Part shown: positions 1 through 64,000 of the stretch, in pieces
Numbering within the stretch: position 1 is the stretch's first letter
Layout of the letters: the number at the start of each line of letters is the position of its first letter
NCBI GenBank assembly: GCA_021792135.1
Contig: JAJYVF010000011.1
Coordinates: 62,001-126,000 of the forward strand
Length of the DNA: 64,000 bases
From: Acidobacteriota bacterium
GTDB lineage: Bacteria > Acidobacteriota > Terriglobia > Terriglobales > Acidobacteriaceae
Direction of reading: 5' to 3'
The notes under the pieces: generated by a model
The model's database searches: none
What the model saw: the letters and a program-made list of their open reading frames with translations, nothing else
What the model was told of the DNA's origin: nothing
Position numbers and translations under genes: made by a program

Positions 1-3000
1 TTCCGTTGAGTAGATCTGCTCCTCCTCCTGCGTGCGGCCCATGGCCAGCAGCGAGAAAATGTCCTGTTCGGAAAGGGGCGGTTCGGAGCGAAACGTGGGA
101 TTGAGCTTCGCGGCGGTGCCCTGCAGGCCAATGGTAATGGTGTAGTCCTCGACCGTCGTGGTGGCGATCAGGTCAATGACCGGCTGAATGCGGACAGGGT
201 TGCTGAAGTAAATCTCGCCGTGCTGCACTTCGAATTTGTCGCCGTTAAAGGTGGCGGTGCCCTCCGTGATCGTCACCCGGCCCAGCACCGTGGGCTGGGC
301 GAGGGTGCCACGAATGGAGAGGTCGACGTTGCCCGCCAGACGGGCAAAGGAGTTCTGGAAATTGAGGGACGGCGCGGAGGTGATATGGATGTCGAGACGT
401 ACGCGGTTCGAAGGAGAGCTGGGGTCCCGCGGCAGGGAGACGCCGCTGGCGGCGGTCTGGAGTGAAGCGACGTTCAGCTGCGGGCTGACGGCGAAACCCA
501 CCAGGGTCACATGGCCGCTGAGCACCATGCTGGCCCGCGTTCCCTGGAACCGAAGGTCGGCGTTGGCGGTCGAGGTGACACCCTGGGGGTATCGGATGCG
601 AACCTCTTTAGCCGTGGCAGAGACATCGGCATAGAGACCGTGCTGGTAGGTAACAAACCCGCCGAGGCGGATCAGGCCGCCGCCACTGTAGGCGGTCACG
701 TCTTTAAAGTCGAGGCGATTCTGGTCGAAGACCAGAGAGCCGTTCATCCGGCTGAGTCCGTTCGTGTAATCCTGGAGCGCCACATTCACGTTGGTGAATC
801 TGACCTGCCCGGTAAGATCGGGAGCCGTGCTGGTGCCCTGGGCCTCCACGTTAAAGTCGACATGGCCTGAAGAGATGATGTCGGTATCGAGGGTCTGGGC
901 GAGAGCAATGTTGATGGCGCCGCTGGCGGTGGCGTGGAGCGGGCGTGGTTTGCTGAAGAGCCCGAGACTGCCCTCAGCGTGCAGGTCGGTGTCCGTGCCG
1001 ACGATGTGAACGGTGTCGAGGTGGAGAGTGCCGTCACGCAGGGTGGCATGAATGTCGCCTTCGCTGTGAATAGGCACACCTTCGAGGTTGATGTTCAGTT
1101 GACTGATGCGCGCGTCGCCGCTGAGCTGTTTCGGGTATTTCAGTGGGCCGGAAACGGTCAGAGCCGCCGCGATGGAGGAATTACCGCGAATGCCGCTGAC
1201 ACTGAAAGTACGCAGGAGAGGATCGATGTCGAAGCGGGCGACGCTGAGACCGGCGTGGGTCTGATAATCGCCGGTCAGCTGTGTCTGGCTGGTGAGGTCG
1301 ACCACCGCCGTGTTCAGATGGGCGGTCATGTCCACAAGAAGCGCGCGTCCCTGGGTGTGGGCCGCGGCGTCGATGAAGCCATGCGATTCGCGCGCCAGAG
1401 TCAGATCGCGAAGATGCAGGTTGGCCTGGAGATGCGGCGAATCGAGGCTACCGCTGCCGCGGGCGTCGAAGAGCATGGAGCCGGTAATGGGATATTGCGC
1501 GTTTTGCAGCCGCGGAATGCGGCTGAAGCTGAAGCCGCTGCCCTGGAGGTTAAAGCTGACGCTTTTGTTGCTCAGGTTGTAGCCGGCTGAGCCGGTGATG
1601 CGACCGCCGTCGATGGCGAAAGCGAGATTCGAAACACTCAGATCCCTGCCCCGGACGTGGACATCGGCGGTCAGGGAGCGGTATGTCTCGCCGTAAACCT
1701 CGCCGCCGGCGATTATCAGCCGGCCGTTGCCGTCGATGTCGCCGATCGTCCCGGTGCCCTGGATCTGGAGGCTGAGGTTTCCGGAGACAGGATAGCCCTT
1801 CCCGGTAAGCGCGAGCCACTGCGCAAGGTCCAGATTCTGGATGCGCGCATCTCCGCGGATCGAAGAGGATTCGGCGAAGAGGTCGCCGGGATTTTCGAGG
1901 GGGCCGCGTACATCGCCCGAGAGCTGAATCGTGGTCTTGCCCTGGACCAGAGTAGCGTTGTTGACGGTGAGCGATCCGGCCGAGTAGGCGGCGTCAGCCG
2001 TGAGGCTGTCAAAGTGGATATGGCCGGTGAGCCGCACGGAAGATGGCGGGGTGATATCGAAGTTGGTGGCTTGGAGATGGCCGCGAAAATCCGGTGCATC
2101 GAGAGTGCCCGAAACGACGCCGCGGAACTGGGCCTCGCCGTGAAGTTGGGCGGGAATGGCGCGCGTCTGCCCGTGAGACACGCCGAAGGCGGCCAGGGAG
2201 GGGTTGAACTCGCTGAGGTCCCGGGTGACGAGGTTGACGGCGATCTGAGAGTGGCGGATCAGCGGATATACGCCGAGGTTTCCGGTAACCTCAACGGACG
2301 ACGCGGGGGTGTGAATGGTGAGATTCCGGATTTCGATGGTGCCGGTGCCCTGAATATAGGTCGCCTGGACGATGCCGTTAACCGGCACCTCGTTGGGTGT
2401 CGGGATGTGCGGGGGAGTAAGAGAGATATCCACGCTGCCGACCAGCCCTTTGGGGGAGCCGATCCAGTGGACATCGGCGGTACCGGAGGCCGCAGTGTCG
2501 AATCCGAGGCGGCGATAATGCTGGACAGCAACGATGTCGAGGATGGAATCGGCCGTTAAACCCGCCAGCTGCGCGTGGATGAACCCCTGCTCGGGACCGG
2601 GGGCGGCAGCAGGCGGTGCCGGAGCTTGCCAGTTGGCGATGCGCAGTTCACCCGTCAGGGCCCCGCCGCTGGAAAGGCGACCATGGATGCCGGTGACGGC
2701 GATAACATCCTGGGTGACGTGGGCGACAGCGTCGGCTGTCAGCCCGGTGAGATGCACGGTTCCGGCGGAGTATGCTCCGGAAGAGATGCGGCCGCTTCCG
2801 TCGATGGCGAACTGGGATCGGGTGCCGTGTCCTGCGCCGGTCATCTGGACGATACCGCCCTGGAGCCCGGGAGTGCCGGCCAGCGCGCGAATTTCTGCGG
2901 CGGTGACGGCGCCTTTGATCGTGAAATTCCAGTGGGGATCAGAAAAGTTGGTCAGGTTGCCGGCTGCACGGATTACAGTCTGTGGCACTGTGCCCTGAGG

Positions 3001-3771
3001 GCCGCTCTGGAGCGTAAGGGAGACGAGGCTGGCCGTGTTGCGGCCTGCTTCGAGAGAGGCGTCAAGAACAGAATGGACGGGGATCTGGACTCCGCGCTGG
3101 GCGACGATGTCTTCTGCGTGGATGGTGCCGGCATAGTGGTCGAGAGCCGGGACATAGCTGACCTGGGCATCGAGATGATTTGCAGAGAGGTTGAACGGGA
3201 TCTTCTTCTGATTGAGGATCGCAAGGCCGTTGTTGAGCACGGCGCGGGTGATGGCGAGGTTGAAGATCTCGTTCTTCGCTGAGCCGGTGGAGGGGCGCTT
3301 CGGGTGCGGCTGATTGGTGGTGCCGTCCGGGTAAACGATGAGGTGGAAGATGAGGTGGTCGGCTTCCAGGTAGTTCAGGCCGATTTTCGGGCGGAAGAAG
3401 GCGAGAATCCGCAGGCGCACGTAGAGGCGATCCACATGCGCGTACGGTACCTGGCCGGGCGCTTCCAGGCCGTGGATCGTGAGATCGTCGACGGTGAATT
3501 CGAGATGAGCGAGATGCCAGCCAAAGTGGGCGAGGGTCACGCGTCCGCCGGTGGATTTTTCCAGTTGCGCGATGACGGCGCGGCGTACGCGACTCTGGAA
3601 CGACGCGGTGCCGGCGTACCAGGCCAGGCCAGTCGCAAGGATGACCAGCAGGCCCAGGAGGGAAAGCAATGCCAGGAGCGCCACACGGTTCGTCCGGCGG
3701 CGCGGCCGGCCGGGAGCTGCGGTTTGCGGGCGAACGGCCTCGTCGGGACCGGAATTGGGTGGGGTGCTCAT
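1..3771 (-). CDS. tamB: TamB-like translocation and assembly module protein (3' end outside window)
   Basis: This is the N-terminal 1257 codons of a giant AsmA/TamB-family protein; the stop lies beyond base 1. An arginine-rich cytoplasmic N-terminus is followed by one membrane anchor (about residues 32-52, LLALLSLLGLLVILATGLAW) and then a very long run of beta-rich repeats, typical of a periplasm-spanning lipid-conducting groove. The last visible residues (about 1180-1257) match the start of the TamB C-terminal domain: PVIDLIATTTVEDYTITIGL, then LNPTFRSEPPLSEQDIFSLL. Only about 150-200 residues are therefore probably missing. The ATG at 3771 overlaps the stop of the upstream SurA-like gene as ATGA, which fixes the start and implies translational coupling. 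Family role: TamB links inner and outer membranes and helps move phospholipids and some outer-membrane proteins. The partner here is the BamA/TamA-like barrel two genes upstream. Confidence 0.85.
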   Translation of the reverse strand, partial: MSTPPNSGPDEAVRPQTAAPGRPRRRTNRVALLALLSLLGLLVILATGLAWYAGTASFQSRVRRAVIAQLEKSTGGRVTLAHFGWHLAHLEFTVDDLTIHGLEAPGQVPYAHVDRLYVRLRILAFFRPKIGLNYLEADHLIFHLIVYPDGTTNQPHPKRPSTGSAKNEIFNLAITRAVLNNGLAILNQKKIPFNLSANHLDAQVSYVPALDHYAGTIHAEDIVAQRGVQIPVHSVLDASLEAGRNTASLVSLTLQSGPQGTVPQTVIRAAGNLTNFSDPHWNFTIKGAVTAAEIRALAGTPGLQGGIVQMTGAGHGTRSQFAIDGSGRISSGAYSAGTVHLTGLTADAVAHVTQDVIAVTGIHGRLSSGGALTGELRIANWQAPAPPAAAPGPEQGFIHAQLAGLTADSILDIVAVQHYRRLGFDTAASGTADVHWIGSPKGLVGSVDISLTPPHIPTPNEVPVNGIVQATYIQGTGTIEIRNLTIHTPASSVEVTGNLGVYPLIRHSQIAVNLVTRDLSEFNPSLAAFGVSHGQTRAIPAQLHGEAQFRGVVSGTLDAPDFRGHLQATNFDITPPSSVRLTGHIHFDSLTADAAYSAGSLTVNNATLVQGKTTIQLSGDVRGPLENPGDLFAESSSIRGDARIQNLDLAQWLALTGKGYPVSGNLSLQIQGTGTIGDIDGNGRLIIAGGEVYGETYRSLTADVHVRGRDLSVSNLAFAIDGGRITGSAGYNLSNKSVSFNLQGSGFSFSRIPRLQNAQYPITGSMLFDARGSGSLDSPHLQANLHLRDLTLARESHGFIDAAAHTQGRALLVDMTAHLNTAVVDLTSQTQLTGDYQTHAGLSVARFDIDPLLRTFSVSGIRGNSSIAAALTVSGPLKYPKQLSGDARISQLNINLEGVPIHSEGDIHATLRDGTLHLDTVHIVGTDTDLHAEGSLGLFSKPRPLHATASGAINIALAQTLDTDIISSGHVDFNVEAQGTSTAPDLTGQVRFTNVNVALQDYTNGLSRMNGSLVFDQNRLDFKDVTAYSGGGLIRLGGFVTYQHGLYADVSATAKEVRIRYPQGVTSTANADLRFQGTRASMVLSGHVTLVGFAVSPQLNVASLQTAASGVSLPRDPSSPSNRVRLDIHITSAPSLNFQNSFARLAGNVDLSIRGTLAQPTVLGRVTITEGTATFNGDKFEVQHGEIYFSNPVRIQPVIDLIATTTVEDYTITIGLQGTAAKLNPTFRSEPPLSEQDIFSLLAMGRTQEEEQIYSTE

Positions 3772-4538
3772 TGGGTGGAATCCCGTTGCTGGCTGGTCGG
3801 CACGAAGTCGGCGCTGTAGGCCGGATCGACAACCCTCACATTGCCCTGATCGCGCAGACTCGTCAGCCAGTCCTGGAAGAGACCGCTGACCTGCTGCTGG
3901 AGCAGGATCTCCCTGATACGGCCGGAAACATCGTCGAGCGGCGGCGCCTTTTCGTGATGCTTTTCGAGCGCCGGAACGAGAACCTTCTCGTAGTAGGTGG
4001 TGATCTCGTCGGGCGCAATGCGGATGCCGCTCTGGAACCGGATGTTGATGAAGTGAATGATCGCCATGCGCTGGCTCCAGCGCTGCTGGACCATCGCGAG
4101 CGTGAGGTCGTGGTCCCTGAGGAAAACATCCCAGCCCTGCCGGGTTTCACAGTGGTACCGGGCGCAGGCGGGGATCTCGATCCGCAACTCCTCGATCGCT
4201 TTGTCGACTTCGGGCGCAGCGGTGGTGACGGCCTGTCGCTGCTCTTTCATTTGCTGAAGGATGAGGGTGCGGTCGATGAGACGGCGCAGGGCGCTGTCGG
4301 GCGTATTTTGCCCGGGAAGCACCTGCAGGGGTTCCAGGGCCGAGAGGTGCATTTCCTGGTGGACATCGCTTTCGAGAATGACGTCGTCGCCGATCACCGC
4401 AACGACGTGATCCAGTTCGACAGGGTGCGACTCAGCCGCAGCCTGCGGCGAAGCGGGTATGGGCATCTGGGGACGCGCAGCAGGAGGTGCGGCGAAGAGC
4501 ACAGTGCAGACCACGGGAAGGACCAGGAGAGGCTTCAT
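3768..4538 (-). CDS. SurA-like periplasmic chaperone without parvulin domain
   Basis: A 256-residue exported protein with a signal peptide (MKPLLVLPVVCTVLFAAPPA). Residues about 40-60 (LDHVVAVIGDDVILESDV) match the start of the SurA N-terminal chaperone domain, followed by helical segments (LRRLIDRTLILQQMKEQ, VDKAIEELR) and a C-terminal helix of the kind that closes the SurA core. I see no parvulin-type peptidyl-prolyl isomerase domain, and the protein is much shorter than E. coli SurA (about 430 residues). A chaperone-only role for unfolded outer-membrane proteins is the best inference. It lies between the barrel gene and tamB, overlapping the first as TGATG and the second as ATGA, so the three are surely co-transcribed. 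Confidence 0.75.
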   Translation of the reverse strand: MKPLLVLPVVCTVLFAAPPAARPQMPIPASPQAAAESHPVELDHVVAVIGDDVILESDVHQEMHLSALEPLQVLPGQNTPDSALRRLIDRTLILQQMKEQRQAVTTAAPEVDKAIEELRIEIPACARYHCETRQGWDVFLRDHDLTLAMVQQRWSQRMAIIHFINIRFQSGIRIAPDEITTYYEKVLVPALEKHHEKAPPLDDVSGRIREILLQQQVSGLFQDWLTSLRDQGNVRVVDPAYSADFVPTSQQRDSTQ

Positions 4539-7500
4539 CAGAATGCCTGCCCGATGCTGAAGAAGAAGTTAAAATGGCCGGACTGACCATAGCACGGAGA
4601 GGTGTCGCCGTGGACACAGGTGCCCGCGCTCGGCGTGCCGTAGGTGACGATGACCGGGTAAACCGGCGGGTTCAGGTTATAGCCGAAATCCAGGCGGACG
4701 GGGCCGATCGGGGTGTGATATCGGGCGCCAACCCCGATGGTGTGGGAGAAATCGTTGAAATCGCAGGTGCCGGTGCGATTGGTGCTGGAGGAGCGCGTGG
4801 CCTTCTCCTGCACTGCGGCGGTGAGGTATTGCGGCTCAGTGCAGGTATAGCTGTGGGGTTGCTTGATGCGCAGGGCGCTGGGCCAGATGTCGGACGAATT
4901 GTTGAAGGCATTGCCCATGTCCTCAAAGAGGACGAAGCTCATGGAGCGTCCGACGTAGGGCAGTTGCGGCGGCGGCATGCGGAATTCCACCTGATTGACA
5001 AACACGCCCGCCCCGCCAATGGGGAAGCCGGTGAGCGAATCGCGCGGGCCGGCGGAGTTGAGCGGGAATCCACGAAGCGATTCGGGGCCTCCGGCGTAGA
5101 GCCGTTCCGGCAGAGGGATCGATTCGTATCGGGCCTCGCCGAAGACGCGCTCCATGCCAAAGCGGGTGTTCCGGGCAATGACGTATTCCTTCCGTTTGCC
5201 GACCTGATAATAGGTGGAGTTGGTCCAGTCGAAATGATCGAAGTTGGCCTGCGAGTCCAGAAAGGAATTGTCCGTAGCGAATTCCTGAATGCTGTTGTAC
5301 ATGCCGGCGCGGGCATCGAGAGGCTCAGGGCGGCGGGTGTCGCGGATCCAGGTTATCTCGGGACCGCCGACGCGAACCGGCTCGGAGAGCAGCGGGATGA
5401 GGTCGGGGGCAACCTGGATGGTATTGGGATCGACTCTGACGCGGCGATACGTGATCTCATAGATGAAGGTCTGCGGCAGACTGGGGTGCTGCGTCAGGCG
5501 CACATCCCCCTCAGTGGTTGACGACGCAAACGTAATGATGTTCTGGGCGTTGATATAGCCGCCGCCGAAGGAAAGATTCAGGGATGGGTGATTGAAGAAG
5601 CTCGGGGTCGAGTACTCGCCGGTGATTTCCTGCTCGAGGGTGCCGTACTGGGAATGTAAGCTGACGGTCTGGTTGCGGCCCCAGAGATTGACCCGGGAAA
5701 CATTGAGCTGAACCAGGGCGCTGACGCCGAAGCGGCCGTTCGGAGAGCAGGTGAAGGTGCTCGGATTGATGCCGAGCTGGATCAGGCTGATGGCGTTGGG
5801 GCAGTTGGTGCTGGGGTTTCCGGTCTGTGCCTGCAACCCGGCTCCGTAGACGACATCCCAGCGGCGGGCCTCATAGAACTGGACGAGTACGTTCTTCCGC
5901 AGTTCGTCGCCCGCGGGGTTCTCGACGGCGGTATTGACCTGGTTGAAGAGAGTGAGGTTATAGAGCTGCCGCTGCGTCTCGATGATCTTCGACTGGTCCA
6001 GCGGCTCACCCGGATGGATGAGAATCTGGCTCTTAACGGTCGACGGCCGCGTGTAATGCAGCCCGCTGATCAGCACGTTGCGGATGAAGATCTGGTCCCC
6101 GGGAATGACGCTGAGATAAACGTCGATCAGGTTGGGATCTTTGGGATCGGTGTTTTGCTTCAGATTGACCTGGGCGCGATCGTAACCGTTGTTGACGAAA
6201 TAGCCGAGGATGGCATCGCGGTCGGCGGCCAGGTTGCTGCCTGAATAGGGCTGGCCAGACTGGAGGCTGAGTCTGGGCTGGAGTGCGTCGAGCTGGGCAG
6301 GAGTTACTCCGCTGATCTGATAAACGCCGACCTTCTGCTGCACGCCCTCATCAATCCTGTAGATGACGGCCAGATTGCGTTCGCCATTCTTGCCGGGACT
6401 GCCGACGGCGCGCACCTCCGGGTCGACTTTGACGTTGGTGAAGCCGTTGCTCTGGTACAGCGCGCTGATCGAGGAGACGTCGGACTGCTGAAGTGCCAGG
6501 CTGTAAGTCCCGTGGGGAACAAAGAGCGAGGCTGGCTGCACGCCCAGACGCTCCCGGATGAGCGGGGTGCCGAAATAGCGGTTTCCGGTGATGGAGACGG
6601 ACCTGATATAGTCCCGGGGACCGAGGTTCACGTCGTAGGTGATGTGCGTCAGCCCGTCGTAGGCCGCAGTGGTATGGGTGACCTTTGCGCCGAAGTAGCC
6701 CAGGCGCTGGAAATAGTCGCGAAGACGCTTGCTGCCCTCATTGAGCAGATCCTCATCGAGGCTGCCCTCGGAATAAACGGGGACGAGGGTGCGGATCTTC
6801 CCTTTGCTGAGTTTTGCGCCTTCCACCGCGATCTTCACGACGGGGCCGCGGTCCGCGTGGAAGTCGAAGTTCAGGTGGTTGGTGGCGGCGTGATATTCCT
6901 TTGAGGCCAGGCTGACGCTGGCTTCGAGGCGCTGCTGCTTCGTGTAGGCCTTACGCAGATTGTTGAGGGCGTGACTGACCGTTTCCGGATTGACCCTGGA
7001 ACCGGCTTTCAGCCTGGCCTTCCTGCGAAAGGTGGGCACGGTCATGCCGCTGTCGCCCTGAACCGTAATATTGCCGACGCGGGCGGCTTTCCCGGTTTGG
7101 ACGTGGAACTCGACATTCATTCCGGAGCTGGTCTTGTCGACGGAGGTGTGGCTGGCAATTTTGCCCTGATAGAAGCCATCCTCCTGGAGGGTTTCCTGCA
7201 GCAGGTCCGAAGCCCGGCTGATCTTCGATTCGGTGTACGGAGTGCCGGGGTTGAGGCGTGTGGAATAGCTGAGCTGATTGGCGAGCTGGTTCTTCCGGAT
7301 GCCGCGGATCGAAACGCGGCCGATGAACAGGGTGGGCGTTCCCCTGAAGATAAGGATGACGTCCTCGCCGCGCCTCTCTCCGTCGACCGCGATGGTGTTG
7401 TAAAGCCCCGTCGCATAGAGGCGGCGCAGGCTGCTGCGCACTTTGAGAGGGTCGAGAGGTGCATTGGGCTGCTGATCGAGCTGCGGCGGCAGCGGATCGA

Positions 7501-7891
7501 GCGTGGCCCGAGTGACGCCCTCGAAGCGGATTTCCGCGACGTGCAGTCCGGCCCAGCCCCCGAGGGAGTTAGCCGCCGAAACGGGATGAACCGTCGGGCG
7601 GGGCCTTTCCTCGATGCTGTTATAAGACGGCAGAACACTGCCTGGCGGCGCCGGCGGAGCCTTCTTCGGCTGCCGGGGTGGGGGAGTGGAACTGGGAGCA
7701 GGAACCCAAGGCGGGGGCGGGGGCTGCTGCGCCAGCAGCGAGCCGGCAGCGGCCAACAGGACAAGGATGAGGCCCGGCAGGCAGACTGCAAAACGCACAC
7801 AGGGAAAGAACCGCGCCGCGGCATGATTGGTTGCGGGGCCGGCTTCGCTGTGTAGCGTGTCGTGCAATCCAGGCAAATTTCTCGAAACCAA
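4538..7891 (-). CDS. BamA/TamA-family outer-membrane beta-barrel with about seven POTRA modules
   Basis: An outer-membrane insertase-type Omp85 protein of about 1090-1117 residues. After a signal peptide (FAVCLPGLILVLLAAAGSLLA) and a Pro-rich linker, I count about seven POTRA-like repeats, each with a beta-alpha-alpha-beta-beta pattern. They begin near LHVAEIRFEG, FIGRVSIRG, VGNITVQG, VKIAVEG, IRSVSITG, VGVYQISG and IFIRNVLISG, at residues of roughly 115-680. The rest is a 16-strand-type barrel with the LRGF lid-loop motif (GGPESLRGFPLNSAGP), and it ends in phenylalanine like a beta-signal. BamA has five POTRAs and TamA three, so this is an enlarged version. The longest start is a TTG at 7891 with GAGGG upstream; a GTG at 7798 would put the signal peptide at the N-terminus and may be the true start. 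It is first gene of the operon with the SurA-like and tamB genes. Confidence 0.85.
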   Translation of the reverse strand: MVSRNLPGLHDTLHSEAGPATNHAAARFFPCVRFAVCLPGLILVLLAAAGSLLAQQPPPPPWVPAPSSTPPPRQPKKAPPAPPGSVLPSYNSIEERPRPTVHPVSAANSLGGWAGLHVAEIRFEGVTRATLDPLPPQLDQQPNAPLDPLKVRSSLRRLYATGLYNTIAVDGERRGEDVILIFRGTPTLFIGRVSIRGIRKNQLANQLSYSTRLNPGTPYTESKISRASDLLQETLQEDGFYQGKIASHTSVDKTSSGMNVEFHVQTGKAARVGNITVQGDSGMTVPTFRRKARLKAGSRVNPETVSHALNNLRKAYTKQQRLEASVSLASKEYHAATNHLNFDFHADRGPVVKIAVEGAKLSKGKIRTLVPVYSEGSLDEDLLNEGSKRLRDYFQRLGYFGAKVTHTTAAYDGLTHITYDVNLGPRDYIRSVSITGNRYFGTPLIRERLGVQPASLFVPHGTYSLALQQSDVSSISALYQSNGFTNVKVDPEVRAVGSPGKNGERNLAVIYRIDEGVQQKVGVYQISGVTPAQLDALQPRLSLQSGQPYSGSNLAADRDAILGYFVNNGYDRAQVNLKQNTDPKDPNLIDVYLSVIPGDQIFIRNVLISGLHYTRPSTVKSQILIHPGEPLDQSKIIETQRQLYNLTLFNQVNTAVENPAGDELRKNVLVQFYEARRWDVVYGAGLQAQTGNPSTNCPNAISLIQLGINPSTFTCSPNGRFGVSALVQLNVSRVNLWGRNQTVSLHSQYGTLEQEITGEYSTPSFFNHPSLNLSFGGGYINAQNIITFASSTTEGDVRLTQHPSLPQTFIYEITYRRVRVDPNTIQVAPDLIPLLSEPVRVGGPEITWIRDTRRPEPLDARAGMYNSIQEFATDNSFLDSQANFDHFDWTNSTYYQVGKRKEYVIARNTRFGMERVFGEARYESIPLPERLYAGGPESLRGFPLNSAGPRDSLTGFPIGGAGVFVNQVEFRMPPPQLPYVGRSMSFVLFEDMGNAFNNSSDIWPSALRIKQPHSYTCTEPQYLTAAVQEKATRSSSTNRTGTCDFNDFSHTIGVGARYHTPIGPVRLDFGYNLNPPVYPVIVTYGTPSAGTCVHGDTSPCYGQSGHFNFFFSIGQAF

Positions 7892-8068
7892 AGCCGCCCT
7901 CGTGCTGCATCCAAAAGGTCATCGTTACGGGAAGACCAGCGCGCTGTTTCCCACCAGGCTTCGTTGCTGCCGGTGCCCCGCGCGACTCCGGCTCCGGGCG
8001 AGCCCGCCGGCATTTTACTCATGGAAAATGAGATGCGATGTGCCGGTGTGCTCGTGGCCGGTTGGGCG

Positions 8069-8095
8069 TTGCGGCCCGCAGCAACTCTCTATACT
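8069..8095 (+). promoter_or_regulatory. Candidate sigma-70 promoter for the ThiF-like gene
   Basis: TATACT at 8090-8095 resembles a -10 box, and TTGCGG at 8069-8074 lies 15 bp upstream as a weak -35. Transcription would begin near 8102, almost at the ATG (8104), which has no ribosome-binding site. A leaderless transcript is possible. Judged by eye only. Confidence 0.3.
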
Positions 8096-8103
8096 ACTGA
8101 CTG

Positions 8104-9135
8104 ATGACGGCTCCGTCCCACGATTCAGCAGAAAGATATTCGCGCCAGGTGCTCTTCCGGGGCATCGGACCCGAGGGCCAGGAGCGGCTGCTGCGGAGCC
8201 GCGTCGCCGTGGTGGGCGTGGGCGCCACCGGGGCGGCGGCGGCCAGCCTGCTGGCCCGCGCCGGTGTGGGGACCCTGATCCTGATCGATCGCGATTTCGT
8301 GGAGGAGAGCAACCTCCAGCGGCAGGTGCTCTTCGACGAGGAGGACGCGCGGGAGTCGCGGGCCAAGGCCGAGGCAGCGCGGCGCAGAATTACGGCTTTC
8401 AACAGCGAAATCGAGGTACGGGCGCAGGTCGCGGACCTGATTCCGGGCAACATTCACGAGCTGCTGCGGGATGCCGAGATCGTGCTGGATGCCACGGACA
8501 ACTTCGAGACGCGCTACCTCGTGAACGATTACGCCGTGGAGCAGGGGAAGCCGTGGATCTATGCGGCGGCGGTGGGTTCCTACGCGGTGACCATGAATGT
8601 GATCCCCGGCGCAACAGCCTGCCTGGCGTGTATCTTTCCGCAGGCTCCGGGCGGGGCCGTGGAAACCTGCGATACGGCCGGGATTCTGAACAGCGCCGTG
8701 AACCTGGCCGCTTCTCTCGAAGCGACGGAAGCCCTGAAGTGGCTGGCGGGAGCGCAGAGCAGGATGCGCCGGACGCTGCTCTCCTGCGATCTGTGGACGA
8801 ACGAGTGGTCGGAGATTGCGGCGGGGTGGCCGCGGCCGGACTGCCCGGTGTGCGGGCGGCGGGATTTCGCCCACCTGCGGGGCGAGGGGCGTCCGCATAT
8901 TACGCTGTGCGGGCGGAATTCGGTGCAGATCCACGAGCGCCTGCGGCCGGTCGATCTGGCGGAGATGGAAGCGCGTCTGCGGCCCCACGGTCAGGTGCGG
9001 CGCAACGAGTTGCTGCTGCGCTTCGTGCGAGGCGAACACGCCATGACGCTTTTCGCCGACGGGCGGGCCATCATTCAGGGGACAACGGATGTGGCCGTGG
9101 CGCGCAGCCTGTACGCGCGCTTTGTGGGCTCGTGA
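8104..9135 (+). CDS. ThiF/MoeB/HesA-family adenylyltransferase (E1-like)
   Basis: A 343-residue ATP-dependent adenylyltransferase of the E1 superfamily. Such enzymes activate the C-terminal glycine of ThiS- or MoaD-like sulfur carriers. N-terminal YSRQVLFRGIGPEGQERL is the family signature. VVGVGATGAAAASLL (about residues 35-50) is the nucleotide-binding glycine loop, followed by the acidic turn LIDRDFVEESNLQRQ with the arginine finger and DATDNFETRYLVND. ETCDTAGIL carries the usual catalytic-cysteine position. CLAC and CPVC are two CxxC pairs likely to bind zinc. The C-terminus of about 80 residues is unrelated to the rhodanese domain found in longer homologues. No thi or moa genes are adjacent, so whether it serves thiamine, molybdopterin or another pathway cannot be told from context. 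Confidence 0.85.
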   Translation: MTAPSHDSAERYSRQVLFRGIGPEGQERLLRSRVAVVGVGATGAAAASLLARAGVGTLILIDRDFVEESNLQRQVLFDEEDARESRAKAEAARRRITAFNSEIEVRAQVADLIPGNIHELLRDAEIVLDATDNFETRYLVNDYAVEQGKPWIYAAAVGSYAVTMNVIPGATACLACIFPQAPGGAVETCDTAGILNSAVNLAASLEATEALKWLAGAQSRMRRTLLSCDLWTNEWSEIAAGWPRPDCPVCGRRDFAHLRGEGRPHITLCGRNSVQIHERLRPVDLAEMEARLRPHGQVRRNELLLRFVRGEHAMTLFADGRAIIQGTTDVAVARSLYARFVGS

Positions 9136-9361
9136 GCGGGGTTTGAGGACGATCGCGGTCCTTGTGTCGCAAGTATGCTGCTATGCTGCCCGAAACAGCG
9201 TGGTTTGTTGAATTCCTGTACGGGGTACGGTTCCGGCTTGGTGCGTCCAGGCCGTCGGTGCTATTGTCGATTCCTGAAGTGACCGCGAAGTGCGCCGTAT
9301 CGAAGCCTGTATTTGGGCTCGCTTGAAGTGGTGCCGAACGTGAACCCGAAGGACTCCGGCA

Positions 9362-10090
9362 ATGAAAAGCATTCTCTCCATATCGCCTCCTCTTCATCGT
9401 TGTGCGAGGCAGGTCAAGCGAATCGGGCGATTGGTCACGGGACGCGACGTCTTGTACCGTTACGACATCAGGCCACGAAAGCGCTTATTGGGCAGCGTCT
9501 ATGGCGGGTGGATGATCGTTCCCGGCCGGCTTAATGCAGGCAGCGTCATGTATTCGTTCGGGGTGGGTAATGACATCTCATTCGATTTAGAAGCAATCAA
9601 AGAATTTGGGATGACGGTTCACGGATTCGATCCGTCGCCGGGCGTTATCCGGTGGATATCGGAAAGGCGAGACCTGCCCGCTCGATATTTCTTTCATCCA
9701 TATGGCTTAGGGCCGGGGGATGGCGTAGCGGATTTTTACAAGCCTGAAAATGGCGGAATGTACTCCCTGACCGGGGGGCACGGATACAAAGAAGAGAATA
9801 GGATTCCCCTTCCGACGAAGCGCCTTCTTTCCATTATCGGCTCGCTGAACACCACCTATGTGGACGTGCTCAAGATGGACATTGAAGGCGCAGAATACGC
9901 TCAGATCGATGCGATTATCGAGAATCGATCATTGATCGGACAGCTCCTGATCGAGTTCCACCATCGGATCGGGGTTGCGCCGCTGAAGGAAACGGTCAAC
10001 TGCGTGAACCGGCTGCGCGCAGCCGGCTTCCGGTTGTTCCATGTTTCAGGAACCAGTTCTGAGTTCTCATTCATTCGCGATACAAGCTGA
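9362..10090 (+). CDS. FkbM-family SAM-dependent methyltransferase
   Basis: A 242-residue protein with the FkbM methyltransferase pattern: a SAM-binding stretch YSFGVGNDISFD (about residues 62-73), the acidic turn HGFDPSP at the end of strand two, and the diagnostic VLKMDIEGAEY (about residues 170-180). FkbM proteins O-methylate sugars or secondary metabolites, often in polysaccharide clusters. A glycosyltransferase-like gene follows 91 bp downstream, supporting a surface-glycan role. Base composition is clearly unlike the neighbours: a 60-base sample from 9541 is about 43% G+C, whereas flanking genes are above 60%. This suggests recent acquisition. The upstream 9136-9361 holds only a weak hairpin (AGGAC/GTCCT near 9146) just after the ThiF-like stop. 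Confidence 0.85.
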   Translation: MKSILSISPPLHRCARQVKRIGRLVTGRDVLYRYDIRPRKRLLGSVYGGWMIVPGRLNAGSVMYSFGVGNDISFDLEAIKEFGMTVHGFDPSPGVIRWISERRDLPARYFFHPYGLGPGDGVADFYKPENGGMYSLTGGHGYKEENRIPLPTKRLLSIIGSLNTTYVDVLKMDIEGAEYAQIDAIIENRSLIGQLLIEFHHRIGVAPLKETVNCVNRLRAAGFRLFHVSGTSSEFSFIRDTS

Positions 10091-10157
10091 TGCCGGAAGT
10101 GCGGGTTGGAGTGAGCAGTTGCGGAGAGCTCCCGCAGTCGGCGCGAGAGGCGGTTGC

Positions 10158-10163
10158 TATACT
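10158..10163 (+). promoter_or_regulatory. Candidate -10 element before the glycosyltransferase
   Basis: TATACT lies 19 bases before the ATG at 10182, the same hexamer as in front of the ThiF-like gene. No convincing -35 is seen at 17 bp. Weak evidence. Confidence 0.25.
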
Positions 10164-10181
10164 CGCCTAACGAGGATCTTC

Positions 10182-11153
10182 ATGGGGCTGTACTTCAGGA
10201 TCAGGGAGAAGCTGCGTTACAGTCCCACGTTCAACCGCGCAGTCTATCTGGGTCAGAGCCTGTACCGTTCGCACTTCGGACGGCTGGTGGGGAATGCGCG
10301 ACGGGGCCGCCGGGCGGAACAGGGAGTCGCTGTTTGTCTCCGCTTTCGGGATGAAGGGCGCTACCTGGCCGAATGGCTCGAGTACCACCGGGCTGCCGGA
10401 GTCGACCACTTTTTCCTTTACGACAACTTCAGCGCGGACCATTACCGCTCCGTGATTCAGCCCTGGCTGCAGGCGGGCGAGGTAACGCTGGTGGACTGGC
10501 CCAGGGTTCCGGCGTCCCCGGCGGCCGAAGAAGATTGCATACGGCGTGCAACAGGCCGTTTCCAGTGGGTGGGATTTCTGGATGCGGATGAGTTTGTCGT
10601 CATTCGCGACGGGCGCAGCATCCCCGAGTTCCTGGCAGGGTTTCGACGTGCTCCGGGCGTCTCTCTGCACTGGGTCATGTTTGGATCCTCGGGCCACCGG
10701 GTTCGGCCCGCGGAACCGGTGATTACCGCCTATCAGCGCCGGGCTCCCGCGCCCAACCGCCATGTGAAGACCTTCGTTCGGCCGGAGCGCGCCGCGCAGT
10801 GCCGCAACTCGCATTCGTGGTTCTACTATCCGATGGGCGTGGCCGTTCGGGAGCACGGCGATCCGATGTACGGCAGCGTGAATATGAAGCCGACCACCGA
10901 TCTTGCCTGGATCAATCATTATTACTGCAAGAGCGAAGAGGACTATCTGGAGAAGGCGGCGCGACGGTCGACGCTGGACCAGGTGGGCATCAATTTTCCG
11001 ACGCGCCGCGCCGAAAGAATTGCCGAAGACATGCTCAAGAACAACGAGGCGGAGGACACAACCGCGGCCGAATATTACCAGGCGCGCTGCGCGGAGTCAG
11101 GACGCACGCCTCTTCTGCTGGAGACGGAGCCCTGGCCTGGCATTGCAGGCTAA
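10182..11153 (+). CDS. Glycosyltransferase family 92-like protein (GT-A fold)
   Basis: A 323-residue protein. The core begins VCLRFRDEGRYLAEWLEYHR (about residues 48-67), the hallmark of GT92/DUF23 and related GT-A enzymes. Then come FFLYDNFSADHY and the metal-binding DxD motif in GFLDADEFVV (about residue 128). A C-terminal part NHYYCKSEEDYLEKAARR is also usual for this family. The donor and acceptor cannot be predicted. I chose the ATG at 10182 because AGGA lies six bases upstream and the alignment starts soon after; a longer frame back to 10041 would overlap the FkbM gene. The adjacent FkbM methyltransferase suggests a small glycan-decoration unit. Confidence 0.8.
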   Translation: MGLYFRIREKLRYSPTFNRAVYLGQSLYRSHFGRLVGNARRGRRAEQGVAVCLRFRDEGRYLAEWLEYHRAAGVDHFFLYDNFSADHYRSVIQPWLQAGEVTLVDWPRVPASPAAEEDCIRRATGRFQWVGFLDADEFVVIRDGRSIPEFLAGFRRAPGVSLHWVMFGSSGHRVRPAEPVITAYQRRAPAPNRHVKTFVRPERAAQCRNSHSWFYYPMGVAVREHGDPMYGSVNMKPTTDLAWINHYYCKSEEDYLEKAARRSTLDQVGINFPTRRAERIAEDMLKNNEAEDTTAAEYYQARCAESGRTPLLLETEPWPGIAG

Positions 11154-11176
11154 CTGCGAAACGGGCCGCTCTGCGT

Positions 11177-11206
11177 GAAAACGCCCCGGCTGGAGACCGG
11201 GGCGTT
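11177..11206 (-). terminator. Intrinsic terminator of glnA
   Basis: A perfect 10-bp stem, AACGCCCCGG (11180-11189) with CCGGGGCGTT (11197-11206) and a 7-base loop. Read on the minus strand, the stem is followed by a short T-run (11177-11180). It sits 40 bp past the glnA stop and may also stop the convergent glycosyltransferase transcript. Confidence 0.75.
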
Positions 11207-11246
11207 GCTGTTGGCGCCGAAGGCGCGGACGCCTGGACGGCCAGTT

Positions 11247-12677
11247 CTAAAACTGATTCCAGAGGAACTGGTTGTAGACCTCGTGGTGAAACTGGACTTC
11301 CGAGGGCTTGACGTAGGTTCCCAGCAGGCGCGGGCAGCGATCGGCGGAGGCCTGTTTGAGGTCGGCGTAGCGGCCCTTGACGTCTTCGCCCAGCAGCTTC
11401 GTGGTCCAGTCTGCGTTGCGGAAGTTTTCGAGGGCGGTGTAGATGTTGTCAGGCAGATACCGCTCCGCCTGGCGCAGATTTTCGATCTTTGCGGTGTCGC
11501 CCTGGATCCCCGTCTTGAAGACAGAAAGCATGACCAGATACGGATTCGAGTCCGGCGCGACCGAGCGCACCTCAACACGCATCGAGCGCTCGTTGCCAAT
11601 GGGGATACGGATCATCGAACCGCGATCGACGGCCGAAGCCTTGAGCTGATTGGGCGCTTCGAAATGCGGATCGAGGCGGCGATAGGCATTCACGCTGGAA
11701 TTGAGCAGCAGGCAGATGTCGTTGCCGTGCGTGAGAATGCGATCGACGAATTCCCAGCCTGCCTTCGAAAGCTTCTCCTCGCCCTTCGGATCCCAGAAGA
11801 GGTTCTTGCCGTCCCTGCTGATCGAGACATTGGTGTGCATGCCGCTGCCATTGACGCCGACGACGGGCTTGGGCAGGAAGGAGGCGGTCATGCCGAGGCG
11901 GGTGGCGACCTGGCGGCAGACAAGCTTGTAAATCTGTATCTGGTCGGCCGCGGCGACGACCTCGCCATAGCCGTAGTTGATTTCAAACTGCGAGGGCGCG
12001 ACTTCGGGATGGTCCTTCTCGTTCTCGAAGCCCATGGCGCGCTGCACTTCGGCAACCGTATCGATGAAGCTGCGGAGCGGATCGCTGGGCAGCGAATGAT
12101 AGTAGCCGCCGGTGTTGACGTAGTCGAACCGGCCGGTTTCCGGAAAACGGCGCTCGGCGTCGAGGCCGGCGAAGAGGAAGCCCTCAATCTCGTTGGCCGC
12201 GTTCAGGGTGTAGCTGTGCTTCTCGAACATTTCATTGGCGAAGGTCTTGAGGACACCGCGGGTGTCTCCGGTGTAGGGTGTGCCTCCCTTATCGATCACA
12301 TCGCCGAAAACGAGGACTTTGCCGGGGCCGAAGATATCCGCCGGGGCGAAGTAGAAGGACGCCCAGTCGATGCCGAGGCGGAGATCGCTTTCGCGCTGGG
12401 CGGTGAAGCCGCGGATGGAGGAGCCGTCGAAGGTGAGATTGTCGTAGCTCTTAACGAGGAATTTCTTGTCGTAGTCGAGCATGTGCAGACGGCCCTCTAG
12501 GTCGGAGAACAGAACCGTGACCGCCTTGATGCCCTTCTGATCGGTGAGGTACTTCAGCCGCTCTTCCTGGATCTTGTCCGCGGCCACGCGCTTCCGGCGC
12601 TCGTCTTTTGCTTTGAGATTGAGTTCCTCCAGCTCCTCATACGAGAGCGCCAGGAAATTGCGATATTCAGTCGACAT
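11247..12677 (-). CDS. glnA: Type I glutamine synthetase
   Basis: A 476-residue glutamate-ammonia ligase: glutamate + NH3 + ATP to glutamine, the main cytoplasmic ammonium-assimilation step. Visible motifs are the beta-grasp latch region FDGSSIRGF (about residue 84), metal ligands in LNAANEIEGFLF (about residue 160), VNGSGMHTNVSIS (about residue 275), and the active-site segment ASAVDRGSMIRIP with NERSMRVEVRS (about residues 350-370). The region where adenylylated enzymes carry NLYDLPP reads LPDNIYTALENF instead. There is thus no obvious adenylylation tyrosine of the E. coli type, and control may resemble the GSI-alpha (feedback) type. Ribosome-binding site GAGGAG lies four bases before the ATG. 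It is monocistronic, followed by a strong terminator. Confidence 0.93.
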   Translation of the reverse strand: MSTEYRNFLALSYEELEELNLKAKDERRKRVAADKIQEERLKYLTDQKGIKAVTVLFSDLEGRLHMLDYDKKFLVKSYDNLTFDGSSIRGFTAQRESDLRLGIDWASFYFAPADIFGPGKVLVFGDVIDKGGTPYTGDTRGVLKTFANEMFEKHSYTLNAANEIEGFLFAGLDAERRFPETGRFDYVNTGGYYHSLPSDPLRSFIDTVAEVQRAMGFENEKDHPEVAPSQFEINYGYGEVVAAADQIQIYKLVCRQVATRLGMTASFLPKPVVGVNGSGMHTNVSISRDGKNLFWDPKGEEKLSKAGWEFVDRILTHGNDICLLLNSSVNAYRRLDPHFEAPNQLKASAVDRGSMIRIPIGNERSMRVEVRSVAPDSNPYLVMLSVFKTGIQGDTAKIENLRQAERYLPDNIYTALENFRNADWTTKLLGEDVKGRYADLKQASADRCPRLLGTYVKPSEVQFHHEVYNQFLWNQF

Positions 12678-13138
12678 GCTTCTCCTCGAGATGGATTTTT
12701 GAGAATCTGCTGCCGCGCCCGGCCTCAGTACGCTACCGGAATCCGCGCAAGGAGGCGGGATCGCGAGTGCGGAGAAGGGTTTGGCGATTCGCTTTCAGGG
12801 TATCGCGCGGGGCGGGGACCTGTCGCGCTATAAAAAAAGCTGATGGCGAAGATTTGCCTGCTTTATGCTGTTCCGCGCCGATCCGTTAACCGGGTCCTGC
12901 TGGCGACGCAATCTCCTGCTCGGCTGAAGCAGCGGAACGGCGGAACTGAGGCCGATGAGCGAGAAGCAGAACAGACCCCGGCGATCCCGGTGTCCGCGAT
13001 GGAGGCCATTCCAGAGACCGAGCACGGCCGCGCCGGCGCATGCGGCAGGACAGAGCGCAAGGACCCGCATCCTGCGGATATTTCGTGTTGCGCAGAACAC
13101 GGCGCTATGATGCCATACCACGGAACCAGGAAGAAGCT
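12678..13138. other. Divergent spacer between glnA and recO
   Basis: This 461-bp spacer carries the upstream regions of both genes. I see an A/T-rich patch (TATAAAAAAAGC, 12829-12840) and a -10-like TATGAT (13106-13111) before recO, but no clear sigma-54 site or known riboswitch. Open frames in it lack ribosome-binding sites and family resemblance. Confidence 0.4.
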
Positions 13139-13882
13139 GTGAGCGCATTTCAGGGAGAAGCGGTGATCCTGCGCACCTGGCCGGTGCACGAGGCCGACCA
13201 GATCGTGTCGCTGTTCACCCGGGGCGCGGGGCGGATTCGCGGCGTAGCCAAAGCCGCCTCGAAGTCGCGGCGGCGCTTTGGCGGGGCACTGGAGCCGATG
13301 ACGTGGGTCTCCGCCAGCTACGTCGAGAACCCGAAGCAGGAGCTGGTGCGGCTGGATTCCTGCGAGGTGATCGCCTCGCCGCTTTCGGATCCCGTGGATT
13401 ATGCGCGGGCGGCGGCATTGGCGTTCTACGCCGAAGTGCTCGAAGAGGCGCTGCCCGATCACGATCCTCACGAGGCGGTTTTTCGCCTGGTGCTGGTGGT
13501 GCTGGAGCATACGCGGGGCGCCGGGATCTGGATGCCGGTGACCTATTTTGCGCTGTGGATCACGCGGCTGCTGGGGTGGATGCCGAGGCTGAGGCAGTGT
13601 TCTGTTTGCGGCGAAGCAATGGGGGCTGATGGAGCCTGGTTCGAAGCGCAGGCGGATGGGCTGGTATGCAGCCGCCATAAGAGGGCCGCGAGCCGGAGGC
13701 TCTCGGCGGATTCACTGACGCTGGCGCGGCGGATCTTTCAGTCGCCGATCGCCGCGCTGGCGGGCGAAGAGTGGCCGCCGAGCCGAGCCGCAGATCTGCG
13801 GCGGTTTGCGGTGCAGGCGCTGGAACGGCATCTGGAGCGGAAACTGCACGCGGCGGCGGTTCTAGCAAAGCTGGGCGGCTGA
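13139..13882 (+). CDS. recO: DNA repair protein RecO
   Basis: A 247-residue recombination mediator that, with RecR, loads RecA onto SSB-coated single-stranded DNA. The N-terminal OB fold is recognisable: [20 protein letters not shown] and [20 protein letters not shown] (residues about 5-42). The C-terminal helical domain holds a zinc-finger-like CSVCGEAMG followed by LVCSRHK (about residues 155-185). The start is the GTG at 13139, preceded by AGGAAG at the right distance; longer readings add 33 unrelated residues. cysK begins 58 bp downstream and may be co-transcribed. Confidence 0.92.
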
Positions 13883-13940
13883 TAGAAAAATCTGGGGCTA
13901 CACTGGTGGGGCGGAAATTCAAACCGGCGAGGATGGATTC

Positions 13941-14906
13941 ATGAAGATTGCAGCCAGCGTTACAGATCTGATCGGAAATACGCCGCTTGTGCAGCTGAAC
14001 CGTGTCACCGAAGGTGCATATGGCCGAGTGTTGGCGAAACTGGAGAGCGCGAATCCGGTGAACAGCGTGAAGGATCGCATCGGGCTGGCGATGATCGAGG
14101 CCGCGGAGAAGGAAGGGAAGATCAGGCCCGGCGAGACCGTGCTGATCGAGCCGACGAGCGGCAACACGGGGATCGGTCTGGCCTTCACGGCTGCGGTCAA
14201 GGGATACAAGCTGATCCTGACCATGCCGGAGACGATGAGCGTGGAGCGGCGCGTGCTGCTGCTGGCCTTTGGGGCGCAGATCGTGCTGACGCCAGGGCCG
14301 AACGGGATGAACGGCGCGATTGCGAAGGCGAAGGAAATCCTGGCGGCAACGCCGAACGGCTACATGCTCCAGCAGTTTGAGAACCCGGCGAATCCGAAGA
14401 TCCACTACGAGACGACGGGCCCGGAGATCTGGAACGACACCGATGGGCAGGTGGACATCCTGATTTCGGGGATCGGCACGGGCGGGACCCTGACCGGAGT
14501 CGCCGAATACATCAAGCCGAAGAAGCCATCGTTCCGGGCGATTGCGGTGGAGCCGGTGGACAGCGCGGTGCTGAGCGGCGGCAAGCCGGGGCCGCACAAG
14601 ATTCAGGGCATCGGCGCGGGATTTGTGCCGAAGGTGCTGAATACGAAGCTGATCGACGAGGTGGTCCAGGTTACGAACGACGAAGCTCTCGCCATGGCCC
14701 GGCGGCTGCCGCTCGAAGAAGGCCTGCTGGTTGGGATTTCGGCTGGCGCGGCAGTCCATGCCGCCGTCCAGGTGGCAAAACGGCCGGAGAGCGCGGGGAA
14801 ACTGATTGTGGCGATTATTCCCAGCTTCGGCGAGCGGTACATCTCGACGGTCCTGTTCGAGAACCTGCGGAACGAGGCGCAGCAGATGAAGGCCGTGACG
14901 CTCTGA
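13941..14906 (+). CDS. cysK: Cysteine synthase A (O-acetylserine sulfhydrylase)
   Basis: A 321-residue PLP enzyme making cysteine from O-acetylserine and sulfide. The PLP lysine is in [14 protein letters not shown] (about residue 42), the substrate loop in [10 protein letters not shown] (about residue 72), and the phosphate-binding glycine loop in [11 protein letters not shown] (about residue 178). Length and order match CysK. It is followed by cysE, which makes the O-acetylserine, on the same strand, so the two form a cysteine-biosynthesis pair and probably the CysK-CysE complex. Confidence 0.95.
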
Positions 14907-14918
14907 GGTGACCCGGGG

Positions 14919-14945
14919 AGGGGTCATTCCGGGGGCTGAAAGCCC
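14919..14945. repeat. Small GGGCT/AGCCC hairpin between cysK and cysE
   Basis: The spacer after cysK contains CCGGGGGCTGAAAGCCCGG, an imperfect hairpin with a GAA loop. No T-run follows, so it resembles a dispersed REP-like palindrome more than a terminator. Short and weakly supported. Confidence 0.3.
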
Positions 14946-15094
14946 GGATAATGGCCTGGCGGCCCTTTCGGAGTGAATTCGGCTTTTGCCCTGACCCGGA
15001 ACATTTCAGTTTGGGAAGGGAGTCCGGTTCGGGGCTTCTCGGCATCGTCTTTTATCTGTACCGGCCCTTGCGTTCCCGGTACCCTGTTTCTGCC

Positions 15095-15850
15095 ATGGCT
15101 TTCTTTGCCAGGATGCAGGAAGACATCCGCTCGGTGCTGGAGCGCGATCCGGCGGCGACGTCGCGGACGATGGTGGTGCTCTGCTATCCGGGGCTGCATG
15201 CGGTCTGGGCGCACCAGATCAGCTCGCGCCTGTGGCGGGTGAAGATGCGGCTGGCGGCGCGGCTGCTCTCCCAGATTGCGCGGCTGGCGACGGGGATCGA
15301 GATTCATCCGGGCGCAACCGTCGGGCGGCGGGTCTTTATCGACCACGGCGCGGGCGTGGTGATCGGCGAGACAGCCATTGTCGGCGACGACGTGACCCTG
15401 TATCAGGGCGTGACGCTGGGAGGCACCGGGCACGAGCGGGGCAAGCGGCATCCGACGCTGCGGAGCGGGGTCTTTGTCGGGAGCAACGCGCAGATCCTGG
15501 GGAACATCTGCATCGGCGAGAATTCGCGGGTGGGTGCCGGATCGGTGGTGCTGCGCGATGTGCCGCCGAACTCGACGGTGGTGGGGGTCCCGGCGCATAT
15601 CGTGTATCAGGATGGCGAGCGGGTGCTGATTACCGATCCGCGGGATGTGAAAGATCCGCTGTCGAATGTGATCATTGCGCTGGCCGAAGAGGTGAAGCGG
15701 CTGACTGTGCGCGTGGACCGCGTGGATGGGCAGCTGGAACAGGCGACACGGGAGATGCAGGCGGTGCATTCGCTGGAGAGCGAAGAAGAGGAGCGGGAGC
15801 TGTACCGGAGCGAGCAGTCGGGATTCGTGAGCATGGGGGAAGGGATCTGA
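15095..15850 (+). CDS. cysE: Serine O-acetyltransferase
   Basis: A 251-residue acetyl-CoA:L-serine O-acetyltransferase, the first step of cysteine synthesis. It is of the short EpsC type: a small helical N-domain (MQEDIRSVLERDPA, HAVWAHQISSRLW) and a left-handed beta-helix with hexapeptide repeats (IEIHPGATVGRRVFIDHGAG, VIGETAIVGDDVTLYQGVTL). The catalytic His-Asp region and the family-typical TGHERGKRHPTL loop are present. A helical, charged C-terminal tail of about 70 residues extends past the usual end. The ATG at 15095 is chosen because the family alignment begins there; the frame is open upstream but without homology. It lies downstream of cysK. Confidence 0.92.
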   Translation: MAFFARMQEDIRSVLERDPAATSRTMVVLCYPGLHAVWAHQISSRLWRVKMRLAARLLSQIARLATGIEIHPGATVGRRVFIDHGAGVVIGETAIVGDDVTLYQGVTLGGTGHERGKRHPTLRSGVFVGSNAQILGNICIGENSRVGAGSVVLRDVPPNSTVVGVPAHIVYQDGERVLITDPRDVKDPLSNVIIALAEEVKRLTVRVDRVDGQLEQATREMQAVHSLESEEEERELYRSEQSGFVSMGEGI

Positions 15851-15907
15851 ACAGGGCTCAGGGCACAGGGATGAGGCGGTCAGGATGAAGCGGCCGGCGG
15901 CGATGAT

Positions 15908-16762
15908 TCACGGCGTCGGAGGGTGTTCGGCGAGAGCCTGGACAACCATGGCGCGAATGGTGTCGTAGTCGGGATGGCCTGAGAACATGCGGTAGTCCAC
16001 TTCTTTGCCGCTCGCGCTCTGGCGGCCGCTGTCCCCGTGGCCGGTGAGCTGGAACTGGCGTTCGCCGGCGGCTGCCTGGGCAGGGTGAACCTGGGCCCAG
16101 GATTTCTCGTCAAAGTCATTGCTCTGCACGTCGATTTCCCAGATGCGGCGGCCGTCAGGCCGGCGGACGAGGAAACGGTAGAAGGTGTGGAACTCGCCCA
16201 TGGGCTGGAAGTATTCGATGGCATCGACGCGGTACGGAGCCGCCGCCGCTGCCGGTGCGGCGGCGCCCGCGGGCGCGGGGCTGCGCAGGTTCACGGGGAA
16301 CATTTCGAGGAGGAAGCCGGTGGCCTGGCGGGCTTCGGGTACGCCGGTCGAGTGGAGCTGGCGCAGGAGGGCTCGTTCCTGGTCGCGCTGCGGCTTCATG
16401 TCGGCCGCGGCGTAGGCGGCGACCAGGGTGGTGTCGACCTTCCAGTTCTGCGGATCGAGACGGCGGGCGGCTTCCGCGTAGCGGACGGCGAGCGGGCCCT
16501 CAAAGAGCTCGAGGGCAGCGGTGGCGGCGAAGAGGTTGGCGGTAGCGTGGTTGGGGTTCGAGGCAAGGATCTGCTCGAAGTCAGCGAGCGCCTGACGGGG
16601 CTGGCTGGCCTCGAGTGCTGCAAGGCCCTGGGCGAGGAGCGCCGCGGGCGCGGGCGATGTGGCGGGGCCGGGCGCCGGCGGGTTGAGCATCTGCGCGGGG
16701 AGCGGCGCGGCTCCGCAGCTGAAGAGGAGTGCGACGTAAAGGAGTCGGAAGGCAGGAGGCAT
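15908..16762 (-). CDS. Secreted TPR-repeat protein of unknown function
   Basis: A 284-residue exported protein. The signal peptide (FRLLYVALLFSCGAAPLPAQ) ends in a signal-peptidase-like APLPAQ. Residues about 45-120 form two to three tetratricopeptide repeats (LEASQPRQALADFEQILASN, ATANLFAATAALELFEGPLA). A Pro/Ala linker leads to a C-terminal domain of about 110 residues (VDAIEYFQPMGEFHTFYRFL, DVQSNDFDEKSWAQ) that I do not recognise. It is transcribed opposite to cysE and converges with it within about 60 bp. The function is unknown; protein-protein contacts in the periplasm are the usual TPR role. Confidence 0.75.
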   Translation of the reverse strand: MPPAFRLLYVALLFSCGAAPLPAQMLNPPAPGPATSPAPAALLAQGLAALEASQPRQALADFEQILASNPNHATANLFAATAALELFEGPLAVRYAEAARRLDPQNWKVDTTLVAAYAAADMKPQRDQERALLRQLHSTGVPEARQATGFLLEMFPVNLRSPAPAGAAAPAAAAAPYRVDAIEYFQPMGEFHTFYRFLVRRPDGRRIWEIDVQSNDFDEKSWAQVHPAQAAAGERQFQLTGHGDSGRQSASGKEVDYRMFSGHPDYDTIRAMVVQALAEHPPTP

Positions 16763-16919
16763 GCGGGTTTCCAGGATTCACTGTACCGCGTTCAGCGAGG
16801 ACGGCTGTTTCCTGCAGACCTGCTCGCGGTGACGAAAGCAACGCGACCGGAGCAGGCAGGCGAGCAGTCCGGTGGATCGGGTATTCTGTTCGGGAATCTT
16901 TCCGGCAAGGAGATTGGAC

Positions 16920-17009
16920 TTGGAAATCCTGGCGATTGTCAGCTTCACGGTGATTTTCCTCGGCAGCATTATCTGGGCGACGAGCAGGAAGGCGGAGACC
17001 CACCACTGA
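16920..17009 (+). CDS. Possible 29-residue single-pass membrane peptide
   Basis: A short frame starting at a TTG (an in-frame TTG also lies at 16914), with AAGGAG seven bases upstream of 16920. It encodes MEILAIVSFTVIFLGSIIWA followed by a basic, polar tail ending in HH. This is one predicted membrane helix (residues 3-20) with positive residues after it, so probably N-out/C-in. No family is recognised. The strong ribosome-binding site and clean hydrophobic profile argue that it is real; the rare start codon and small size argue for caution. Confidence 0.4.
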   Translation: MEILAIVSFTVIFLGSIIWATSRKAETHH

Positions 17010-17295
17010 GACCTTCCCGCACGGCCCACGAGATGCTATGATTTTTCATATCCCCTGACAGCTTTCCAGAGAGCGCGGAATGCGAACGGATGGAACTGCG
17101 GCGAAGGCCCTGCTGTGCAGGTTCGATATCTGGCTGGAAACGCTGGAGATAATGGATTAGCGGAATTTCTTCGGGTGCGGAGGCGGGTGGCAGTCCGCTT
17201 GCACCACGATTGGGAAACGGGAATTTCATGCCCCCAGGAAGTCTCTGCTGCCCGGAATCCGCAGGGGTGTTCTTTACAGCGGTGTCTGATTCCGC
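17010..17295. other. Leader region upstream of the histidine-kinase operon
   Basis: This 286-bp spacer contains a sigma-54-type promoter (17188-17203, listed separately) about 90 bp before the kinase ATG. No other gene is supported. Upstream activator sites for an NtrC-type protein would be expected at 17010-17150, but I cannot name a specific palindrome. Confidence 0.5.
17188..17203 (+). promoter_or_regulatory. Sigma-54 (-24/-12) promoter
   Basis: TGGCAGTCCGCTTGCA matches the consensus TGGCAC-N5-TTGCW at all but one defined position, and the GG and GC dinucleotides are exactly 10 bases apart as required. It faces the kinase and NtrC-like regulator genes, which suggests the two-component system drives its own sigma-54 transcription. 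Confidence 0.7.
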
Positions 17296-20160
17296 ATGGA
17301 GAGGTCGTTCCAAACCCGCATCACCGCAGTTCTGCTGGCGCTCTTTACCGGAGCGGCAGTGGCGTGCGCGGGGTTCAATCTGGCCCAGGAGAGCCGGTTT
17401 TTTGCCCCTTCCGATGGGGTCTGGTGGACGGAAGCTTCCGGCGGGCTGAAGGCGGAGCGGGTTCCGCATAACACGCCGGGTGAGAGAGCAGGGATCAAGG
17501 CCGGCGACCTGCTGGTGGCCGCCAACAACGTGCCGACGCCGCAGGCGGCCTCGCTGATGCGGCAGATCTGGCGGACCGGCGCCTACAACATCATTCATTA
17601 CACGCTGGTGCGGCACGGAATCCGGCTGCCGGATGTGCAGGTGGATCTGGATGCGCAGGACCGCAGCATCAATCAGGGCTTCCGGCTGATCGCGCTGGTC
17701 TACCTGGGCATTGGGCTCTACGTGCTGCTGCGGCGCTGGACGGCGCCGCATTCGACCCACTTCTACATTTTTTGCCTGGTCTCGTTTGTCCTCTACTCGT
17801 TCTGGTACACGGGCAAGTTCAACGAGTTTGACTGGATTGTCTTCTGGGGCGGGATCGGAGCCAACGCGCTGCAGCCGGCGCTGTTCCTGCATTTCGCCGA
17901 GGCGTTTTCGGCCGAGCGGCGGCGGGGCCGCGCCTGGCTGGTGACGCTGACCTATCTGCCCGGAGTGCTGCTGGTCAGCCTGCAGGTGCTGGCCATGCAG
18001 ATGTGGTCGGCAACCGAGGTGCTGCGGCATCGGCTGGATCAGGTAGCGACGGGGTATCAGGCGCTGTTTTATCTGCTGGCCGGCATGGTGTTCTACATGC
18101 ACTACCGCCGCAAGGCGGCTCCGCTGGAACGGCAGCAGCTGCTCTGGCTGACGCGCGGCACCGCGCTGGCGGTGCTGCCCTTCACGCTGCTCTATGCCAT
18201 TCCGTACATGGCCGACATCGCCATGCCGGATGCGGTGACGAAGGTTGCGGGCATCTGCATGGTGTTCCTGCCGCTGACCTTCAGCTGGGCCATCGTGCGT
18301 TACCGTATGATGGACGTCGACCTCATCTTCAAGCGTGGCGTGACCTACACGCTGGCCACGGCGGCGCTGGTGGGGCTCTACTTCGCGCTGGTGGCGGTGG
18401 CGGCGGAGGTGGTGAACAAACACCTGCCCAGCGCCGGGGTGTGGGGCGTGTTCGCGGCGATCATCATCACCGCGCTGCTCTTCGATCCGCTGAAGCGGGC
18501 GATTCAGGGGCAGGTGGACCGCGTCTTCGACCGGCAGAGCTACGACTACCGGACGACGCTGATCGACTTCGGGCGGGGGCTGAGCTCGTTCACCGATCTG
18601 GATGCGCTGCTGCACGCGATTGTGGACCGGCTGCCGCGGACGCTGCTGGTGGAGCGGGTGGCGGTATTTGTTTCCGACGCGCCGGGGAAGTACGCGCTGG
18701 CCGCACAGCATGGACTGCCGCCGGCGATTGCCGGAGCGGGGCTGGATCTGGGGTTCTTCGACTTTGACCGGCCGGGCGCGGGGACGCACATGTTCCTTGA
18801 AAACCCGCAGCAGACTCTGCATCTGAAGCCGGCCGAGCAGAGGACGGTGGCGCTCCTCGACATGAACTACTTCCTGCCCTGCCGGGTGGGGGTGCCCGGA
18901 GCGCGCGACTGGCAGATGCAGGACCGCACCATCGCGGTGATCGGCCTGGGGCGGCGCGAGGGCGGCGAATTCCTGTCGAGCGAGGATATGGAGCTGCTCG
19001 AGTCGCTGGCCGGGTATATCGGGATTGCGCTCCAGAATGCGCGGCTGTACGCCAGCCTCGAAGAGAAGATCGCGGAGTACGAGCGGCTGAAGGAGTTCAA
19101 CGAGAACATCGTCGAGTCGATCAATGTGGGGATTCTGGCGGTCGATCCGGAGGAGCGGATCGAGAGCTGGAATTCGCAGATGGAAGTGATGTTCGCGCTG
19201 GCCAGGAAAGAGGCGCTGCACCAGCCTCTGGAGGCGGTTTTCCCGCGGACGCTGGTAGAGGAGTTCCGGCGGGTGAAGGATCAGCCCGGCGTGCACAACC
19301 TGTATAAGTTCCGCCTGGAGACGCGGGCGGAAGAGACGCGCATCGCGAATATCGCGATTGCGCCGCTGGTTTCGCGGGATTTCCGGACGGTGGGGCGGAT
19401 CATCCTGGTCGACGACATCACCGATCAGACAGAGATGGAAGGCCAGCTGGCGCAGGCGGAGAAGCTGTCGTCCATCGGGCTGCTGGCCGCCGGCGTGGCG
19501 CACGAGGTGAATACTCCGCTGGCGGTGATTTCCTCCTATGCGCAGATGCTTTTAAGGCAGGTCAAGGGCGATGAGCGGCTGGGGCCGCTGCTCGAAAAGA
19601 TCACGCAGCAGACCTTCCGCGCTTCGGAGATCGTGAACGGGCTGCTGAATTTCTCGCGCACCAGCGGGGCGGAATATCGCGAGACGGATGTGAACGCGAT
19701 CATTCGCGATACGCTGACGCTGCTGGAGCATCAGTTCAAGACTTCGCAGATCACCGTGGAGACCAACCTCATGCCCGGGCTTCCGCCCATCATGGGCAAC
19801 GCGGGCAAGCTGCAGCAGGTCTTTCTCAACCTGTTTTTGAACGCGAAGGATGCGATGGCCGGGGCGAGCGAGCAGCGCTGGCTGAGGATCGCCACGGAAG
19901 TCAATGGGCACGTCAGCATTTCCATCGCCGACAGCGGATCGGGGATTGCGCCGGAGCATCTGCGGCGCATCTACGATCCCTTCTTCACGACCAAGACGGC
20001 GCGGAGGGACGGACATCCGCGCGGGACGGGCCTGGGGCTGGCGGTGACCTATGGAATTATTCAGGAACACTCGGGGAAGATTCACGTGGAGAGCCAGCCA
20101 GGACAGGGTACGACTTTTTATCTGGAGTTTCCGTTACTGAGGAAGCCGGCGCATGTCTGA
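17296..20160 (+). CDS. Membrane sensor histidine kinase (PDZ-7TM-GAF-PAS-HisKA-HATPase)
   Basis: A 954-residue sensor kinase. Order seen: first membrane helix (about residues 10-30); PDZ-like segment NTPGERAGIKAGDLLVAANN (about 56-75); a block of about seven hydrophobic helices (about 120-345); GAF-like domain (about 430-590, DALLHAIVDRLPRTLLVERV, ending IGIALQNARLY); PAS domain (about 605-710, NIVESINVGILAVDPEERIE); HisKA with phospho-acceptor His736 in GVAHEVNTPLAVISS; and HATPase motifs NLFLNAKDAM (N box), DSGSGIAPEH (G1), FFTTK and GTGLGLAV. It resembles NtrB/AtoS-like kinases. The stop overlaps the regulator start by 8 bp, so the partner is certain by context. The ligand is unknown; PDZ plus 7TM suggests envelope sensing. 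Confidence 0.9.
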   Translation: MERSFQTRITAVLLALFTGAAVACAGFNLAQESRFFAPSDGVWWTEASGGLKAERVPHNTPGERAGIKAGDLLVAANNVPTPQAASLMRQIWRTGAYNIIHYTLVRHGIRLPDVQVDLDAQDRSINQGFRLIALVYLGIGLYVLLRRWTAPHSTHFYIFCLVSFVLYSFWYTGKFNEFDWIVFWGGIGANALQPALFLHFAEAFSAERRRGRAWLVTLTYLPGVLLVSLQVLAMQMWSATEVLRHRLDQVATGYQALFYLLAGMVFYMHYRRKAAPLERQQLLWLTRGTALAVLPFTLLYAIPYMADIAMPDAVTKVAGICMVFLPLTFSWAIVRYRMMDVDLIFKRGVTYTLATAALVGLYFALVAVAAEVVNKHLPSAGVWGVFAAIIITALLFDPLKRAIQGQVDRVFDRQSYDYRTTLIDFGRGLSSFTDLDALLHAIVDRLPRTLLVERVAVFVSDAPGKYALAAQHGLPPAIAGAGLDLGFFDFDRPGAGTHMFLENPQQTLHLKPAEQRTVALLDMNYFLPCRVGVPGARDWQMQDRTIAVIGLGRREGGEFLSSEDMELLESLAGYIGIALQNARLYASLEEKIAEYERLKEFNENIVESINVGILAVDPEERIESWNSQMEVMFALARKEALHQPLEAVFPRTLVEEFRRVKDQPGVHNLYKFRLETRAEETRIANIAIAPLVSRDFRTVGRIILVDDITDQTEMEGQLAQAEKLSSIGLLAAGVAHEVNTPLAVISSYAQMLLRQVKGDERLGPLLEKITQQTFRASEIVNGLLNFSRTSGAEYRETDVNAIIRDTLTLLEHQFKTSQITVETNLMPGLPPIMGNAGKLQQVFLNLFLNAKDAMAGASEQRWLRIATEVNGHVSISIADSGSGIAPEHLRRIYDPFFTTKTARRDGHPRGTGLGLAVTYGIIQEHSGKIHVESQPGQGTTFYLEFPLLRKPAHV

Positions 20161-21589
20161 AGGAACGGTTGCAGCTCCGGCAAATTCTCAGTCTGCGGGT
20201 TCGGAAGCCACTCAGAGAATTCTGATCATCGATGACGAGGCGGCCATCCGCGAGTCGCTGGAGACCCTGCTGTCGCTCGAAGGCTATGCCGTCGAGACGG
20301 CGGAAAACGGCGAGCAGGGACTGGAGCGCATTGCGGAACAGCCCTTCGACCTGGTGCTGCTGGATCTGGCGCTGCCCGGGCGCAACGGGATCGAGATTCT
20401 CGCAACGATTCGCCAGCGGCACGAATCGCTGCCGGTAATCATGATCACCGCCTACGGCACGGTGAGCAACGTCGTGGATGCGATCCGCGGCGGCGCGCAG
20501 AATTTCATCCAGAAACCATGGGATAACGAGAAGCTGCTGGCGGATATCCGCGCGGCCATCGCGCGTTACCGGACGGAAGAAGAAAACATCCAGCTCAAGC
20601 GGGCGCTGCGCCAGCGCTACAACTTCCCCAACATTGTGGGGAAGAGCGAGGCGATGCTGCGCATCTTCGATCTGGTGGCGCAGGTGGCGCCGACGCGGTC
20701 GACGGTACTGATCCAGGGCGAGAGCGGCACGGGCAAGGAGCTGATCGCCAAGGCGTTGCACGCCAACTCGCCCCGCAGGGACAGACCGTTCGTGCCGGTG
20801 AATACCGGGGCGATGCCGACGGATCTGCTGGAGTCAACGCTCTTCGGGCATGTAAAGGGCGCCTTTACCTCGGCGATCGCCGCCAAGAAGGGCCTTTTTG
20901 AGATCGCCAACGGCGGGACGCTCTTCCTGGACGAGATCGCCACGATGGGGATGGATACGCAGGCGAAGATCCTGCGCGTGCTGCAGGACCGCCGCTTTAT
21001 GCACCTGGGCGGGGTGCAGGAGATCCAGGTGGACGTGCGGATCATTGCGGCCACCAATGTGGATCTGCGCCAGGCGGTGCGGGAAGGCAAGTTCCGCGAG
21101 GATCTGTATTACCGGCTGAACGTGATTGCCATCGAGCTGCCTCCGCTGCGCAGCCGGCGCGAGGATATTCCGGCGCTGGCGATGCACTTTCTGAAGAGGT
21201 ACGCGGAAGAGAACGGGCTGCCGGTGCGGTCAATTTCGCCCGATGCGATGCGGGCCCTGGCGGACTACGAGTGGCCGGGGAATGTGCGCGAACTCGAAAA
21301 CGTGATCGAGCGCGGTGTGGTGCTGTCATCGGGCACGACGATCGGCGCGGACCTGCTGCCGGGGCATCTGACGGGCGCAAGCTACTCGACCAGCCTGCTG
21401 GAACACAGTCCGAATGCTTCGCTGTTCGACATCATGGAGGATATCGAGCGGCGGATCATCGTCGACAAGCTGGAGCGCTGCAACGGCAATCAGACGGAGG
21501 CTGCGGAGCAGTTCCGGATCCCGCTCTCGACACTCAACCAGAAGATCAAGCGGCTCAATATCGAGATTCGCAAGCGCGCGCGGGAATAA
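20153..21589 (+). CDS. NtrC-family sigma-54-dependent response regulator
   Basis: A 478-residue three-domain regulator. The receiver (residues 22-135) has the acidic pair IIDDE and phospho-acceptor Asp71 in LVLLDLALPG. The AAA+ domain (about 155-385) has Walker A GESGTGKE, Walker B GGTLFLDEIA and the arginine-finger region RFREDLYYRLNV. The C-terminal Fis-type helix-turn-helix is NQTEAAEQFRIPLSTLNQKI (about 450-470). The sigma-54-contact loop reads GAFTSA instead of GAFTGA (bases 20858-20875). It overlaps the upstream kinase gene and is preceded by a sigma-54 promoter, so positive autoregulation is likely. The targets are unknown. Confidence 0.93.
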   Translation: MSEGTVAAPANSQSAGSEATQRILIIDDEAAIRESLETLLSLEGYAVETAENGEQGLERIAEQPFDLVLLDLALPGRNGIEILATIRQRHESLPVIMITAYGTVSNVVDAIRGGAQNFIQKPWDNEKLLADIRAAIARYRTEEENIQLKRALRQRYNFPNIVGKSEAMLRIFDLVAQVAPTRSTVLIQGESGTGKELIAKALHANSPRRDRPFVPVNTGAMPTDLLESTLFGHVKGAFTSAIAAKKGLFEIANGGTLFLDEIATMGMDTQAKILRVLQDRRFMHLGGVQEIQVDVRIIAATNVDLRQAVREGKFREDLYYRLNVIAIELPPLRSRREDIPALAMHFLKRYAEENGLPVRSISPDAMRALADYEWPGNVRELENVIERGVVLSSGTTIGADLLPGHLTGASYSTSLLEHSPNASLFDIMEDIERRIIVDKLERCNGNQTEAAEQFRIPLSTLNQKIKRLNIEIRKRARE

Positions 21590-21635
21590 CAGAGCACAGG
21601 GCTCAGGAAAAGCGTCTGCGGAAGCGGCACGAGCC

Positions 21636-22361
21636 TCACTGGATCGAGAAGACAGCGTAGACGGTTGCGGACTCTTCCACCCGCTGGGGGAAGATAGCCA
21701 GCGGGGCCGATGCGGTGGCTGCTTTCGACATGCGCCCGATTGCCAGCAGCGGACGTATGGGAGGCTGGGGCATCTGGTTGCTGGCGTAGAGCAGCGGCCC
21801 CAGCTGCACTCCGAGGCCGGCGGCCATTTGCGCAGCAATGGCGTGAGCGCGGGCCAGAGCCTTTGCTGCGGCTTTGGCCTGAAGGGCACTGCGGTCCGCA
21901 ACATCCCAGTCGATATTGCCGCTCTCATTTGCACCGGCCTCGATGGCGGCATGGAGGACAGCGGCGGCGTCCCTGGCCGAGGTGCGGACGCTCCAGCTCT
22001 GCGAAAGCGTGAACTGTCTCCTGGCCCGCTCTTCGGGGGTCGTCGGATTATCGGGAAGGAACACGGTGCGCGACAGGTTCTGCCCGCGGCTCTGGATGGC
22101 CTCATCGGGGACGTCGGCCTTCTTCAGGGCAGCGACGATGGCATTCGAGATTTTCGATCCCTGGCGGTAGGCGCTGTCCGCGTCGGGGGCCCAGGTGCCG
22201 AAGCCGACCGAAATGCTGGCGATGTCGGCCGGCGCCGAGGCCGTGTCGCTGGCCGTGATGGCGATGGTGCGGTTGTTCTTATCGACCTGTATGCTCGGCG
22301 TTTGGGCCTGAGCCGAGACAATGAGAATGGCGGCCAGGGGCAGAAACGAAGCTTTCTTCAT
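21636..22361 (-). CDS. SIMPL-domain (DUF541) secreted protein
   Basis: A 241-residue exported protein. The signal peptide is MKKASFLPLAAILIVSAQAQ. The SIMPL/DUF541 domain follows, with ITASDTASAPADIASISVGF and repeated long helices (SNAIVAALKKADVPDEAIQS, LQAKAAAKALARAHAIAAQM). The family is known in E. coli as YggE, linked to oxidative stress and envelope physiology, with no defined reaction. The start at 22361 has GAGGAG seven bases upstream; the longer open frame reaches back into the divergent mlaE promoter region. It is probably transcribed alone. Confidence 0.85.
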   Translation of the reverse strand: MKKASFLPLAAILIVSAQAQTPSIQVDKNNRTIAITASDTASAPADIASISVGFGTWAPDADSAYRQGSKISNAIVAALKKADVPDEAIQSRGQNLSRTVFLPDNPTTPEERARRQFTLSQSWSVRTSARDAAAVLHAAIEAGANESGNIDWDVADRSALQAKAAAKALARAHAIAAQMAAGLGVQLGPLLYASNQMPQPPIRPLLAIGRMSKAATASAPLAIFPQRVEESATVYAVFSIQ

Positions 22362-22510
22362 GGCGCAACTCCTCAGAAGGGATTGTACGGGTGCCGGGTC
22401 CGACTGCCGGGGGTGTGCTACGCTCAGGTTTCGGAGTGGGTCGAAGCGGCCTTCCGGTTGATGATTCGCCGAAACGGGTTGCGCATCCAATCCGGCAGTA
22501 CACGATAGCT

Positions 22511-23290
22511 ATGCCTTTAGCGACGATCGATGCAGCGGCGAAGCGGGGCGTTCTGGCGGTGCAGCAGTACGCTGCGATGTCGGGCCGAGCGATGGGGAAT
22601 CTCTTTCGCAGGCCGTTTTACCGCTCGGACGTCTTCCTGCAGGCCGACATTATCGGGGTCGGATCTCTGCCGATTGTGATCCTGACCGGGTTTTTCCTGG
22701 GCGGGGTGCTGGCCCTGCAGTCGTCCTCGACGCTGACGCAGTTTGGTGCGACGGCGTACACCGGGCAGCTGGTCAGCTTCTCGATGATCAAGGAGATCGG
22801 GCCGGTGGTGACGGCGCTGATGGTTTCGGGGCGCAACGCTTCCGGCATGGCCAGCGAACTGGGGTCGATGATGGTGACTGAGCAGATCGACGCCATGCGG
22901 GCGCTCGGGACCGACCCGCTGAAAAAGCTCGTCATGCCGCGCATCGTGGCGACCGTCGTGATGCTCTTTTTCCTGGTGATCCTGTCGGACATGGTGGGCA
23001 TCTTCGGCGGGGGCTTCGTTTCGGTCGTCATGCTCGGCCAGGATGGCTCCCAGTACTTCCACACCGCCTATCAGTCGCTGGAGTTTCCGGACGTTCTGCA
23101 GGGGCTGGTGAAGCCGGTGTTCTTCGGGTTCATCATTGCAAGCATCGGCTGCTTCTACGGCATGAAGACGCGCGGAGGCACGCAGGGCGTGGGACGGTCG
23201 ACGACGCAGGCGGTGGTGGTGTCGTCGATCCTGATCATCGTGACAGACTTCCTGATCAGCCGATTCCTCATCGGCATCTTCGGGCGGTGA
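22511..23290 (+). CDS. mlaE: MlaE-family ABC transporter permease
   Basis: A 259-residue integral membrane permease of the MlaE/YrbE family, which moves phospholipid between membranes with an MlaF ATPase and an MCE protein. The hydrophobic segments and the conserved stretches SMIKEIGPVVTALMVSGRNA and ASELGSMMVTEQIDAMRALG are diagnostic. The ATG at 22511 has no strong ribosome-binding site but is where family similarity begins. The GTG start of the ATPase gene overlaps its stop (GTGA). No MCE (MlaD) gene follows. Confidence 0.93.
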   Translation: MPLATIDAAAKRGVLAVQQYAAMSGRAMGNLFRRPFYRSDVFLQADIIGVGSLPIVILTGFFLGGVLALQSSSTLTQFGATAYTGQLVSFSMIKEIGPVVTALMVSGRNASGMASELGSMMVTEQIDAMRALGTDPLKKLVMPRIVATVVMLFFLVILSDMVGIFGGGFVSVVMLGQDGSQYFHTAYQSLEFPDVLQGLVKPVFFGFIIASIGCFYGMKTRGGTQGVGRSTTQAVVVSSILIIVTDFLISRFLIGIFGR

Positions 23291-24117
23291 GCGCCGTGGG
23301 CGCAAACGGCGCGACGGCCCCCGATGCGGACGAGCCGGTGGTGGTGTTCGACGATGTGTCGATCGGCTTCGACCGCAAGCCGGTGCTCGAGAACATTTCC
23401 TTCCGGATTCGCCGCGGAGAGACGCGGATCCTGCTGGGTCCGGCAGGCGTGGGCAAGAGCGTACTGCTCAAGCTGACCAATGGGCTGCTGCGCCCGGACT
23501 CGGGCCGGATTTTCGTCTTCGGCAACGAGATCAGCGCCATGCGCGAGCAGGACCTCTTCGAGATTCGCGGGGCGATCGGAACCGTGTTTCAGGAGGGCGC
23601 GCTCTTCGATTCGCTCACCGTACGGGACAACGTGGGCTACCGCCTGCTCGAGGAGCATCTCTCCGAGGAGGAGACTACCCGGCGCGTGACCGAGGCACTG
23701 CGCTTTGTCGAGCTCGAGCAGACGCTGGACAAGTTTCCTTCGGAGCTTTCGGGCGGAATGCGGCGGCGCGTGGCGATTGCGCGAGCCATTGTTACGAATC
23801 CCAAACTGATTCTGTACGATTCGCCAACCGGAGGGCTCGACCCCATCACGTCGACTACGATCATCGAACTGGTGATGAAGCAGCGGGACGTCTCGCATAC
23901 GAGTTCGCTGGTCATAACCCACCGGCTGCAGGATGCCTTTGTGCTGGCCACCCACCATTTCAGCCGGGAGAAGAACGGGATGTTGCCGCTGCCGGCAGGG
24001 GAGACCGATTCGCACACCAGCTTCCTTCTGCTGCACCAGGGGCGGCTGGCGTTCGACGGCACGACCGCAGAACTGGTGCACTCGGAGGACCCCTTTATCC
24101 GGGAGTACATCAGTTGA
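23287..24117 (+). CDS. mlaF: MlaF-family ABC transporter ATP-binding protein
   Basis: A 276-residue ATPase, partner of the overlapping mlaE gene. Walker A is GPAGVGKSVLLK (about residues 54-62), the Q-loop VFQEGALFDSLTV, the signature ELSGGMRRRVAIARA and the H-loop VITHRLQDAF. Walker B reads LILYDSPTGGLDP: the catalytic glutamate that normally follows the aspartate is a serine here (codon TCG). This could lower or alter ATP hydrolysis, or be compensated elsewhere. A roughly 45-residue C-terminal segment (EKNGMLPLPAGETDSHTSFL) precedes the final strand and is longer than in E. coli MlaF. Confidence 0.9.
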   Translation: MSAVGANGATAPDADEPVVVFDDVSIGFDRKPVLENISFRIRRGETRILLGPAGVGKSVLLKLTNGLLRPDSGRIFVFGNEISAMREQDLFEIRGAIGTVFQEGALFDSLTVRDNVGYRLLEEHLSEEETTRRVTEALRFVELEQTLDKFPSELSGGMRRRVAIARAIVTNPKLILYDSPTGGLDPITSTTIIELVMKQRDVSHTSSLVITHRLQDAFVLATHHFSREKNGMLPLPAGETDSHTSFLLLHQGRLAFDGTTAELVHSEDPFIREYIS

Positions 24118-24457
24118 ACGGGGCAGCGTTCAGCGGTTAGCGTTCTGTTGGTTTTAACGTGCGAGGCCACGCCCGTATTCGCATTGAACTCCTGATCCCA
24201 GATGCCAGCAGGCACGAGCGACTTTGATGCCCTGACGGTTAAACCTGGTACGCACATGAGGCCTGATGAGATTGTCTCGAACTGTATCCGCCAATACCGC
24301 GCACCCGTCCGTGCCGAGACGGCTTCTTCCCGGATCAGAGCAGCGCGTCAGATGCAATCCGCAAACAGCTCTCCGCACAGTACAAAGCTACTTTGAGAAA
24401 ACCTCTCCTCCTCATCCCCCGGTTCCTTTGCCGCGTCAGTCAAGTGCACCGGCGTGG
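24118..24457. other. Spacer between mlaF and the truncated peptidase
   Basis: 340 bp without a recognisable gene. Short open frames on both strands show no family motif or ribosome-binding site. The expected third Mla component (MlaD/MCE) is absent here. The region borders the rearranged peptidase/intron segment and may itself be degenerate. Confidence 0.4.
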
Positions 24458-25477
24458 CTACTGCCGCTCCAGAACGGGAACTGACAAGTGAATCCCGGGC
24501 AACACCGGCATCAGCTCCACCCTGTCGTCCTTCATGAGAAACGTCATTGAGAAGCCGTCGGGAAGCTGGTCCAGCCGGTAGTGGTCGCCGCCTGCAGTCC
24601 TCGGCGCGAAGTCCACCGGACTCGGCTGGTGCTGGCGGCAATAGAGCCTTCCATCCTTCGCTTCAATCTCGAACTGTGGCCCACCCGACCGGCCATACTG
24701 CCCTGTGATCTGGCCTGGCGTCAGGCTCGGTGGTCCGCTCAGTTTTGCAGCCGCAAGCGTGCGCAATACGGCCAGCGACCGCGGGTCGCTCGCGCTCGCC
24801 GCGAGCCGCCCGGCGGCCAACGACCATGCTTTGCCCAGCGCCTCGCCTGCAGGTACCTCCACATCCGGCTTCACGCCGACGCCCTCCCAGTTGGTGCCGG
24901 TTGCGGCGCTGATCACGTAGCCCGTTGGCACAAAGGCCGAGAATCCGTAGCCGAGCTGTGAATTTCCGTTGTTCGACGGATTCGCTCCGTCCCCGGTGGT
25001 CTCGCCCACGATCATGCCCCTTTTGAAAGCCTGGATCTCGTACGCGAGTCCTTCCGCAGCCGAAAACGTACGCTGCGAGGTCAGAACATACAGCGGCTTC
25101 TTCGCGCCGTAGGAGAGCGGGCCCAGGTCCGTCGTCCGGAACGCCTGCTTCCGCTTTGTGTCGCCCTCCCTCCAGTACGCCGTCGCTCCCGTGAACGGCG
25201 CGCCCTCGCTGAAGTAGCTCATGAACAGCTCCGCATGGCCGCTCCCGCCCGTGTTGCCGCGCAGGTCCAGGATCATCGCGTCCGTGTTGTGCAGGAAGGC
25301 AAACGCTGCCGCGATCGCTGCCTTGCCGTTCTGGTCCTGCATCGCCATCGTGTTCACTGCCATATACCCGATGTTGCCGTACAGAATCCGTGTCTCCACA
25401 ATGCCGCCGTTCTCCTTAACCGACTCGGCCAGCATCTCTGCCGTCGGCGGGAACGCCGCAAGGCGGTCCTCTGTCAC
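24458..25477 (-). pseudogene. S41-family peptidase, 5'-truncated at an intron junction
   Basis: About 325 residues of a C-terminal-processing-type serine peptidase of the retinoid-binding-protein-like S41 group. It contains NIGYMAVNTM, the core strand LDLRGNTGGSG, the nucleophile region LTSQRTFSAAEGLAYE with serine in FSAAE, and GETTGDGANPS. A beta-rich C-terminal tail follows (TPGQITGQYGRSGGPQFEIE). The signal peptide and N-terminal helical domain (normally about 100-150 residues) are missing: just past about 25440 the DNA becomes group II intron sequence on the opposite strand. The only upstream start is a GTG lying inside the intron-derived sequence. It is therefore most likely a pseudogene, though the catalytic part is intact. 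Confidence 0.8.
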
Positions 25478-26124
25478 CGCCGCTGGCCAATGTGCTGCTG
25501 GATGAGGTGGACAGGGAACTGGAACGGAGGGGCCACTGCTTCGTGCGCTACGCCGACGATGCGAACGATTATGTCCGCAGCCGTCGCGCGGGCAAGCGAG
25601 TGATGGCCCTGCTGCCGGGGCTGTAAGGCAAACTGCGTCTCACGGTCAACCCGACCAGGAGCGCAGTGGCCAGCCTGTTCCAGCGCAGGTTCTTGGGCTG
25701 CAGCTTCTGGGTGGCGCCCGGCGGCAAGATCAAACGCCGGGTAGCCAGCAGGCCGATGGCCGCGTTCAGGCAGCGGGTGCGGAAACTCACCCGTCGCGCG
25801 GGTGGGCGCAGTCTCGAAGGAGTGGTGAAGCACATGCGCGACTACGTGCTGGGATGGAAGGCTTACTTCCGGCTGGCGCAGGCACCGAGGGTCTGGGATG
25901 AACCGGACCGGTGGATGCGGCACCGGATGCGGGCCGTGCAACTCAGGCACTGGAAACGCAGCGACACTGTTTATCGGGAACTGCTGGCTCTGGGAGCTTG
26001 CTCTGATGTTGCTGCACAAGTGGCGGCCAACGCCCACCGCTGGTGGCGCAACAGCGGGATGCTCCTGAACGCGGTTCTGAATCCGGCATGGGCGGACAGG
26101 CTGGGTATACCCCGTCTCGGTTGA
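25441..26124 (+). pseudogene. Group II intron reverse transcriptase/maturase, 5'-truncated with in-frame stop
   Basis: This is the C-terminal half of an LtrA-type protein. It enters abruptly at GTPQGGPLSPPLANVLLDEV (from 25450), the RT block-4 motif, followed by the catalytic FVRYADD (25551-25571), FLGCSFW (thumb boundary) and the maturase X domain (MRDYVLGWKAYFRLAQAP, WRNSGMLLNAVLNPAW), ending at a TGA at 26122. All upstream RT blocks are absent. A TAA at 25624-25626 interrupts the frame, probably one base change from a sense codon. No HNH endonuclease domain follows. It cannot make an active maturase. Confidence 0.88.
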
Positions 26125-26212
26125 CCTCAACTTCCTGAATCGCCCGCTGCGGACCCGCATGCCGGGTGGTGTGGCAGGGGAGAGCGGCTATCCGCTCCCC
26201 CTATGCCGATTT
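25441..26212 (+). mobile_element. Group II intron remnant (3' portion)
   Basis: It contains the RT pseudogene plus the 3' ribozyme end. After the RT stop, bases about 26143-26212 (CGGACCCGCATGCCGGG, then a GGGGAGAGCGG/CCGCTCCCC hairpin with an unpaired A, then CTATGCCGATT) look like domains V and VI and the intron terminus. The 5' ribozyme domains and the N-terminal half of the RT are missing. The left junction (about 25435-25450) abuts the opposite-strand S41 peptidase; the right edge lies about 16 bp from the stop of the outer-membrane protein gene. Confidence 0.8.
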
Positions 26213-26227
26213 GAAGCCCGGCCTTTC

Positions 26228-26836
26228 TCAGAAATGATAGGCGATGCCGACCACTGGCTGGTAAACGTTGAAGAAGGTGTCGGTACGGAAGCCGTTGTTG
26301 GGGTACTGGAAGCTCGGCGCCTTCATGACCAGGCCCCGATATTCGGCGCGAATGTCGAAGCTGGGGCTGATCTCGTAGGCAAAGCCCCCGCCATAAATGC
26401 CCCCGATGCTGAGATTCCTGCTGATCTGGAACGTCTGCGTCTTGGCATCATCGATGGGCAGGAACATGAATGCGCCCGGACCCAGTTCGATGAAGGGATT
26501 CCAGTTCCTGAACGTGAAGCTGCGGACGTAGGCGGCAGAGACTTCCTGAATGCGGTCGTGGATCCGAAAGGCGCCGAAGTTGGTAACGTAGTGCTGTATG
26601 TTCTGGTTGTACTGGTAATTGGCTTCCAGAGCTCCGTGCGGGGTGAGCATGAAGCGATAGCTGACCAGCATCCCATAAAGCCCGGCGGTGGAGTGGAGAT
26701 TGACTGCATTGCCGGAGACGAAGGGCTGCATCCATGCAGCGTCGCTCATACTGATGTCCTGCCGGCTTTCCTGCGCAAAAGCCGGCACTGCCACAAGAGG
26801 CAGCAACCATAGAAACAACAACAGCGATTTCTTCAT
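26228..26836 (-). CDS. Outer-membrane beta-barrel protein (OmpA/porin-like small barrel)
   Basis: A 202-residue exported protein with a clean signal peptide (KKSLLLFLWLLPLVAVPAFA). Alternating hydrophobic strands with aromatic girdles follow (YGMLVSYRFMLTPHGALEAN, SIGGIYGGGFAYEISPSFDI). The C-terminal strand VYQPVVGIAYHF ends in phenylalanine, the outer-membrane insertion signal. It fits the eight-stranded 'outer membrane protein beta-barrel' group; the function is unknown. The ATG at 26836 is chosen for the signal peptide; the frame is open 43 codons further. Its stop is only 16 bp from the intron remnant. Confidence 0.8.
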   Translation of the reverse strand: MKKSLLLFLWLLPLVAVPAFAQESRQDISMSDAAWMQPFVSGNAVNLHSTAGLYGMLVSYRFMLTPHGALEANYQYNQNIQHYVTNFGAFRIHDRIQEVSAAYVRSFTFRNWNPFIELGPGAFMFLPIDDAKTQTFQISRNLSIGGIYGGGFAYEISPSFDIRAEYRGLVMKAPSFQYPNNGFRTDTFFNVYQPVVGIAYHF

Positions 26837-26980
26837 TCCTGGGTGAACCTCTTCAACTACCTGTTGGGACTGCACGCCGCAGCGCCGGACCCGCAGGCTC
26901 CGTGAAATTGCAAACATCGAGGGGATGTCTACCACGCCATTGTACCTGCCGCAGGGCATTTCCACAGCGTGTCGAGGAAG

Positions 26981-27961
26981 TCACGGCTGCGCGGAAGGCC
27001 GAGACTGCGCATCCGCACGGACGCGTGCCGATGCGCGCGGTACCACCTGTTCCACGCGCCACGCAAAGGGATGGCCGCGCTGGGAGGCGAGATTCTTCAC
27101 GGCAGCGAGAAAGGCGAGGCCGGCGTGCGAGAGGCTGGAGTGGGCGCGGTGCACGAGCCACAGGCGGCGCGTGATTTTCAGCTCGGGCACGGCGACCTGC
27201 ACCAGTTCGCCGCGCGCCAGCTCCGGCTCCACAGTAAGACCGGGGACCAGGGCGACGCCATTGCCCAGAGCGACGAAACGCTTGATGGCTTCGAGGCTGG
27301 GCAGCTCCACCCCCATATTGAGGGGAGTGTGATGGCGGGCGAAGGTCTCGATAACACGCTGCCGGAGCGGCGAAGCGACATTGTGGGCGATGAAGTTCTG
27401 GGCTCCGAGTTCACGGATCGAAACCTGCTTGTGCCTCGCAAGCGGATGCCCGGGATCGACGACGAACACAACAGAGTCGGTGTAGACGGCGATGGAGCGG
27501 AGCCGGTCGTCGTCGGGCCGGAAGGAGAGGATGCCAAACTCGATGGCGCGCTCCAGCAACTGATCGGAAATGCGGCTGGCGAGCGAGCGCTGCACGGTGA
27601 CCCCGATGTGGGGACAGACGCGGCGGAAGGCATCGAGCACCGGCAACAGCCAGAGGCAGGTGTATTCGTTGGCAACCACGGTGAGGCGGCCGCGTTCGAG
27701 GGAGCGCAGTTCTTCGAGGGCGGTGACGGTTTCGCCGCGCAGCTGGAGGAGCCGCTCGGCGTATCCGCGGAGTAACTCGCCGGCGGCGGTGAGAGTGCCT
27801 TCGCGCGAGGAGCGCTCCAGGAGAGGCTCACCCACCTCTTCTTCCAGTTTGCGGATGGTGTGGCTGATGGCGGGCTGGGTGCGGCGCAGGCGCAGCGCAG
27901 CGCGGGAAAAGCCCTTCTCCTCGACGACGGCCAGGAAGGTTTCGAGCTGAGAGAGATCCAT
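26981..27961 (-). CDS. LysR-family transcriptional regulator
   Basis: A 326-residue LysR-type regulator. The N-terminal winged helix is MDLSQLETFLAVVEEKGFSR to TQPAISHTIRKLEEEVG (residues 1-45). The effector-binding domain spans about 90-300 (GRLTVVANEYTCLWLLPVLD, GVALVPGLTVEPEL). A basic C-terminal tail follows. It is read divergently from leuA with about 185 bp between the two start codons, the classical layout for a LysR protein controlling its neighbour, so control of the leu-ilv cluster is likely. Effectors could be a pathway intermediate such as isopropylmalate or acetolactate. The ATG at 27961 lacks a clear ribosome-binding site. Confidence 0.9.
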   Translation of the reverse strand: MDLSQLETFLAVVEEKGFSRAALRLRRTQPAISHTIRKLEEEVGEPLLERSSREGTLTAAGELLRGYAERLLQLRGETVTALEELRSLERGRLTVVANEYTCLWLLPVLDAFRRVCPHIGVTVQRSLASRISDQLLERAIEFGILSFRPDDDRLRSIAVYTDSVVFVVDPGHPLARHKQVSIRELGAQNFIAHNVASPLRQRVIETFARHHTPLNMGVELPSLEAIKRFVALGNGVALVPGLTVEPELARGELVQVAVPELKITRRLWLVHRAHSSLSHAGLAFLAAVKNLASQRGHPFAWRVEQVVPRASARVRADAQSRPSAQP

Positions 27962-28020
27962 AAGGACATTCTGCGAAAGCAGCCACAATCAGCTTACACA
28001 TGAGAATAGTTTATGGAAAT

Positions 28021-28040
28021 GCAAAGTATTACAAATTTGC
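28021..28040. promoter_or_regulatory. Candidate LysR operator in the lysR-leuA spacer
   Basis: GCAAAGTATTACAAATTTGC has 5-bp inverted arms (GCAAA and TTTGC) around an A/T-rich centre and fits the loose T-N11-A pattern of LysR sites. It stands out as an A/T-rich block in G+C-rich DNA, midway between the divergent genes. Judged by eye only. Confidence 0.45.
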
Positions 28041-28146
28041 TTTATGATGCCGCCTTTGCGAAACTGACCGGGAGAGGAGCAAGATGGCTCCAGGCGCTGG
28101 ATTCGCGCGCGAACTGAGTCCCTTGTTCCGCCGGGAAGAGCACCCT

Positions 28147-29385
28147 ATGCCCCAGAACCGGATCCACTTCTTCGACACCACCCTGCGCGACGGCGAGCAG
28201 TCGCCGGGCTGCAGCATGACCCACCATGAAAAGCTGGCGCTGGCCGGTTCGCTGGCCGAGCTCGGGGTGGATATCCTGGAAGCCGGCTTTGCGATTGCTT
28301 CCGACGGCGACTTTGCAGCGATCTCGGCGATTGCCGAGCAGGTGCGCGGGCCGAAGATCGCTTCCCTGGCCAGGGCGCGGCGTGAAGACATCGAGCGGGC
28401 GGCGAAATCGGTGGAGAGGGCGGAACGGCCGCGGATTCATGTTTTTCTGGCCAGCTCGGATATTCATCTGCAGTACAAGCTGAGAATGACGCGGGAACAG
28501 GCGCTGGAGCAGGTTGCCCGGATGGTGGCGCTGGCCCGGACCTATGTCGATGACGTGGAGTTCTCGCCGGAAGATTCAACGCGAACCGACCATGATTTTC
28601 TCTGCCAGTTTGTGGAGGCGGCGATCCGGGCCGGCGCGACGACCATCAATCTGCCGGATACCGTGGGCTATGCGACTCCGGAAGAGTACGCCGCGATGTT
28701 CAGGATGATCCTGGAGCGGGTGGCGGGAGCCGAGAAGGTGATTCTGTCGACGCACTGCCACAACGATCTGGGGCTGGCGGTCGCGAATACGCTGGCGGCG
28801 ATCCGGGCCGGGGCGCGGCAGGTGGAGTGCACCATCAACGGCATCGGCGAGCGCGCGGGCAATGCCGCGCTCGAAGAGATCGCCGCGGCGCTGCGGGTGC
28901 GGGCGGATGCCTATCCGTGGGAGCACGGGCTGAAGACGGAAAAGCTGTATCCGGTAAGCCGGCAACTGGCGCAGACCATCAGCTTCGGGCCGGCGCCGAA
29001 TAAAGCGGTGGTGGGCGAAAACGCCTTTGCCCACGAGGCGGGAATTCACCAGCACGGCGTGCTGTCGAATCCGCTGACTTACGAGATCATGACGCCGGCT
29101 TCAGTAGGCGTGCCCACGAATCGGATGGTGCTGGGCAAACATTCCGGGCGGCATGCCCTGCGGTCCCGGCTGCACGAACTGGGGTATCGGCTGTCTGCGG
29201 CGGATCTGGATGCGGCGTACCTGGCATTCACGGAACTGGCCGATCGCAAGAAGGCGATCTACGACCAGGACCTGATTAACCTGGTGGCGCATCACCGCCG
29301 CCACGAAGACCTCATTTCCGAAGAGCAGACTGGGGACGGTCCGCGCGGCGGCGATCCCGCCTTCGCGGAGCCCACGGTGCATTAG
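28147..29385 (+). CDS. leuA: 2-isopropylmalate synthase lacking the regulatory domain
   Basis: A 412-residue enzyme condensing acetyl-CoA and 2-oxoisovalerate, the first committed leucine step. The TIM-barrel motifs are [17 protein letters not shown] (residues 8-24), the metal ligands [18 protein letters not shown] (about 220) and [14 protein letters not shown] (about 240). The subdomain sequence [20 protein letters not shown] (about 300) supports IPMS. Standard LeuA has about 510-520 residues with a C-terminal leucine-binding dimer domain; here the frame stops after subdomain II ([16 protein letters not shown]) and leuB starts 62 bp later. Feedback inhibition by leucine is therefore unlikely. 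Homocitrate or citramalate synthase are alternatives, but the leuBCD context favours LeuA. Ribosome-binding site GGAAGAG precedes the ATG. Confidence 0.88.
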
Positions 29386-29446
29386 AGATCAACCCTGAAC
29401 CCGGTGGTCAGCCGGCAGAAGGGAAAACCATCTTCCAGGAAAGTTC

Positions 29447-30547
29447 ATGACGAAGAAGCTGAAGATTCTGGTGGTCGCCGGCGACGGAATCGGGCCGGAA
29501 GTGACGGGCGAAGCCGTCCGGGTGCTGCAGTCGGTGGCGGAAGAGGGCGGACACGAGTTTACGTTCCGCGAAGAGCCGATAGGCGGCGTGGCGATTCAAG
29601 GGCAGGGTTCTCCGCTGCCGAAGGTGACGCTCGAAGCCGCGCTGGCCAGCGATGCCGTGCTGTTGGGCGCGGTGGGGGGAAACGAGTTCAATGCGCTGCC
29701 GCCGAGCGAGCGCCCCGAGGCCGGGCTGCTGCAGCTGAGGAACGCGCTGGGGGGCTTTGCCAATCTGCGGCCGTCGTTCGCGTGGCCGGGGCTGAGCGCG
29801 AATTCGCCGCTGCGGCCGGAGGTGGTGGAAGGCGCGGACATTCTTTTTGTGCGCGAGCTGCTGGGCGGCCTGTATTTCGGCGAGCCGCGGCAGTGGGACA
29901 GGGCGAAGGGCGCGGCCTGGAATACGATGCGCTACACGCGCGACGAGGTGGTCCGCGTGGCGAAGGTGGCCTTCGAGCTGGCATCGAAGCGGGGGAAGAA
30001 GCTGACCTCGGTCGATAAGGCCAACGTGCTGGAGGTTTCCCAGCTGTGGCGGGCGGCGGTGACCGAGGTTGCGAAGGATTATCCGGATGTCGCCGTGGAA
30101 CACCAGTATGTGGACGCCATGGCCATGCACCTGATGAACCGGCCGCGGGACTTCGACGTGGTGCTGACGGAGAATCTGTTTGGCGACATTTTGTCCGATG
30201 AGGCCGCGGTGATTACCGGATCGCTGGGCATGCTGCCTTCGGCGACCATCGGCGGCAAGGTGAACCTGTACGAGCCGGTGCACGGGTCGGCTCCGGATAT
30301 CGCGGGCAAGGGCATCGCAAATCCGCTGGGCGCGATTCTGACGGCCGCGATGGTGCTGCGCTACTCGGCGGGCCTGGAAGATGAGGCGCAGGCGATTGAG
30401 GCGGCGGTGAAGCAGGTGCTGGCGCAGGGCGCGCGCACGGCGGATCTGGCCCGCGGGGACAAGTCGGTGAAGGTGCTGTCGACCCCGGAGGTCGGCGCGA
30501 AGGTGCTGGAAGCGCTGGGATCGCGGACGGGAGCGGCGGCTCGTTAG
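29447..30547 (+). CDS. leuB: 3-isopropylmalate dehydrogenase
   Basis: A 366-residue NAD-dependent oxidative decarboxylase, third leucine step. Signatures: [20 protein letters not shown] (residues 6-25), the substrate arginines in [17 protein letters not shown] (about 98-113), the metal-binding aspartates in [19 protein letters not shown] (about 240-258), and the NAD-site [20 protein letters not shown] (about 280). The length is usual. AGGAAAG precedes the ATG. It is the second gene of the leu-ilv cluster. Confidence 0.95.
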
Positions 30548-30608
30548 AGCAGGCCTGGCCGGCGGGCTCTTGGCCCACGGACGCGGACTCAGAATGACGG
30601 GAAGGGTT

Positions 30609-32042
30609 ATGACTGGAAATCCGAAGACATTATTTGAGAAGGTTTGGGAGTCGCACATCGTGGCCGAGCCGCAGGGAGAGCCTGCGCTGCTCTACGTCGA
30701 TCTGCACCTGATTCATGAAGTGACCTCGCCGCAGGCGTTTGAGGGGCTGCGCATGGCGGGGCGGAAGGTGCGGCGTCCGGACCGCTCGGTGGCCACGGTG
30801 GATCACAACGTGCCCACGACGGCGAACCGGCTGGTGATCGAGGACCCCATTGCCGCGAAGCAGATTGAGACGCTCAGGAAGAACTGCGCGGACTTCGGCA
30901 TCACGCTGTACGATGTGCAGTCGCCACGGCAGGGCATCGTGCATGTGATCGGGCCGGAGCTGGGGCTGACCAAGCCGGGCATGACGATTGTCTGCGGCGA
31001 TTCGCATACTTCGACGCACGGCGCGCTGGGGGCGCTGGCGTTCGGCATCGGCACCTCGGAAGTGGAGCATGTGCTGGCAACGCAGTGCCTGCCGCAGTCG
31101 CGGCCGAAGACCTTCCGCATCTCCGTCGAGGGCGAACTGCCCGAGGGCGTGACCGCGAAAGACATCGTGCTGGGCATCATCGGCCGCATCGGCACGGATG
31201 GTGCGACGGGTTACGTGGTCGAGTACGCCGGTTCGGCCATTCGCTCGCTGAGCATGGAAGGCCGGATGACCATCTGCAACATGAGCATCGAGGCCGGGGC
31301 GCGGGCGGGCATGATCGCTCCCGACGAGACGACCTTTGCGTGGCTGAAGGGGCGGCCGTTTGCGCCGCAGGGCGCGGCGTGGGATGAGGCGGTTGCCGAA
31401 TGGCGCAAACTGGCCACCGATCCGGGCGCGAAGTTCGACCGCGAGCTGGTGATTCCCGCCATCGAGCTGGAGCCCTTCGTGACGTGGGGAACGAATCCGG
31501 GGATGGTGGTCGCGGTGACCGGCCAGGTGCCCGATCCCTCGGAGGCGCAGAGCGAGTCCGACAGGCGGGGTTATGCGCGGGCGCTCGAGTACATGGATCT
31601 GAAGCCGGGCACGCCGATCGAGGAGATCGCCATCGACCGCGTGTTTATCGGGTCGTGCACCAATTCGCGGATCGAAGACCTGCGCGCCGCGGCGAAGGTG
31701 GTGGCGGGGCACAAAGTTCACCAGAACGTGCGCGCCATGGTGGTCCCGGGATCGCAGCTGGTGAAGGCGCAGGCGGAAAAGGAAGGCCTGGACGCGATCT
31801 TCAGAGAGGCGGGTTTCGAGTGGCGGGAGCCAGGCTGCTCGATGTGCCTGGGGATGAATCCCGACACGCTGCAGCCGGGCGAGCGCTGCGCCTCGACCAG
31901 CAACCGCAACTTCGAAGGGCGGCAGGGACGCGGCGGACGCACGCATCTGGTGAGCCCGATGATGGCGGCGGCAGCGGCCGTCAGGGGGCACTTCACCGAC
32001 GTGCGGACGTGGGAATTCAGGAAGGAAGAGGTGCTGGCGTAA
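30609..32042 (+). CDS. leuC: 3-isopropylmalate dehydratase large subunit
   Basis: A 477-residue aconitase-family [4Fe-4S] subunit isomerising 2- to 3-isopropylmalate with LeuD. Cluster cysteines are in [13 protein letters not shown] (about residue 344) and [11 protein letters not shown] (about 407-410). The N-terminus [12 protein letters not shown] and the segment [19 protein letters not shown] are typical. The ATG at 30609 has GAAGGG upstream; a longer frame reaches 30570. Its TAA shares one base with the leuD ATG (TAATG), so the subunits are translationally coupled. Confidence 0.95.
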
Positions 32043-32665
32043 TGGAAAAGTTCCGCACATTAACGTCGAAGGTGATGCCGCTCGACCGGGTGAATGTCGA
32101 TACCGATCAGATCATTCCCAAGCAGTTTCTGAAGCGCATCGAGCGCACCGGCTACGGCGAGTTTCTGTTCTTCGACTGGCGCAACGATCCCGGATTCGAG
32201 CTGAATAATCCGGGCTACAAGGGCGCGCAGATTCTGGTCGCGGCCAAAAACTTCGGCTGCGGATCGTCGCGCGAGCATGCGGCGTGGGCGCTGGGGGACT
32301 ACGGCTTCCGCTGCGTGATTGCGCCGACCTTCGCGGACATCTTCCACTCGAACGCCGGGAAGAACGGAATCCTGCTGATCACGCTGCCGGAGGAGCAGGT
32401 GCAGACGCTGCTCGACCGGGCGGCGAAAACGGGCGGCTACACGCTGTCGGTTTCGCTCGAAGAGAACACGATTCGCGACGAGCAGGGCTTCAGCACGACC
32501 TTCTCCATCGATCCTTTTCGCCGCGACTGCCTGCTGAACGGCCTCGACGATATCGGGCTGACGCTGCGGCACGCGCACGAACTCGATCAGTTTGAACAAC
32601 AGCACGATGCCGCCTTTTGGGTGACCCCTCGTGCCAACGCATCGGAGGAAGCAGCTCGCGCATGA
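32042..32665 (+). CDS. leuD: 3-isopropylmalate dehydratase small subunit
   Basis: A 207-residue swivel-domain partner of LeuC. The N-terminus LDRVNVDTDQIIPKQFLKRI and the signature FGCGSSREHAAWALGDYGFR (about residues 70-90) are diagnostic, as is FADIFHSNAGKNGIL. The last 20 residues, rich in Ala and Glu, are unremarkable. Its start overlaps leuC and its stop overlaps ilvD (ATGA), tying leucine genes directly to the isoleucine/valine genes. Confidence 0.95.
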   Translation: MEKFRTLTSKVMPLDRVNVDTDQIIPKQFLKRIERTGYGEFLFFDWRNDPGFELNNPGYKGAQILVAAKNFGCGSSREHAAWALGDYGFRCVIAPTFADIFHSNAGKNGILLITLPEEQVQTLLDRAAKTGGYTLSVSLEENTIRDEQGFSTTFSIDPFRRDCLLNGLDDIGLTLRHAHELDQFEQQHDAAFWVTPRANASEEAARA

Positions 32666-34353
32666 GCACGAATGGCAAGACGTCGTCCGGGAAGCTCTAT
32701 TCCATCGCTGTCACTGAAGGACCGAACCGCGCACCGGCGCGCGCCATGTTTCGCGCCTCGGGATTCACGCGCGAGGATCTGAGCAAGCCGATCATCGGGA
32801 TCGCCAATACCTGGACCGAAATCGGCCCGTGCAACTTTCATCTGCGGCGCATTGCCGAGGCTGTGAAGCAGGGCATTCGCGAGGCCGGCGGCACCCCCAT
32901 GGAGTTCAACACCGTCACCATCTCCGATGGGATCACCATGGGAACCGAGGGCATGAAGGCTTCGCTGATCAGCCGCGAAGTGATCGCCGATTCGGTAGAA
33001 CTGGTGACGCGCGGCAATCAATTCGACGGGCTGGTGTGCATCGCGGGATGCGACAAGAACATGCCGGGCACGGTGATGGCGCTGGCGCGGCTCGACATTC
33101 CCGGGATGATGCTCTATGGCGGCTCGATTGCGCCGGGACATCTGAACGGAAAGGATCTGACGATCCAGGATGTCTTCGAGGCGGTGGGCGCGCACGCCGC
33201 GGGCAAGCTGGATGACGCCGGTCTGGAAGCGGTGGAAACGCATGCCTGTCCGGGCGAAGGCGCATGCGGCGGCCAGTTCACCGCGAACACCATGGCGATG
33301 GCCTGCGAATTTCTGGGGATCTCGCCGATGGGGCTCTCCGGCGTACCGGCCTTCATTGAGGAGAAGCTGGAGGCTTCGCGGCAGGCGGGGCGCATCGTGA
33401 TGGATCTGGTGCGGCGCGGGATCAGGCCCAGCCAGCTGATCACGCCGAAAGCTCTCGAGAACGCTATCGCCAGCGTTGCGGCTTCGGGCGGATCGACCAA
33501 TGCCGTCCTCCACTTCCTCGCGATTGCGAAGGAGGCAGGCATTCCGCTCACCATTGACGATTTCGACCGCATCAGCACGAAGACGCCGCTGCTCTGCGAT
33601 CTGAAGCCGGGCGGCAAATATGTGGCCGTGGATTATCAGGCCGCGGGCGGCAGCCGCCTGCTGGCGAAGCGGCTGGTGGATGCGGGGCTGATTGACGGTT
33701 CGTGCCCCAACGTAAGCGGCAAGACGCTGGCGGAAGAAGCGGCCGAAGCGAAAGAGACGCCGGGGCAGGAGGTCATTCATACGCTCGACAGGGCGCTGAA
33801 GCCGTCGGGCGGCCTGGTGATCCTCAAAGGGAATCTGGCGCCCGAGGGCTGCGTGATCAAGGTGGCGGGGCACAAGCGCCTGGAGCATCGCGGGCCGGCC
33901 CGCGTCTTCGACAACGAGCATGCGGCCTTCCACGCCGTGGAGTCCGGCCAGATCAAGCCGAATGACGTGATGGTCATCCGCTACGAGGGCCCGAGAGGCG
34001 GACCCGGCATGCAGGAGATGCTGGGCGTGACCGCTGCGGTCGCAGGCATTCCGGAGCTGACCGACACGGTCGCGCTGCTGACGGACGGACGATTCTCCGG
34101 TGCGACGCGCGGGCTGATGGCCGGCCACGTGGCGCCCGAGGCTGCTGTCGGCGGCCCAATCGCGGCGGTACGCGAAGGCGACATCATCCATTTCGATATC
34201 CCCAACCGCAAGCTGAATGTCGAGATTGCAGATGCCGAAGTCGCGAAGCGATTGAAGGAGTGGAAGAAGCCGGAGCCGAGATTTGCGCGCGGCGTCTTCC
34301 GCAAGTACGCCAATTCGGTTTCGTCGGCGGCCGAGGGCGCAGTCACGAATTAG
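32662..34353 (+). CDS. ilvD: Dihydroxy-acid dehydratase
   Basis: A 563-residue Fe-S dehydratase producing the 2-oxoacid precursors of valine and isoleucine. Cluster cysteines are in CIAGCDKNMPG (about residue 130) and THACPGEGACGGQFTANTMA (about 197-205). C-terminal signatures are YEGPRGGPGMQEML and LLTDGRFSGATRGLMAGHVA. The length matches the bacterial enzyme. The ATG at 32662 overlaps the leuD stop. A 77-bp gap follows before ilvB. Confidence 0.96.
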   Translation: MSTNGKTSSGKLYSIAVTEGPNRAPARAMFRASGFTREDLSKPIIGIANTWTEIGPCNFHLRRIAEAVKQGIREAGGTPMEFNTVTISDGITMGTEGMKASLISREVIADSVELVTRGNQFDGLVCIAGCDKNMPGTVMALARLDIPGMMLYGGSIAPGHLNGKDLTIQDVFEAVGAHAAGKLDDAGLEAVETHACPGEGACGGQFTANTMAMACEFLGISPMGLSGVPAFIEEKLEASRQAGRIVMDLVRRGIRPSQLITPKALENAIASVAASGGSTNAVLHFLAIAKEAGIPLTIDDFDRISTKTPLLCDLKPGGKYVAVDYQAAGGSRLLAKRLVDAGLIDGSCPNVSGKTLAEEAAEAKETPGQEVIHTLDRALKPSGGLVILKGNLAPEGCVIKVAGHKRLEHRGPARVFDNEHAAFHAVESGQIKPNDVMVIRYEGPRGGPGMQEMLGVTAAVAGIPELTDTVALLTDGRFSGATRGLMAGHVAPEAAVGGPIAAVREGDIIHFDIPNRKLNVEIADAEVAKRLKEWKKPEPRFARGVFRKYANSVSSAAEGAVTN

Positions 34354-34430
34354 CTGGAAGCGGGTAGCAGTCGTGGGCCAGGCAGCACAAAGCGCGTTCC
34401 CCAGAGCGCACTAAGAACGAGGAGCACAAC

Positions 34431-36227
34431 ATGGGAACGGCAAAGAAGGGTCATTCACACAGTACACAGACAGGCGGCGCCGCAAAGGCGCCGGCGACTG
34501 GCGGGACGCGGCTCACCGGAGCCGAAATCCTGTGGGCGACACTCGAAGGCGAAGGGGTGGACGTCGTCTTCGGTTATCCGGGCGGGGCGATCCTGCCCGC
34601 CTACGACGCGCTGCGGAAGTTTCCGATTCGGCACGTGCTGGTGCGGCACGAGCAGGGCGCGTCGCACATGGCCGATGGGTATGCGCGCGCATCGGGCAAG
34701 GTGGGCGTAGCGATTGCGACCTCGGGGCCGGGCGCGACGAATCTTGTTACCGGCATTGCCACAGCGATGCTCGATTCGGTGCCGATGGTGTGCATCACGG
34801 GTCAGGTTTCGAGCAAGGTTCTGGGGACGGATGCCTTCCAGGAAGTGGATATCACCGGCATTACGCTCCCACTGACCAAGCACAACTACCTCGTGACGCG
34901 GGCGGAGGAGGTTGCGCCCGTGCTGCGTCAGGCGTTTATGGTGGCGCGGTCGGGGCGTCCGGGGCCGGTGCTGGTGGACATCACGAAAGACGCGCAGCAG
35001 GGCTCGGCGGAGTTCAATTTCGTGGCGGCCGAGCCGAAGCCGCATCGTCCGCACCCCATGCTGAAAACGGAGTCGGCGGCCACGGTGCAGGCGGCGGAGC
35101 TGATCCGCAGCGCGAAGAAGCCCGTCATTCTCGCCGGGCACGGGATCATCCAGTCGGCCGCATACGCCCAGGTGCGCACGCTGGCCGAGCGCATGAAGAT
35201 TCCGGTGGCGTCCACGCTGCTGGGGCTGGGAGCGTTTCCTGCGTCGCATCCGCTGTCGCTGGGCATGATGGGCATGCACGGGGAGGCGTGGGTGAATCAC
35301 GCGATCCAGCAGTCGGATCTGCTGATCGCCTGCGGGATGCGCTTCGATGACCGGGTGACAGGATCGCTGGCGACCTATGCGCCGAATGCGAAGAAGATTC
35401 ACATGGAGGTCGATCCGGCGGAGATCAACAAGAACGTGAAGGCCGATGTGGCGCTGATCGGCGACCTGAAGGAAGTGCTGGAGGCGCTGCTGCCGCATTT
35501 GGCTCCGCGGGCTGACAACGGAGAGTCGGCCTGGCTGCGGGAGATCGAGGCCAGCAAGGGCGAGGTCGCGGTGCGCGACATCAAGAACCTGCCGGACAGC
35601 GGGCACCTCTATGCGGCGCACGTGATGCACGACCTGTGGCGCGCCACCGACGGCAAGGCCATCGTGGTGACCGACGTGGGCCAGCACCAGATGTGGGAAG
35701 CGCAGTACTACAAGCACGATGAGCCGCGCACGCTGATCACTTCCGGCGGACTGGGAACGATGGGCTTCGCCTTGCCTGCCGCGATTGGGGCGAAGATCGC
35801 CTGCCCGGAGAAGGAGGTCTGGGTGGTGGCCGGCGATGGCGGATTCCAGATGACGGCGGCAGAGCTTTCCACGGCGGCGCAGGAGGACCTGGACCTCAAG
35901 ATCGCTGTGGTCAACAACGGCTATCTGGGCATGGTGCGACAGTGGCAGGAATTTTTTTACGAGAAGAATTACGAGGCTTCGCCGCTGCGCAGTCCCGATT
36001 TCGTGAAGCTGGCGGAGGCGCACGGAATCCGAGGTGTCGCGGTGCACAAGCGAAGCGAGGTACTGCCAGCAGTCGCGGAAGCGCGGAGCCACAAGGGACC
36101 GTTTGTGATCAACTTTCAGGTGGAAAAGGAAGATTCGGTCTATCCGATGATTCCGGCGGGCTCGGCGCTGCATGAGATGATCCGGCGGCCCAACAATCCC
36201 TTAGTAGAAACGGCGCAGGACAAGTGA
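34431..36227 (+). CDS. ilvB: Acetolactate synthase large (catalytic) subunit
   Basis: A 598-residue ThDP/FAD enzyme making acetolactate or acetohydroxybutyrate from pyruvate. The ThDP-activating glutamate lies in VLVRHEQGASHMADGYARAS; VVFGYPGGAILPAYDAL precedes it. The ThDP-metal motif is VVAGDGGFQMTAAELSTAAQ to AVVNNGYLGMVRQWQEFFY. A roughly 20-residue polar N-terminus (HSHSTQTGGAAKAPATG) precedes the core and may be disordered. GAGGAG lies before the ATG. It pairs with the ilvH subunit downstream. Confidence 0.95.
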   Translation: MGTAKKGHSHSTQTGGAAKAPATGGTRLTGAEILWATLEGEGVDVVFGYPGGAILPAYDALRKFPIRHVLVRHEQGASHMADGYARASGKVGVAIATSGPGATNLVTGIATAMLDSVPMVCITGQVSSKVLGTDAFQEVDITGITLPLTKHNYLVTRAEEVAPVLRQAFMVARSGRPGPVLVDITKDAQQGSAEFNFVAAEPKPHRPHPMLKTESAATVQAAELIRSAKKPVILAGHGIIQSAAYAQVRTLAERMKIPVASTLLGLGAFPASHPLSLGMMGMHGEAWVNHAIQQSDLLIACGMRFDDRVTGSLATYAPNAKKIHMEVDPAEINKNVKADVALIGDLKEVLEALLPHLAPRADNGESAWLREIEASKGEVAVRDIKNLPDSGHLYAAHVMHDLWRATDGKAIVVTDVGQHQMWEAQYYKHDEPRTLITSGGLGTMGFALPAAIGAKIACPEKEVWVVAGDGGFQMTAAELSTAAQEDLDLKIAVVNNGYLGMVRQWQEFFYEKNYEASPLRSPDFVKLAEAHGIRGVAVHKRSEVLPAVAEARSHKGPFVINFQVEKEDSVYPMIPAGSALHEMIRRPNNPLVETAQDK

Positions 36228-36253
36228 AGCAGGGGTGAAGCGATCAGTGCAGG

Positions 36254-36366
36254 AGCGGTCAGGGATAAAGGGGTCGGCTGGCGACGCGTCCGATTCGTCT
36301 CCTGCTGCCGGCGGCACGCTTCCTCCGACAGCTTTGTTATTCCTGGCTGTGTTACCCCTGACCGCT
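36254..36366. repeat. 113-bp element with 11-bp terminal inverted repeats between ilvB and ilvH
   Basis: AGCGGTCAGGG (36254-36264) and its exact reverse complement CCCTGACCGCT (36356-36366) flank a 91-bp interior. The layout resembles a miniature inverted-repeat element or a long regulatory hairpin. It occupies the only large gap (164 bp) between the two acetolactate synthase subunit genes. Confidence 0.5.
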
Positions 36367-36391
36367 TCATTACTGGCTGCCTGAGGTGTTT

Positions 36392-38166
<1,775 letters not shown>

Positions 38167-38269
38167 GAAATTCGACGGGGGGCGGCCTCGGGAATTCCGC
38201 TCCCCTTCCCTCCCCGGGTACGTCTTAACCACAAGAAGTTGTCGGAAAGGCTCTCTTCGGATCCCCCCC

Positions 38270-38752
38270 ATGATCGGAAGACGCTATCTTTCTCTTGTAC
38301 CGTTGCTGCTGGGCGGGTATATCTACGCCCAGGCGGGTGCTCATTGCCAGGTGGTCCCGAAGTCGCTGGCGGCCATGCGCGGCTGCTATCGCCCGCTGCT
38401 GGTCTTCAGTCCCAGCCCGCGCGACCCGCGGCTGAAGCGGCAAACGGCTCTTCTGGATGCCGCCGCGGACGACATGATGGACCGGTTCGTGTTGTTTACG
38501 CCCATCGCTCCGGATGAGCGCCGGGTGAGCACCCCCCTGGATGCGCCCTATACGGTGCTGGGTTCCCGGGAGCTGAGCGAACTGCGGAATCGGTTCAAAA
38601 TACCGCAAGGGGAATTTGCCGTGCTGCTTCTCGATGAGAATGGCGCGGTGAGGCTGCGCAGCGGCACTCCGGTTTCCGTGGGCCGGCTGAATGCGCTGAT
38701 CGATCGAACCCCGCGCCGGAAAGCGGAGATGCTGCGCCGGGATGCCAATTAG
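38270..38752 (+). CDS. DUF4174-domain exported protein
   Basis: A 160-residue protein with a short signal peptide (MIGRRYLSLVPLLLGGYIYA). A thioredoxin-fold-like DUF4174 core follows: RPLLVFSPSPRDPRLKRQ, a variable middle, then FAVLLLDENGAVRLRSGTPV (about residues 120-140), which has the usual G-x-V-x-L-R ending. No CxxC redox pair is present. The function is unknown. It lies 103 bp after ilvC and is probably separately expressed. Confidence 0.75.
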   Translation: MIGRRYLSLVPLLLGGYIYAQAGAHCQVVPKSLAAMRGCYRPLLVFSPSPRDPRLKRQTALLDAAADDMMDRFVLFTPIAPDERRVSTPLDAPYTVLGSRELSELRNRFKIPQGEFAVLLLDENGAVRLRSGTPVSVGRLNALIDRTPRRKAEMLRRDAN

Positions 38753-38837
38753 CGGTTCATTCAGGGAACGATTCACAGGCTCCTCATCGTAGTCGTTTAC
38801 CATCCATCCATAGGGGACCGTTCCCGGGGAGGGCATC

Positions 38838-40298
38838 ATGGACGCTTCGACAGCCGCCGACCTTGCCATTCCGATTTCAGAGTCCACTCCGGAATTCCTG
38901 CCAACGCCCCTGCCTGCGATCGTGGAGGCGCTGCGCAAAGTGGCGGCGCTGAACGGTCTGACCGAGGCCGAATATGAGTGGCTCGCCACCCGTGGTGAGG
39001 AAGTGCGGTATCCGGCGGGCGCTGCCCTGTTCCGTGACGGCGATCCGGCAACGAAAATGTCGATTCTGCTGAAGGGAGAAGTCCACGTGCGTCGGCAGCA
39101 GGGCGGAATGGCCCTGTTCGTTGCGCGCTCCGGGCAGCTGACCGGGGTGCTGCCTTTCTCGCGCATGAAGACTCACGGAGGATCCGGGGTAGCGGCCTCG
39201 GACCTGTGGGGGTTGCAGTATGACCGCGCGATTTTCCCGGAGATGCTGCAGGCGATCCCCTCCATGGGCCAGCGCTGTGTCTCGGTGTTGCTGGACCGCG
39301 TGCGCGAGATGACGCGGCTCGAACAGCAGGCGGAAAAGCTGAATGCGCTGGGCAAGCTGGCGGGCAATCTGGCCCACGAGCTGAATAATCCTGCTTCCGC
39401 GGCGCAGCGCGCGGCCTCAGGGCTGATCGAGGAACTGCGTACGTATGGGCACCAGAAGTATCTGCTGGGCGGTTTGTGCCTGGACAGGGGCCATCTGAAC
39501 AGGATCCGGCAATGGCGGGTGCGGATGGAGGAGCAGGCGCAGCAGCAGCCCGCCAATGCGGTGACCCAGGCTGAGCGCGAGGACCGGCTGCAGCGCTGGC
39601 TGCGCGATCACAGCGTGGAGCAGCCGTGGCAGATCGTTCCGGATCTGGCGGAACTGGGGATTGGCCCGGAGAATCTGGATGAGCTTGCGGAATTGCTGGG
39701 GGGCGAACATCTGGAGATCGTGCTGTCCCAGTTCGCCTCCTCGGCCCGGACGGAGCGCATGGCCCAGGCCATGCTCGATTCGACGACACGCATCTTCCAT
39801 CTGATAGGGGCGATTAAGGATTATTCCTGGATGGATCAGGCGCCGATTCAGGAGATCGATATCCCGCAGTCGCTTGAAACGACCCTGGCCATGCTGCAGT
39901 CGCGGCTCGAAAACGTCAGGCTCGAGCGGCGCTATGAGCCGGACCTACCCCGCATTTCCGCTTACGGCAGCGAGCTGAATCAGGTATGGATGGCGCTGCT
40001 CGAAAACGCGCTGGATGCCCTTGGAGACAAGGGATGCATCCTGCTGAGCGTGCGGCTCGCGGGCGAATACGTGGCGACAGAGATCTGGGATGACGGGCCG
40101 GGGATTCCGCCTGAAGTGCAGGCGCGGATCTTCGAGCCTTTCTTCACCACCAGGGCGCCCGGCAGCGCGCTGGGGCTGGGCCTGGACACGGCGCAGCGGA
40201 TCGTGCGGCAGCATCGCGGATATATCCACGTGCAGTCGGAGCCTGGGTCCACCTGCTTCGAGGTGAGGCTTCCGGTCGAGCCGCTGCAGGCGTACTAA
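38838..40298 (+). CDS. Cyclic-nucleotide-binding-domain histidine kinase
   Basis: A 486-residue soluble kinase. The N-terminal cNMP-binding fold spans about residues 45-160 (ATRGEEVRYPAGAALFRDGD, MSILLKGEVHVRR). The phospho-acceptor histidine is in LGKLAGNLAHELNNPASAAQ (about residue 180). A long helical linker of about 130 residues (MEEQAQQQPANAV, WQIVPDLAELGIG) separates it from the HATPase motifs LLENALDALGD, WDDGPGIPPEVQARIFEPFF and LGLGLDTAQRIV. There are no membrane segments and no response regulator nearby, so it is an orphan kinase. The ligand (cAMP, cGMP or other) is not predictable. It converges on rho. Confidence 0.88.
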   Translation: MDASTAADLAIPISESTPEFLPTPLPAIVEALRKVAALNGLTEAEYEWLATRGEEVRYPAGAALFRDGDPATKMSILLKGEVHVRRQQGGMALFVARSGQLTGVLPFSRMKTHGGSGVAASDLWGLQYDRAIFPEMLQAIPSMGQRCVSVLLDRVREMTRLEQQAEKLNALGKLAGNLAHELNNPASAAQRAASGLIEELRTYGHQKYLLGGLCLDRGHLNRIRQWRVRMEEQAQQQPANAVTQAEREDRLQRWLRDHSVEQPWQIVPDLAELGIGPENLDELAELLGGEHLEIVLSQFASSARTERMAQAMLDSTTRIFHLIGAIKDYSWMDQAPIQEIDIPQSLETTLAMLQSRLENVRLERRYEPDLPRISAYGSELNQVWMALLENALDALGDKGCILLSVRLAGEYVATEIWDDGPGIPPEVQARIFEPFFTTRAPGSALGLGLDTAQRIVRQHRGYIHVQSEPGSTCFEVRLPVEPLQAY

Positions 40299-40357
40299 GC
40301 GCCAACGGCACCGCTGAGGGCGGGGTTCGCGGGTCCCCAGGCTCGCCAAAGAGCAAA

Positions 40358-40395
40358 CGGGACGGTGCTGTCACCGTCCCGTCCAACTGTTTTTC
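40358..40395. terminator. Bidirectional terminator between the orphan kinase and rho
   Basis: A perfect 10-bp stem, CGGGACGGTG (40358-40367) with CACCGTCCCG (40372-40381) and a 4-base loop. On the plus strand TTTTT follows at 40391-40395, and on the minus strand a T-rich stretch (TTTGCTCTTT). It lies between two convergent genes. Confidence 0.75.
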
Positions 40396-40406
40396 TGCCG
40401 CGCGTT

Positions 40407-41657
<1,251 letters not shown>

Positions 41658-41805
41658 GGATCACCTGCAGAGAGGAATGAGTTTTGAGGAGGGGAGAATT
41701 GCTCAGGAAGGATTCTTTGCTGTGCGGGGTTCTTGCTCTTCTTATGTTAACCGGGAAAAGGAACGCCTGACAAAAAGATGCTCCGAGACCGCGCCCGCGT
41801 TGCAG

Positions 41806-42033
41806 CTAGGCTGCGCGGCGCTGGGGCTGCTGGATCGCGACTGTCTCCTGGCGGGAGGCCGGCGGTGCCGCTACCGGGCTCGATTCCCGGAAGCGGACCA
41901 GCACGTCGTTCATCGTGTCCTGTAGCCTGGTGTTGGGCTTGTGCAGTTTACGGGTCGCTTTGGAGGCAAGCTGGCAAAGCTGGTAACGGTTGTTCACATG
42001 AGTGAGGGCGCCAAAGATCAGTTCAGACCGCAT
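41806..42033 (-). CDS. rpoZ: DNA-directed RNA polymerase omega subunit
   Basis: A 75-residue protein resembling bacterial omega: ALTHVNNRYQLCQLASKATR (residues 9-28) aligns with the conserved N-terminal R-x-E/Q-L-x-x-L-A-A/S-K-A-R-x motif. KLHKPNTRLQDTMNDVL then occupies the position of the second conserved helix. The Pro/Ala/Gln-rich C-terminus is variable. Omega helps assemble beta-prime and can mediate ppGpp effects. AAGGAG lies nine bases before the ATG. Its neighbour downstream is rho (149 bp away), so two core transcription factors are adjacent. Confidence 0.75.
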   Translation of the reverse strand: MRSELIFGALTHVNNRYQLCQLASKATRKLHKPNTRLQDTMNDVLVRFRESSPVAAPPASRQETVAIQQPQRRAA

Positions 42034-42633
42034 GGGATGTATCTCCTTGCTTTCAACTAGTTCTCCGGTCGTGTTGCGTTCACAGCACTGCCGAGATCCA
42101 TCGGTCCAGGGCAGGTTTGAAAAGGAACTCGAAAGCTACGTTTTTTAGACGCACAAACTCCGGCTTTCGGTCACCTAATATTTGCAGCTTCTGCGAAGCC
42201 TTTCCACGGTTCGGAGTCGCCGGTACGCTTCCCGGCGGCCACGCCTGCCCCTGCGGACGAGAACGGTACGACCCTGTGGGCAGATCGTGTCCTGCGTGTC
42301 CGGAAAGCTGAATCAGAGCGGCAATGCGCCGTGGGAGCGAATCGACAGTTCGAAAATAATCCGCGAAGGTTCCGAGGTCAACCTTTTTTTTCATAGAGCG
42401 CGCCGAGCATCATTACAAAAATTGGAATTCCACCGGTAACTGACGGGCGGAACGAATACTTACCGATGGAGGCGCGCGCGAGCCGCAGGATTGATAACGG
42501 TTCCAGAAGTACCGAAATTGGTAGAAATCATCTCCGACAGGATGCATACGAAAGTGCATCTATTTGATTTTGCACGAGTTGATCCAGTCATCGCGAGATG
42601 GACGGAGGGGAGCAACTGCCCCGATTCAGGCCC
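42034..42633. other. A/T-richer spacer upstream of rpoZ
   Basis: 600 bp without a supported gene. A minus-strand frame of 104 codons (42080-42394) starts in a run of A bases with no ribosome-binding site and has no recognisable fold. A 6-bp inverted repeat GATGCA/TGCATC occurs at 42541-42560. The rpoZ promoter must lie near 42060-42200, but I cannot place it securely. Confidence 0.4.
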
Positions 42634-43875
42634 TTACTCGTAGCGAAGCGCCTCGATGGGGTCCAGATTGGCGGCGCGGACGGCGGGAATCATGCCGCTG
42701 ACGATCCCTACGATCCCGAGAATGACAACGGACAGCACGAGGCTGGCAGGGGAGATCAGGAGACGAATATCGGCGGCTTGGGCATTGGAAGCGAGGGCGC
42801 TGTAAAAGGTGATGCGTCCTACCCCGAGCGAGACGGCATAGGCGAGCGCGATCCCGAGCACTCCGCCGGCCGCCGAGATGACCAGGGATTCCGAGAGAAA
42901 CTGCAGCAGGATGTAGCGTTTGCGCGCCCCGAGGGCTTTTTCGATGCCGATCTCCCGGGTCCGCTGCTGCACGGCGACCAGCATGATGTTCATCAGTCCG
43001 ATGCCAGCGATGCCCAGCGTCAGAGCTCCGATGAAGAGCAGCAGGGCCTCAAGGGCGATGGTGATGATCTGGAATTGGTGGAGCTGGTTCATCAGATTGG
43101 CGACATAGATGGCGTTGTGGTCCGAGGGGCGAAAGTTGTGCATGGTGCCCAGAGTGTTGCGGATCGACTGTTCCACGGCTGCGTTGTCGCCGTGGTAGGT
43201 GAGCCAGATGCCGCCCAGATAGCGCAGGTCGGAGAAGTCGCTGAAGGTATTGAAAGGGGTGTAAACTTGGCGGTTGACGTTGTCGTCGTTTCCCTCCTGC
43301 ATCTTCGCCTGGAGGACACCGATGACCGTGAAGCCGATGCCGTTGATGCGGATGCGCGCGCCGATGGGATACCGGCCGCCGAAGAGCTTCGTTTTTGCCT
43401 CGGAGCCCAGAACCGCGACGTGAGCGCGGTCCTCATCGTCCTGATCGGTGAAGAAGCGTCCGTAGGCGATATCCAGTCTGAGGATGTGGGAGATCTCGGC
43501 GCGATAACCGTTCACCGTCCAGGTGTACATGTGCTGGTCGCTGGCGACGGGCTCCTGCTTGAACATGCCCGGCGAGATGTGGGTCACGCCGGGAACCGTG
43601 GCCCAGAGGCGGTCCAGATCCTCCTGGGTGAGACGTACCTGGACTCCGGCTTTCGTACCGCCCACCTGCTCCGAGGTGCGCCCCGGGAAAACACCGATGA
43701 GGTAGGTGCCCCATTCGGCGAAGATGGCCTGGATGGCCCGCCCGAAACCGGCGCCGTAGGCCAGCAGCAGTACGACGGTCGCGATCCCCCAGGCCATGCC
43801 GATGACGGTGATCAGGGTTCGACGGCGGTTGAAGAGCATCGCCTCCAGCGCCTGGCCCCAGATGTCGCGCAGCAT
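42634..43875 (-). CDS. MacB/FtsX-type ABC transporter permease
   Basis: A 413-residue permease with one N-terminal helix (TLITVIGMAWGIATVVLLLA), a large periplasmic MacB_PCD domain (about residues 45-270) and three C-terminal helices of the FtsX domain (LLLFIGALTLGIAGIGLMNI, EIGIEKALGARKRYILLQFL). The ending AANLDPIEALRYE is diagnostic of MacB-like permeases. These proteins use ATP on the cytoplasmic side to drive periplasmic motion and export. AGGAGG precedes the ATG, nine bases after the stop of a sister permease. No ATPase gene is adjacent. Confidence 0.92.
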   Translation of the reverse strand: MLRDIWGQALEAMLFNRRRTLITVIGMAWGIATVVLLLAYGAGFGRAIQAIFAEWGTYLIGVFPGRTSEQVGGTKAGVQVRLTQEDLDRLWATVPGVTHISPGMFKQEPVASDQHMYTWTVNGYRAEISHILRLDIAYGRFFTDQDDEDRAHVAVLGSEAKTKLFGGRYPIGARIRINGIGFTVIGVLQAKMQEGNDDNVNRQVYTPFNTFSDFSDLRYLGGIWLTYHGDNAAVEQSIRNTLGTMHNFRPSDHNAIYVANLMNQLHQFQIITIALEALLLFIGALTLGIAGIGLMNIMLVAVQQRTREIGIEKALGARKRYILLQFLSESLVISAAGGVLGIALAYAVSLGVGRITFYSALASNAQAADIRLLISPASLVLSVVILGIVGIVSGMIPAVRAANLDPIEALRYE

Positions 43876-43884
43876 GATTGCCTC

Positions 43885-45150
43885 CTATTCGCGCCGCAGG
43901 GCTTCGACCGGCTCCAGGGCGGCGGCCTGGTTGGCCGGATAGAGGCCAGCCACGATTCCGCAGATGCTGAGCGATCCGAGAGCCAGCGCTGCCGTCCAGG
44001 GCTGCAGACGAGGCGGATCGAAGCCCTGCAGACCGTTGCCGACAGCGCGCTGCAGGACCCACATAAAGAGAGCGGAGCCGCCGATGCCGATCAGGCCGCT
44101 GACGGCGGTCAGCGTCAGGCCTTCGAGGAAGAACTGAAAGAGGATGCTGCGGCTGGTAGCGCCGAGGGCCTTGCGCAGGCCGATTTCCCTGGTGCGCTCA
44201 GTGACGGAGACCAGCATGATGTTGACGATGCCGACCGCGCCCAGGGCCAGCGTCACCAGACCCACGCCGCCGAGAAAGACATCCATGGCGTCGAAGATCT
44301 TGCCGACCATCTGCTGGGCGTTGATGGTGTCCCACTCGTTGAAGACGTCGGGGGCGTTGGGCTCGAATCCGTGGCGGCGGGCGATGATTGCGTGGACCTC
44401 GTGCTTGGCAATGACGTTATCGCCGCGGATCCGGGGCTGGTACTGGATCGAGTCCACGGCATCGCGCGGCACGTCATAGCCTTTGAGCGGAAACATCTCC
44501 AGCATCACGGTGAGAGGGATGTAGACCTGCTGGTTCTGTTCGTCGTTGTTGCCGAAGCCGACTTTGCCGGCGATGCCGACCACTTCAAAGCGGGTGCCGT
44601 TGAGCAGAAGGTATCCGCCGACAGCGGGTCGGCCAGGGAAGAGCAGGGTCGCGCTCTTCTGTCCCAGAACCGCGACGCGGTTGTGGTCGCGCATGTCGCT
44701 GTCGCTGAGAAAACGGCCTTCGGCGATGGGCAGGAAGCGGATGCCCTGGTAATTCGGCTGGACGCCCATGACCTGGCCGCCGGCGGTCTCGTACATGCTT
44801 TGCTGCTTGATATCGCCGCGCTGGATGAGGTCCGTGACATCGCGAACGTCGGCGGCCTGGGCGCGGATCGCCTCCGCGTCGGAAACGGTGAGGTAATAGG
44901 GGCTCATTCCGGTGTGCTGGCCCGGCACCGCGGGGATATTGCCGCCCCACATCATGATGAGGTCGTTGCCGAGGGAGGCGAACTCGCGCTTCTGGCCGGA
45001 GCGGAAGCCTTCGCCCACACCCACCAGCAGCAGCAGCGAGCCCACGCCCCAGGCGATCCCGAACATGGTCAGGAACGAGCGCAGCTTGTTGGCCCGGATC
45101 GCCAGGAAGACCTGCCCGAGAGTGTCGCCGAGGCTTTGCATGTGCCTCAT
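43885..45150 (-). CDS. MacB/FtsX-type ABC transporter permease (second copy)
   Basis: A 421-residue paralogue of the downstream permease with the same plan: N-terminal helix (SFLTMFGIAWGVGSLLLLVG), periplasmic MacB_PCD domain, three C-terminal helices (GGVGLVTLALGAVGIVNIML, EIGLRKALGATSRSILFQFF) and the closing AALEPVEALRRE. Two paralogous permeases side by side probably form a heterodimer. An alternative ATG lies at 45141. The ATP-binding partner and any membrane-fusion protein must be elsewhere. Confidence 0.92.
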   Translation of the reverse strand: MRHMQSLGDTLGQVFLAIRANKLRSFLTMFGIAWGVGSLLLLVGVGEGFRSGQKREFASLGNDLIMMWGGNIPAVPGQHTGMSPYYLTVSDAEAIRAQAADVRDVTDLIQRGDIKQQSMYETAGGQVMGVQPNYQGIRFLPIAEGRFLSDSDMRDHNRVAVLGQKSATLLFPGRPAVGGYLLLNGTRFEVVGIAGKVGFGNNDEQNQQVYIPLTVMLEMFPLKGYDVPRDAVDSIQYQPRIRGDNVIAKHEVHAIIARRHGFEPNAPDVFNEWDTINAQQMVGKIFDAMDVFLGGVGLVTLALGAVGIVNIMLVSVTERTREIGLRKALGATSRSILFQFFLEGLTLTAVSGLIGIGGSALFMWVLQRAVGNGLQGFDPPRLQPWTAALALGSLSICGIVAGLYPANQAAALEPVEALRRE

Positions 45151-45269
45151 ATCGGATACGCGGCCCGCGGGACCGGGGTTCCGTCAGCGCGGCAGCAACG
45201 CGGCATGCGACGACCCCTGGCCGGGTGCGCCGCACCCATGACGGAGATTTTCCGAGTGAAGCGGCCGCC

Positions 45270-45455
45270 CTACTTTGTGCTGGTAAGCGCCTGCAGTACG
45301 GATTCCGTGCTGGGCTGCGACTGGCGCAGATATTCGCTGACGCGGGCGCGTTCGTCGGGGGCCAGAGTGGGCACCAGCGCGAGAATGCGGCGCATGGTGG
45401 TCGCCACGTCGTCGACCAGGTTCATCATGCGAATGGCTTCACCGGAAAGGGGCAT
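45270..45455 (-). CDS. Small conserved-looking protein of unknown function (61 residues)
   Basis: A 61-residue soluble, mainly helical protein (MMNLVDDVATTMRRILALVP; DERARVSEYLRQSQPSTESV). GAGG lies four bases before the ATG at 45455. It falls between the gamma-carbonic anhydrase gene (82 bp upstream) and the permease pair (119 bp downstream), all on one strand. No family is recognised. The good ribosome-binding site and operon-like position make it likely to be a real gene. Confidence 0.55.
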   Translation of the reverse strand: MPLSGEAIRMMNLVDDVATTMRRILALVPTLAPDERARVSEYLRQSQPSTESVLQALTSTK

Positions 45456-45536
45456 AGGACCTCACTTGACCTCTCTGCTCATTTTCGGCCATGCCGGCGA
45501 ATTCGGCAAAGCGGCGCCGGAAGCGAGGGGCTGCGG

Positions 45537-46061
45537 CTATTTCCAGTTCTTCTGTTCTTTGAGGTAGATCTTCACGTAGTCCAGGTAATTGCGGGCGTAT
45601 TTGAGGATCATCTCGCGGTCGTCGGAAGTCAGGTCGCGCAGGACTTTTCCGGGGACGCCGGCCACCAGGGAGCACCTCGGGATCACCGTATCCTCGGGAA
45701 TCACGGCTCCGGCGGCAACGATCGAGCCCTCGCCGATGCGGACATTGTTCAACAGCGCCGCTCCCATGCCGATGAGGCAGGCGTCCTCGATCACGCAGCC
45801 GTGGACGGTGGCGTTGTGGCCGATGGTGACCCAGTCGCCGACGACCACCGGATACAGATAGCGCATGCCGTGCAGCACGGCGCAGTCCTGGACGTTGGAG
45901 TGGGAGCCGATGCGGATCGAGTGAACGTCGCCGCGCACGACGGCGTTCATCCAGACGCTGGAGTGCTCGCCGAGCACCACATCGCCGATCACCTGCGCGG
46001 AAAGATCGATGTAGCAGGTGGACGGAATCACCGGAGTATGGCCCTGATAAGAGCGAATCAT
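45537..46061 (-). CDS. Gamma-carbonic anhydrase-like protein (PaaY/YrdA type)
   Basis: A 174-residue left-handed beta-helix protein of hexapeptide repeats (YIDLSAQVIGDVVLGEHSSV, SLVAGVPGKVLRDL). The three zinc-binding histidine positions are present: one in NVQDCAVLHG (about residues 57-66) and two in TIGHNATVHG (about 79-88). Family members include active Cam-type carbonic anhydrases and proteins such as PaaY and YrdA of uncertain activity; the acidic loop of archaeal Cam is missing, so catalysis is uncertain. A C-terminal helix (REMILKYARNYLDYVKIYLK) closes the trimer fold. It heads the minus-strand run into the 61-residue gene and the permeases. Confidence 0.88.
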   Translation of the reverse strand: MIRSYQGHTPVIPSTCYIDLSAQVIGDVVLGEHSSVWMNAVVRGDVHSIRIGSHSNVQDCAVLHGMRYLYPVVVGDWVTIGHNATVHGCVIEDACLIGMGAALLNNVRIGEGSIVAAGAVIPEDTVIPRCSLVAGVPGKVLRDLTSDDREMILKYARNYLDYVKIYLKEQKNWK

Positions 46062-46178
46062 GGCATTAGTCTGCGGCGATACGGGTTGGCGCGCAAGGGC
46101 GAGGCGCGGCCGTGGCGGGATCTCTTTTGGTGAGGCAAAGGAGCGCTGCTTTTCGCCCTCGGCTGATCCTCACCGGTT

Positions 46179-47288
46179 TTACAGCTCCCGCAGCCCGGCG
46201 GCCTGATAGATCTGCGAGATCAGCGAAATGTCGCGCAGGCCTTCTTCCCCGTCGGTTTTCGGCTCGCGGTTATTCCAGATGCAGTCCGCGAAGGAGTCGG
46301 CTTCGGCGGTGAACTGGAGCGGGTCGTGCTGCTCGTCCGGCTCGTCGATGATCTGGCCGTCCCGCGTGCGCGCCCGGAGATGGAGCCCCTCGTAGATGAA
46401 GGCGGGATCCATCTCGATGACTCCCTGTGAGCCGTGAACGCGGAAGTAGCCCTGCATATCTCCGCCGTAGGTGGTGTTGCAGCTCGCCAGGATGCCGGAA
46501 GGAAACTGCATGGTCCAGCCATCGTTCTCTTCCACCTCGTTGAAGCGGCCATCGCGGTCGATCACCGAGGAATTCGCCTTGATGTCTGCCGGCTCTTCGC
46601 CGGTGAGGTAGCGGCAGGCGTTCAGGGCATAAATGCCCACGTCCATCAGCGGGCCTCCTCCGGCCATCTTCCTGTTCAGCCGCCATTCGCCTGGCTTGAT
46701 ATTGAAGCCGAAGGCGCTCTCGATGGCCTGCACCTGCCCGATGGCGCCGGAGCGAATGAGCTGGATGGCCTTCAGGTGAAGCGGCTGGTACTGGCAGCGG
46801 TAGGCGATCATCAGCTTCACGCCTGCCCTGCGGCAGGCGTTGATCATGGCGCGGCAGTCGGAGATGCTGGTGGCCATGGGCTTTTCGCAGAGGACGTGCT
46901 TGCCGGCCCTCGCCGCGCGAATGGTGTATTCCGCGTGCATCGAGTTCGGCAGCGCAATGTAAACGGCGTCGATATCCTTGTTGCTGCGGATCTCGTCGTA
47001 ACTGTCGTAGTCGTAAATGGAGGGCGACGGCACGTTGTACATGGCGGCCTGTTTCTCCGCCTTATCGCGATGACCGCTGACCAGGGCGGTGATGCGTCCG
47101 GTCTTCGAGAGCGGCAGGCCGGGCATGAAGTGGCCCATCGAGATACGGCCAAGGCCGACGATGCACCAGCCGAGTTTGCGGCCGGAGGACTGGGCGGCAT
47201 CCCCGGTTTGCGCTTCGATTTCCGGCAGCGCGCCGGAAAGGGCGGCCATCGTGCCCAGGCGCGAAAATTCGCGGCGAGTCAGCTTCAT
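46179..47288 (-). CDS. Gfo/Idh/MocA-family oxidoreductase with Tat signal
   Basis: A 369-residue NAD(P)-dependent oxidoreductase. The N-terminus MKLTRREFSRLGTMAALSGA is a twin-arginine (RREFSR) export signal, so the folded enzyme and its cofactor would be moved to the periplasm as in glucose-fructose oxidoreductase. The Rossmann motif is GWCIVGLGRISMGHFMPGLP (about residues 40-60). The hallmark EKP is in GKHVLCEKPMATS (about 133). The C-terminal beta-sheet domain includes GGGPLMDVGIYALNACRYLT. The substrate is probably a sugar or polyol but cannot be named. Confidence 0.9.
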   Translation of the reverse strand: MKLTRREFSRLGTMAALSGALPEIEAQTGDAAQSSGRKLGWCIVGLGRISMGHFMPGLPLSKTGRITALVSGHRDKAEKQAAMYNVPSPSIYDYDSYDEIRSNKDIDAVYIALPNSMHAEYTIRAARAGKHVLCEKPMATSISDCRAMINACRRAGVKLMIAYRCQYQPLHLKAIQLIRSGAIGQVQAIESAFGFNIKPGEWRLNRKMAGGGPLMDVGIYALNACRYLTGEEPADIKANSSVIDRDGRFNEVEENDGWTMQFPSGILASCNTTYGGDMQGYFRVHGSQGVIEMDPAFIYEGLHLRARTRDGQIIDEPDEQHDPLQFTAEADSFADCIWNNREPKTDGEEGLRDISLISQIYQAAGLREL

Positions 47289-47325
47289 GCTACGTTGCTC
47301 CTCGCGCTCATTGTAGGGCTTTTGC

Positions 47326-47961
47326 TTACCAGGAAACGAAGGGCGACTGCCTCACCCATGCATCGCTGGTGAGCTGCGCCAGCATGAAGGCGGCAACATC
47401 CGCGCGCGCGATCCGCGTGCCGCCGCCCGGCAGTGCTTCTCCGTCGACGCGATACCTTCCGCGGCCGGGCTGATCCAGCAGGCGCGGAGGCTGTATGACG
47501 GTCCAGTCCGTATCGCTGGCGCGGATCAGCTCCTGCATCCGCCGCTGCGATCGGAAGGGTCTTCTCAGGACGGTGGCTGCCACCGCGCGCAGCAGGAACT
47601 GCATCGCGGGAGAGAGCCTCTTTCCGGCATCGGGCCAGACACCGGACGCGCCGAGCACGATGAGTCTGCGGACGCCGTTCTGCTGCATGGCCGAAAGGAT
47701 GAGGGCCATGGACCGGGGAAGCAGGCTGTCGTTAGCCAGCGAGCGCGCCCCTAATGCCGAGAGCACGGCCTGCTGGCCGGCGATGGCGGTGGCGACGGCA
47801 TGGCTGTTCCGCGCATCGCCCACCACCACCCGCAGCCGGTCGCGCCCCGTGACCCTGTCAGGATTCCTCACGAAGGCGGTCACTTCATGACCCAGCGCGC
47901 TGGCCTGCTTCACCAGCTCCTGTCCTGTTCCGCCCGAAGCTCCGAAGACGACGATCTTCAT
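47326..47961 (-). CDS. NAD(P)-binding protein of the atypical SDR/NmrA group
   Basis: A 211-residue single-domain Rossmann protein. The N-terminal dinucleotide loop is MKIVVFGASGGTGQELVKQA (residues 1-20), and VVGDARNSHAVATAIAGQQA and RRLIVLGASGVWPDAG follow the family order. The C-terminal half includes DTDWTVIQPPRLLDQPGRGR, usual for NAD(P)H-binding proteins related to YwnB and biliverdin reductase B. No YxxxK dehydrogenase pair is obvious. The reaction is unknown. It lies upstream of the Gfo/Idh gene on the same strand, separated by 37 bp. Confidence 0.85.
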   Translation of the reverse strand: MKIVVFGASGGTGQELVKQASALGHEVTAFVRNPDRVTGRDRLRVVVGDARNSHAVATAIAGQQAVLSALGARSLANDSLLPRSMALILSAMQQNGVRRLIVLGASGVWPDAGKRLSPAMQFLLRAVAATVLRRPFRSQRRMQELIRASDTDWTVIQPPRLLDQPGRGRYRVDGEALPGGGTRIARADVAAFMLAQLTSDAWVRQSPFVSW

Positions 47962-48099
47962 CCGCGCTGCCCTCCTGTGCGCCTGTTGGACTGGCTGGGA
48001 TCGTTTACCGGTTCAAATTTTCTGAAGGACGACGCTCGGGTGCGTGAAAGGTGGAAGCCCTTTGATGCGGCTCCTGCGTAATGTCGACACGGGAGGTCG

Positions 48100-50529
48100 T
48101 CACTCCTCTCGCAGCAGTACGGCAGGATCCGCCACGGCGGCGCGGCGGGCGGGCACGGATGCGGCGGCCGTCCCGATGGCGATCATCGCGAGCAAGGCTC
48201 CGGTCAGCACGATCGGATCCCAGGCCGTGGCTTCATAAACAATGCTGGCCAGCACGCGGGTCAGAGCCGCGCCCAGGGCGAGCCCTGCCAGGGAGCCGAT
48301 GGCCAGCAGCAGCACGGTCCGGCCCAGCGCGGCGCCGAGCACCTCCATCGGCTGCGCGCCCAGGGCTACGCGGATGCCCATCTCCCGCAGCCGCCTCGCG
48401 ACGGTATAGCTGGTCATGCCAAAAATACCGGTGGCTGCGAGCATTCCTGCCAGCAGACCCAGAATGCCAAGGGCCACCGTGGCGGCGCGGGCAGGAAAGA
48501 GGACCAGGGCCAGTGCGTTCGGCCAGCTCTCGATGGTGACCGGGAGGCTGGGGTCGATCTTGTTCATCATTGTGCTCAGAGCGGCTGCCATTTCGGCGGG
48601 AGAACGCTGCGAGCGCACGACCAGAGTTGTGTCATTTTCGTTGTGCTGCCCCAGAGGCCAATACATGGCCGGCTGCGGATCCTCGGTCAGGGAATCGTAT
48701 TTTCCATCCTCGACAACGCCGACGACTTCGTAAATGTCGGGGGTGCGGCCCGGCTCGGCAAAGTACCTGCCCACGGCCGGAGCGTCTCCGAAGAGTCTGC
48801 GCGCAAACGTCTGATTGATGAGGGCCACGTGGGGTGTGTTCGCACTGTCGTTCCACGTGAAATCGCGTCCGGCAAGCAGCCGTGTTCCGGCGGCGTGCAG
48901 GTAGCCAGGAGAAATGATGAAGAATTGTGCTTCCGTTACGCTGTTGGAATTACGGAAATCCGTTGTGCCCTCCCGGTAGACAGGCGTGGAGCTGCCGCTC
49001 GCGCTCAGCGGCGGTGCGTCGACGCTTCCCACCGCCGTGACCCCCGGGATCCTCGCGGCATCTTCAATCATTCGCTTCTGCACCGGCAGCGAGGTGGCGT
49101 CGGTGTAGCCTGCCATCTTCGTAGCAGTTTCCACCAGGGTCGCGCCCTGCGGTTGAAAGCCGAAGGACGCGTGCAGCTGGCGGCTCATGCCGCGCAGACC
49201 CACCAGCGCGCAGGTGACCAGCAGCGCGCACAATGCCACCTGGAGGCCCAGCAGCAGGTCGCGAATCGTGAGGCGGCGAAATACGCCGTGTGCCGCGCCG
49301 GCTTTCATCATCTGCATGGCATCGGTTTGCCAGATTTGCCGCGCGGTGAGAATCGCCGGCAGGATGCCGCTGGCCGCCGCCAGCACGACAGCCAGTCCGT
49401 AAACGCGCGCATCCGGTGTGACGGTGACGCGGATCGGATAGGCGGCGATTGGATGCCATTGGCTGAGGAAGCCCATGAGGGTATTGGCCACCAGAACCCC
49501 AATGAGACCGCCACCCATGGAGAGAAGGATGGCCTCGGCCAGAACCTGGCGGAGCATCCGCCAGCGGCTGGAGCCGATGGCCAGGCGGATGGCCAGCTCG
49601 CGTCCGCGATCGGCGGCGCGGGCCGCAAAGATGCTCGCCAGGTTGACGCAGGCTGCCGCCAGCACCAGAAAAGCGAGCAGCAGGACGCCGGTCAGAAACT
49701 CCCGCGCCGGGTTGCCGAGCAGGTCGCCCAGCAGTCCAACCCGGGTCAGACGCGCGCCCATCTGGTCGTTGGTGTCAGGATATTGCTTTGCCAGCTGTCC
49801 TGCGACTCGGTTCAGATCGGCCAGCGCCTGGCGTTCCGTCACGCCTGGCTTCATGGCGCCAAACATGAAAATGCCGTGGTTATAGCGTTTGTCGAGGTAG
49901 TCGTAACCCTCGACCTGCGCTTCGTTCATCATGGGGATCCAGAAATCGGGCCAGAGAAAGACCTCCGTGCCATGAAAGTCCGGAGGCGCTACACCGATCA
50001 CGGTGAAGGGCTGTTTGTCGAGGTCCACCTTCGCGCCGATCACCCGCGGATCGGCTCCGAAATGCGCCCTCCAGTAGCTGTCGCTCAGAACGACCCAGGG
50101 CATGGAGTTCGGACCATGCTCGTCGGCTGTGTGGAAGAAGCGGCCCAGCTCCGGCTGCACGCCCAGCATGTCGAAGTAATTACTCGTGACCTCGTAGTCC
50201 CAGACTTCCCGGGCCAGACCTCCGGTGCTGGTAGCCGCCTGCCCGATGCGAAAGGCCGCAATGGCGCTGAAGGTGGTGTTCCGTTTCTGGAAGTCGACGA
50301 TATCCGGGTAGGACTGGCTGATGAACCCCTGCGGTTTTTGCTCGATCATCCGCAGCCTGTCGGCATGGGCGACCGTCAGGGGGCGCAGGATCGCGGCATT
50401 CATGACCCCAAGGACGACCAGATTGGCGGCGATGGCCATGGTCAGCGACAACACCGCTATGAGCGCAAAGCCAGGTGCGTGGCGCAGCCGCCTGGTGGCA
50501 ATCCGGATGTCGTTCCAGAGGTCCTGCAT
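48100..50529 (-). CDS. ADOP-type orphan ABC permease (acidobacterial duplicated permease)
   Basis: An 809-residue protein made of two fused MacB/FtsX-like halves. It begins MQDLWNDIRIATRRLRHAPG, the near-invariant start of the acidobacterial duplicated orphan permeases. The first half has a helix (FALIAVLSLTMAIAANLVVL), the periplasmic domain and then three helices near residues 285-395 with GRELAIRLAIGSSRWRMLRQ. The second half repeats this, with REMGIRVALGAQPMEVLGAA near residue 715, and ends VADPAVLLREE. No ATPase gene is present nearby, as expected for this group. The transported substrate is unknown. It is a strong taxonomic hint. Confidence 0.92.
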   Translation of the reverse strand: MQDLWNDIRIATRRLRHAPGFALIAVLSLTMAIAANLVVLGVMNAAILRPLTVAHADRLRMIEQKPQGFISQSYPDIVDFQKRNTTFSAIAAFRIGQAATSTGGLAREVWDYEVTSNYFDMLGVQPELGRFFHTADEHGPNSMPWVVLSDSYWRAHFGADPRVIGAKVDLDKQPFTVIGVAPPDFHGTEVFLWPDFWIPMMNEAQVEGYDYLDKRYNHGIFMFGAMKPGVTERQALADLNRVAGQLAKQYPDTNDQMGARLTRVGLLGDLLGNPAREFLTGVLLLAFLVLAAACVNLASIFAARAADRGRELAIRLAIGSSRWRMLRQVLAEAILLSMGGGLIGVLVANTLMGFLSQWHPIAAYPIRVTVTPDARVYGLAVVLAAASGILPAILTARQIWQTDAMQMMKAGAAHGVFRRLTIRDLLLGLQVALCALLVTCALVGLRGMSRQLHASFGFQPQGATLVETATKMAGYTDATSLPVQKRMIEDAARIPGVTAVGSVDAPPLSASGSSTPVYREGTTDFRNSNSVTEAQFFIISPGYLHAAGTRLLAGRDFTWNDSANTPHVALINQTFARRLFGDAPAVGRYFAEPGRTPDIYEVVGVVEDGKYDSLTEDPQPAMYWPLGQHNENDTTLVVRSQRSPAEMAAALSTMMNKIDPSLPVTIESWPNALALVLFPARAATVALGILGLLAGMLAATGIFGMTSYTVARRLREMGIRVALGAQPMEVLGAALGRTVLLLAIGSLAGLALGAALTRVLASIVYEATAWDPIVLTGALLAMIAIGTAAASVPARRAAVADPAVLLREE

Positions 50530-50711
50530 TCCCTGTCCTCCGTTGAGGAGATCCCTTTCCGGAGGTCAGCATGCGCGGAGCCACCCTGCCACGGGACAGA
50601 TGCTACGAGAAACGTTGAACTTAGGGCTGGCCGAGAGGGTTGCGCTGAAGGAGAGATGTCCGTTTTCGATACGCGGCGTCCGATCGCGGACAGGGGCCTC
50701 TCCGCCGCTGC

Positions 50712-50784
50712 CGGCCTGGGCTGCGGACGGGACCGGATGCGGCCGGCCGAAAACAGCTCACTTCGGGATCCGCAGCCCAGGCCG
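50712..50784. repeat. Perfect 16-bp inverted repeat in the spacer between two minus-strand genes
   Basis: CGGCCTGGGCTGCGGA (50712-50727) and its exact reverse complement (50769-50784) enclose 41 bp. It lies about 30 bp beyond the stop of the secreted-protein gene at 50813. No T-run follows on either strand, so a simple intrinsic terminator is unlikely; a REP-like element or a structured RNA end is possible. The rest of the 50530-50812 spacer shows nothing else. Confidence 0.6.
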
Positions 50785-50812
50785 CGGATGGCTGGCGCCG
50801 AATCATAAGATC

Positions 50813-51940
50813 CTAATCAGCCTTATAACTGTCTTTTCCCCAGTGGAAGGTGACCGCCGGCGAGCAGCCCGGTTCGGAGGCCGCGGGGGCCGCGGGAGCC
50901 GCGGGAGCCGCGGGTGTTTGCAGGCTCGGCGCATCGGACACGCCGATATAACGTACGGTGGTCTGGCCGGCATCCACGCCTTTTGCGCCCGAGAGCAGGG
51001 CTACCACCAGCTGGCCCTGCGCATTGCTCTTGGTGCTGATGGTACGGGTATTGTCGGCCGTGATGGTATCGAGTTTCAGAGCCTTGTCGGCCGGAAAACC
51101 TGTGCCCTCGACCAATACCAGGCTGGCATCCCTGACGCCCAGCAGGACCTCCAGTTTGCAGCCTTTGTCCTGGCTGGTGATCGGGAAAGGAACCGCGCTG
51201 GTGGCGGCTCCGTGCTTCTGGTCCGCGCCGATGAGAGCGACGCGGATCGCTTCACCGGGGGCGGCCGTGGTCTGAATATGCAGGGGCTGGTTGGGCTGCA
51301 TGGTGTCGGTGCAGCCGGGGGCGCCGAAACCCGGCATCGGCGGCGATGCCGGTGCTGCGGCTGGGGCGGCTCGGGCTTTCGCGGGCGCTGACGGCTCTGC
51401 CGGCGCCGGCGGCGCGCACACGGCGACTCCGCTCGCATTGACGGTCAGCCCGTTCATGAAGGTCCGGGCCTGGGTATCGAGGGGCCAGCGGATCAGGGAG
51501 AGCTTTTCGCCGGGTGTGAACCCGGAGCTGGTGATCTGGTAGTCGATGCGGGTGGTTCCGTCGGGGATCTTTGCGCGATTGATCTCAACCAGAGAAATGG
51601 CGATGCCGGGAGTGGAGATTTGCGGGCCCCAGCGTGCCTGCGCACCGGCGAGACGCGTGATAGCGGCGAGAATCCGCTGCTGGTGCTCTTCGGCCTGTTC
51701 GGCCGGAGTCGGCGTGTGCGGATCGGGGGGCAGGTCTTCGAGACTCGGCGGCGGCGCCCCTGGAACGAGCCCTCCGGTGGGAGCGGCCTTCTGCGACGGC
51801 GAACCGGCGGGCTGCTGGGACGACGAAGTTGCAGGCAGCTGCGAAGACGTTGCCGGGGCCGGCGCGGACGACTGAGCCGCGGAACCGAGGCAAAGGACTG
51901 CCGCGAGAACGCTGACTGCGGCCACATATCGGGGAACCAT
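50813..51940 (-). CDS. Secreted Ala/Pro-rich protein of unknown function
   Basis: A 375-residue exported protein. The signal peptide (YVAAVSVLAAVLCLGSAAQS) is followed by a low-complexity Ser/Pro/Gln-rich region (about residues 22-80). An ordered segment (RIDYQITSSGFTPGEKLSLI, TFMNGLTVNASGVAVC, about 125-180) looks like an immunoglobulin-type surface domain. Then come a second Ala/Pro linker and another beta-rich part (KLEVLLGVRDASLVLVEGTG). Three to four cysteines (VCAPP, GCTDT, KGCKL, GCSPA) could form disulfides. I do not recognise a family. It is read divergently from another secreted protein at 52021, 80 bp away. Confidence 0.7.
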   Translation of the reverse strand: MVPRYVAAVSVLAAVLCLGSAAQSSAPAPATSSQLPATSSSQQPAGSPSQKAAPTGGLVPGAPPPSLEDLPPDPHTPTPAEQAEEHQQRILAAITRLAGAQARWGPQISTPGIAISLVEINRAKIPDGTTRIDYQITSSGFTPGEKLSLIRWPLDTQARTFMNGLTVNASGVAVCAPPAPAEPSAPAKARAAPAAAPASPPMPGFGAPGCTDTMQPNQPLHIQTTAAPGEAIRVALIGADQKHGAATSAVPFPITSQDKGCKLEVLLGVRDASLVLVEGTGFPADKALKLDTITADNTRTISTKSNAQGQLVVALLSGAKGVDAGQTTVRYIGVSDAPSLQTPAAPAAPAAPAASEPGCSPAVTFHWGKDSYKAD

Positions 51941-52020
51941 ACGTCTGAGGATAGTCGAAAATCCGGATTGCGCGCAGTCTGCTGCCGGGCGGGTGACGGA
52001 GGAGCACGAAGGGGTATCTA

Positions 52021-53076
52021 ATGGTTGATGCGATGCGAGCGCTCCGCAACATCCCGCTGGCGCTTGTGCTGCTGGCGCTGACTCCGGGCTTCCCTTTGAC
52101 TCCGCTGGCCGGCGTGCCGGCGCATGCGCAGATGGCCGGCCGCAAACGGCTGATTCTGAAGGATGGAACCTATCAAATTGTAGTCCGCTGGAAGGTCGAG
52201 GGCGACCGCGTCCGGTATCTGAGCGCCGAGCGCGGCGACTGGGAGGAAATTCCTTACTCCCTGATTGACTGGGCAGCGACCGAAAAGTGGAACAAGGAGC
52301 ATAAGCCGGGGGTAGAGCAGCAATCGGAGCCCGCCCAGCAGGCTTCGTCTCCAGCCCAGGATCAGGCGGCCGCCGCGGCGATTGATCGCGCAGAGGCTGC
52401 CGAACGCGCCGATCAGCGGGCGCGCATGCCGCAGGTGGTGCCCGGACTGCAGCTGCCTGACAACGATGGCATCTTCGTGCTCGATTATTTCCAGGGAATC
52501 CCCGAACTGGTGGAACTGCACCAGAGCGCCGGCGATGTGAATCAGGGTGGAACGCACAACGTGCTGCGTGCGGCGATCAACTCGTTTCACGGCGCGCAGG
52601 AGCCGGTGCGGATTAACGGGCAGGCGGCCCGGGTTCGGCTGCACATAAACGACCCAGCCCTGTACGTCAGCCTGAGCACGGGCGAAAGCGAGCAGATTGC
52701 CCCGCAATCGGCGCTGGTCGTCAATACGCATGAAGACGACTCCATCAAGGACAAGAACTCGTACAGTTCGCCCAACAGCCGCTATGCCATTGTCCGGGTT
52801 GAGGTGCAGCCGGGCGAACGGGTCATCGGCGCCGTCCGGATCAGCCGCCTGGGCGCCGTGACCCAGTCGGAGAGCATCGTGCCGACCAATGAAGAAATCC
52901 TGCCGGGCCGGCACTGGATGAAACTGACGCCGAGAGAGCCATTGCCCGTGGGCGAGTACGCCCTGATGGAGATCCTGGGGCCAGGCGTGGTCAACCTGGA
53001 CGTCTGGGATTTCGGTGTTTCTCCGAATGCTCCGGAGAACCGGCATCCGATTACGCCGACAAAGAGCAGCGACTAG
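52021..53076 (+). CDS. Secreted protein of unknown function
   Basis: A 351-residue exported protein. The signal peptide (IPLALVLLALTPGFPLTPLA) is followed by an N-terminal segment KRLILKDGTYQIVVRWKVEG (about residues 41-60), which resembles the short 'SLA1-like' strand pattern of acidobacterial secreted proteins. A Gln/Ala-rich linker (about 98-135) leads to a C-terminal beta-rich domain (ILPGRHWMKLTPREPLPVGE YALMEILG, about 285-315). AAGGGG lies before the ATG. No catalytic motif is visible. It converges on the peroxiredoxin gene. Confidence 0.72.
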   Translation: MVDAMRALRNIPLALVLLALTPGFPLTPLAGVPAHAQMAGRKRLILKDGTYQIVVRWKVEGDRVRYLSAERGDWEEIPYSLIDWAATEKWNKEHKPGVEQQSEPAQQASSPAQDQAAAAAIDRAEAAERADQRARMPQVVPGLQLPDNDGIFVLDYFQGIPELVELHQSAGDVNQGGTHNVLRAAINSFHGAQEPVRINGQAARVRLHINDPALYVSLSTGESEQIAPQSALVVNTHEDDSIKDKNSYSSPNSRYAIVRVEVQPGERVIGAVRISRLGAVTQSESIVPTNEEILPGRHWMKLTPREPLPVGEYALMEILGPGVVNLDVWDFGVSPNAPENRHPITPTKSSD

Positions 53077-53104
53077 CGGTTCACCGCCATCCGCTATCCG
53101 TTCC

Positions 53105-53671
53105 TCATTGCCGCACATCGTCGGAAGGCCGCATGCTGGTCAGGGCGGCCAGCACTTCGTGGCTGTGGACGCTGGGATTCACCTTCGTCCATACCCTGAC
53201 GATCTTGCCTTCGGGGTTGATGAGGAAGGTGTTGCGGTTAGCGATCTGCAGCGGGCCGAAGTTGCCGAGCGAGCCGTACTTCTTAACCACCTTCTTGCCG
53301 GGATCGGCGAGCAGAGTGAAGTGCAGGCTGTCCTTCGTGCAGAACTGTCTGTGGCTGTCGACCGTATCGACGCTGACACCGAGGATCGCGGCGTTGAGAG
53401 CCTTGTACTGGCTGAGATCGCGCTGGAAATTGTGGGCCTCGATGGTGCAGCCGGTCGTCATGTCCCTGGGATAGAAGTAGAGGACGACCCATTGGCCGCG
53501 GTAATGGTCGAGATTGACCTCCTGGCCTTCCTGGTTGGACAGGGTAAAGTCAGGGGCGGTCTGGCCCTCCTCGGGCATGGGGGCGTTGTTGGCGGCGAAT
53601 CCGCGCTGGATCGCGAAGGCGGCAACGACGAGAATGGCGACGGCGATGGCGATCAGGGAGATTTTCGACAT
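53105..53671 (-). CDS. Membrane-anchored or exported peroxiredoxin (AhpC/TSA, Bcp-like)
   Basis: A 188-residue thiol peroxidase reducing peroxides. An N-terminal hydrophobic segment (SLIAIAVAILVVAAFAIQRG, residues 5-24) would export or anchor it in the periplasm, unlike cytoplasmic Bcp. The core is GQTAPDFTLSNQEGQEVNLD, and the peroxidatic cysteine lies in FYPRDMTTGCTIEAHNF (about residue 76). A second cysteine in SHRQFCTKDSLHF (about 112) could resolve it. FLINPEGKIVRVWTKVNPS completes the fold. GAGGAG precedes the ATG at 53671. The upstream gene is lpxI. Confidence 0.88.
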   Translation of the reverse strand: MSKISLIAIAVAILVVAAFAIQRGFAANNAPMPEEGQTAPDFTLSNQEGQEVNLDHYRGQWVVLYFYPRDMTTGCTIEAHNFQRDLSQYKALNAAILGVSVDTVDSHRQFCTKDSLHFTLLADPGKKVVKKYGSLGNFGPLQIANRNTFLINPEGKIVRVWTKVNPSVHSHEVLAALTSMRPSDDVRQ

Positions 53672-53715
53672 GATCTTCTCCTCGTCTCTGCGTGGCCGGT
53701 CCGGGGTGCGCACCA

Positions 53716-54579
53716 TTATCCATGTTCAATCGCGATCACGGCAACTCCGGCAGCGTCGGCCTCGGTGCACACAGCATCGCGGTCGAAGATGAGGGTGCGA
53801 TGGGCTTCAAGAGCGAGACAGGTGGCGCCGGCCTGGCGCATGGTCTGGATGGTGCGGATGCCAATGACGGGAACGTCGAAACGCATGTCCTGCCTGGGCT
53901 TGGCGACCTTGACGACGGTCAGGGTGCGCTCGAGTGTGGACGCAGGATCCCCCAGGGTACGCATCAGTGCGCCGGCGCGCTCGATGGTGGCGTCGGTGCC
54001 TTCCATGGCCTCGATCGCGACGCAGGCCTGGGCGGCGATGACCACCGTCTGCCCCAGATCGAAGCCGGCGAGGGCCAGCGCGACCTGGCGGCCGTAGTCG
54101 ATGTCGCGCTGCTCCTGTTCGCTGGGCGGGCGGGCGGTGAGGACGCCGGGCTGGGCGAGCAGCGGTTCAAGGTAGGCTGTCGACGGGATGAGGCGGATGC
54201 CTTCGTCGGCGAGGACTTTGGCGACGGCGCCCAGCAGCATGTCGGTGTTGCGGGTGCGCAGGTTGAGGAGCAGCTTGCCGAGGCGCCAGTCCGGGCGGAT
54301 GCTCGAGAAGATCTGCTTGTGCTTCACCTGGCCGGCCATCACGGCCTCGGAGACGCCTTCTTTGTGGAAGGTGTCGATGAGGCGAGACAACTCGCCGAGC
54401 GAAAGCCAGTGCACGCGGATGCCGGGATCGGCCTGGGCGCGGGCGTTCATCTCGGGATCGGTCTCTTCCCTGATGGCGGCGACCACGACTTCGGCGCCGT
54501 GAGCGCGCGCGGCGTCGAGGAGGAGAAAGGGGAAGCGTCCGTTGCCGGCGATGAGGCCGAGTTTTTGCGAAGATGCCAT
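53716..54579 (-). CDS. lpxI: UDP-2,3-diacylglucosamine diphosphatase LpxI
   Basis: A 287-residue enzyme hydrolysing UDP-2,3-diacylglucosamine to lipid X in lipid A synthesis, the alternative to LpxH. The N-terminal domain starts KLGLIAGNGRFPFLLLDAAR; the conserved EAVMAGQVKHKQIFSSIRPD lies near residue 80. The C-terminal catalytic domain has GQTVVIAAQACVAIEAMEGT (about 178-197) and MRFDVPVIGIRTIQTMRQAG (about 232-251) with its conserved aspartate. It shows the cell makes lipid A. The M14 peptidase gene lies upstream, 17 bp away. Confidence 0.93.
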   Translation of the reverse strand: MASSQKLGLIAGNGRFPFLLLDAARAHGAEVVVAAIREETDPEMNARAQADPGIRVHWLSLGELSRLIDTFHKEGVSEAVMAGQVKHKQIFSSIRPDWRLGKLLLNLRTRNTDMLLGAVAKVLADEGIRLIPSTAYLEPLLAQPGVLTARPPSEQEQRDIDYGRQVALALAGFDLGQTVVIAAQACVAIEAMEGTDATIERAGALMRTLGDPASTLERTLTVVKVAKPRQDMRFDVPVIGIRTIQTMRQAGATCLALEAHRTLIFDRDAVCTEADAAGVAVIAIEHG

Positions 54580-54596
54580 TTGTAACCGTTGCTGGG

Positions 54597-57596
54597 TTAT
54601 TTTGCTCCGGCGGAGCGCGCCAGGCGGTCGTAGTTCAGGATCGCATTGAATACCAGCGCATAACTGCCGATGGTCTCGCCGCGGTAGATGGGGTTGTTGG
54701 CGAAGAGCAGGACATTGCCGCTGCCGTAGTGGGCATCGACGACGATGGGTTTCTCTTCGATGGAGCCGGCATTTTCGAGCAGTCCGGAGAGCAGCAGGTT
54801 CTTTGCCGAGGTGAAGCGGAGGATCACGTTGGGGCGGTCCTGCTCAGGGATCACGTATGGGTTGTTGCGCGCTTCTTCTTCGTTCAGCGGGGTGGCCTCC
54901 CAGGGCTTCGGCGAGGGCAGAGGCGCGGGCTGAACCGCGGCGCGGCCCTCGGGCGCATCTTCTTCCTGCGGGCCGCCTCGGCCGGTGGAGCGGTGGAAGT
55001 CCTTCTCGGTCAGCACGTGATGCGGGATGGTGAGGTTCGAAATGGTGAAGGCCATGCCGTCGGCGCTGTAAACGGGGAGCGAGTCGCCATAGCCCGCGGC
55101 GATAGGGCTGCTGCCGTCGACGAACTGCGCGCCGAGCACGCTGCCAACGACACGGGCATTGCCGTGGTTGAGGAAGACGCCGGGGGCGAGGCCTTCGTCG
55201 ATGGCGAAGCGGGCGGTGTCTTCGGCGGTGATGAGCAGGCCGCCCTCTGCGATGAAGTCCCTGAGGTGCTGCACGCCGTCGGAGCCGAGGCCGGGACGCA
55301 TGTCGGGCGTGGAGTCAATGCGGCCGAGGTTGGGCGTCAGGTCGGTCTTCTGCCAGGGGAGCGGATTGCCCCACATGGGCATGCCGTCGACGAATTGCTG
55401 CGCGCTCACGTGGGTCACGGGCGCGAAGACAATCACGTCGTACTTCGAGCGCAGGCTGCCTTCATGGGAGACGGTCTGGGTGCTGATGTAGTCGTACGGG
55501 ACGTGGAGTTTATCGAGTGCCTGGCGCCACCAGCCTTCCGTCTGGGTGGCGAGCCAGGTGTGCATCAGCGCAATGCGCGGCGCACGGGCGTCATGCATCC
55601 GGACCGATGGCGCGGAATGGAGGCTGACAGCGGTAACATCGGCGTTCTTGATGGCGGAGTGAACCGCATCGGCATCGGCATTCTGGATGATGAGCGAGCC
55701 GGCGTTGAAATGCTGGTTGTCGGCATCAAAGGGCTGCTGGGTCACGGAGATCTTCGCGTCGCGGAGCGTGTAGCGCAGACCGAGGAGGGTGATTCCACCA
55801 TCGTTGTTGATGGCGACGACGTCGCCTGATCCGGTGAGCGAGCCCGCGGGAGCGCCGGCATCGGAGACAGGATCCATTTTGGCCTTCAGAATCGACGCAT
55901 CGGTGACGCGCACCGTGGACACATCGAAGAGCTCGGGAAAGGACCAGCCGGTGTCGTCGTAGGGGCTCTTCTGCGGGTCGCTGGGCGCCCAGTACTGGCG
56001 ATCGAGCAGGGCGTCGGCGATGCGGGAGTACGGCTGATCCATGCGAATGACGTAGCTGCCGGCGGGAAGGGTCTGCGGTCTGGGCAGGTCTCCCGGCTTT
56101 TCGGGCTTATTTGTAACCGTTACCGGCTCATTTAACCGGCTGATTTCGATGTGCTGGAGGGCGAGGACGCGTAGCAGTTCCGCGCGCCTGCTCTGTGACT
56201 GGCCGTCAGCCGAAATGACATAGGCCGCCGGACCGGCGGCAGTGGGCTTTTCGATGGAGCGCTTTGCCTTGAGGTAGTAGTTCTGGAGCCACTGCTGGCT
56301 GTTCTGCGCGAAATACGACAGCGTCGTGAGCAGCGCGGTTTCTTCGTAGTTATTGTTGTCGCGCTGCGACCATGTGACGACGGGCAGCGGCGGGTTCTGT
56401 TTGTACCAGGTGCGCTGGTACTCATCGGGATCGAGGATGCGCCGTTCAGTGTCGGCGCCGCCGTTGCCGAAGGTCTCGTAGAGGCGGCTGATGCCATTGT
56501 GCAGAGCGGCGAGGAACATGAGATAGCCGGGGCTCCACGTGTCAAAGTCGCCGTGAGTAAAGACGCCGGGCATGCCCAGCTCGGTCATCTGCGAGACGTT
56601 GTTCCAGCCGATCTCGGCCCATTCGCCGGCCAGGATGGGATCGATCCAGGCGTTGTAAGGACCGTCGCCGACGGTGTTGTCGTAGAGGAAGGGGACGGAT
56701 TCATGCAGGTCGTGCAGGACCTGGGCGTGCCAGGCGAGGTACGCGTTCAGCACGTTGCGAGTGAGGTCGAGCGTCATGCCCATGGCGTCGCGGTTGTTAT
56801 CGTGCGCGACGTAGTGGCCCCAGTAGATGAGGCGCGGATAGTTCTGGCCGAGGTGGGCGCGGTGCCATTTGTAGAGATCCACCATGCGGTCGCGGCCATC
56901 GACTTCGACGACCGGAGTGATCAGCACGATCATGTGCGAGCGGATGTACCTGATGTAGGGCGAGTCGTCGACGGCGAGGCGATAGGCCAGCTCCATCAGG
57001 GCGGTGGGTGCGCCGGTTTCGGGCGAGTGGATGGTGCCAGTGATGTAGTAAACGGGGAAGGACTGCTGCACGAGCGCGGCCGCGGCCTGATCGTCCATGT
57101 GGATGGTGCGCGGATCGGCGAGTTTTGCCAGGCGGGCGTCGTTTTCCTTCTGCTGCGCGAGGAGCGAGGCATCGGCGATGGCCACCGCGATCATCTCGCG
57201 TCCTTCTTCTGTGTGGCCGATGGTGAAGACCTGCACGCGTGGGGTGCTGGCGGCGAGCAGGCGGAAATATTTGTAGACGTCTTCCGCGTAGGGCAGCATA
57301 TTGGGCGCGCCGGAAACGTCGCCGAGGACCTTTTCGGGCGTGGGAACAGTCTTTGAGGCGGGAAGGTAGTCCGTGAGGGGCGAGTTAAAGTACGGTTCGG
57401 TGGTGTACTGGCGGATGCGGCTGGTGTAGTCCTGATCGACGGGCTGGCGGGGGTCGCGGGCGTAGGCAGCGCTGATGCCGGTTGCGGCGGATGCGGGGGC
57501 GGCGGCGGCCCGGATAGATCTCTGCGCGTGGCCTGGAGACTGAGCGAGACAGAGGAAGGCGAGAGGCAGCAGCAGACTACGGACAGAAGCGTTCAT
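54597..57596 (-). CDS. Secreted M14-family zinc carboxypeptidase with long C-terminal region
   Basis: A 999-residue exported metallopeptidase. The signal peptide is RSLLLPLAFLCLAQSPGHAQ. The M14 domain (about residues 70-420) shows the zinc ligands HSPETG (HxxE) in ITGTIHSPETGAPTALMEL and the third histidine in LHDLHESVPFLYDN. The remaining 570 residues include a strand-rich part and a region like a class I glutamine-amidotransferase fold (RIALMHTWLATQTEGWWRQA; LRDFIAEGGLLITAEDTARF), an arrangement known in large bacterial M14 proteins. The ATG at 57596 gives the signal peptide; the open frame continues 77 codons upstream without homology. It probably degrades peptides outside the cell. Confidence 0.88.
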   Translation of the reverse strand: MNASVRSLLLPLAFLCLAQSPGHAQRSIRAAAAPASAATGISAAYARDPRQPVDQDYTSRIRQYTTEPYFNSPLTDYLPASKTVPTPEKVLGDVSGAPNMLPYAEDVYKYFRLLAASTPRVQVFTIGHTEEGREMIAVAIADASLLAQQKENDARLAKLADPRTIHMDDQAAAALVQQSFPVYYITGTIHSPETGAPTALMELAYRLAVDDSPYIRYIRSHMIVLITPVVEVDGRDRMVDLYKWHRAHLGQNYPRLIYWGHYVAHDNNRDAMGMTLDLTRNVLNAYLAWHAQVLHDLHESVPFLYDNTVGDGPYNAWIDPILAGEWAEIGWNNVSQMTELGMPGVFTHGDFDTWSPGYLMFLAALHNGISRLYETFGNGGADTERRILDPDEYQRTWYKQNPPLPVVTWSQRDNNNYEETALLTTLSYFAQNSQQWLQNYYLKAKRSIEKPTAAGPAAYVISADGQSQSRRAELLRVLALQHIEISRLNEPVTVTNKPEKPGDLPRPQTLPAGSYVIRMDQPYSRIADALLDRQYWAPSDPQKSPYDDTGWSFPELFDVSTVRVTDASILKAKMDPVSDAGAPAGSLTGSGDVVAINNDGGITLLGLRYTLRDAKISVTQQPFDADNQHFNAGSLIIQNADADAVHSAIKNADVTAVSLHSAPSVRMHDARAPRIALMHTWLATQTEGWWRQALDKLHVPYDYISTQTVSHEGSLRSKYDVIVFAPVTHVSAQQFVDGMPMWGNPLPWQKTDLTPNLGRIDSTPDMRPGLGSDGVQHLRDFIAEGGLLITAEDTARFAIDEGLAPGVFLNHGNARVVGSVLGAQFVDGSSPIAAGYGDSLPVYSADGMAFTISNLTIPHHVLTEKDFHRSTGRGGPQEEDAPEGRAAVQPAPLPSPKPWEATPLNEEEARNNPYVIPEQDRPNVILRFTSAKNLLLSGLLENAGSIEEKPIVVDAHYGSGNVLLFANNPIYRGETIGSYALVFNAILNYDRLARSAGAK

Positions 57597-57717
57597 GAAG
57601 GCAAAGCCCCTGAGGTTTTCTTGGCGACGGAGCAGGATATCAGGAGTGGGCAGGTCCCGGGTTGCGGCAGGGCCGAGCACGGCAATCCGAATGCGTGCGC
57701 CGGCGTGCGGGAAGAAC

Positions 57718-59268
57718 CTATTCCCACTCGATGGTGCCGGGAGGCTTCGAGGTGATGTCGTAGACGACGCGGTTAATGCCGCGGACCTCATTGACGATGC
57801 GGCTGGAGATGGTCTTGAGCACCTCATAAGGCAGCGGGACCCAGTCGGCGGTCATGCCGTCTTCCGAATGCACGGCGCGGATGGCGCAGGTATAGGCGTA
57901 AGTGCGCTGATCGCCCATTACGCCGACGCTCCTGACGGGCAGGAGTACAGCGAAAGACTGCCAGATCTGCTGGTAGAGGCCGGCCGTCTTGATTTCGCTG
58001 ACGACAATGTCGTCGGCTTCCTGCAGCAGGGCTACGCGCTCCGGCGTGACTTCGCCGAGGATGCGCACGGCGAGGCCGGGGCCCGGGAAGGGCTGGCGCT
58101 GCAGGATGTCTTCGGGCATGCCGAGGTCGCGGCCGATGCGGCGGACCTCGTCCTTGAAGAGATCGCGGAGAGGCTCGATGAGCTTCAGCTTCATCGTCTC
58201 GGGCAGACCGCCGACGTTGTGATGGCTCTTGATGGTCTGCGAAGGACCTTTGACGGATGACGATTCGATGACGTCGGGGTAGAGCGTGCCCTGGACCAGC
58301 CAGTCGACTCCGCCGGTTTGCTGGGCGATGCGGTGGGCCTCGTCGTCGAAGACGGCGATGAATTCGTTGCCGATGATCTTGCGCTTGGCTTCGGGGTCGG
58401 TGACCCCGGCCAGCTTTGCGAGGAAGCGCCGGCTGGCGTCGACGGCGACGAGCCGGAGGCCGAGCTTGTCGCGCAGGTTCTGCTGGACTTTGGCGAATTC
58501 GTCCTTGCGCAGAACGCCGTTGTTCACGAAGACACAAGTGAGCCGGTCGCCGATGGCCTTGTGAACCAGGACCGCGGCAACGGAGGAATCGACGCCGCCG
58601 GAAAGCGCGCAGATGGCGTGGCCCTGGCCGACTTTGTCGCGGGTGGTGGCCACGGTGGACTGGACGAAGTGCTCCGGGGTCCAGTCGGACTGGGCGCCGC
58701 AGATGTTGAAGAGGAAGTTGCGCAGCAGCGCGGTGCCCTGTTTCGTGTGATGGACTTCGGGATGGAACTGCACGGCCCAGATGCGGCGCTCCGGACTGGC
58801 GATGCCGGCGACGGCGCTGGCGGTTTTCGCGGTGAGGTGGAAACCGGGCGGCAGCTTAAGGGCCTCGTCTCCGTGGGACATCCAGACATGGATCGAGGCG
58901 GGGATCGCGGCAAAGAGCGGATTCTGCACATCGACGATTTCAACCTCGGCATGGCCGTATTCGCGCTTCTCGGCGGAGCGCACCCGGCCACCGAGGTGGT
59001 GAGTAATGAACTGCAGCCCGTAGCAGATGCCAAGCACCGGCAGGCCAAGATGCAGAACCGCCGGATCGGCGGGGGGCGCGTCGGCGTCGTAGACCGAGCT
59101 GGGGCCACCGGAGAGGACGATGCCGACGGGATTCTGCGCGCGGACGTCGTCGATTTTGGCGGTGCAGGGGAGGACGACGGAGAAGACGTTCTGCTCGCGG
59201 ATGCGCCGCGCAATGAGCTGCGTGTACTGTGAGCCAAAGTCGAGGATGACGATCGAGGGGATGTTCAC
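57718..59268 (-). CDS. guaA: GMP synthase (glutamine-hydrolysing)
   Basis: A 516-residue enzyme turning XMP into GMP. The class I amidotransferase domain has its nucleophile in [16 protein letters not shown] (about residue 80) and its His-Glu in [10 protein letters not shown] (about 170). The synthetase PP-loop is [15 protein letters not shown] (about 225-240). The C-terminal dimerisation domain includes [20 protein letters not shown] and ends [20 protein letters not shown]. The start is a GTG at 59268, only 8 bp after the stop of the membrane-protein gene, so it is coupled to leuS and that gene; no strong ribosome-binding site is seen. Confidence 0.95.
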
Positions 59269-59276
59269 GGGATAGC

Positions 59277-60269
59277 TTATTCTAGCTGGCCGGCGCTCAG
59301 GGGCGGCGCGGCGGGGATCTCGGCCTCGGTGGCGGGCGCGCAGACCCTCCATAGTTCCACAAACGCCGCCACGCGCGCGACCTGGAAGAAATCCGATGCC
59401 ACCATGTAGAGCAGCGTCACGACGGCCCACCAGGCATAGAGGGAGGTACCGTGGACTTCAGCCTCAAAGGGCAGCGGCGTCGCCGAGAACACCATGGCGA
59501 GGACGATGAGAGCCAGCTTGACGATGCCCATGACCAGGTTGATTTCGACCAGCTTGCCGGCCAGTGTGCCGAGGCGCAGGCTGCGCAGAAGACTGCCGCC
59601 GATGCTGCAGTCTTCGAGCACCGTGAGTAGCGGGGCGATGGAGAAGACCCAGCTCAGGAGCGCCCAGACCGTGAAGATGCCGAGCGAGAAGATGATGACC
59701 AGCGAGCAGTAGAGCACCAGGTCCGGCTCGGCGGATGCACCGGAGGCCGAAGTGGAAAGGCTGTAATGCGCGGCCCAGTGGACGGCGGCATACCACACGG
59801 CGAAACTGCCGACGAGGGCAGCGATCCGGATCAGCTGCAAAACAATCATGCCCACCGGGCGCCATGGCATGTCGAGCGAATAGCGGCGGAGGACAGCATT
59901 GCGGCCAACGCCGGCAGCGACCGCCCAGGCGAGCATCGCCAGGGGCAGCAGCCAGGCAAGGGCGTGTTCGATCGGAGGCCGGAGCACCGCGATGGCGTCG
60001 GCGACCTGAATTGCTCCCTGCATGGGGTACTCGAGGGAGAACTGAAACACGCCGGTGGCCTGCAGACGCTCGGCGGTCTCGGCCCAGATATGCAGCGCTT
60101 CCCAGGCGAGCAGCGCCAGCAGCGGCAGGCCGAAGCTCCAGCGCCAGAGCAGTTCACGGAAGAGCAGCGAGGGACGTTTCCAGCAGAGGCCGAGAATCTG
60201 GACAAAGGACTGCGTACCGCGCGGGCCGCTCACGCTGATGGGCCGGATGCGGGTGGTGGAGGCCGCCAT
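59277..60269 (-). CDS. Multi-pass membrane protein of unknown function
   Basis: A 330-residue integral membrane protein with about six hydrophobic segments (for example [69 protein letters not shown]). A cytoplasmic-looking amphipathic segment sits between them ([20 protein letters not shown]). No catalytic motif or transporter signature is recognised. It is sandwiched between leuS (6 bp upstream) and guaA (8 bp downstream), so it is co-expressed with two essential genes. It may be a conserved acidobacterial membrane protein. Confidence 0.78.
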
Positions 60270-60275
60270 TTCCTC

Positions 60276-62921
60276 CTATTTCACCACGATGTTGATCAGC
60301 TTGCGCGGGACCAGGATGATGCGCGCAACTTCTTTGCACTCGATCAGTGCGGCGATCCTGGGGTCGGCGAGGGCGGCATCGCGCACAGTATCTTCATCGG
60401 CGTCTGCGTCGAGGCGGATCACTGAACGCAGCTTACCGTTGATCTGCACCGGGATTTCGATCTGCTCCTCGCGGGCGAGGGCTTCGTCGAATTCGGGCCA
60501 GGGCGAGCGCAGCAGGTTGTCCTGTTCGCCAATCTGCTCCCACAACTCGAAGGCGAGATAAGGGGCGAACGGTGCAAGCAGCAGCGTGAGACTGCGCAGA
60601 ATTTCGGTCAGCACCACGTCCGGTACTTCTCCGCCGTTGATGGCCGGCTCAGCCGCAGTGAGGGTGTTTACCAGCTCCATAATGGCCGCGATGCAGGTGT
60701 TGAAGTGCCAGCGGCCGGCGAAATCCTCGGTAATCTTGCGGATGGTCTGGTGCAGCTTGCGCAGGAGCGCCTGCGAGGCGGGGGACAGATCTCCGCCTGC
60801 CGCGCGGCCATTCTTCGCCCGGCCGGCATACTTTATGGCGAAACGGCAGACGCGGCCGAGGAAGCGGCTGACGCCGGCGACGCCGTCCTCCTGCCAATCG
60901 AGGTCGCGATCGGGCGGCGCGGCGAAGAGCGAGTACATGCGCGTCGAGTCCGCGCCGTAGCGGGCGATCATCTCATCGGGCGAGACGACATTGCCTTTCG
61001 ACTTGGACATCTTGGCACCGTTGCGGATGACCATGCCCTGAGTGAAGAGGCGCTCCACCGGCTCATCGTTGCGGACCAGCCCCAGGTCGCGCATCACCCT
61101 GGTCCAGAAGCGCGAATAAATCAGGTGCAGGATCGCGTGTTCGACGCCGCCGATGTACTGATCGATGGGGAACCAGTAGGCAACCGTGCTGGCGTCAAAG
61201 GGCGCGCGATCGTTGCGGGCATCGGTATAGCGATAGAAATACCAGGACGAATCGACGAAGGTGTCCATGGTATCCGTCTCGCGCCGCGCTTTGCCCCCGC
61301 ATTGGGGGCAGGCGGCGCCAACAAACTCCGGAATGCGTCCCAGCGGCGAGCCGCCCTGCTGCGTGATCTCGACATTGTCGGGCAACAGTACCGGCAGGTC
61401 GCTGTCCGGAACGGGCACGATGCCGCACGACTCGCAGTAGAGCATCGGAATCGGCGTGCCCCAGTAGCGCTGGCGGCTGATACCCCAGTCCTTCAGGCGA
61501 TACGTCACCGTGGCCTTGCCAAATCCGTGCTCCTCGGCATACGCGGCCATCCTGCGCTGGGCCTCGTGGCAACCGACCGTGCTGAAATCGCCGGAGTTGA
61601 TCAGCAGGCTGTCCTCGTCGGTAAAGGGAAGCAGCGATTCGGTCTCTCCGGAATCGGCCGGCTCACCGGTGCGGCGTGGAAGGATGACAACCCTGATCTC
61701 AAGGCCGTATTTTTGGGCGAAGTCGTAATCCCGCTCGTCATGCGCTGGCACCGACATGATGGCGCCGGTGCCGTAGTCGAGCAGGATGTAATTGGCGACC
61801 CAGACCGGCAGCCGCTCCCCGTTGAAGGGGTTGATGGCATAGTGGCCCGTGAAGACGCCATGTTTCTGAATGGCGCCCACGTCGCCGGCCTCGCGGGCCC
61901 TGCGCTGCTGCTCCAGCAGGTCGGCCACGGATGCGTCCAGCGCAGGGTCGGCCACTGTCATCTGCTTCACCAGAGGATGTTCGGGAGCCAGTTGCAGGCT
62001 GGTGGCGCCGTAGATGGTGTCGATCCTGGTGGTAAAGACGGTGATCTTCACTTCCCCGCCCTTCACGCCCTCGCGGGCCGGCAGCACGGCGGTTCCGCCG
62101 CGGCGGGCGCTCCGTTCCTCTTCCGGGATGCTCTCCAGGTCCTCGAGCTCGAAGTCTATCCGCGCGCCCTCGCTGCGGCCGATCCAGTTGCGCTGCATGG
62201 TGCGGACCTTTTCCGGCCAGCCTTCCAGCTTGCTGAGGTCGTCGAGCAGCTCCTGAGCATAGTTGGTGATGCGCAGAAACCACTGCTCCAGGTCGCGCTG
62301 TTCGACCAGAGTGTCTTCGTGGCGCCAGCAGCAGCCATTCACCACCTGTTCATTGGCCAGCACGGTGGCGCACTGCGGGCACCAGTTCACCTTGCTCTTC
62401 CTGCGGTAGGCGAGGCCCCGCTCGAACATGCGCAGGAAGAACCACTGGTTCCAGCGATAGTAATCGGGCAGGCAGGTGGTGATCTCGTTCCGCCAGTCGT
62501 AGCTGAGGCCGATGCGGTTCATCTGCCGCTTCATGGCGGCGATGTTCGCGAGCGTCCATTCGCGGGGCGGCGTGTTGTTCTTCAGGGCGGCGTTTTCCGC
62601 GGGCAGGCCGAAGGCGTCCCAGCCCATGGGGTGGAGCACGTTGTGGCCCTGCATCCACATGTAGCGGGCGAGCGCGTCCCCGATGGCGTAATTCCGGACG
62701 TGGCCCATGTGGAGCTGGCCCGACGGGTAGGGCAGCATCTCCAGCACGTAGTATTTCGGCCGGGCAGAGGAGGCCGGCTCGGCGGCATACAGATCCGGCT
62801 GCGCAGCCCAGCGCTCCTGCCAGCGCGCCTCGATTTCGGCGGGATTGTAGCGGGCTTCATGGGATGCGGGTTCGCTGTTCGCCGCTGCCGGGGCGGCTTC
62901 TGTCTGCTCTGGTGTGGCCAT
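60276..62921 (-). CDS. leuS: Leucyl-tRNA synthetase
   Basis: An 881-residue class I synthetase charging tRNA-Leu. The HIGH motif is in PYPSGQLHMGHVRNYAIGDA (about residues 55-75) and KMSKS in GAKMSKSKGNVVSPDEM (about 605). The editing domain (CP1) lies between, with its conserved GTGAIMSVPAHDERDYDFAQ (about 375). Zinc-type cysteines appear in SKVNWCPQCATVL and CGGKARRETDTMDTF. The last gene-like segment is the anticodon and C-terminal domain. The ATG at 62921 begins MATPEQTEAAPAAA; an alternative start lies 11 codons upstream. It heads the operon with the membrane protein and guaA. Confidence 0.95.
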   Translation of the reverse strand: MATPEQTEAAPAAANSEPASHEARYNPAEIEARWQERWAAQPDLYAAEPASSARPKYYVLEMLPYPSGQLHMGHVRNYAIGDALARYMWMQGHNVLHPMGWDAFGLPAENAALKNNTPPREWTLANIAAMKRQMNRIGLSYDWRNEITTCLPDYYRWNQWFFLRMFERGLAYRRKSKVNWCPQCATVLANEQVVNGCCWRHEDTLVEQRDLEQWFLRITNYAQELLDDLSKLEGWPEKVRTMQRNWIGRSEGARIDFELEDLESIPEEERSARRGGTAVLPAREGVKGGEVKITVFTTRIDTIYGATSLQLAPEHPLVKQMTVADPALDASVADLLEQQRRAREAGDVGAIQKHGVFTGHYAINPFNGERLPVWVANYILLDYGTGAIMSVPAHDERDYDFAQKYGLEIRVVILPRRTGEPADSGETESLLPFTDEDSLLINSGDFSTVGCHEAQRRMAAYAEEHGFGKATVTYRLKDWGISRQRYWGTPIPMLYCESCGIVPVPDSDLPVLLPDNVEITQQGGSPLGRIPEFVGAACPQCGGKARRETDTMDTFVDSSWYFYRYTDARNDRAPFDASTVAYWFPIDQYIGGVEHAILHLIYSRFWTRVMRDLGLVRNDEPVERLFTQGMVIRNGAKMSKSKGNVVSPDEMIARYGADSTRMYSLFAAPPDRDLDWQEDGVAGVSRFLGRVCRFAIKYAGRAKNGRAAGGDLSPASQALLRKLHQTIRKITEDFAGRWHFNTCIAAIMELVNTLTAAEPAINGGEVPDVVLTEILRSLTLLLAPFAPYLAFELWEQIGEQDNLLRSPWPEFDEALAREEQIEIPVQINGKLRSVIRLDADADEDTVRDAALADPRIAALIECKEVARIILVPRKLINIVVK

Positions 62922-62979
62922 ACTCAACTTCGATTGTAGCTTGCGGGTTGGCATGCACCGGAGCGGCGCCGGGCCACGC

Positions 62980-63879
62980 TCAGTGGCTTCGGCGCGCAGC
63001 GGCCCGGCTTCCTCTCTGCTTTTCGACGAGATGCAGCATGGTCTCGACGTTGCGACGGTCGTCGCCGGGATCGTCGACCGGGGTTTCCGCGATGAACGCG
63101 CAGTGGGCGAAACGCGGGTCGTTGAGCAGGCGGCCGAAGGCCGGAAGACCCATGGTTCCTTTGCCGATGTGCTGATGGCGATCGAGATGGGAACCGCGGG
63201 GGGCTTTGGCGTCGTTCATGTGCCAGACACGGATGTTCTCGAGACCGATGGTGCCGCGGAGAAGCCGGATGGTTTCTTCATAGCCCGACGCGGTACGGAG
63301 GTCGTATCCGGCGGCGTGACAGTGGCAGGTATCGAGGCAGGCGCCGGCCGGGACCACGGGCCGCAGCTTCTCGATCAGCTCCGCCACCTGCTCGAAGCTG
63401 CCGCCGAGGGAGAACTCGGCCCCGGCGGTGTTCTCAATGAGAATGCGAAAGTCGGAGTCGTCGATGGGGATGCCTTCGCTGGCCCGGGTGATCGATTCGG
63501 CGGCCCGCTCCAGGCCTTCGGCCCGGGTCAGGCCGCGCCAGGAACCGGGGTGCAGGACGAGATATTCGGCACCGAGGGCCAGAGCGCGTTCGATCTCGCC
63601 GCGGAAGGCATGGACGGACTTCTCGCGGACAACCGGGTTCTGGCTGCAGAGATTGACAAGGTAGCTGGTGTGGATCGCCAGCGGAAAGCAGTCATATTGC
63701 TCGCGCAACCGCCGCATCTGCGCGCAGTGCGTCGGTTCCAGCTGGGCCGGGCGCCACATGCGAGGGCTGGAGGAGAAGATCTGGAAGGTGTTGGCGCCGA
63801 TCTCGTGGGCGCGCTCCGCCGCGCGAAAGACGCCGCCGGAGGTGGAGAGATGGATGCCGATGCGGCGCGCGGGGACCAA
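62980..63879 (-). CDS. nfo: Endonuclease IV (AP endonuclease)
   Basis: A 299-residue zinc-dependent AP endonuclease for base-excision repair. The family motifs are in order: RIGIHLSTSGGVFRAAERAH (residues 6-25), the first zinc site FPLAIHTSYLVNL (about 64-76), LVLHPGSWRG (about 108), RILIENTAGAEFSLGG (about 145), CLDTCHCHAAGYD (about 182), and WHMNDAKAPRGSHLDRHQHI (about 218-237). The final glutamate is in FIAETPVDDPGDD. The start is a TTG at 63879; no ATG lies in this frame nearby and the ribosome-binding site is weak. A long, basic C-terminus ends SRAAARRSH. Confidence 0.93.
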   Translation of the reverse strand: MVPARRIGIHLSTSGGVFRAAERAHEIGANTFQIFSSSPRMWRPAQLEPTHCAQMRRLREQYDCFPLAIHTSYLVNLCSQNPVVREKSVHAFRGEIERALALGAEYLVLHPGSWRGLTRAEGLERAAESITRASEGIPIDDSDFRILIENTAGAEFSLGGSFEQVAELIEKLRPVVPAGACLDTCHCHAAGYDLRTASGYEETIRLLRGTIGLENIRVWHMNDAKAPRGSHLDRHQHIGKGTMGLPAFGRLLNDPRFAHCAFIAETPVDDPGDDRRNVETMLHLVEKQRGSRAAARRSH

Positions 63880-63924
63880 ACATCAGTGTAATCGGGGACA
63901 GAGACTCGCCCCTTCCGCGCGGCG

Positions 63925-64000
63925 TCAGAAGCTTGCGCCACCGTAGTTGGGCTGGTTGCTGAGGATTTCCTTGCCGCCGCTGCGCCCGATGACATAAACG
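63925..64000 (-). CDS. C-terminal end of an unidentified protein (5' part outside window)
   Basis: The last 25 codons of a minus-strand gene that enters from beyond base 64000: VYVIGRSGGKEILSNQPNYG, four more residues and a TGA at 63927-63925. The pattern suggests the last blade of a beta-propeller or another secreted protein, but this is a guess. It ends 46 bp before the nfo start. Confidence 0.4.
   Translation of the reverse strand, partial: VYVIGRSGGKEILSNQPNYGGASF

Follow-up and report, generated by a model that had tools for sequence, protein, structure and literature searches.

A conserved sigma-54 promoter and a presumed upstream enhancer at a kinase/NtrC-type regulator operon of Acidobacteriaceae

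Autoregulated two-gene operons that encode a kinase and its sigma-54 activator are already known, as the sections of the literature cited here document. Nla28S/Nla28 of Myxococcus xanthus is a kinase/NtrC-type operon with a sigma-54 promoter, and its regulator is involved in autoregulation (PMC9765219). For ZraS/ZraR, autoregulation of the encoding operon is likewise stated (PMC12316311). In Desulfovibrio, certain response regulators have binding sites in front of the gene or operon that encodes them (PMC3333781); the site predicted for DVU2275 is an AT-rich palindrome, and autoregulation has been proposed for DVU1949 (PMC3333781, PMC4641369). The cited section of PMC3333781 mentions that one Desulfovibrio regulator has an ortholog in Acidobacterium capsulatum, but does not describe the circuit presented below. 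The string 'Acidobacter' does not occur in the main text of the sigma-54 survey PMC12316311, and a search of the open-licence literature returned, among the matches listed, no experimental study of a sigma-54 promoter in Acidobacteria.

In this report, we analyzed a locus situated in a 64-kb stretch of DNA from a soil Acidobacterium, designated as a whole the window, and compared it with its counterparts in related genomes. Our preferred reading, which we hold to be probable, is that the locus is a positively autoregulated two-component operon. Like Nla28S/Nla28, it pairs the gene of a membrane-bound kinase with that of an enhancer-binding regulator of NtrC type, both behind a sigma-54 promoter; as far as the cited account goes, Nla28 has many other targets, with GC-rich 8-mer half-sites, whereas the presumed enhancer found here is AT-rich and resides almost only at its own operon. 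With ZraS/ZraR, in the part of the account cited, the locus shares the association of a kinase with an NtrC-type regulator, but both proteins fall short of the named models: the regulator has 400 bits where ZraR requires 760, and the kinase has 166 where ZraS requires 479. The enhancer-binding regulators of Desulfovibrio, again in the sections cited, are different regulators controlling different genes, and their likeness to the present case lies in own-gene binding, as presumed here, and in the AT-rich palindrome. Set beside these systems, the control proposed here is fairly ordinary. What is new is the palindrome TATGATTTTTCATA, 151 bp upstream of the promoter; the near-privacy of this presumed enhancer to the operon is, as judged from genome comparison, the least ordinary feature of the locus. 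The study locates the promoter, the presumed enhancer and the activator of one sigma-54 circuit in Acidobacteriaceae.

The kinase and regulator genes

The first-pass annotation had assigned the promoter to a kinase/NtrC-type operon lying downstream of it, and the content of the two genes agrees with this description. The first gene (17296-20160, + strand) encodes a sensor histidine kinase of 954 aa, delimited as an open reading frame and examined by Pfam, motif reading and hydropathy. It has GAF, PAS, HisKA and HATPase_c domains in Pfam and several hydrophobic segments by hydropathy, and His736 of HisKA is in place; near the N terminus, a PDZ match was weak and below the Pfam cut-off. The second gene (20153-21589, + strand), which overlaps the first by 8 bases, encodes an NtrC-type response regulator of 478 aa, recognized from its open reading frame, Pfam matches, motifs and relatives of solved structure. 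Its receiver (PF00072), sigma-54 interaction AAA+ domain (PF00158) and Fis-type HTH (PF02954) all score over their cut-offs, and Asp71 of the receiver and the Walker motifs are in place. In the genome as a whole, 15 Sigma54_activat matches were over the cut-off, and 10 of them, that of the operon's own regulator included, exceeded 200 bits.

Identity with one of the named equivalogs AtoS/AtoC, NtrB/NtrC, PrsK/PrsR or ZraS/ZraR was considered and rejected, as scores fell below the curated NCBIfam cut-offs: the regulator reached 474.6 against 714 for AtoC, 451 against 558.6 for NtrC and 388.6 against 502.6 for the PrsR-type model. None of the best 25 models listed in NCBIfam was at its cut-off, for either the kinase or the regulator.

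The GAFTGA loop that contacts sigma-54 is the defining motif of NtrC-type activators. In the present regulator, this loop (20858-20875, + strand) reads GAFTSA, one residue off GAFTGA, while three aligned relatives of solved structure have GAFTGA. All 24 family regulators that were read carry GAFTSA, as do seven loci of further families; GAFTGA is found at seven loci, all of the sister family f2, and at one locus the loop motif was not found. The uniformity of GAFTSA in the family (24/24), together with GAFTGA at the seven f2 loci, indicates a stable variant. By this comparison of sequences, the sigma-54 contact motif occurs naturally in the variant form GAFTSA, which we count, as a caution, against the preferred reading. 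A literature search found no paper containing both strings, GAFTSA and GAFTGA.

The promoter and its conservation

The putative promoter, TGGCAGTCCGCTTGCA, occupies positions 17188-17203 on the + strand. It had been described as a -24/-12 element with exact spacing and near-consensus bases, and the sequence at that place is in fact identical to TGGCA-N6-TTGCW at all 10 specified positions, with canonical spacing. From its end to the ATG of the kinase (17296) there are 92 bases. When the C of TTGC is taken as -12, transcription is predicted to start at about 17214, one base away from the position of 17215 given in the first-pass annotation.

In a scan of the window with TGGCA-N6-TTGCW, this was the sole site with zero mismatches; sites with up to two mismatches showed no excess (83 observed versus 89 expected). 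A genome-wide scan had been proposed as a check. Carried out with the consensus pattern, it gave a total close to background: 11 exact sites in the 5.1 Mb genome versus 9 for the reversed pattern. The motif by itself is therefore no better than chance, its place and conservation being what sets it apart, and the genome-wide count was rejected as evidence. Pooled over 10 relatives, exact sites numbered 249 versus 132 in the reversed control; one relative (G026) had no excess, with 30 in each. The presence of rpoN, proposed as a further check, was confirmed by one Sigma54_DBD match in the genome, on G000:C8 (E 4.5e-58).

Conservation was assessed at two sets of related loci. All 61 genomes examined by protein search contained relatives of the kinase, the match in G007 (E 4.9e-36) being no closer than that of paralogs. 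From these 61 genomes 48 loci were drawn, the other 13 having a kinase start or upstream DNA that was missing, cut or not retrieved; the 48 include the window's own locus and some near duplicates (L047, L048 and L049, with one common site). Within the 250 bp upstream of the kinase match, a site identical at 9/10 or 10/10 positions was present on the coding strand at 38 of the 48 loci (23 exact and 15 at 9/10), against at most 2/48 in controls with spacers of 3, 4, 5, 7, 8 or 9, with the opposite strand or with the reversed pattern, and against a mean of 0.55/48 in mononucleotide shuffles. Broken down by group, sites of 9/10 or better were found at 8/8 loci of the genus (all exact), at 19/21 in the rest of the family and at 11/19 in other families of the order and class. 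Ten of the 48 loci are without a 9/10 site, and eight of these 10 lie outside the family, a point counted against the preferred reading.

The second set, which came from a search of genome records with the regulator protein, partly overlaps the first. Of its 80 loci, 60 were usable; 18 had no kinase start that could be found and two had less than 200 bp upstream. Here 55 of 60 loci carried a 9/10 or 10/10 site (13 exact), controls reached at most 2/60, and five loci were without a 9/10 site. The site is exact in Silvibacterium bohemicum, Paracidobacterium acidisoli, Acidipila rosea and strain ZG23-2, and matches at 9/10 in Occallatibacter savannae and Terracidiphilus gabretensis. Its presence in named isolates such as S. 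bohemicum, A. rosea, P. acidisoli and T. gabretensis makes autoregulation and the near-privacy of the enhancer directly testable. Being conserved at the correct spacing only, in both locus sets, and belonging to a genome with rpoN, TGGCAGTCCGCTTGCA is strongly supported by these comparisons as the sigma-54 promoter that had been claimed.

A side observation concerns one locus, L018 of G001, where two exact sigma-54 sites, 19 bp apart, precede the same kinase gene.

The upstream palindrome

A search for motifs in the 200 bp preceding the promoters brought out an AT-rich dyad, which in the window is the palindrome CTATGATTTTTCATAT (17036-17051), with its core TATGATTTTTCATA at 17037-17050. The search set excluded the near duplicates L015, L016 and L019 and the loci lacking the site; at width 16 the log-likelihood was 166 versus 56 in the control, which consisted of one mononucleotide shuffle per width and ignores relatedness. 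An automatic listing of inverted repeats returned many unrelated repeats. Besides the motif search, the spacing of the palindrome and its near-privacy led us to regard it as a presumed enhancer.

As to spacing, the distance from TATG to TGG was determined in 11 genomes, that is, 10 genomes of the genus and G028 of a neighboring genus. It is 151 bp in seven of them, 152 bp in two, 153 bp in one and 144 bp in one, and the DNA between palindrome and promoter has a mean aligned identity of 42% in these 11 genomes. Of the two remaining genus genomes, G007 has no ortholog of the kinase or the regulator, its best regulator match being 43% identical, and in G009 the kinase was found only as a C-terminal part.

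As to near-privacy, the strict pattern TATGRNNTTYCATA has 11 matches in 12 genus genomes, nine at the operon and two elsewhere, and a control pattern has one; the pattern misses G006, which has a one-base variant of the palindrome. Because TATGRNNTTYCATA was designed from the sites that it finds, the informative part of this result is the scarcity of matches elsewhere. The form seen in other genera is more degenerate and lies closer to the promoter, at a distance of about 95 bp and, in some cases, of about 115 bp as well. This departure, despite a nearly identical HTH, is counted against the preferred reading: the family regulators read to their end have an almost invariant HTH region (PLSTLNQKIKRLNIE), as expected of a conserved target, yet the presumed target changes between genera. 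A joint enhancer-plus-promoter pattern, built on the non-genus form, had 10 matches in 9 of 120 family genomes. Eight of the 10 fall at the kinase/regulator operon, four of which (in G072, G085, G094 and G142) were unknown when the pattern was designed, and the other two lie elsewhere in G028 and G085. Most kinase promoters, among them that of the window, escape this strict pattern, so that it is evidence of how specific the element is but not of how often it occurs. On these comparisons, the palindrome at 17036-17051 is probably the enhancer of the operon's own activator.

Two further elements were noticed in the same region. A small ORF (16920-17009, + strand; TTG start, 29 aa, one hydrophobic stretch and a His-rich end) sits between a divergent TPR gene and the palindrome, and a pattern search found a similar peptide of 28-31 residues upstream of the kinase at 8 of 11 loci. 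No family was over the cut-off for this peptide, single relatives giving weak matches to FixQ and Psb35. The possibility that the palindrome is a feature of the small ORF was rejected: at the eight loci where the pattern found the ORF (it was not found at the other three), the distance between the two ranges from 27 to 117 bp, against a near-constant distance to the promoter. The second element is an extra block of the form TATAATTnTGTAAG, about 19 bases, GACTTAG, lying between element and promoter in many family members outside the genus (L027-L043) and not recognized in the window. This block may represent a sigma-70 promoter that provides basal expression, or else a site for another regulator.

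The proposed circuit, its alternatives and further targets

In the circuit that we propose, the membrane kinase would sense a signal and phosphorylate the NtrC-type regulator, as the domains of the two proteins suggest. The regulator would bind the palindrome at 17036-17051 and loop the DNA to the sigma-54 polymerase at 17188-17203, where its AAA+ domain would open the promoter. Transcription from about 17214 would then yield more kinase and more regulator, so that the signal would raise the system's own level. It is the status of the palindrome as a probable enhancer that makes autoregulation likely, and we infer that its near-fixed distance and its near-privacy to the operon strengthen this reading.

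The alternative that survives best, although we consider it rather unlikely, grants a real sigma-54 promoter but has another enhancer-binding protein read the palindrome, the operon then being a layer in a cascade and not a self-loop. The genome offers candidates, with nine other strong Sigma54_activat matches, and cascades of one bacterial enhancer-binding protein on another do exist, for instance Nla28 acting on actB and nla6 in the cited section of PMC9765219. Another activator would, however, be expected to have sites elsewhere too, and the most straightforward account of the near-privacy of the enhancer is that its reader is the operon's own product. Less likely still is the possibility that the palindrome serves a repressor or a bending protein and that the activator uses a site not recognized here. 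Some relatives do have further inverted repeats between palindrome and promoter, and many outside the genus have the extra conserved block described above; against this stands the palindrome-promoter spacing, which is almost the same in all 11 genomes even though the intervening DNA has diverged, in contrast to the variable distance to the small ORF. A chance pairing of two hexamers at TGGCAGTCCGCTTGCA, with no promoter function, would fit the background-level number of exact sites in the genome and the lack of enrichment of near matches in the window, but the element is conserved at orthologous positions, and at the correct spacing alone, in the 48- and 60-locus sets, which makes this very unlikely indeed.

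A stronger form of the autoregulated circuit can also be envisaged, which we put forward tentatively and regard as improbable. Throughout the family, the regulator's strong enhancer would be all but confined to the regulator's own promoter, giving a nearly closed self-activating sigma-54 loop that acts as a signal-triggered level switch; its output would pass through weak sites, through downstream MlaE permease/ABC ATPase genes co-transcribed in some relatives, or through the proteins themselves.

Searches in the genus and in the family found no conserved second target of the regulator. The ORFs downstream of 60 exact sites (36/36 in G022 and 24/27 in G034) gave no BLASTP pair, in a test that is weak: its simple gene finder overlooked even the kinase at L104, and many of the sites are located within ORFs. 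At 101 exact-site loci, some of them duplicates, an enhancer matrix scored 19.5 in the window and 15.8 in G022 for a median of -0.5; both sites belong to the training set of the matrix, so these two scores are circular. The next score, 10.0, is that of L156 in G034, which precedes the gene of a small protein of unknown family, and 9.3 was obtained at L078, which by its sequence is the G003 kinase promoter and lies outside the training set. In the source genome, TATGN6CATA occurs at seven places, and a sigma-54 site of at least 9/10 lies within 350 bp of only two of them, the operon and one on G000:C41. The latter palindrome (L064, G000:C41:102674-102687), the only other strict one of the source genome, is 74 bp from a 9/10 sigma-54 site and lies between M48-protease-like and TonB-receptor-like genes, both named by eye. 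It was rejected as a second target and is probably due to chance, being without a counterpart among the strict matches in other genus genomes.

In 4 of 10 neighborhoods (L170-L173; Pfam was applied to two of the four), the next genes after the regulator encode an MlaE-type permease and an ABC ATPase and have the same orientation. With the first ORF 40-127 bp past the regulator and in the same direction, these genes could be co-transcribed with it. The window has MlaE-type permease and ABC ATPase genes as well (22391-24117), situated beyond a convergent SIMPL-domain gene.
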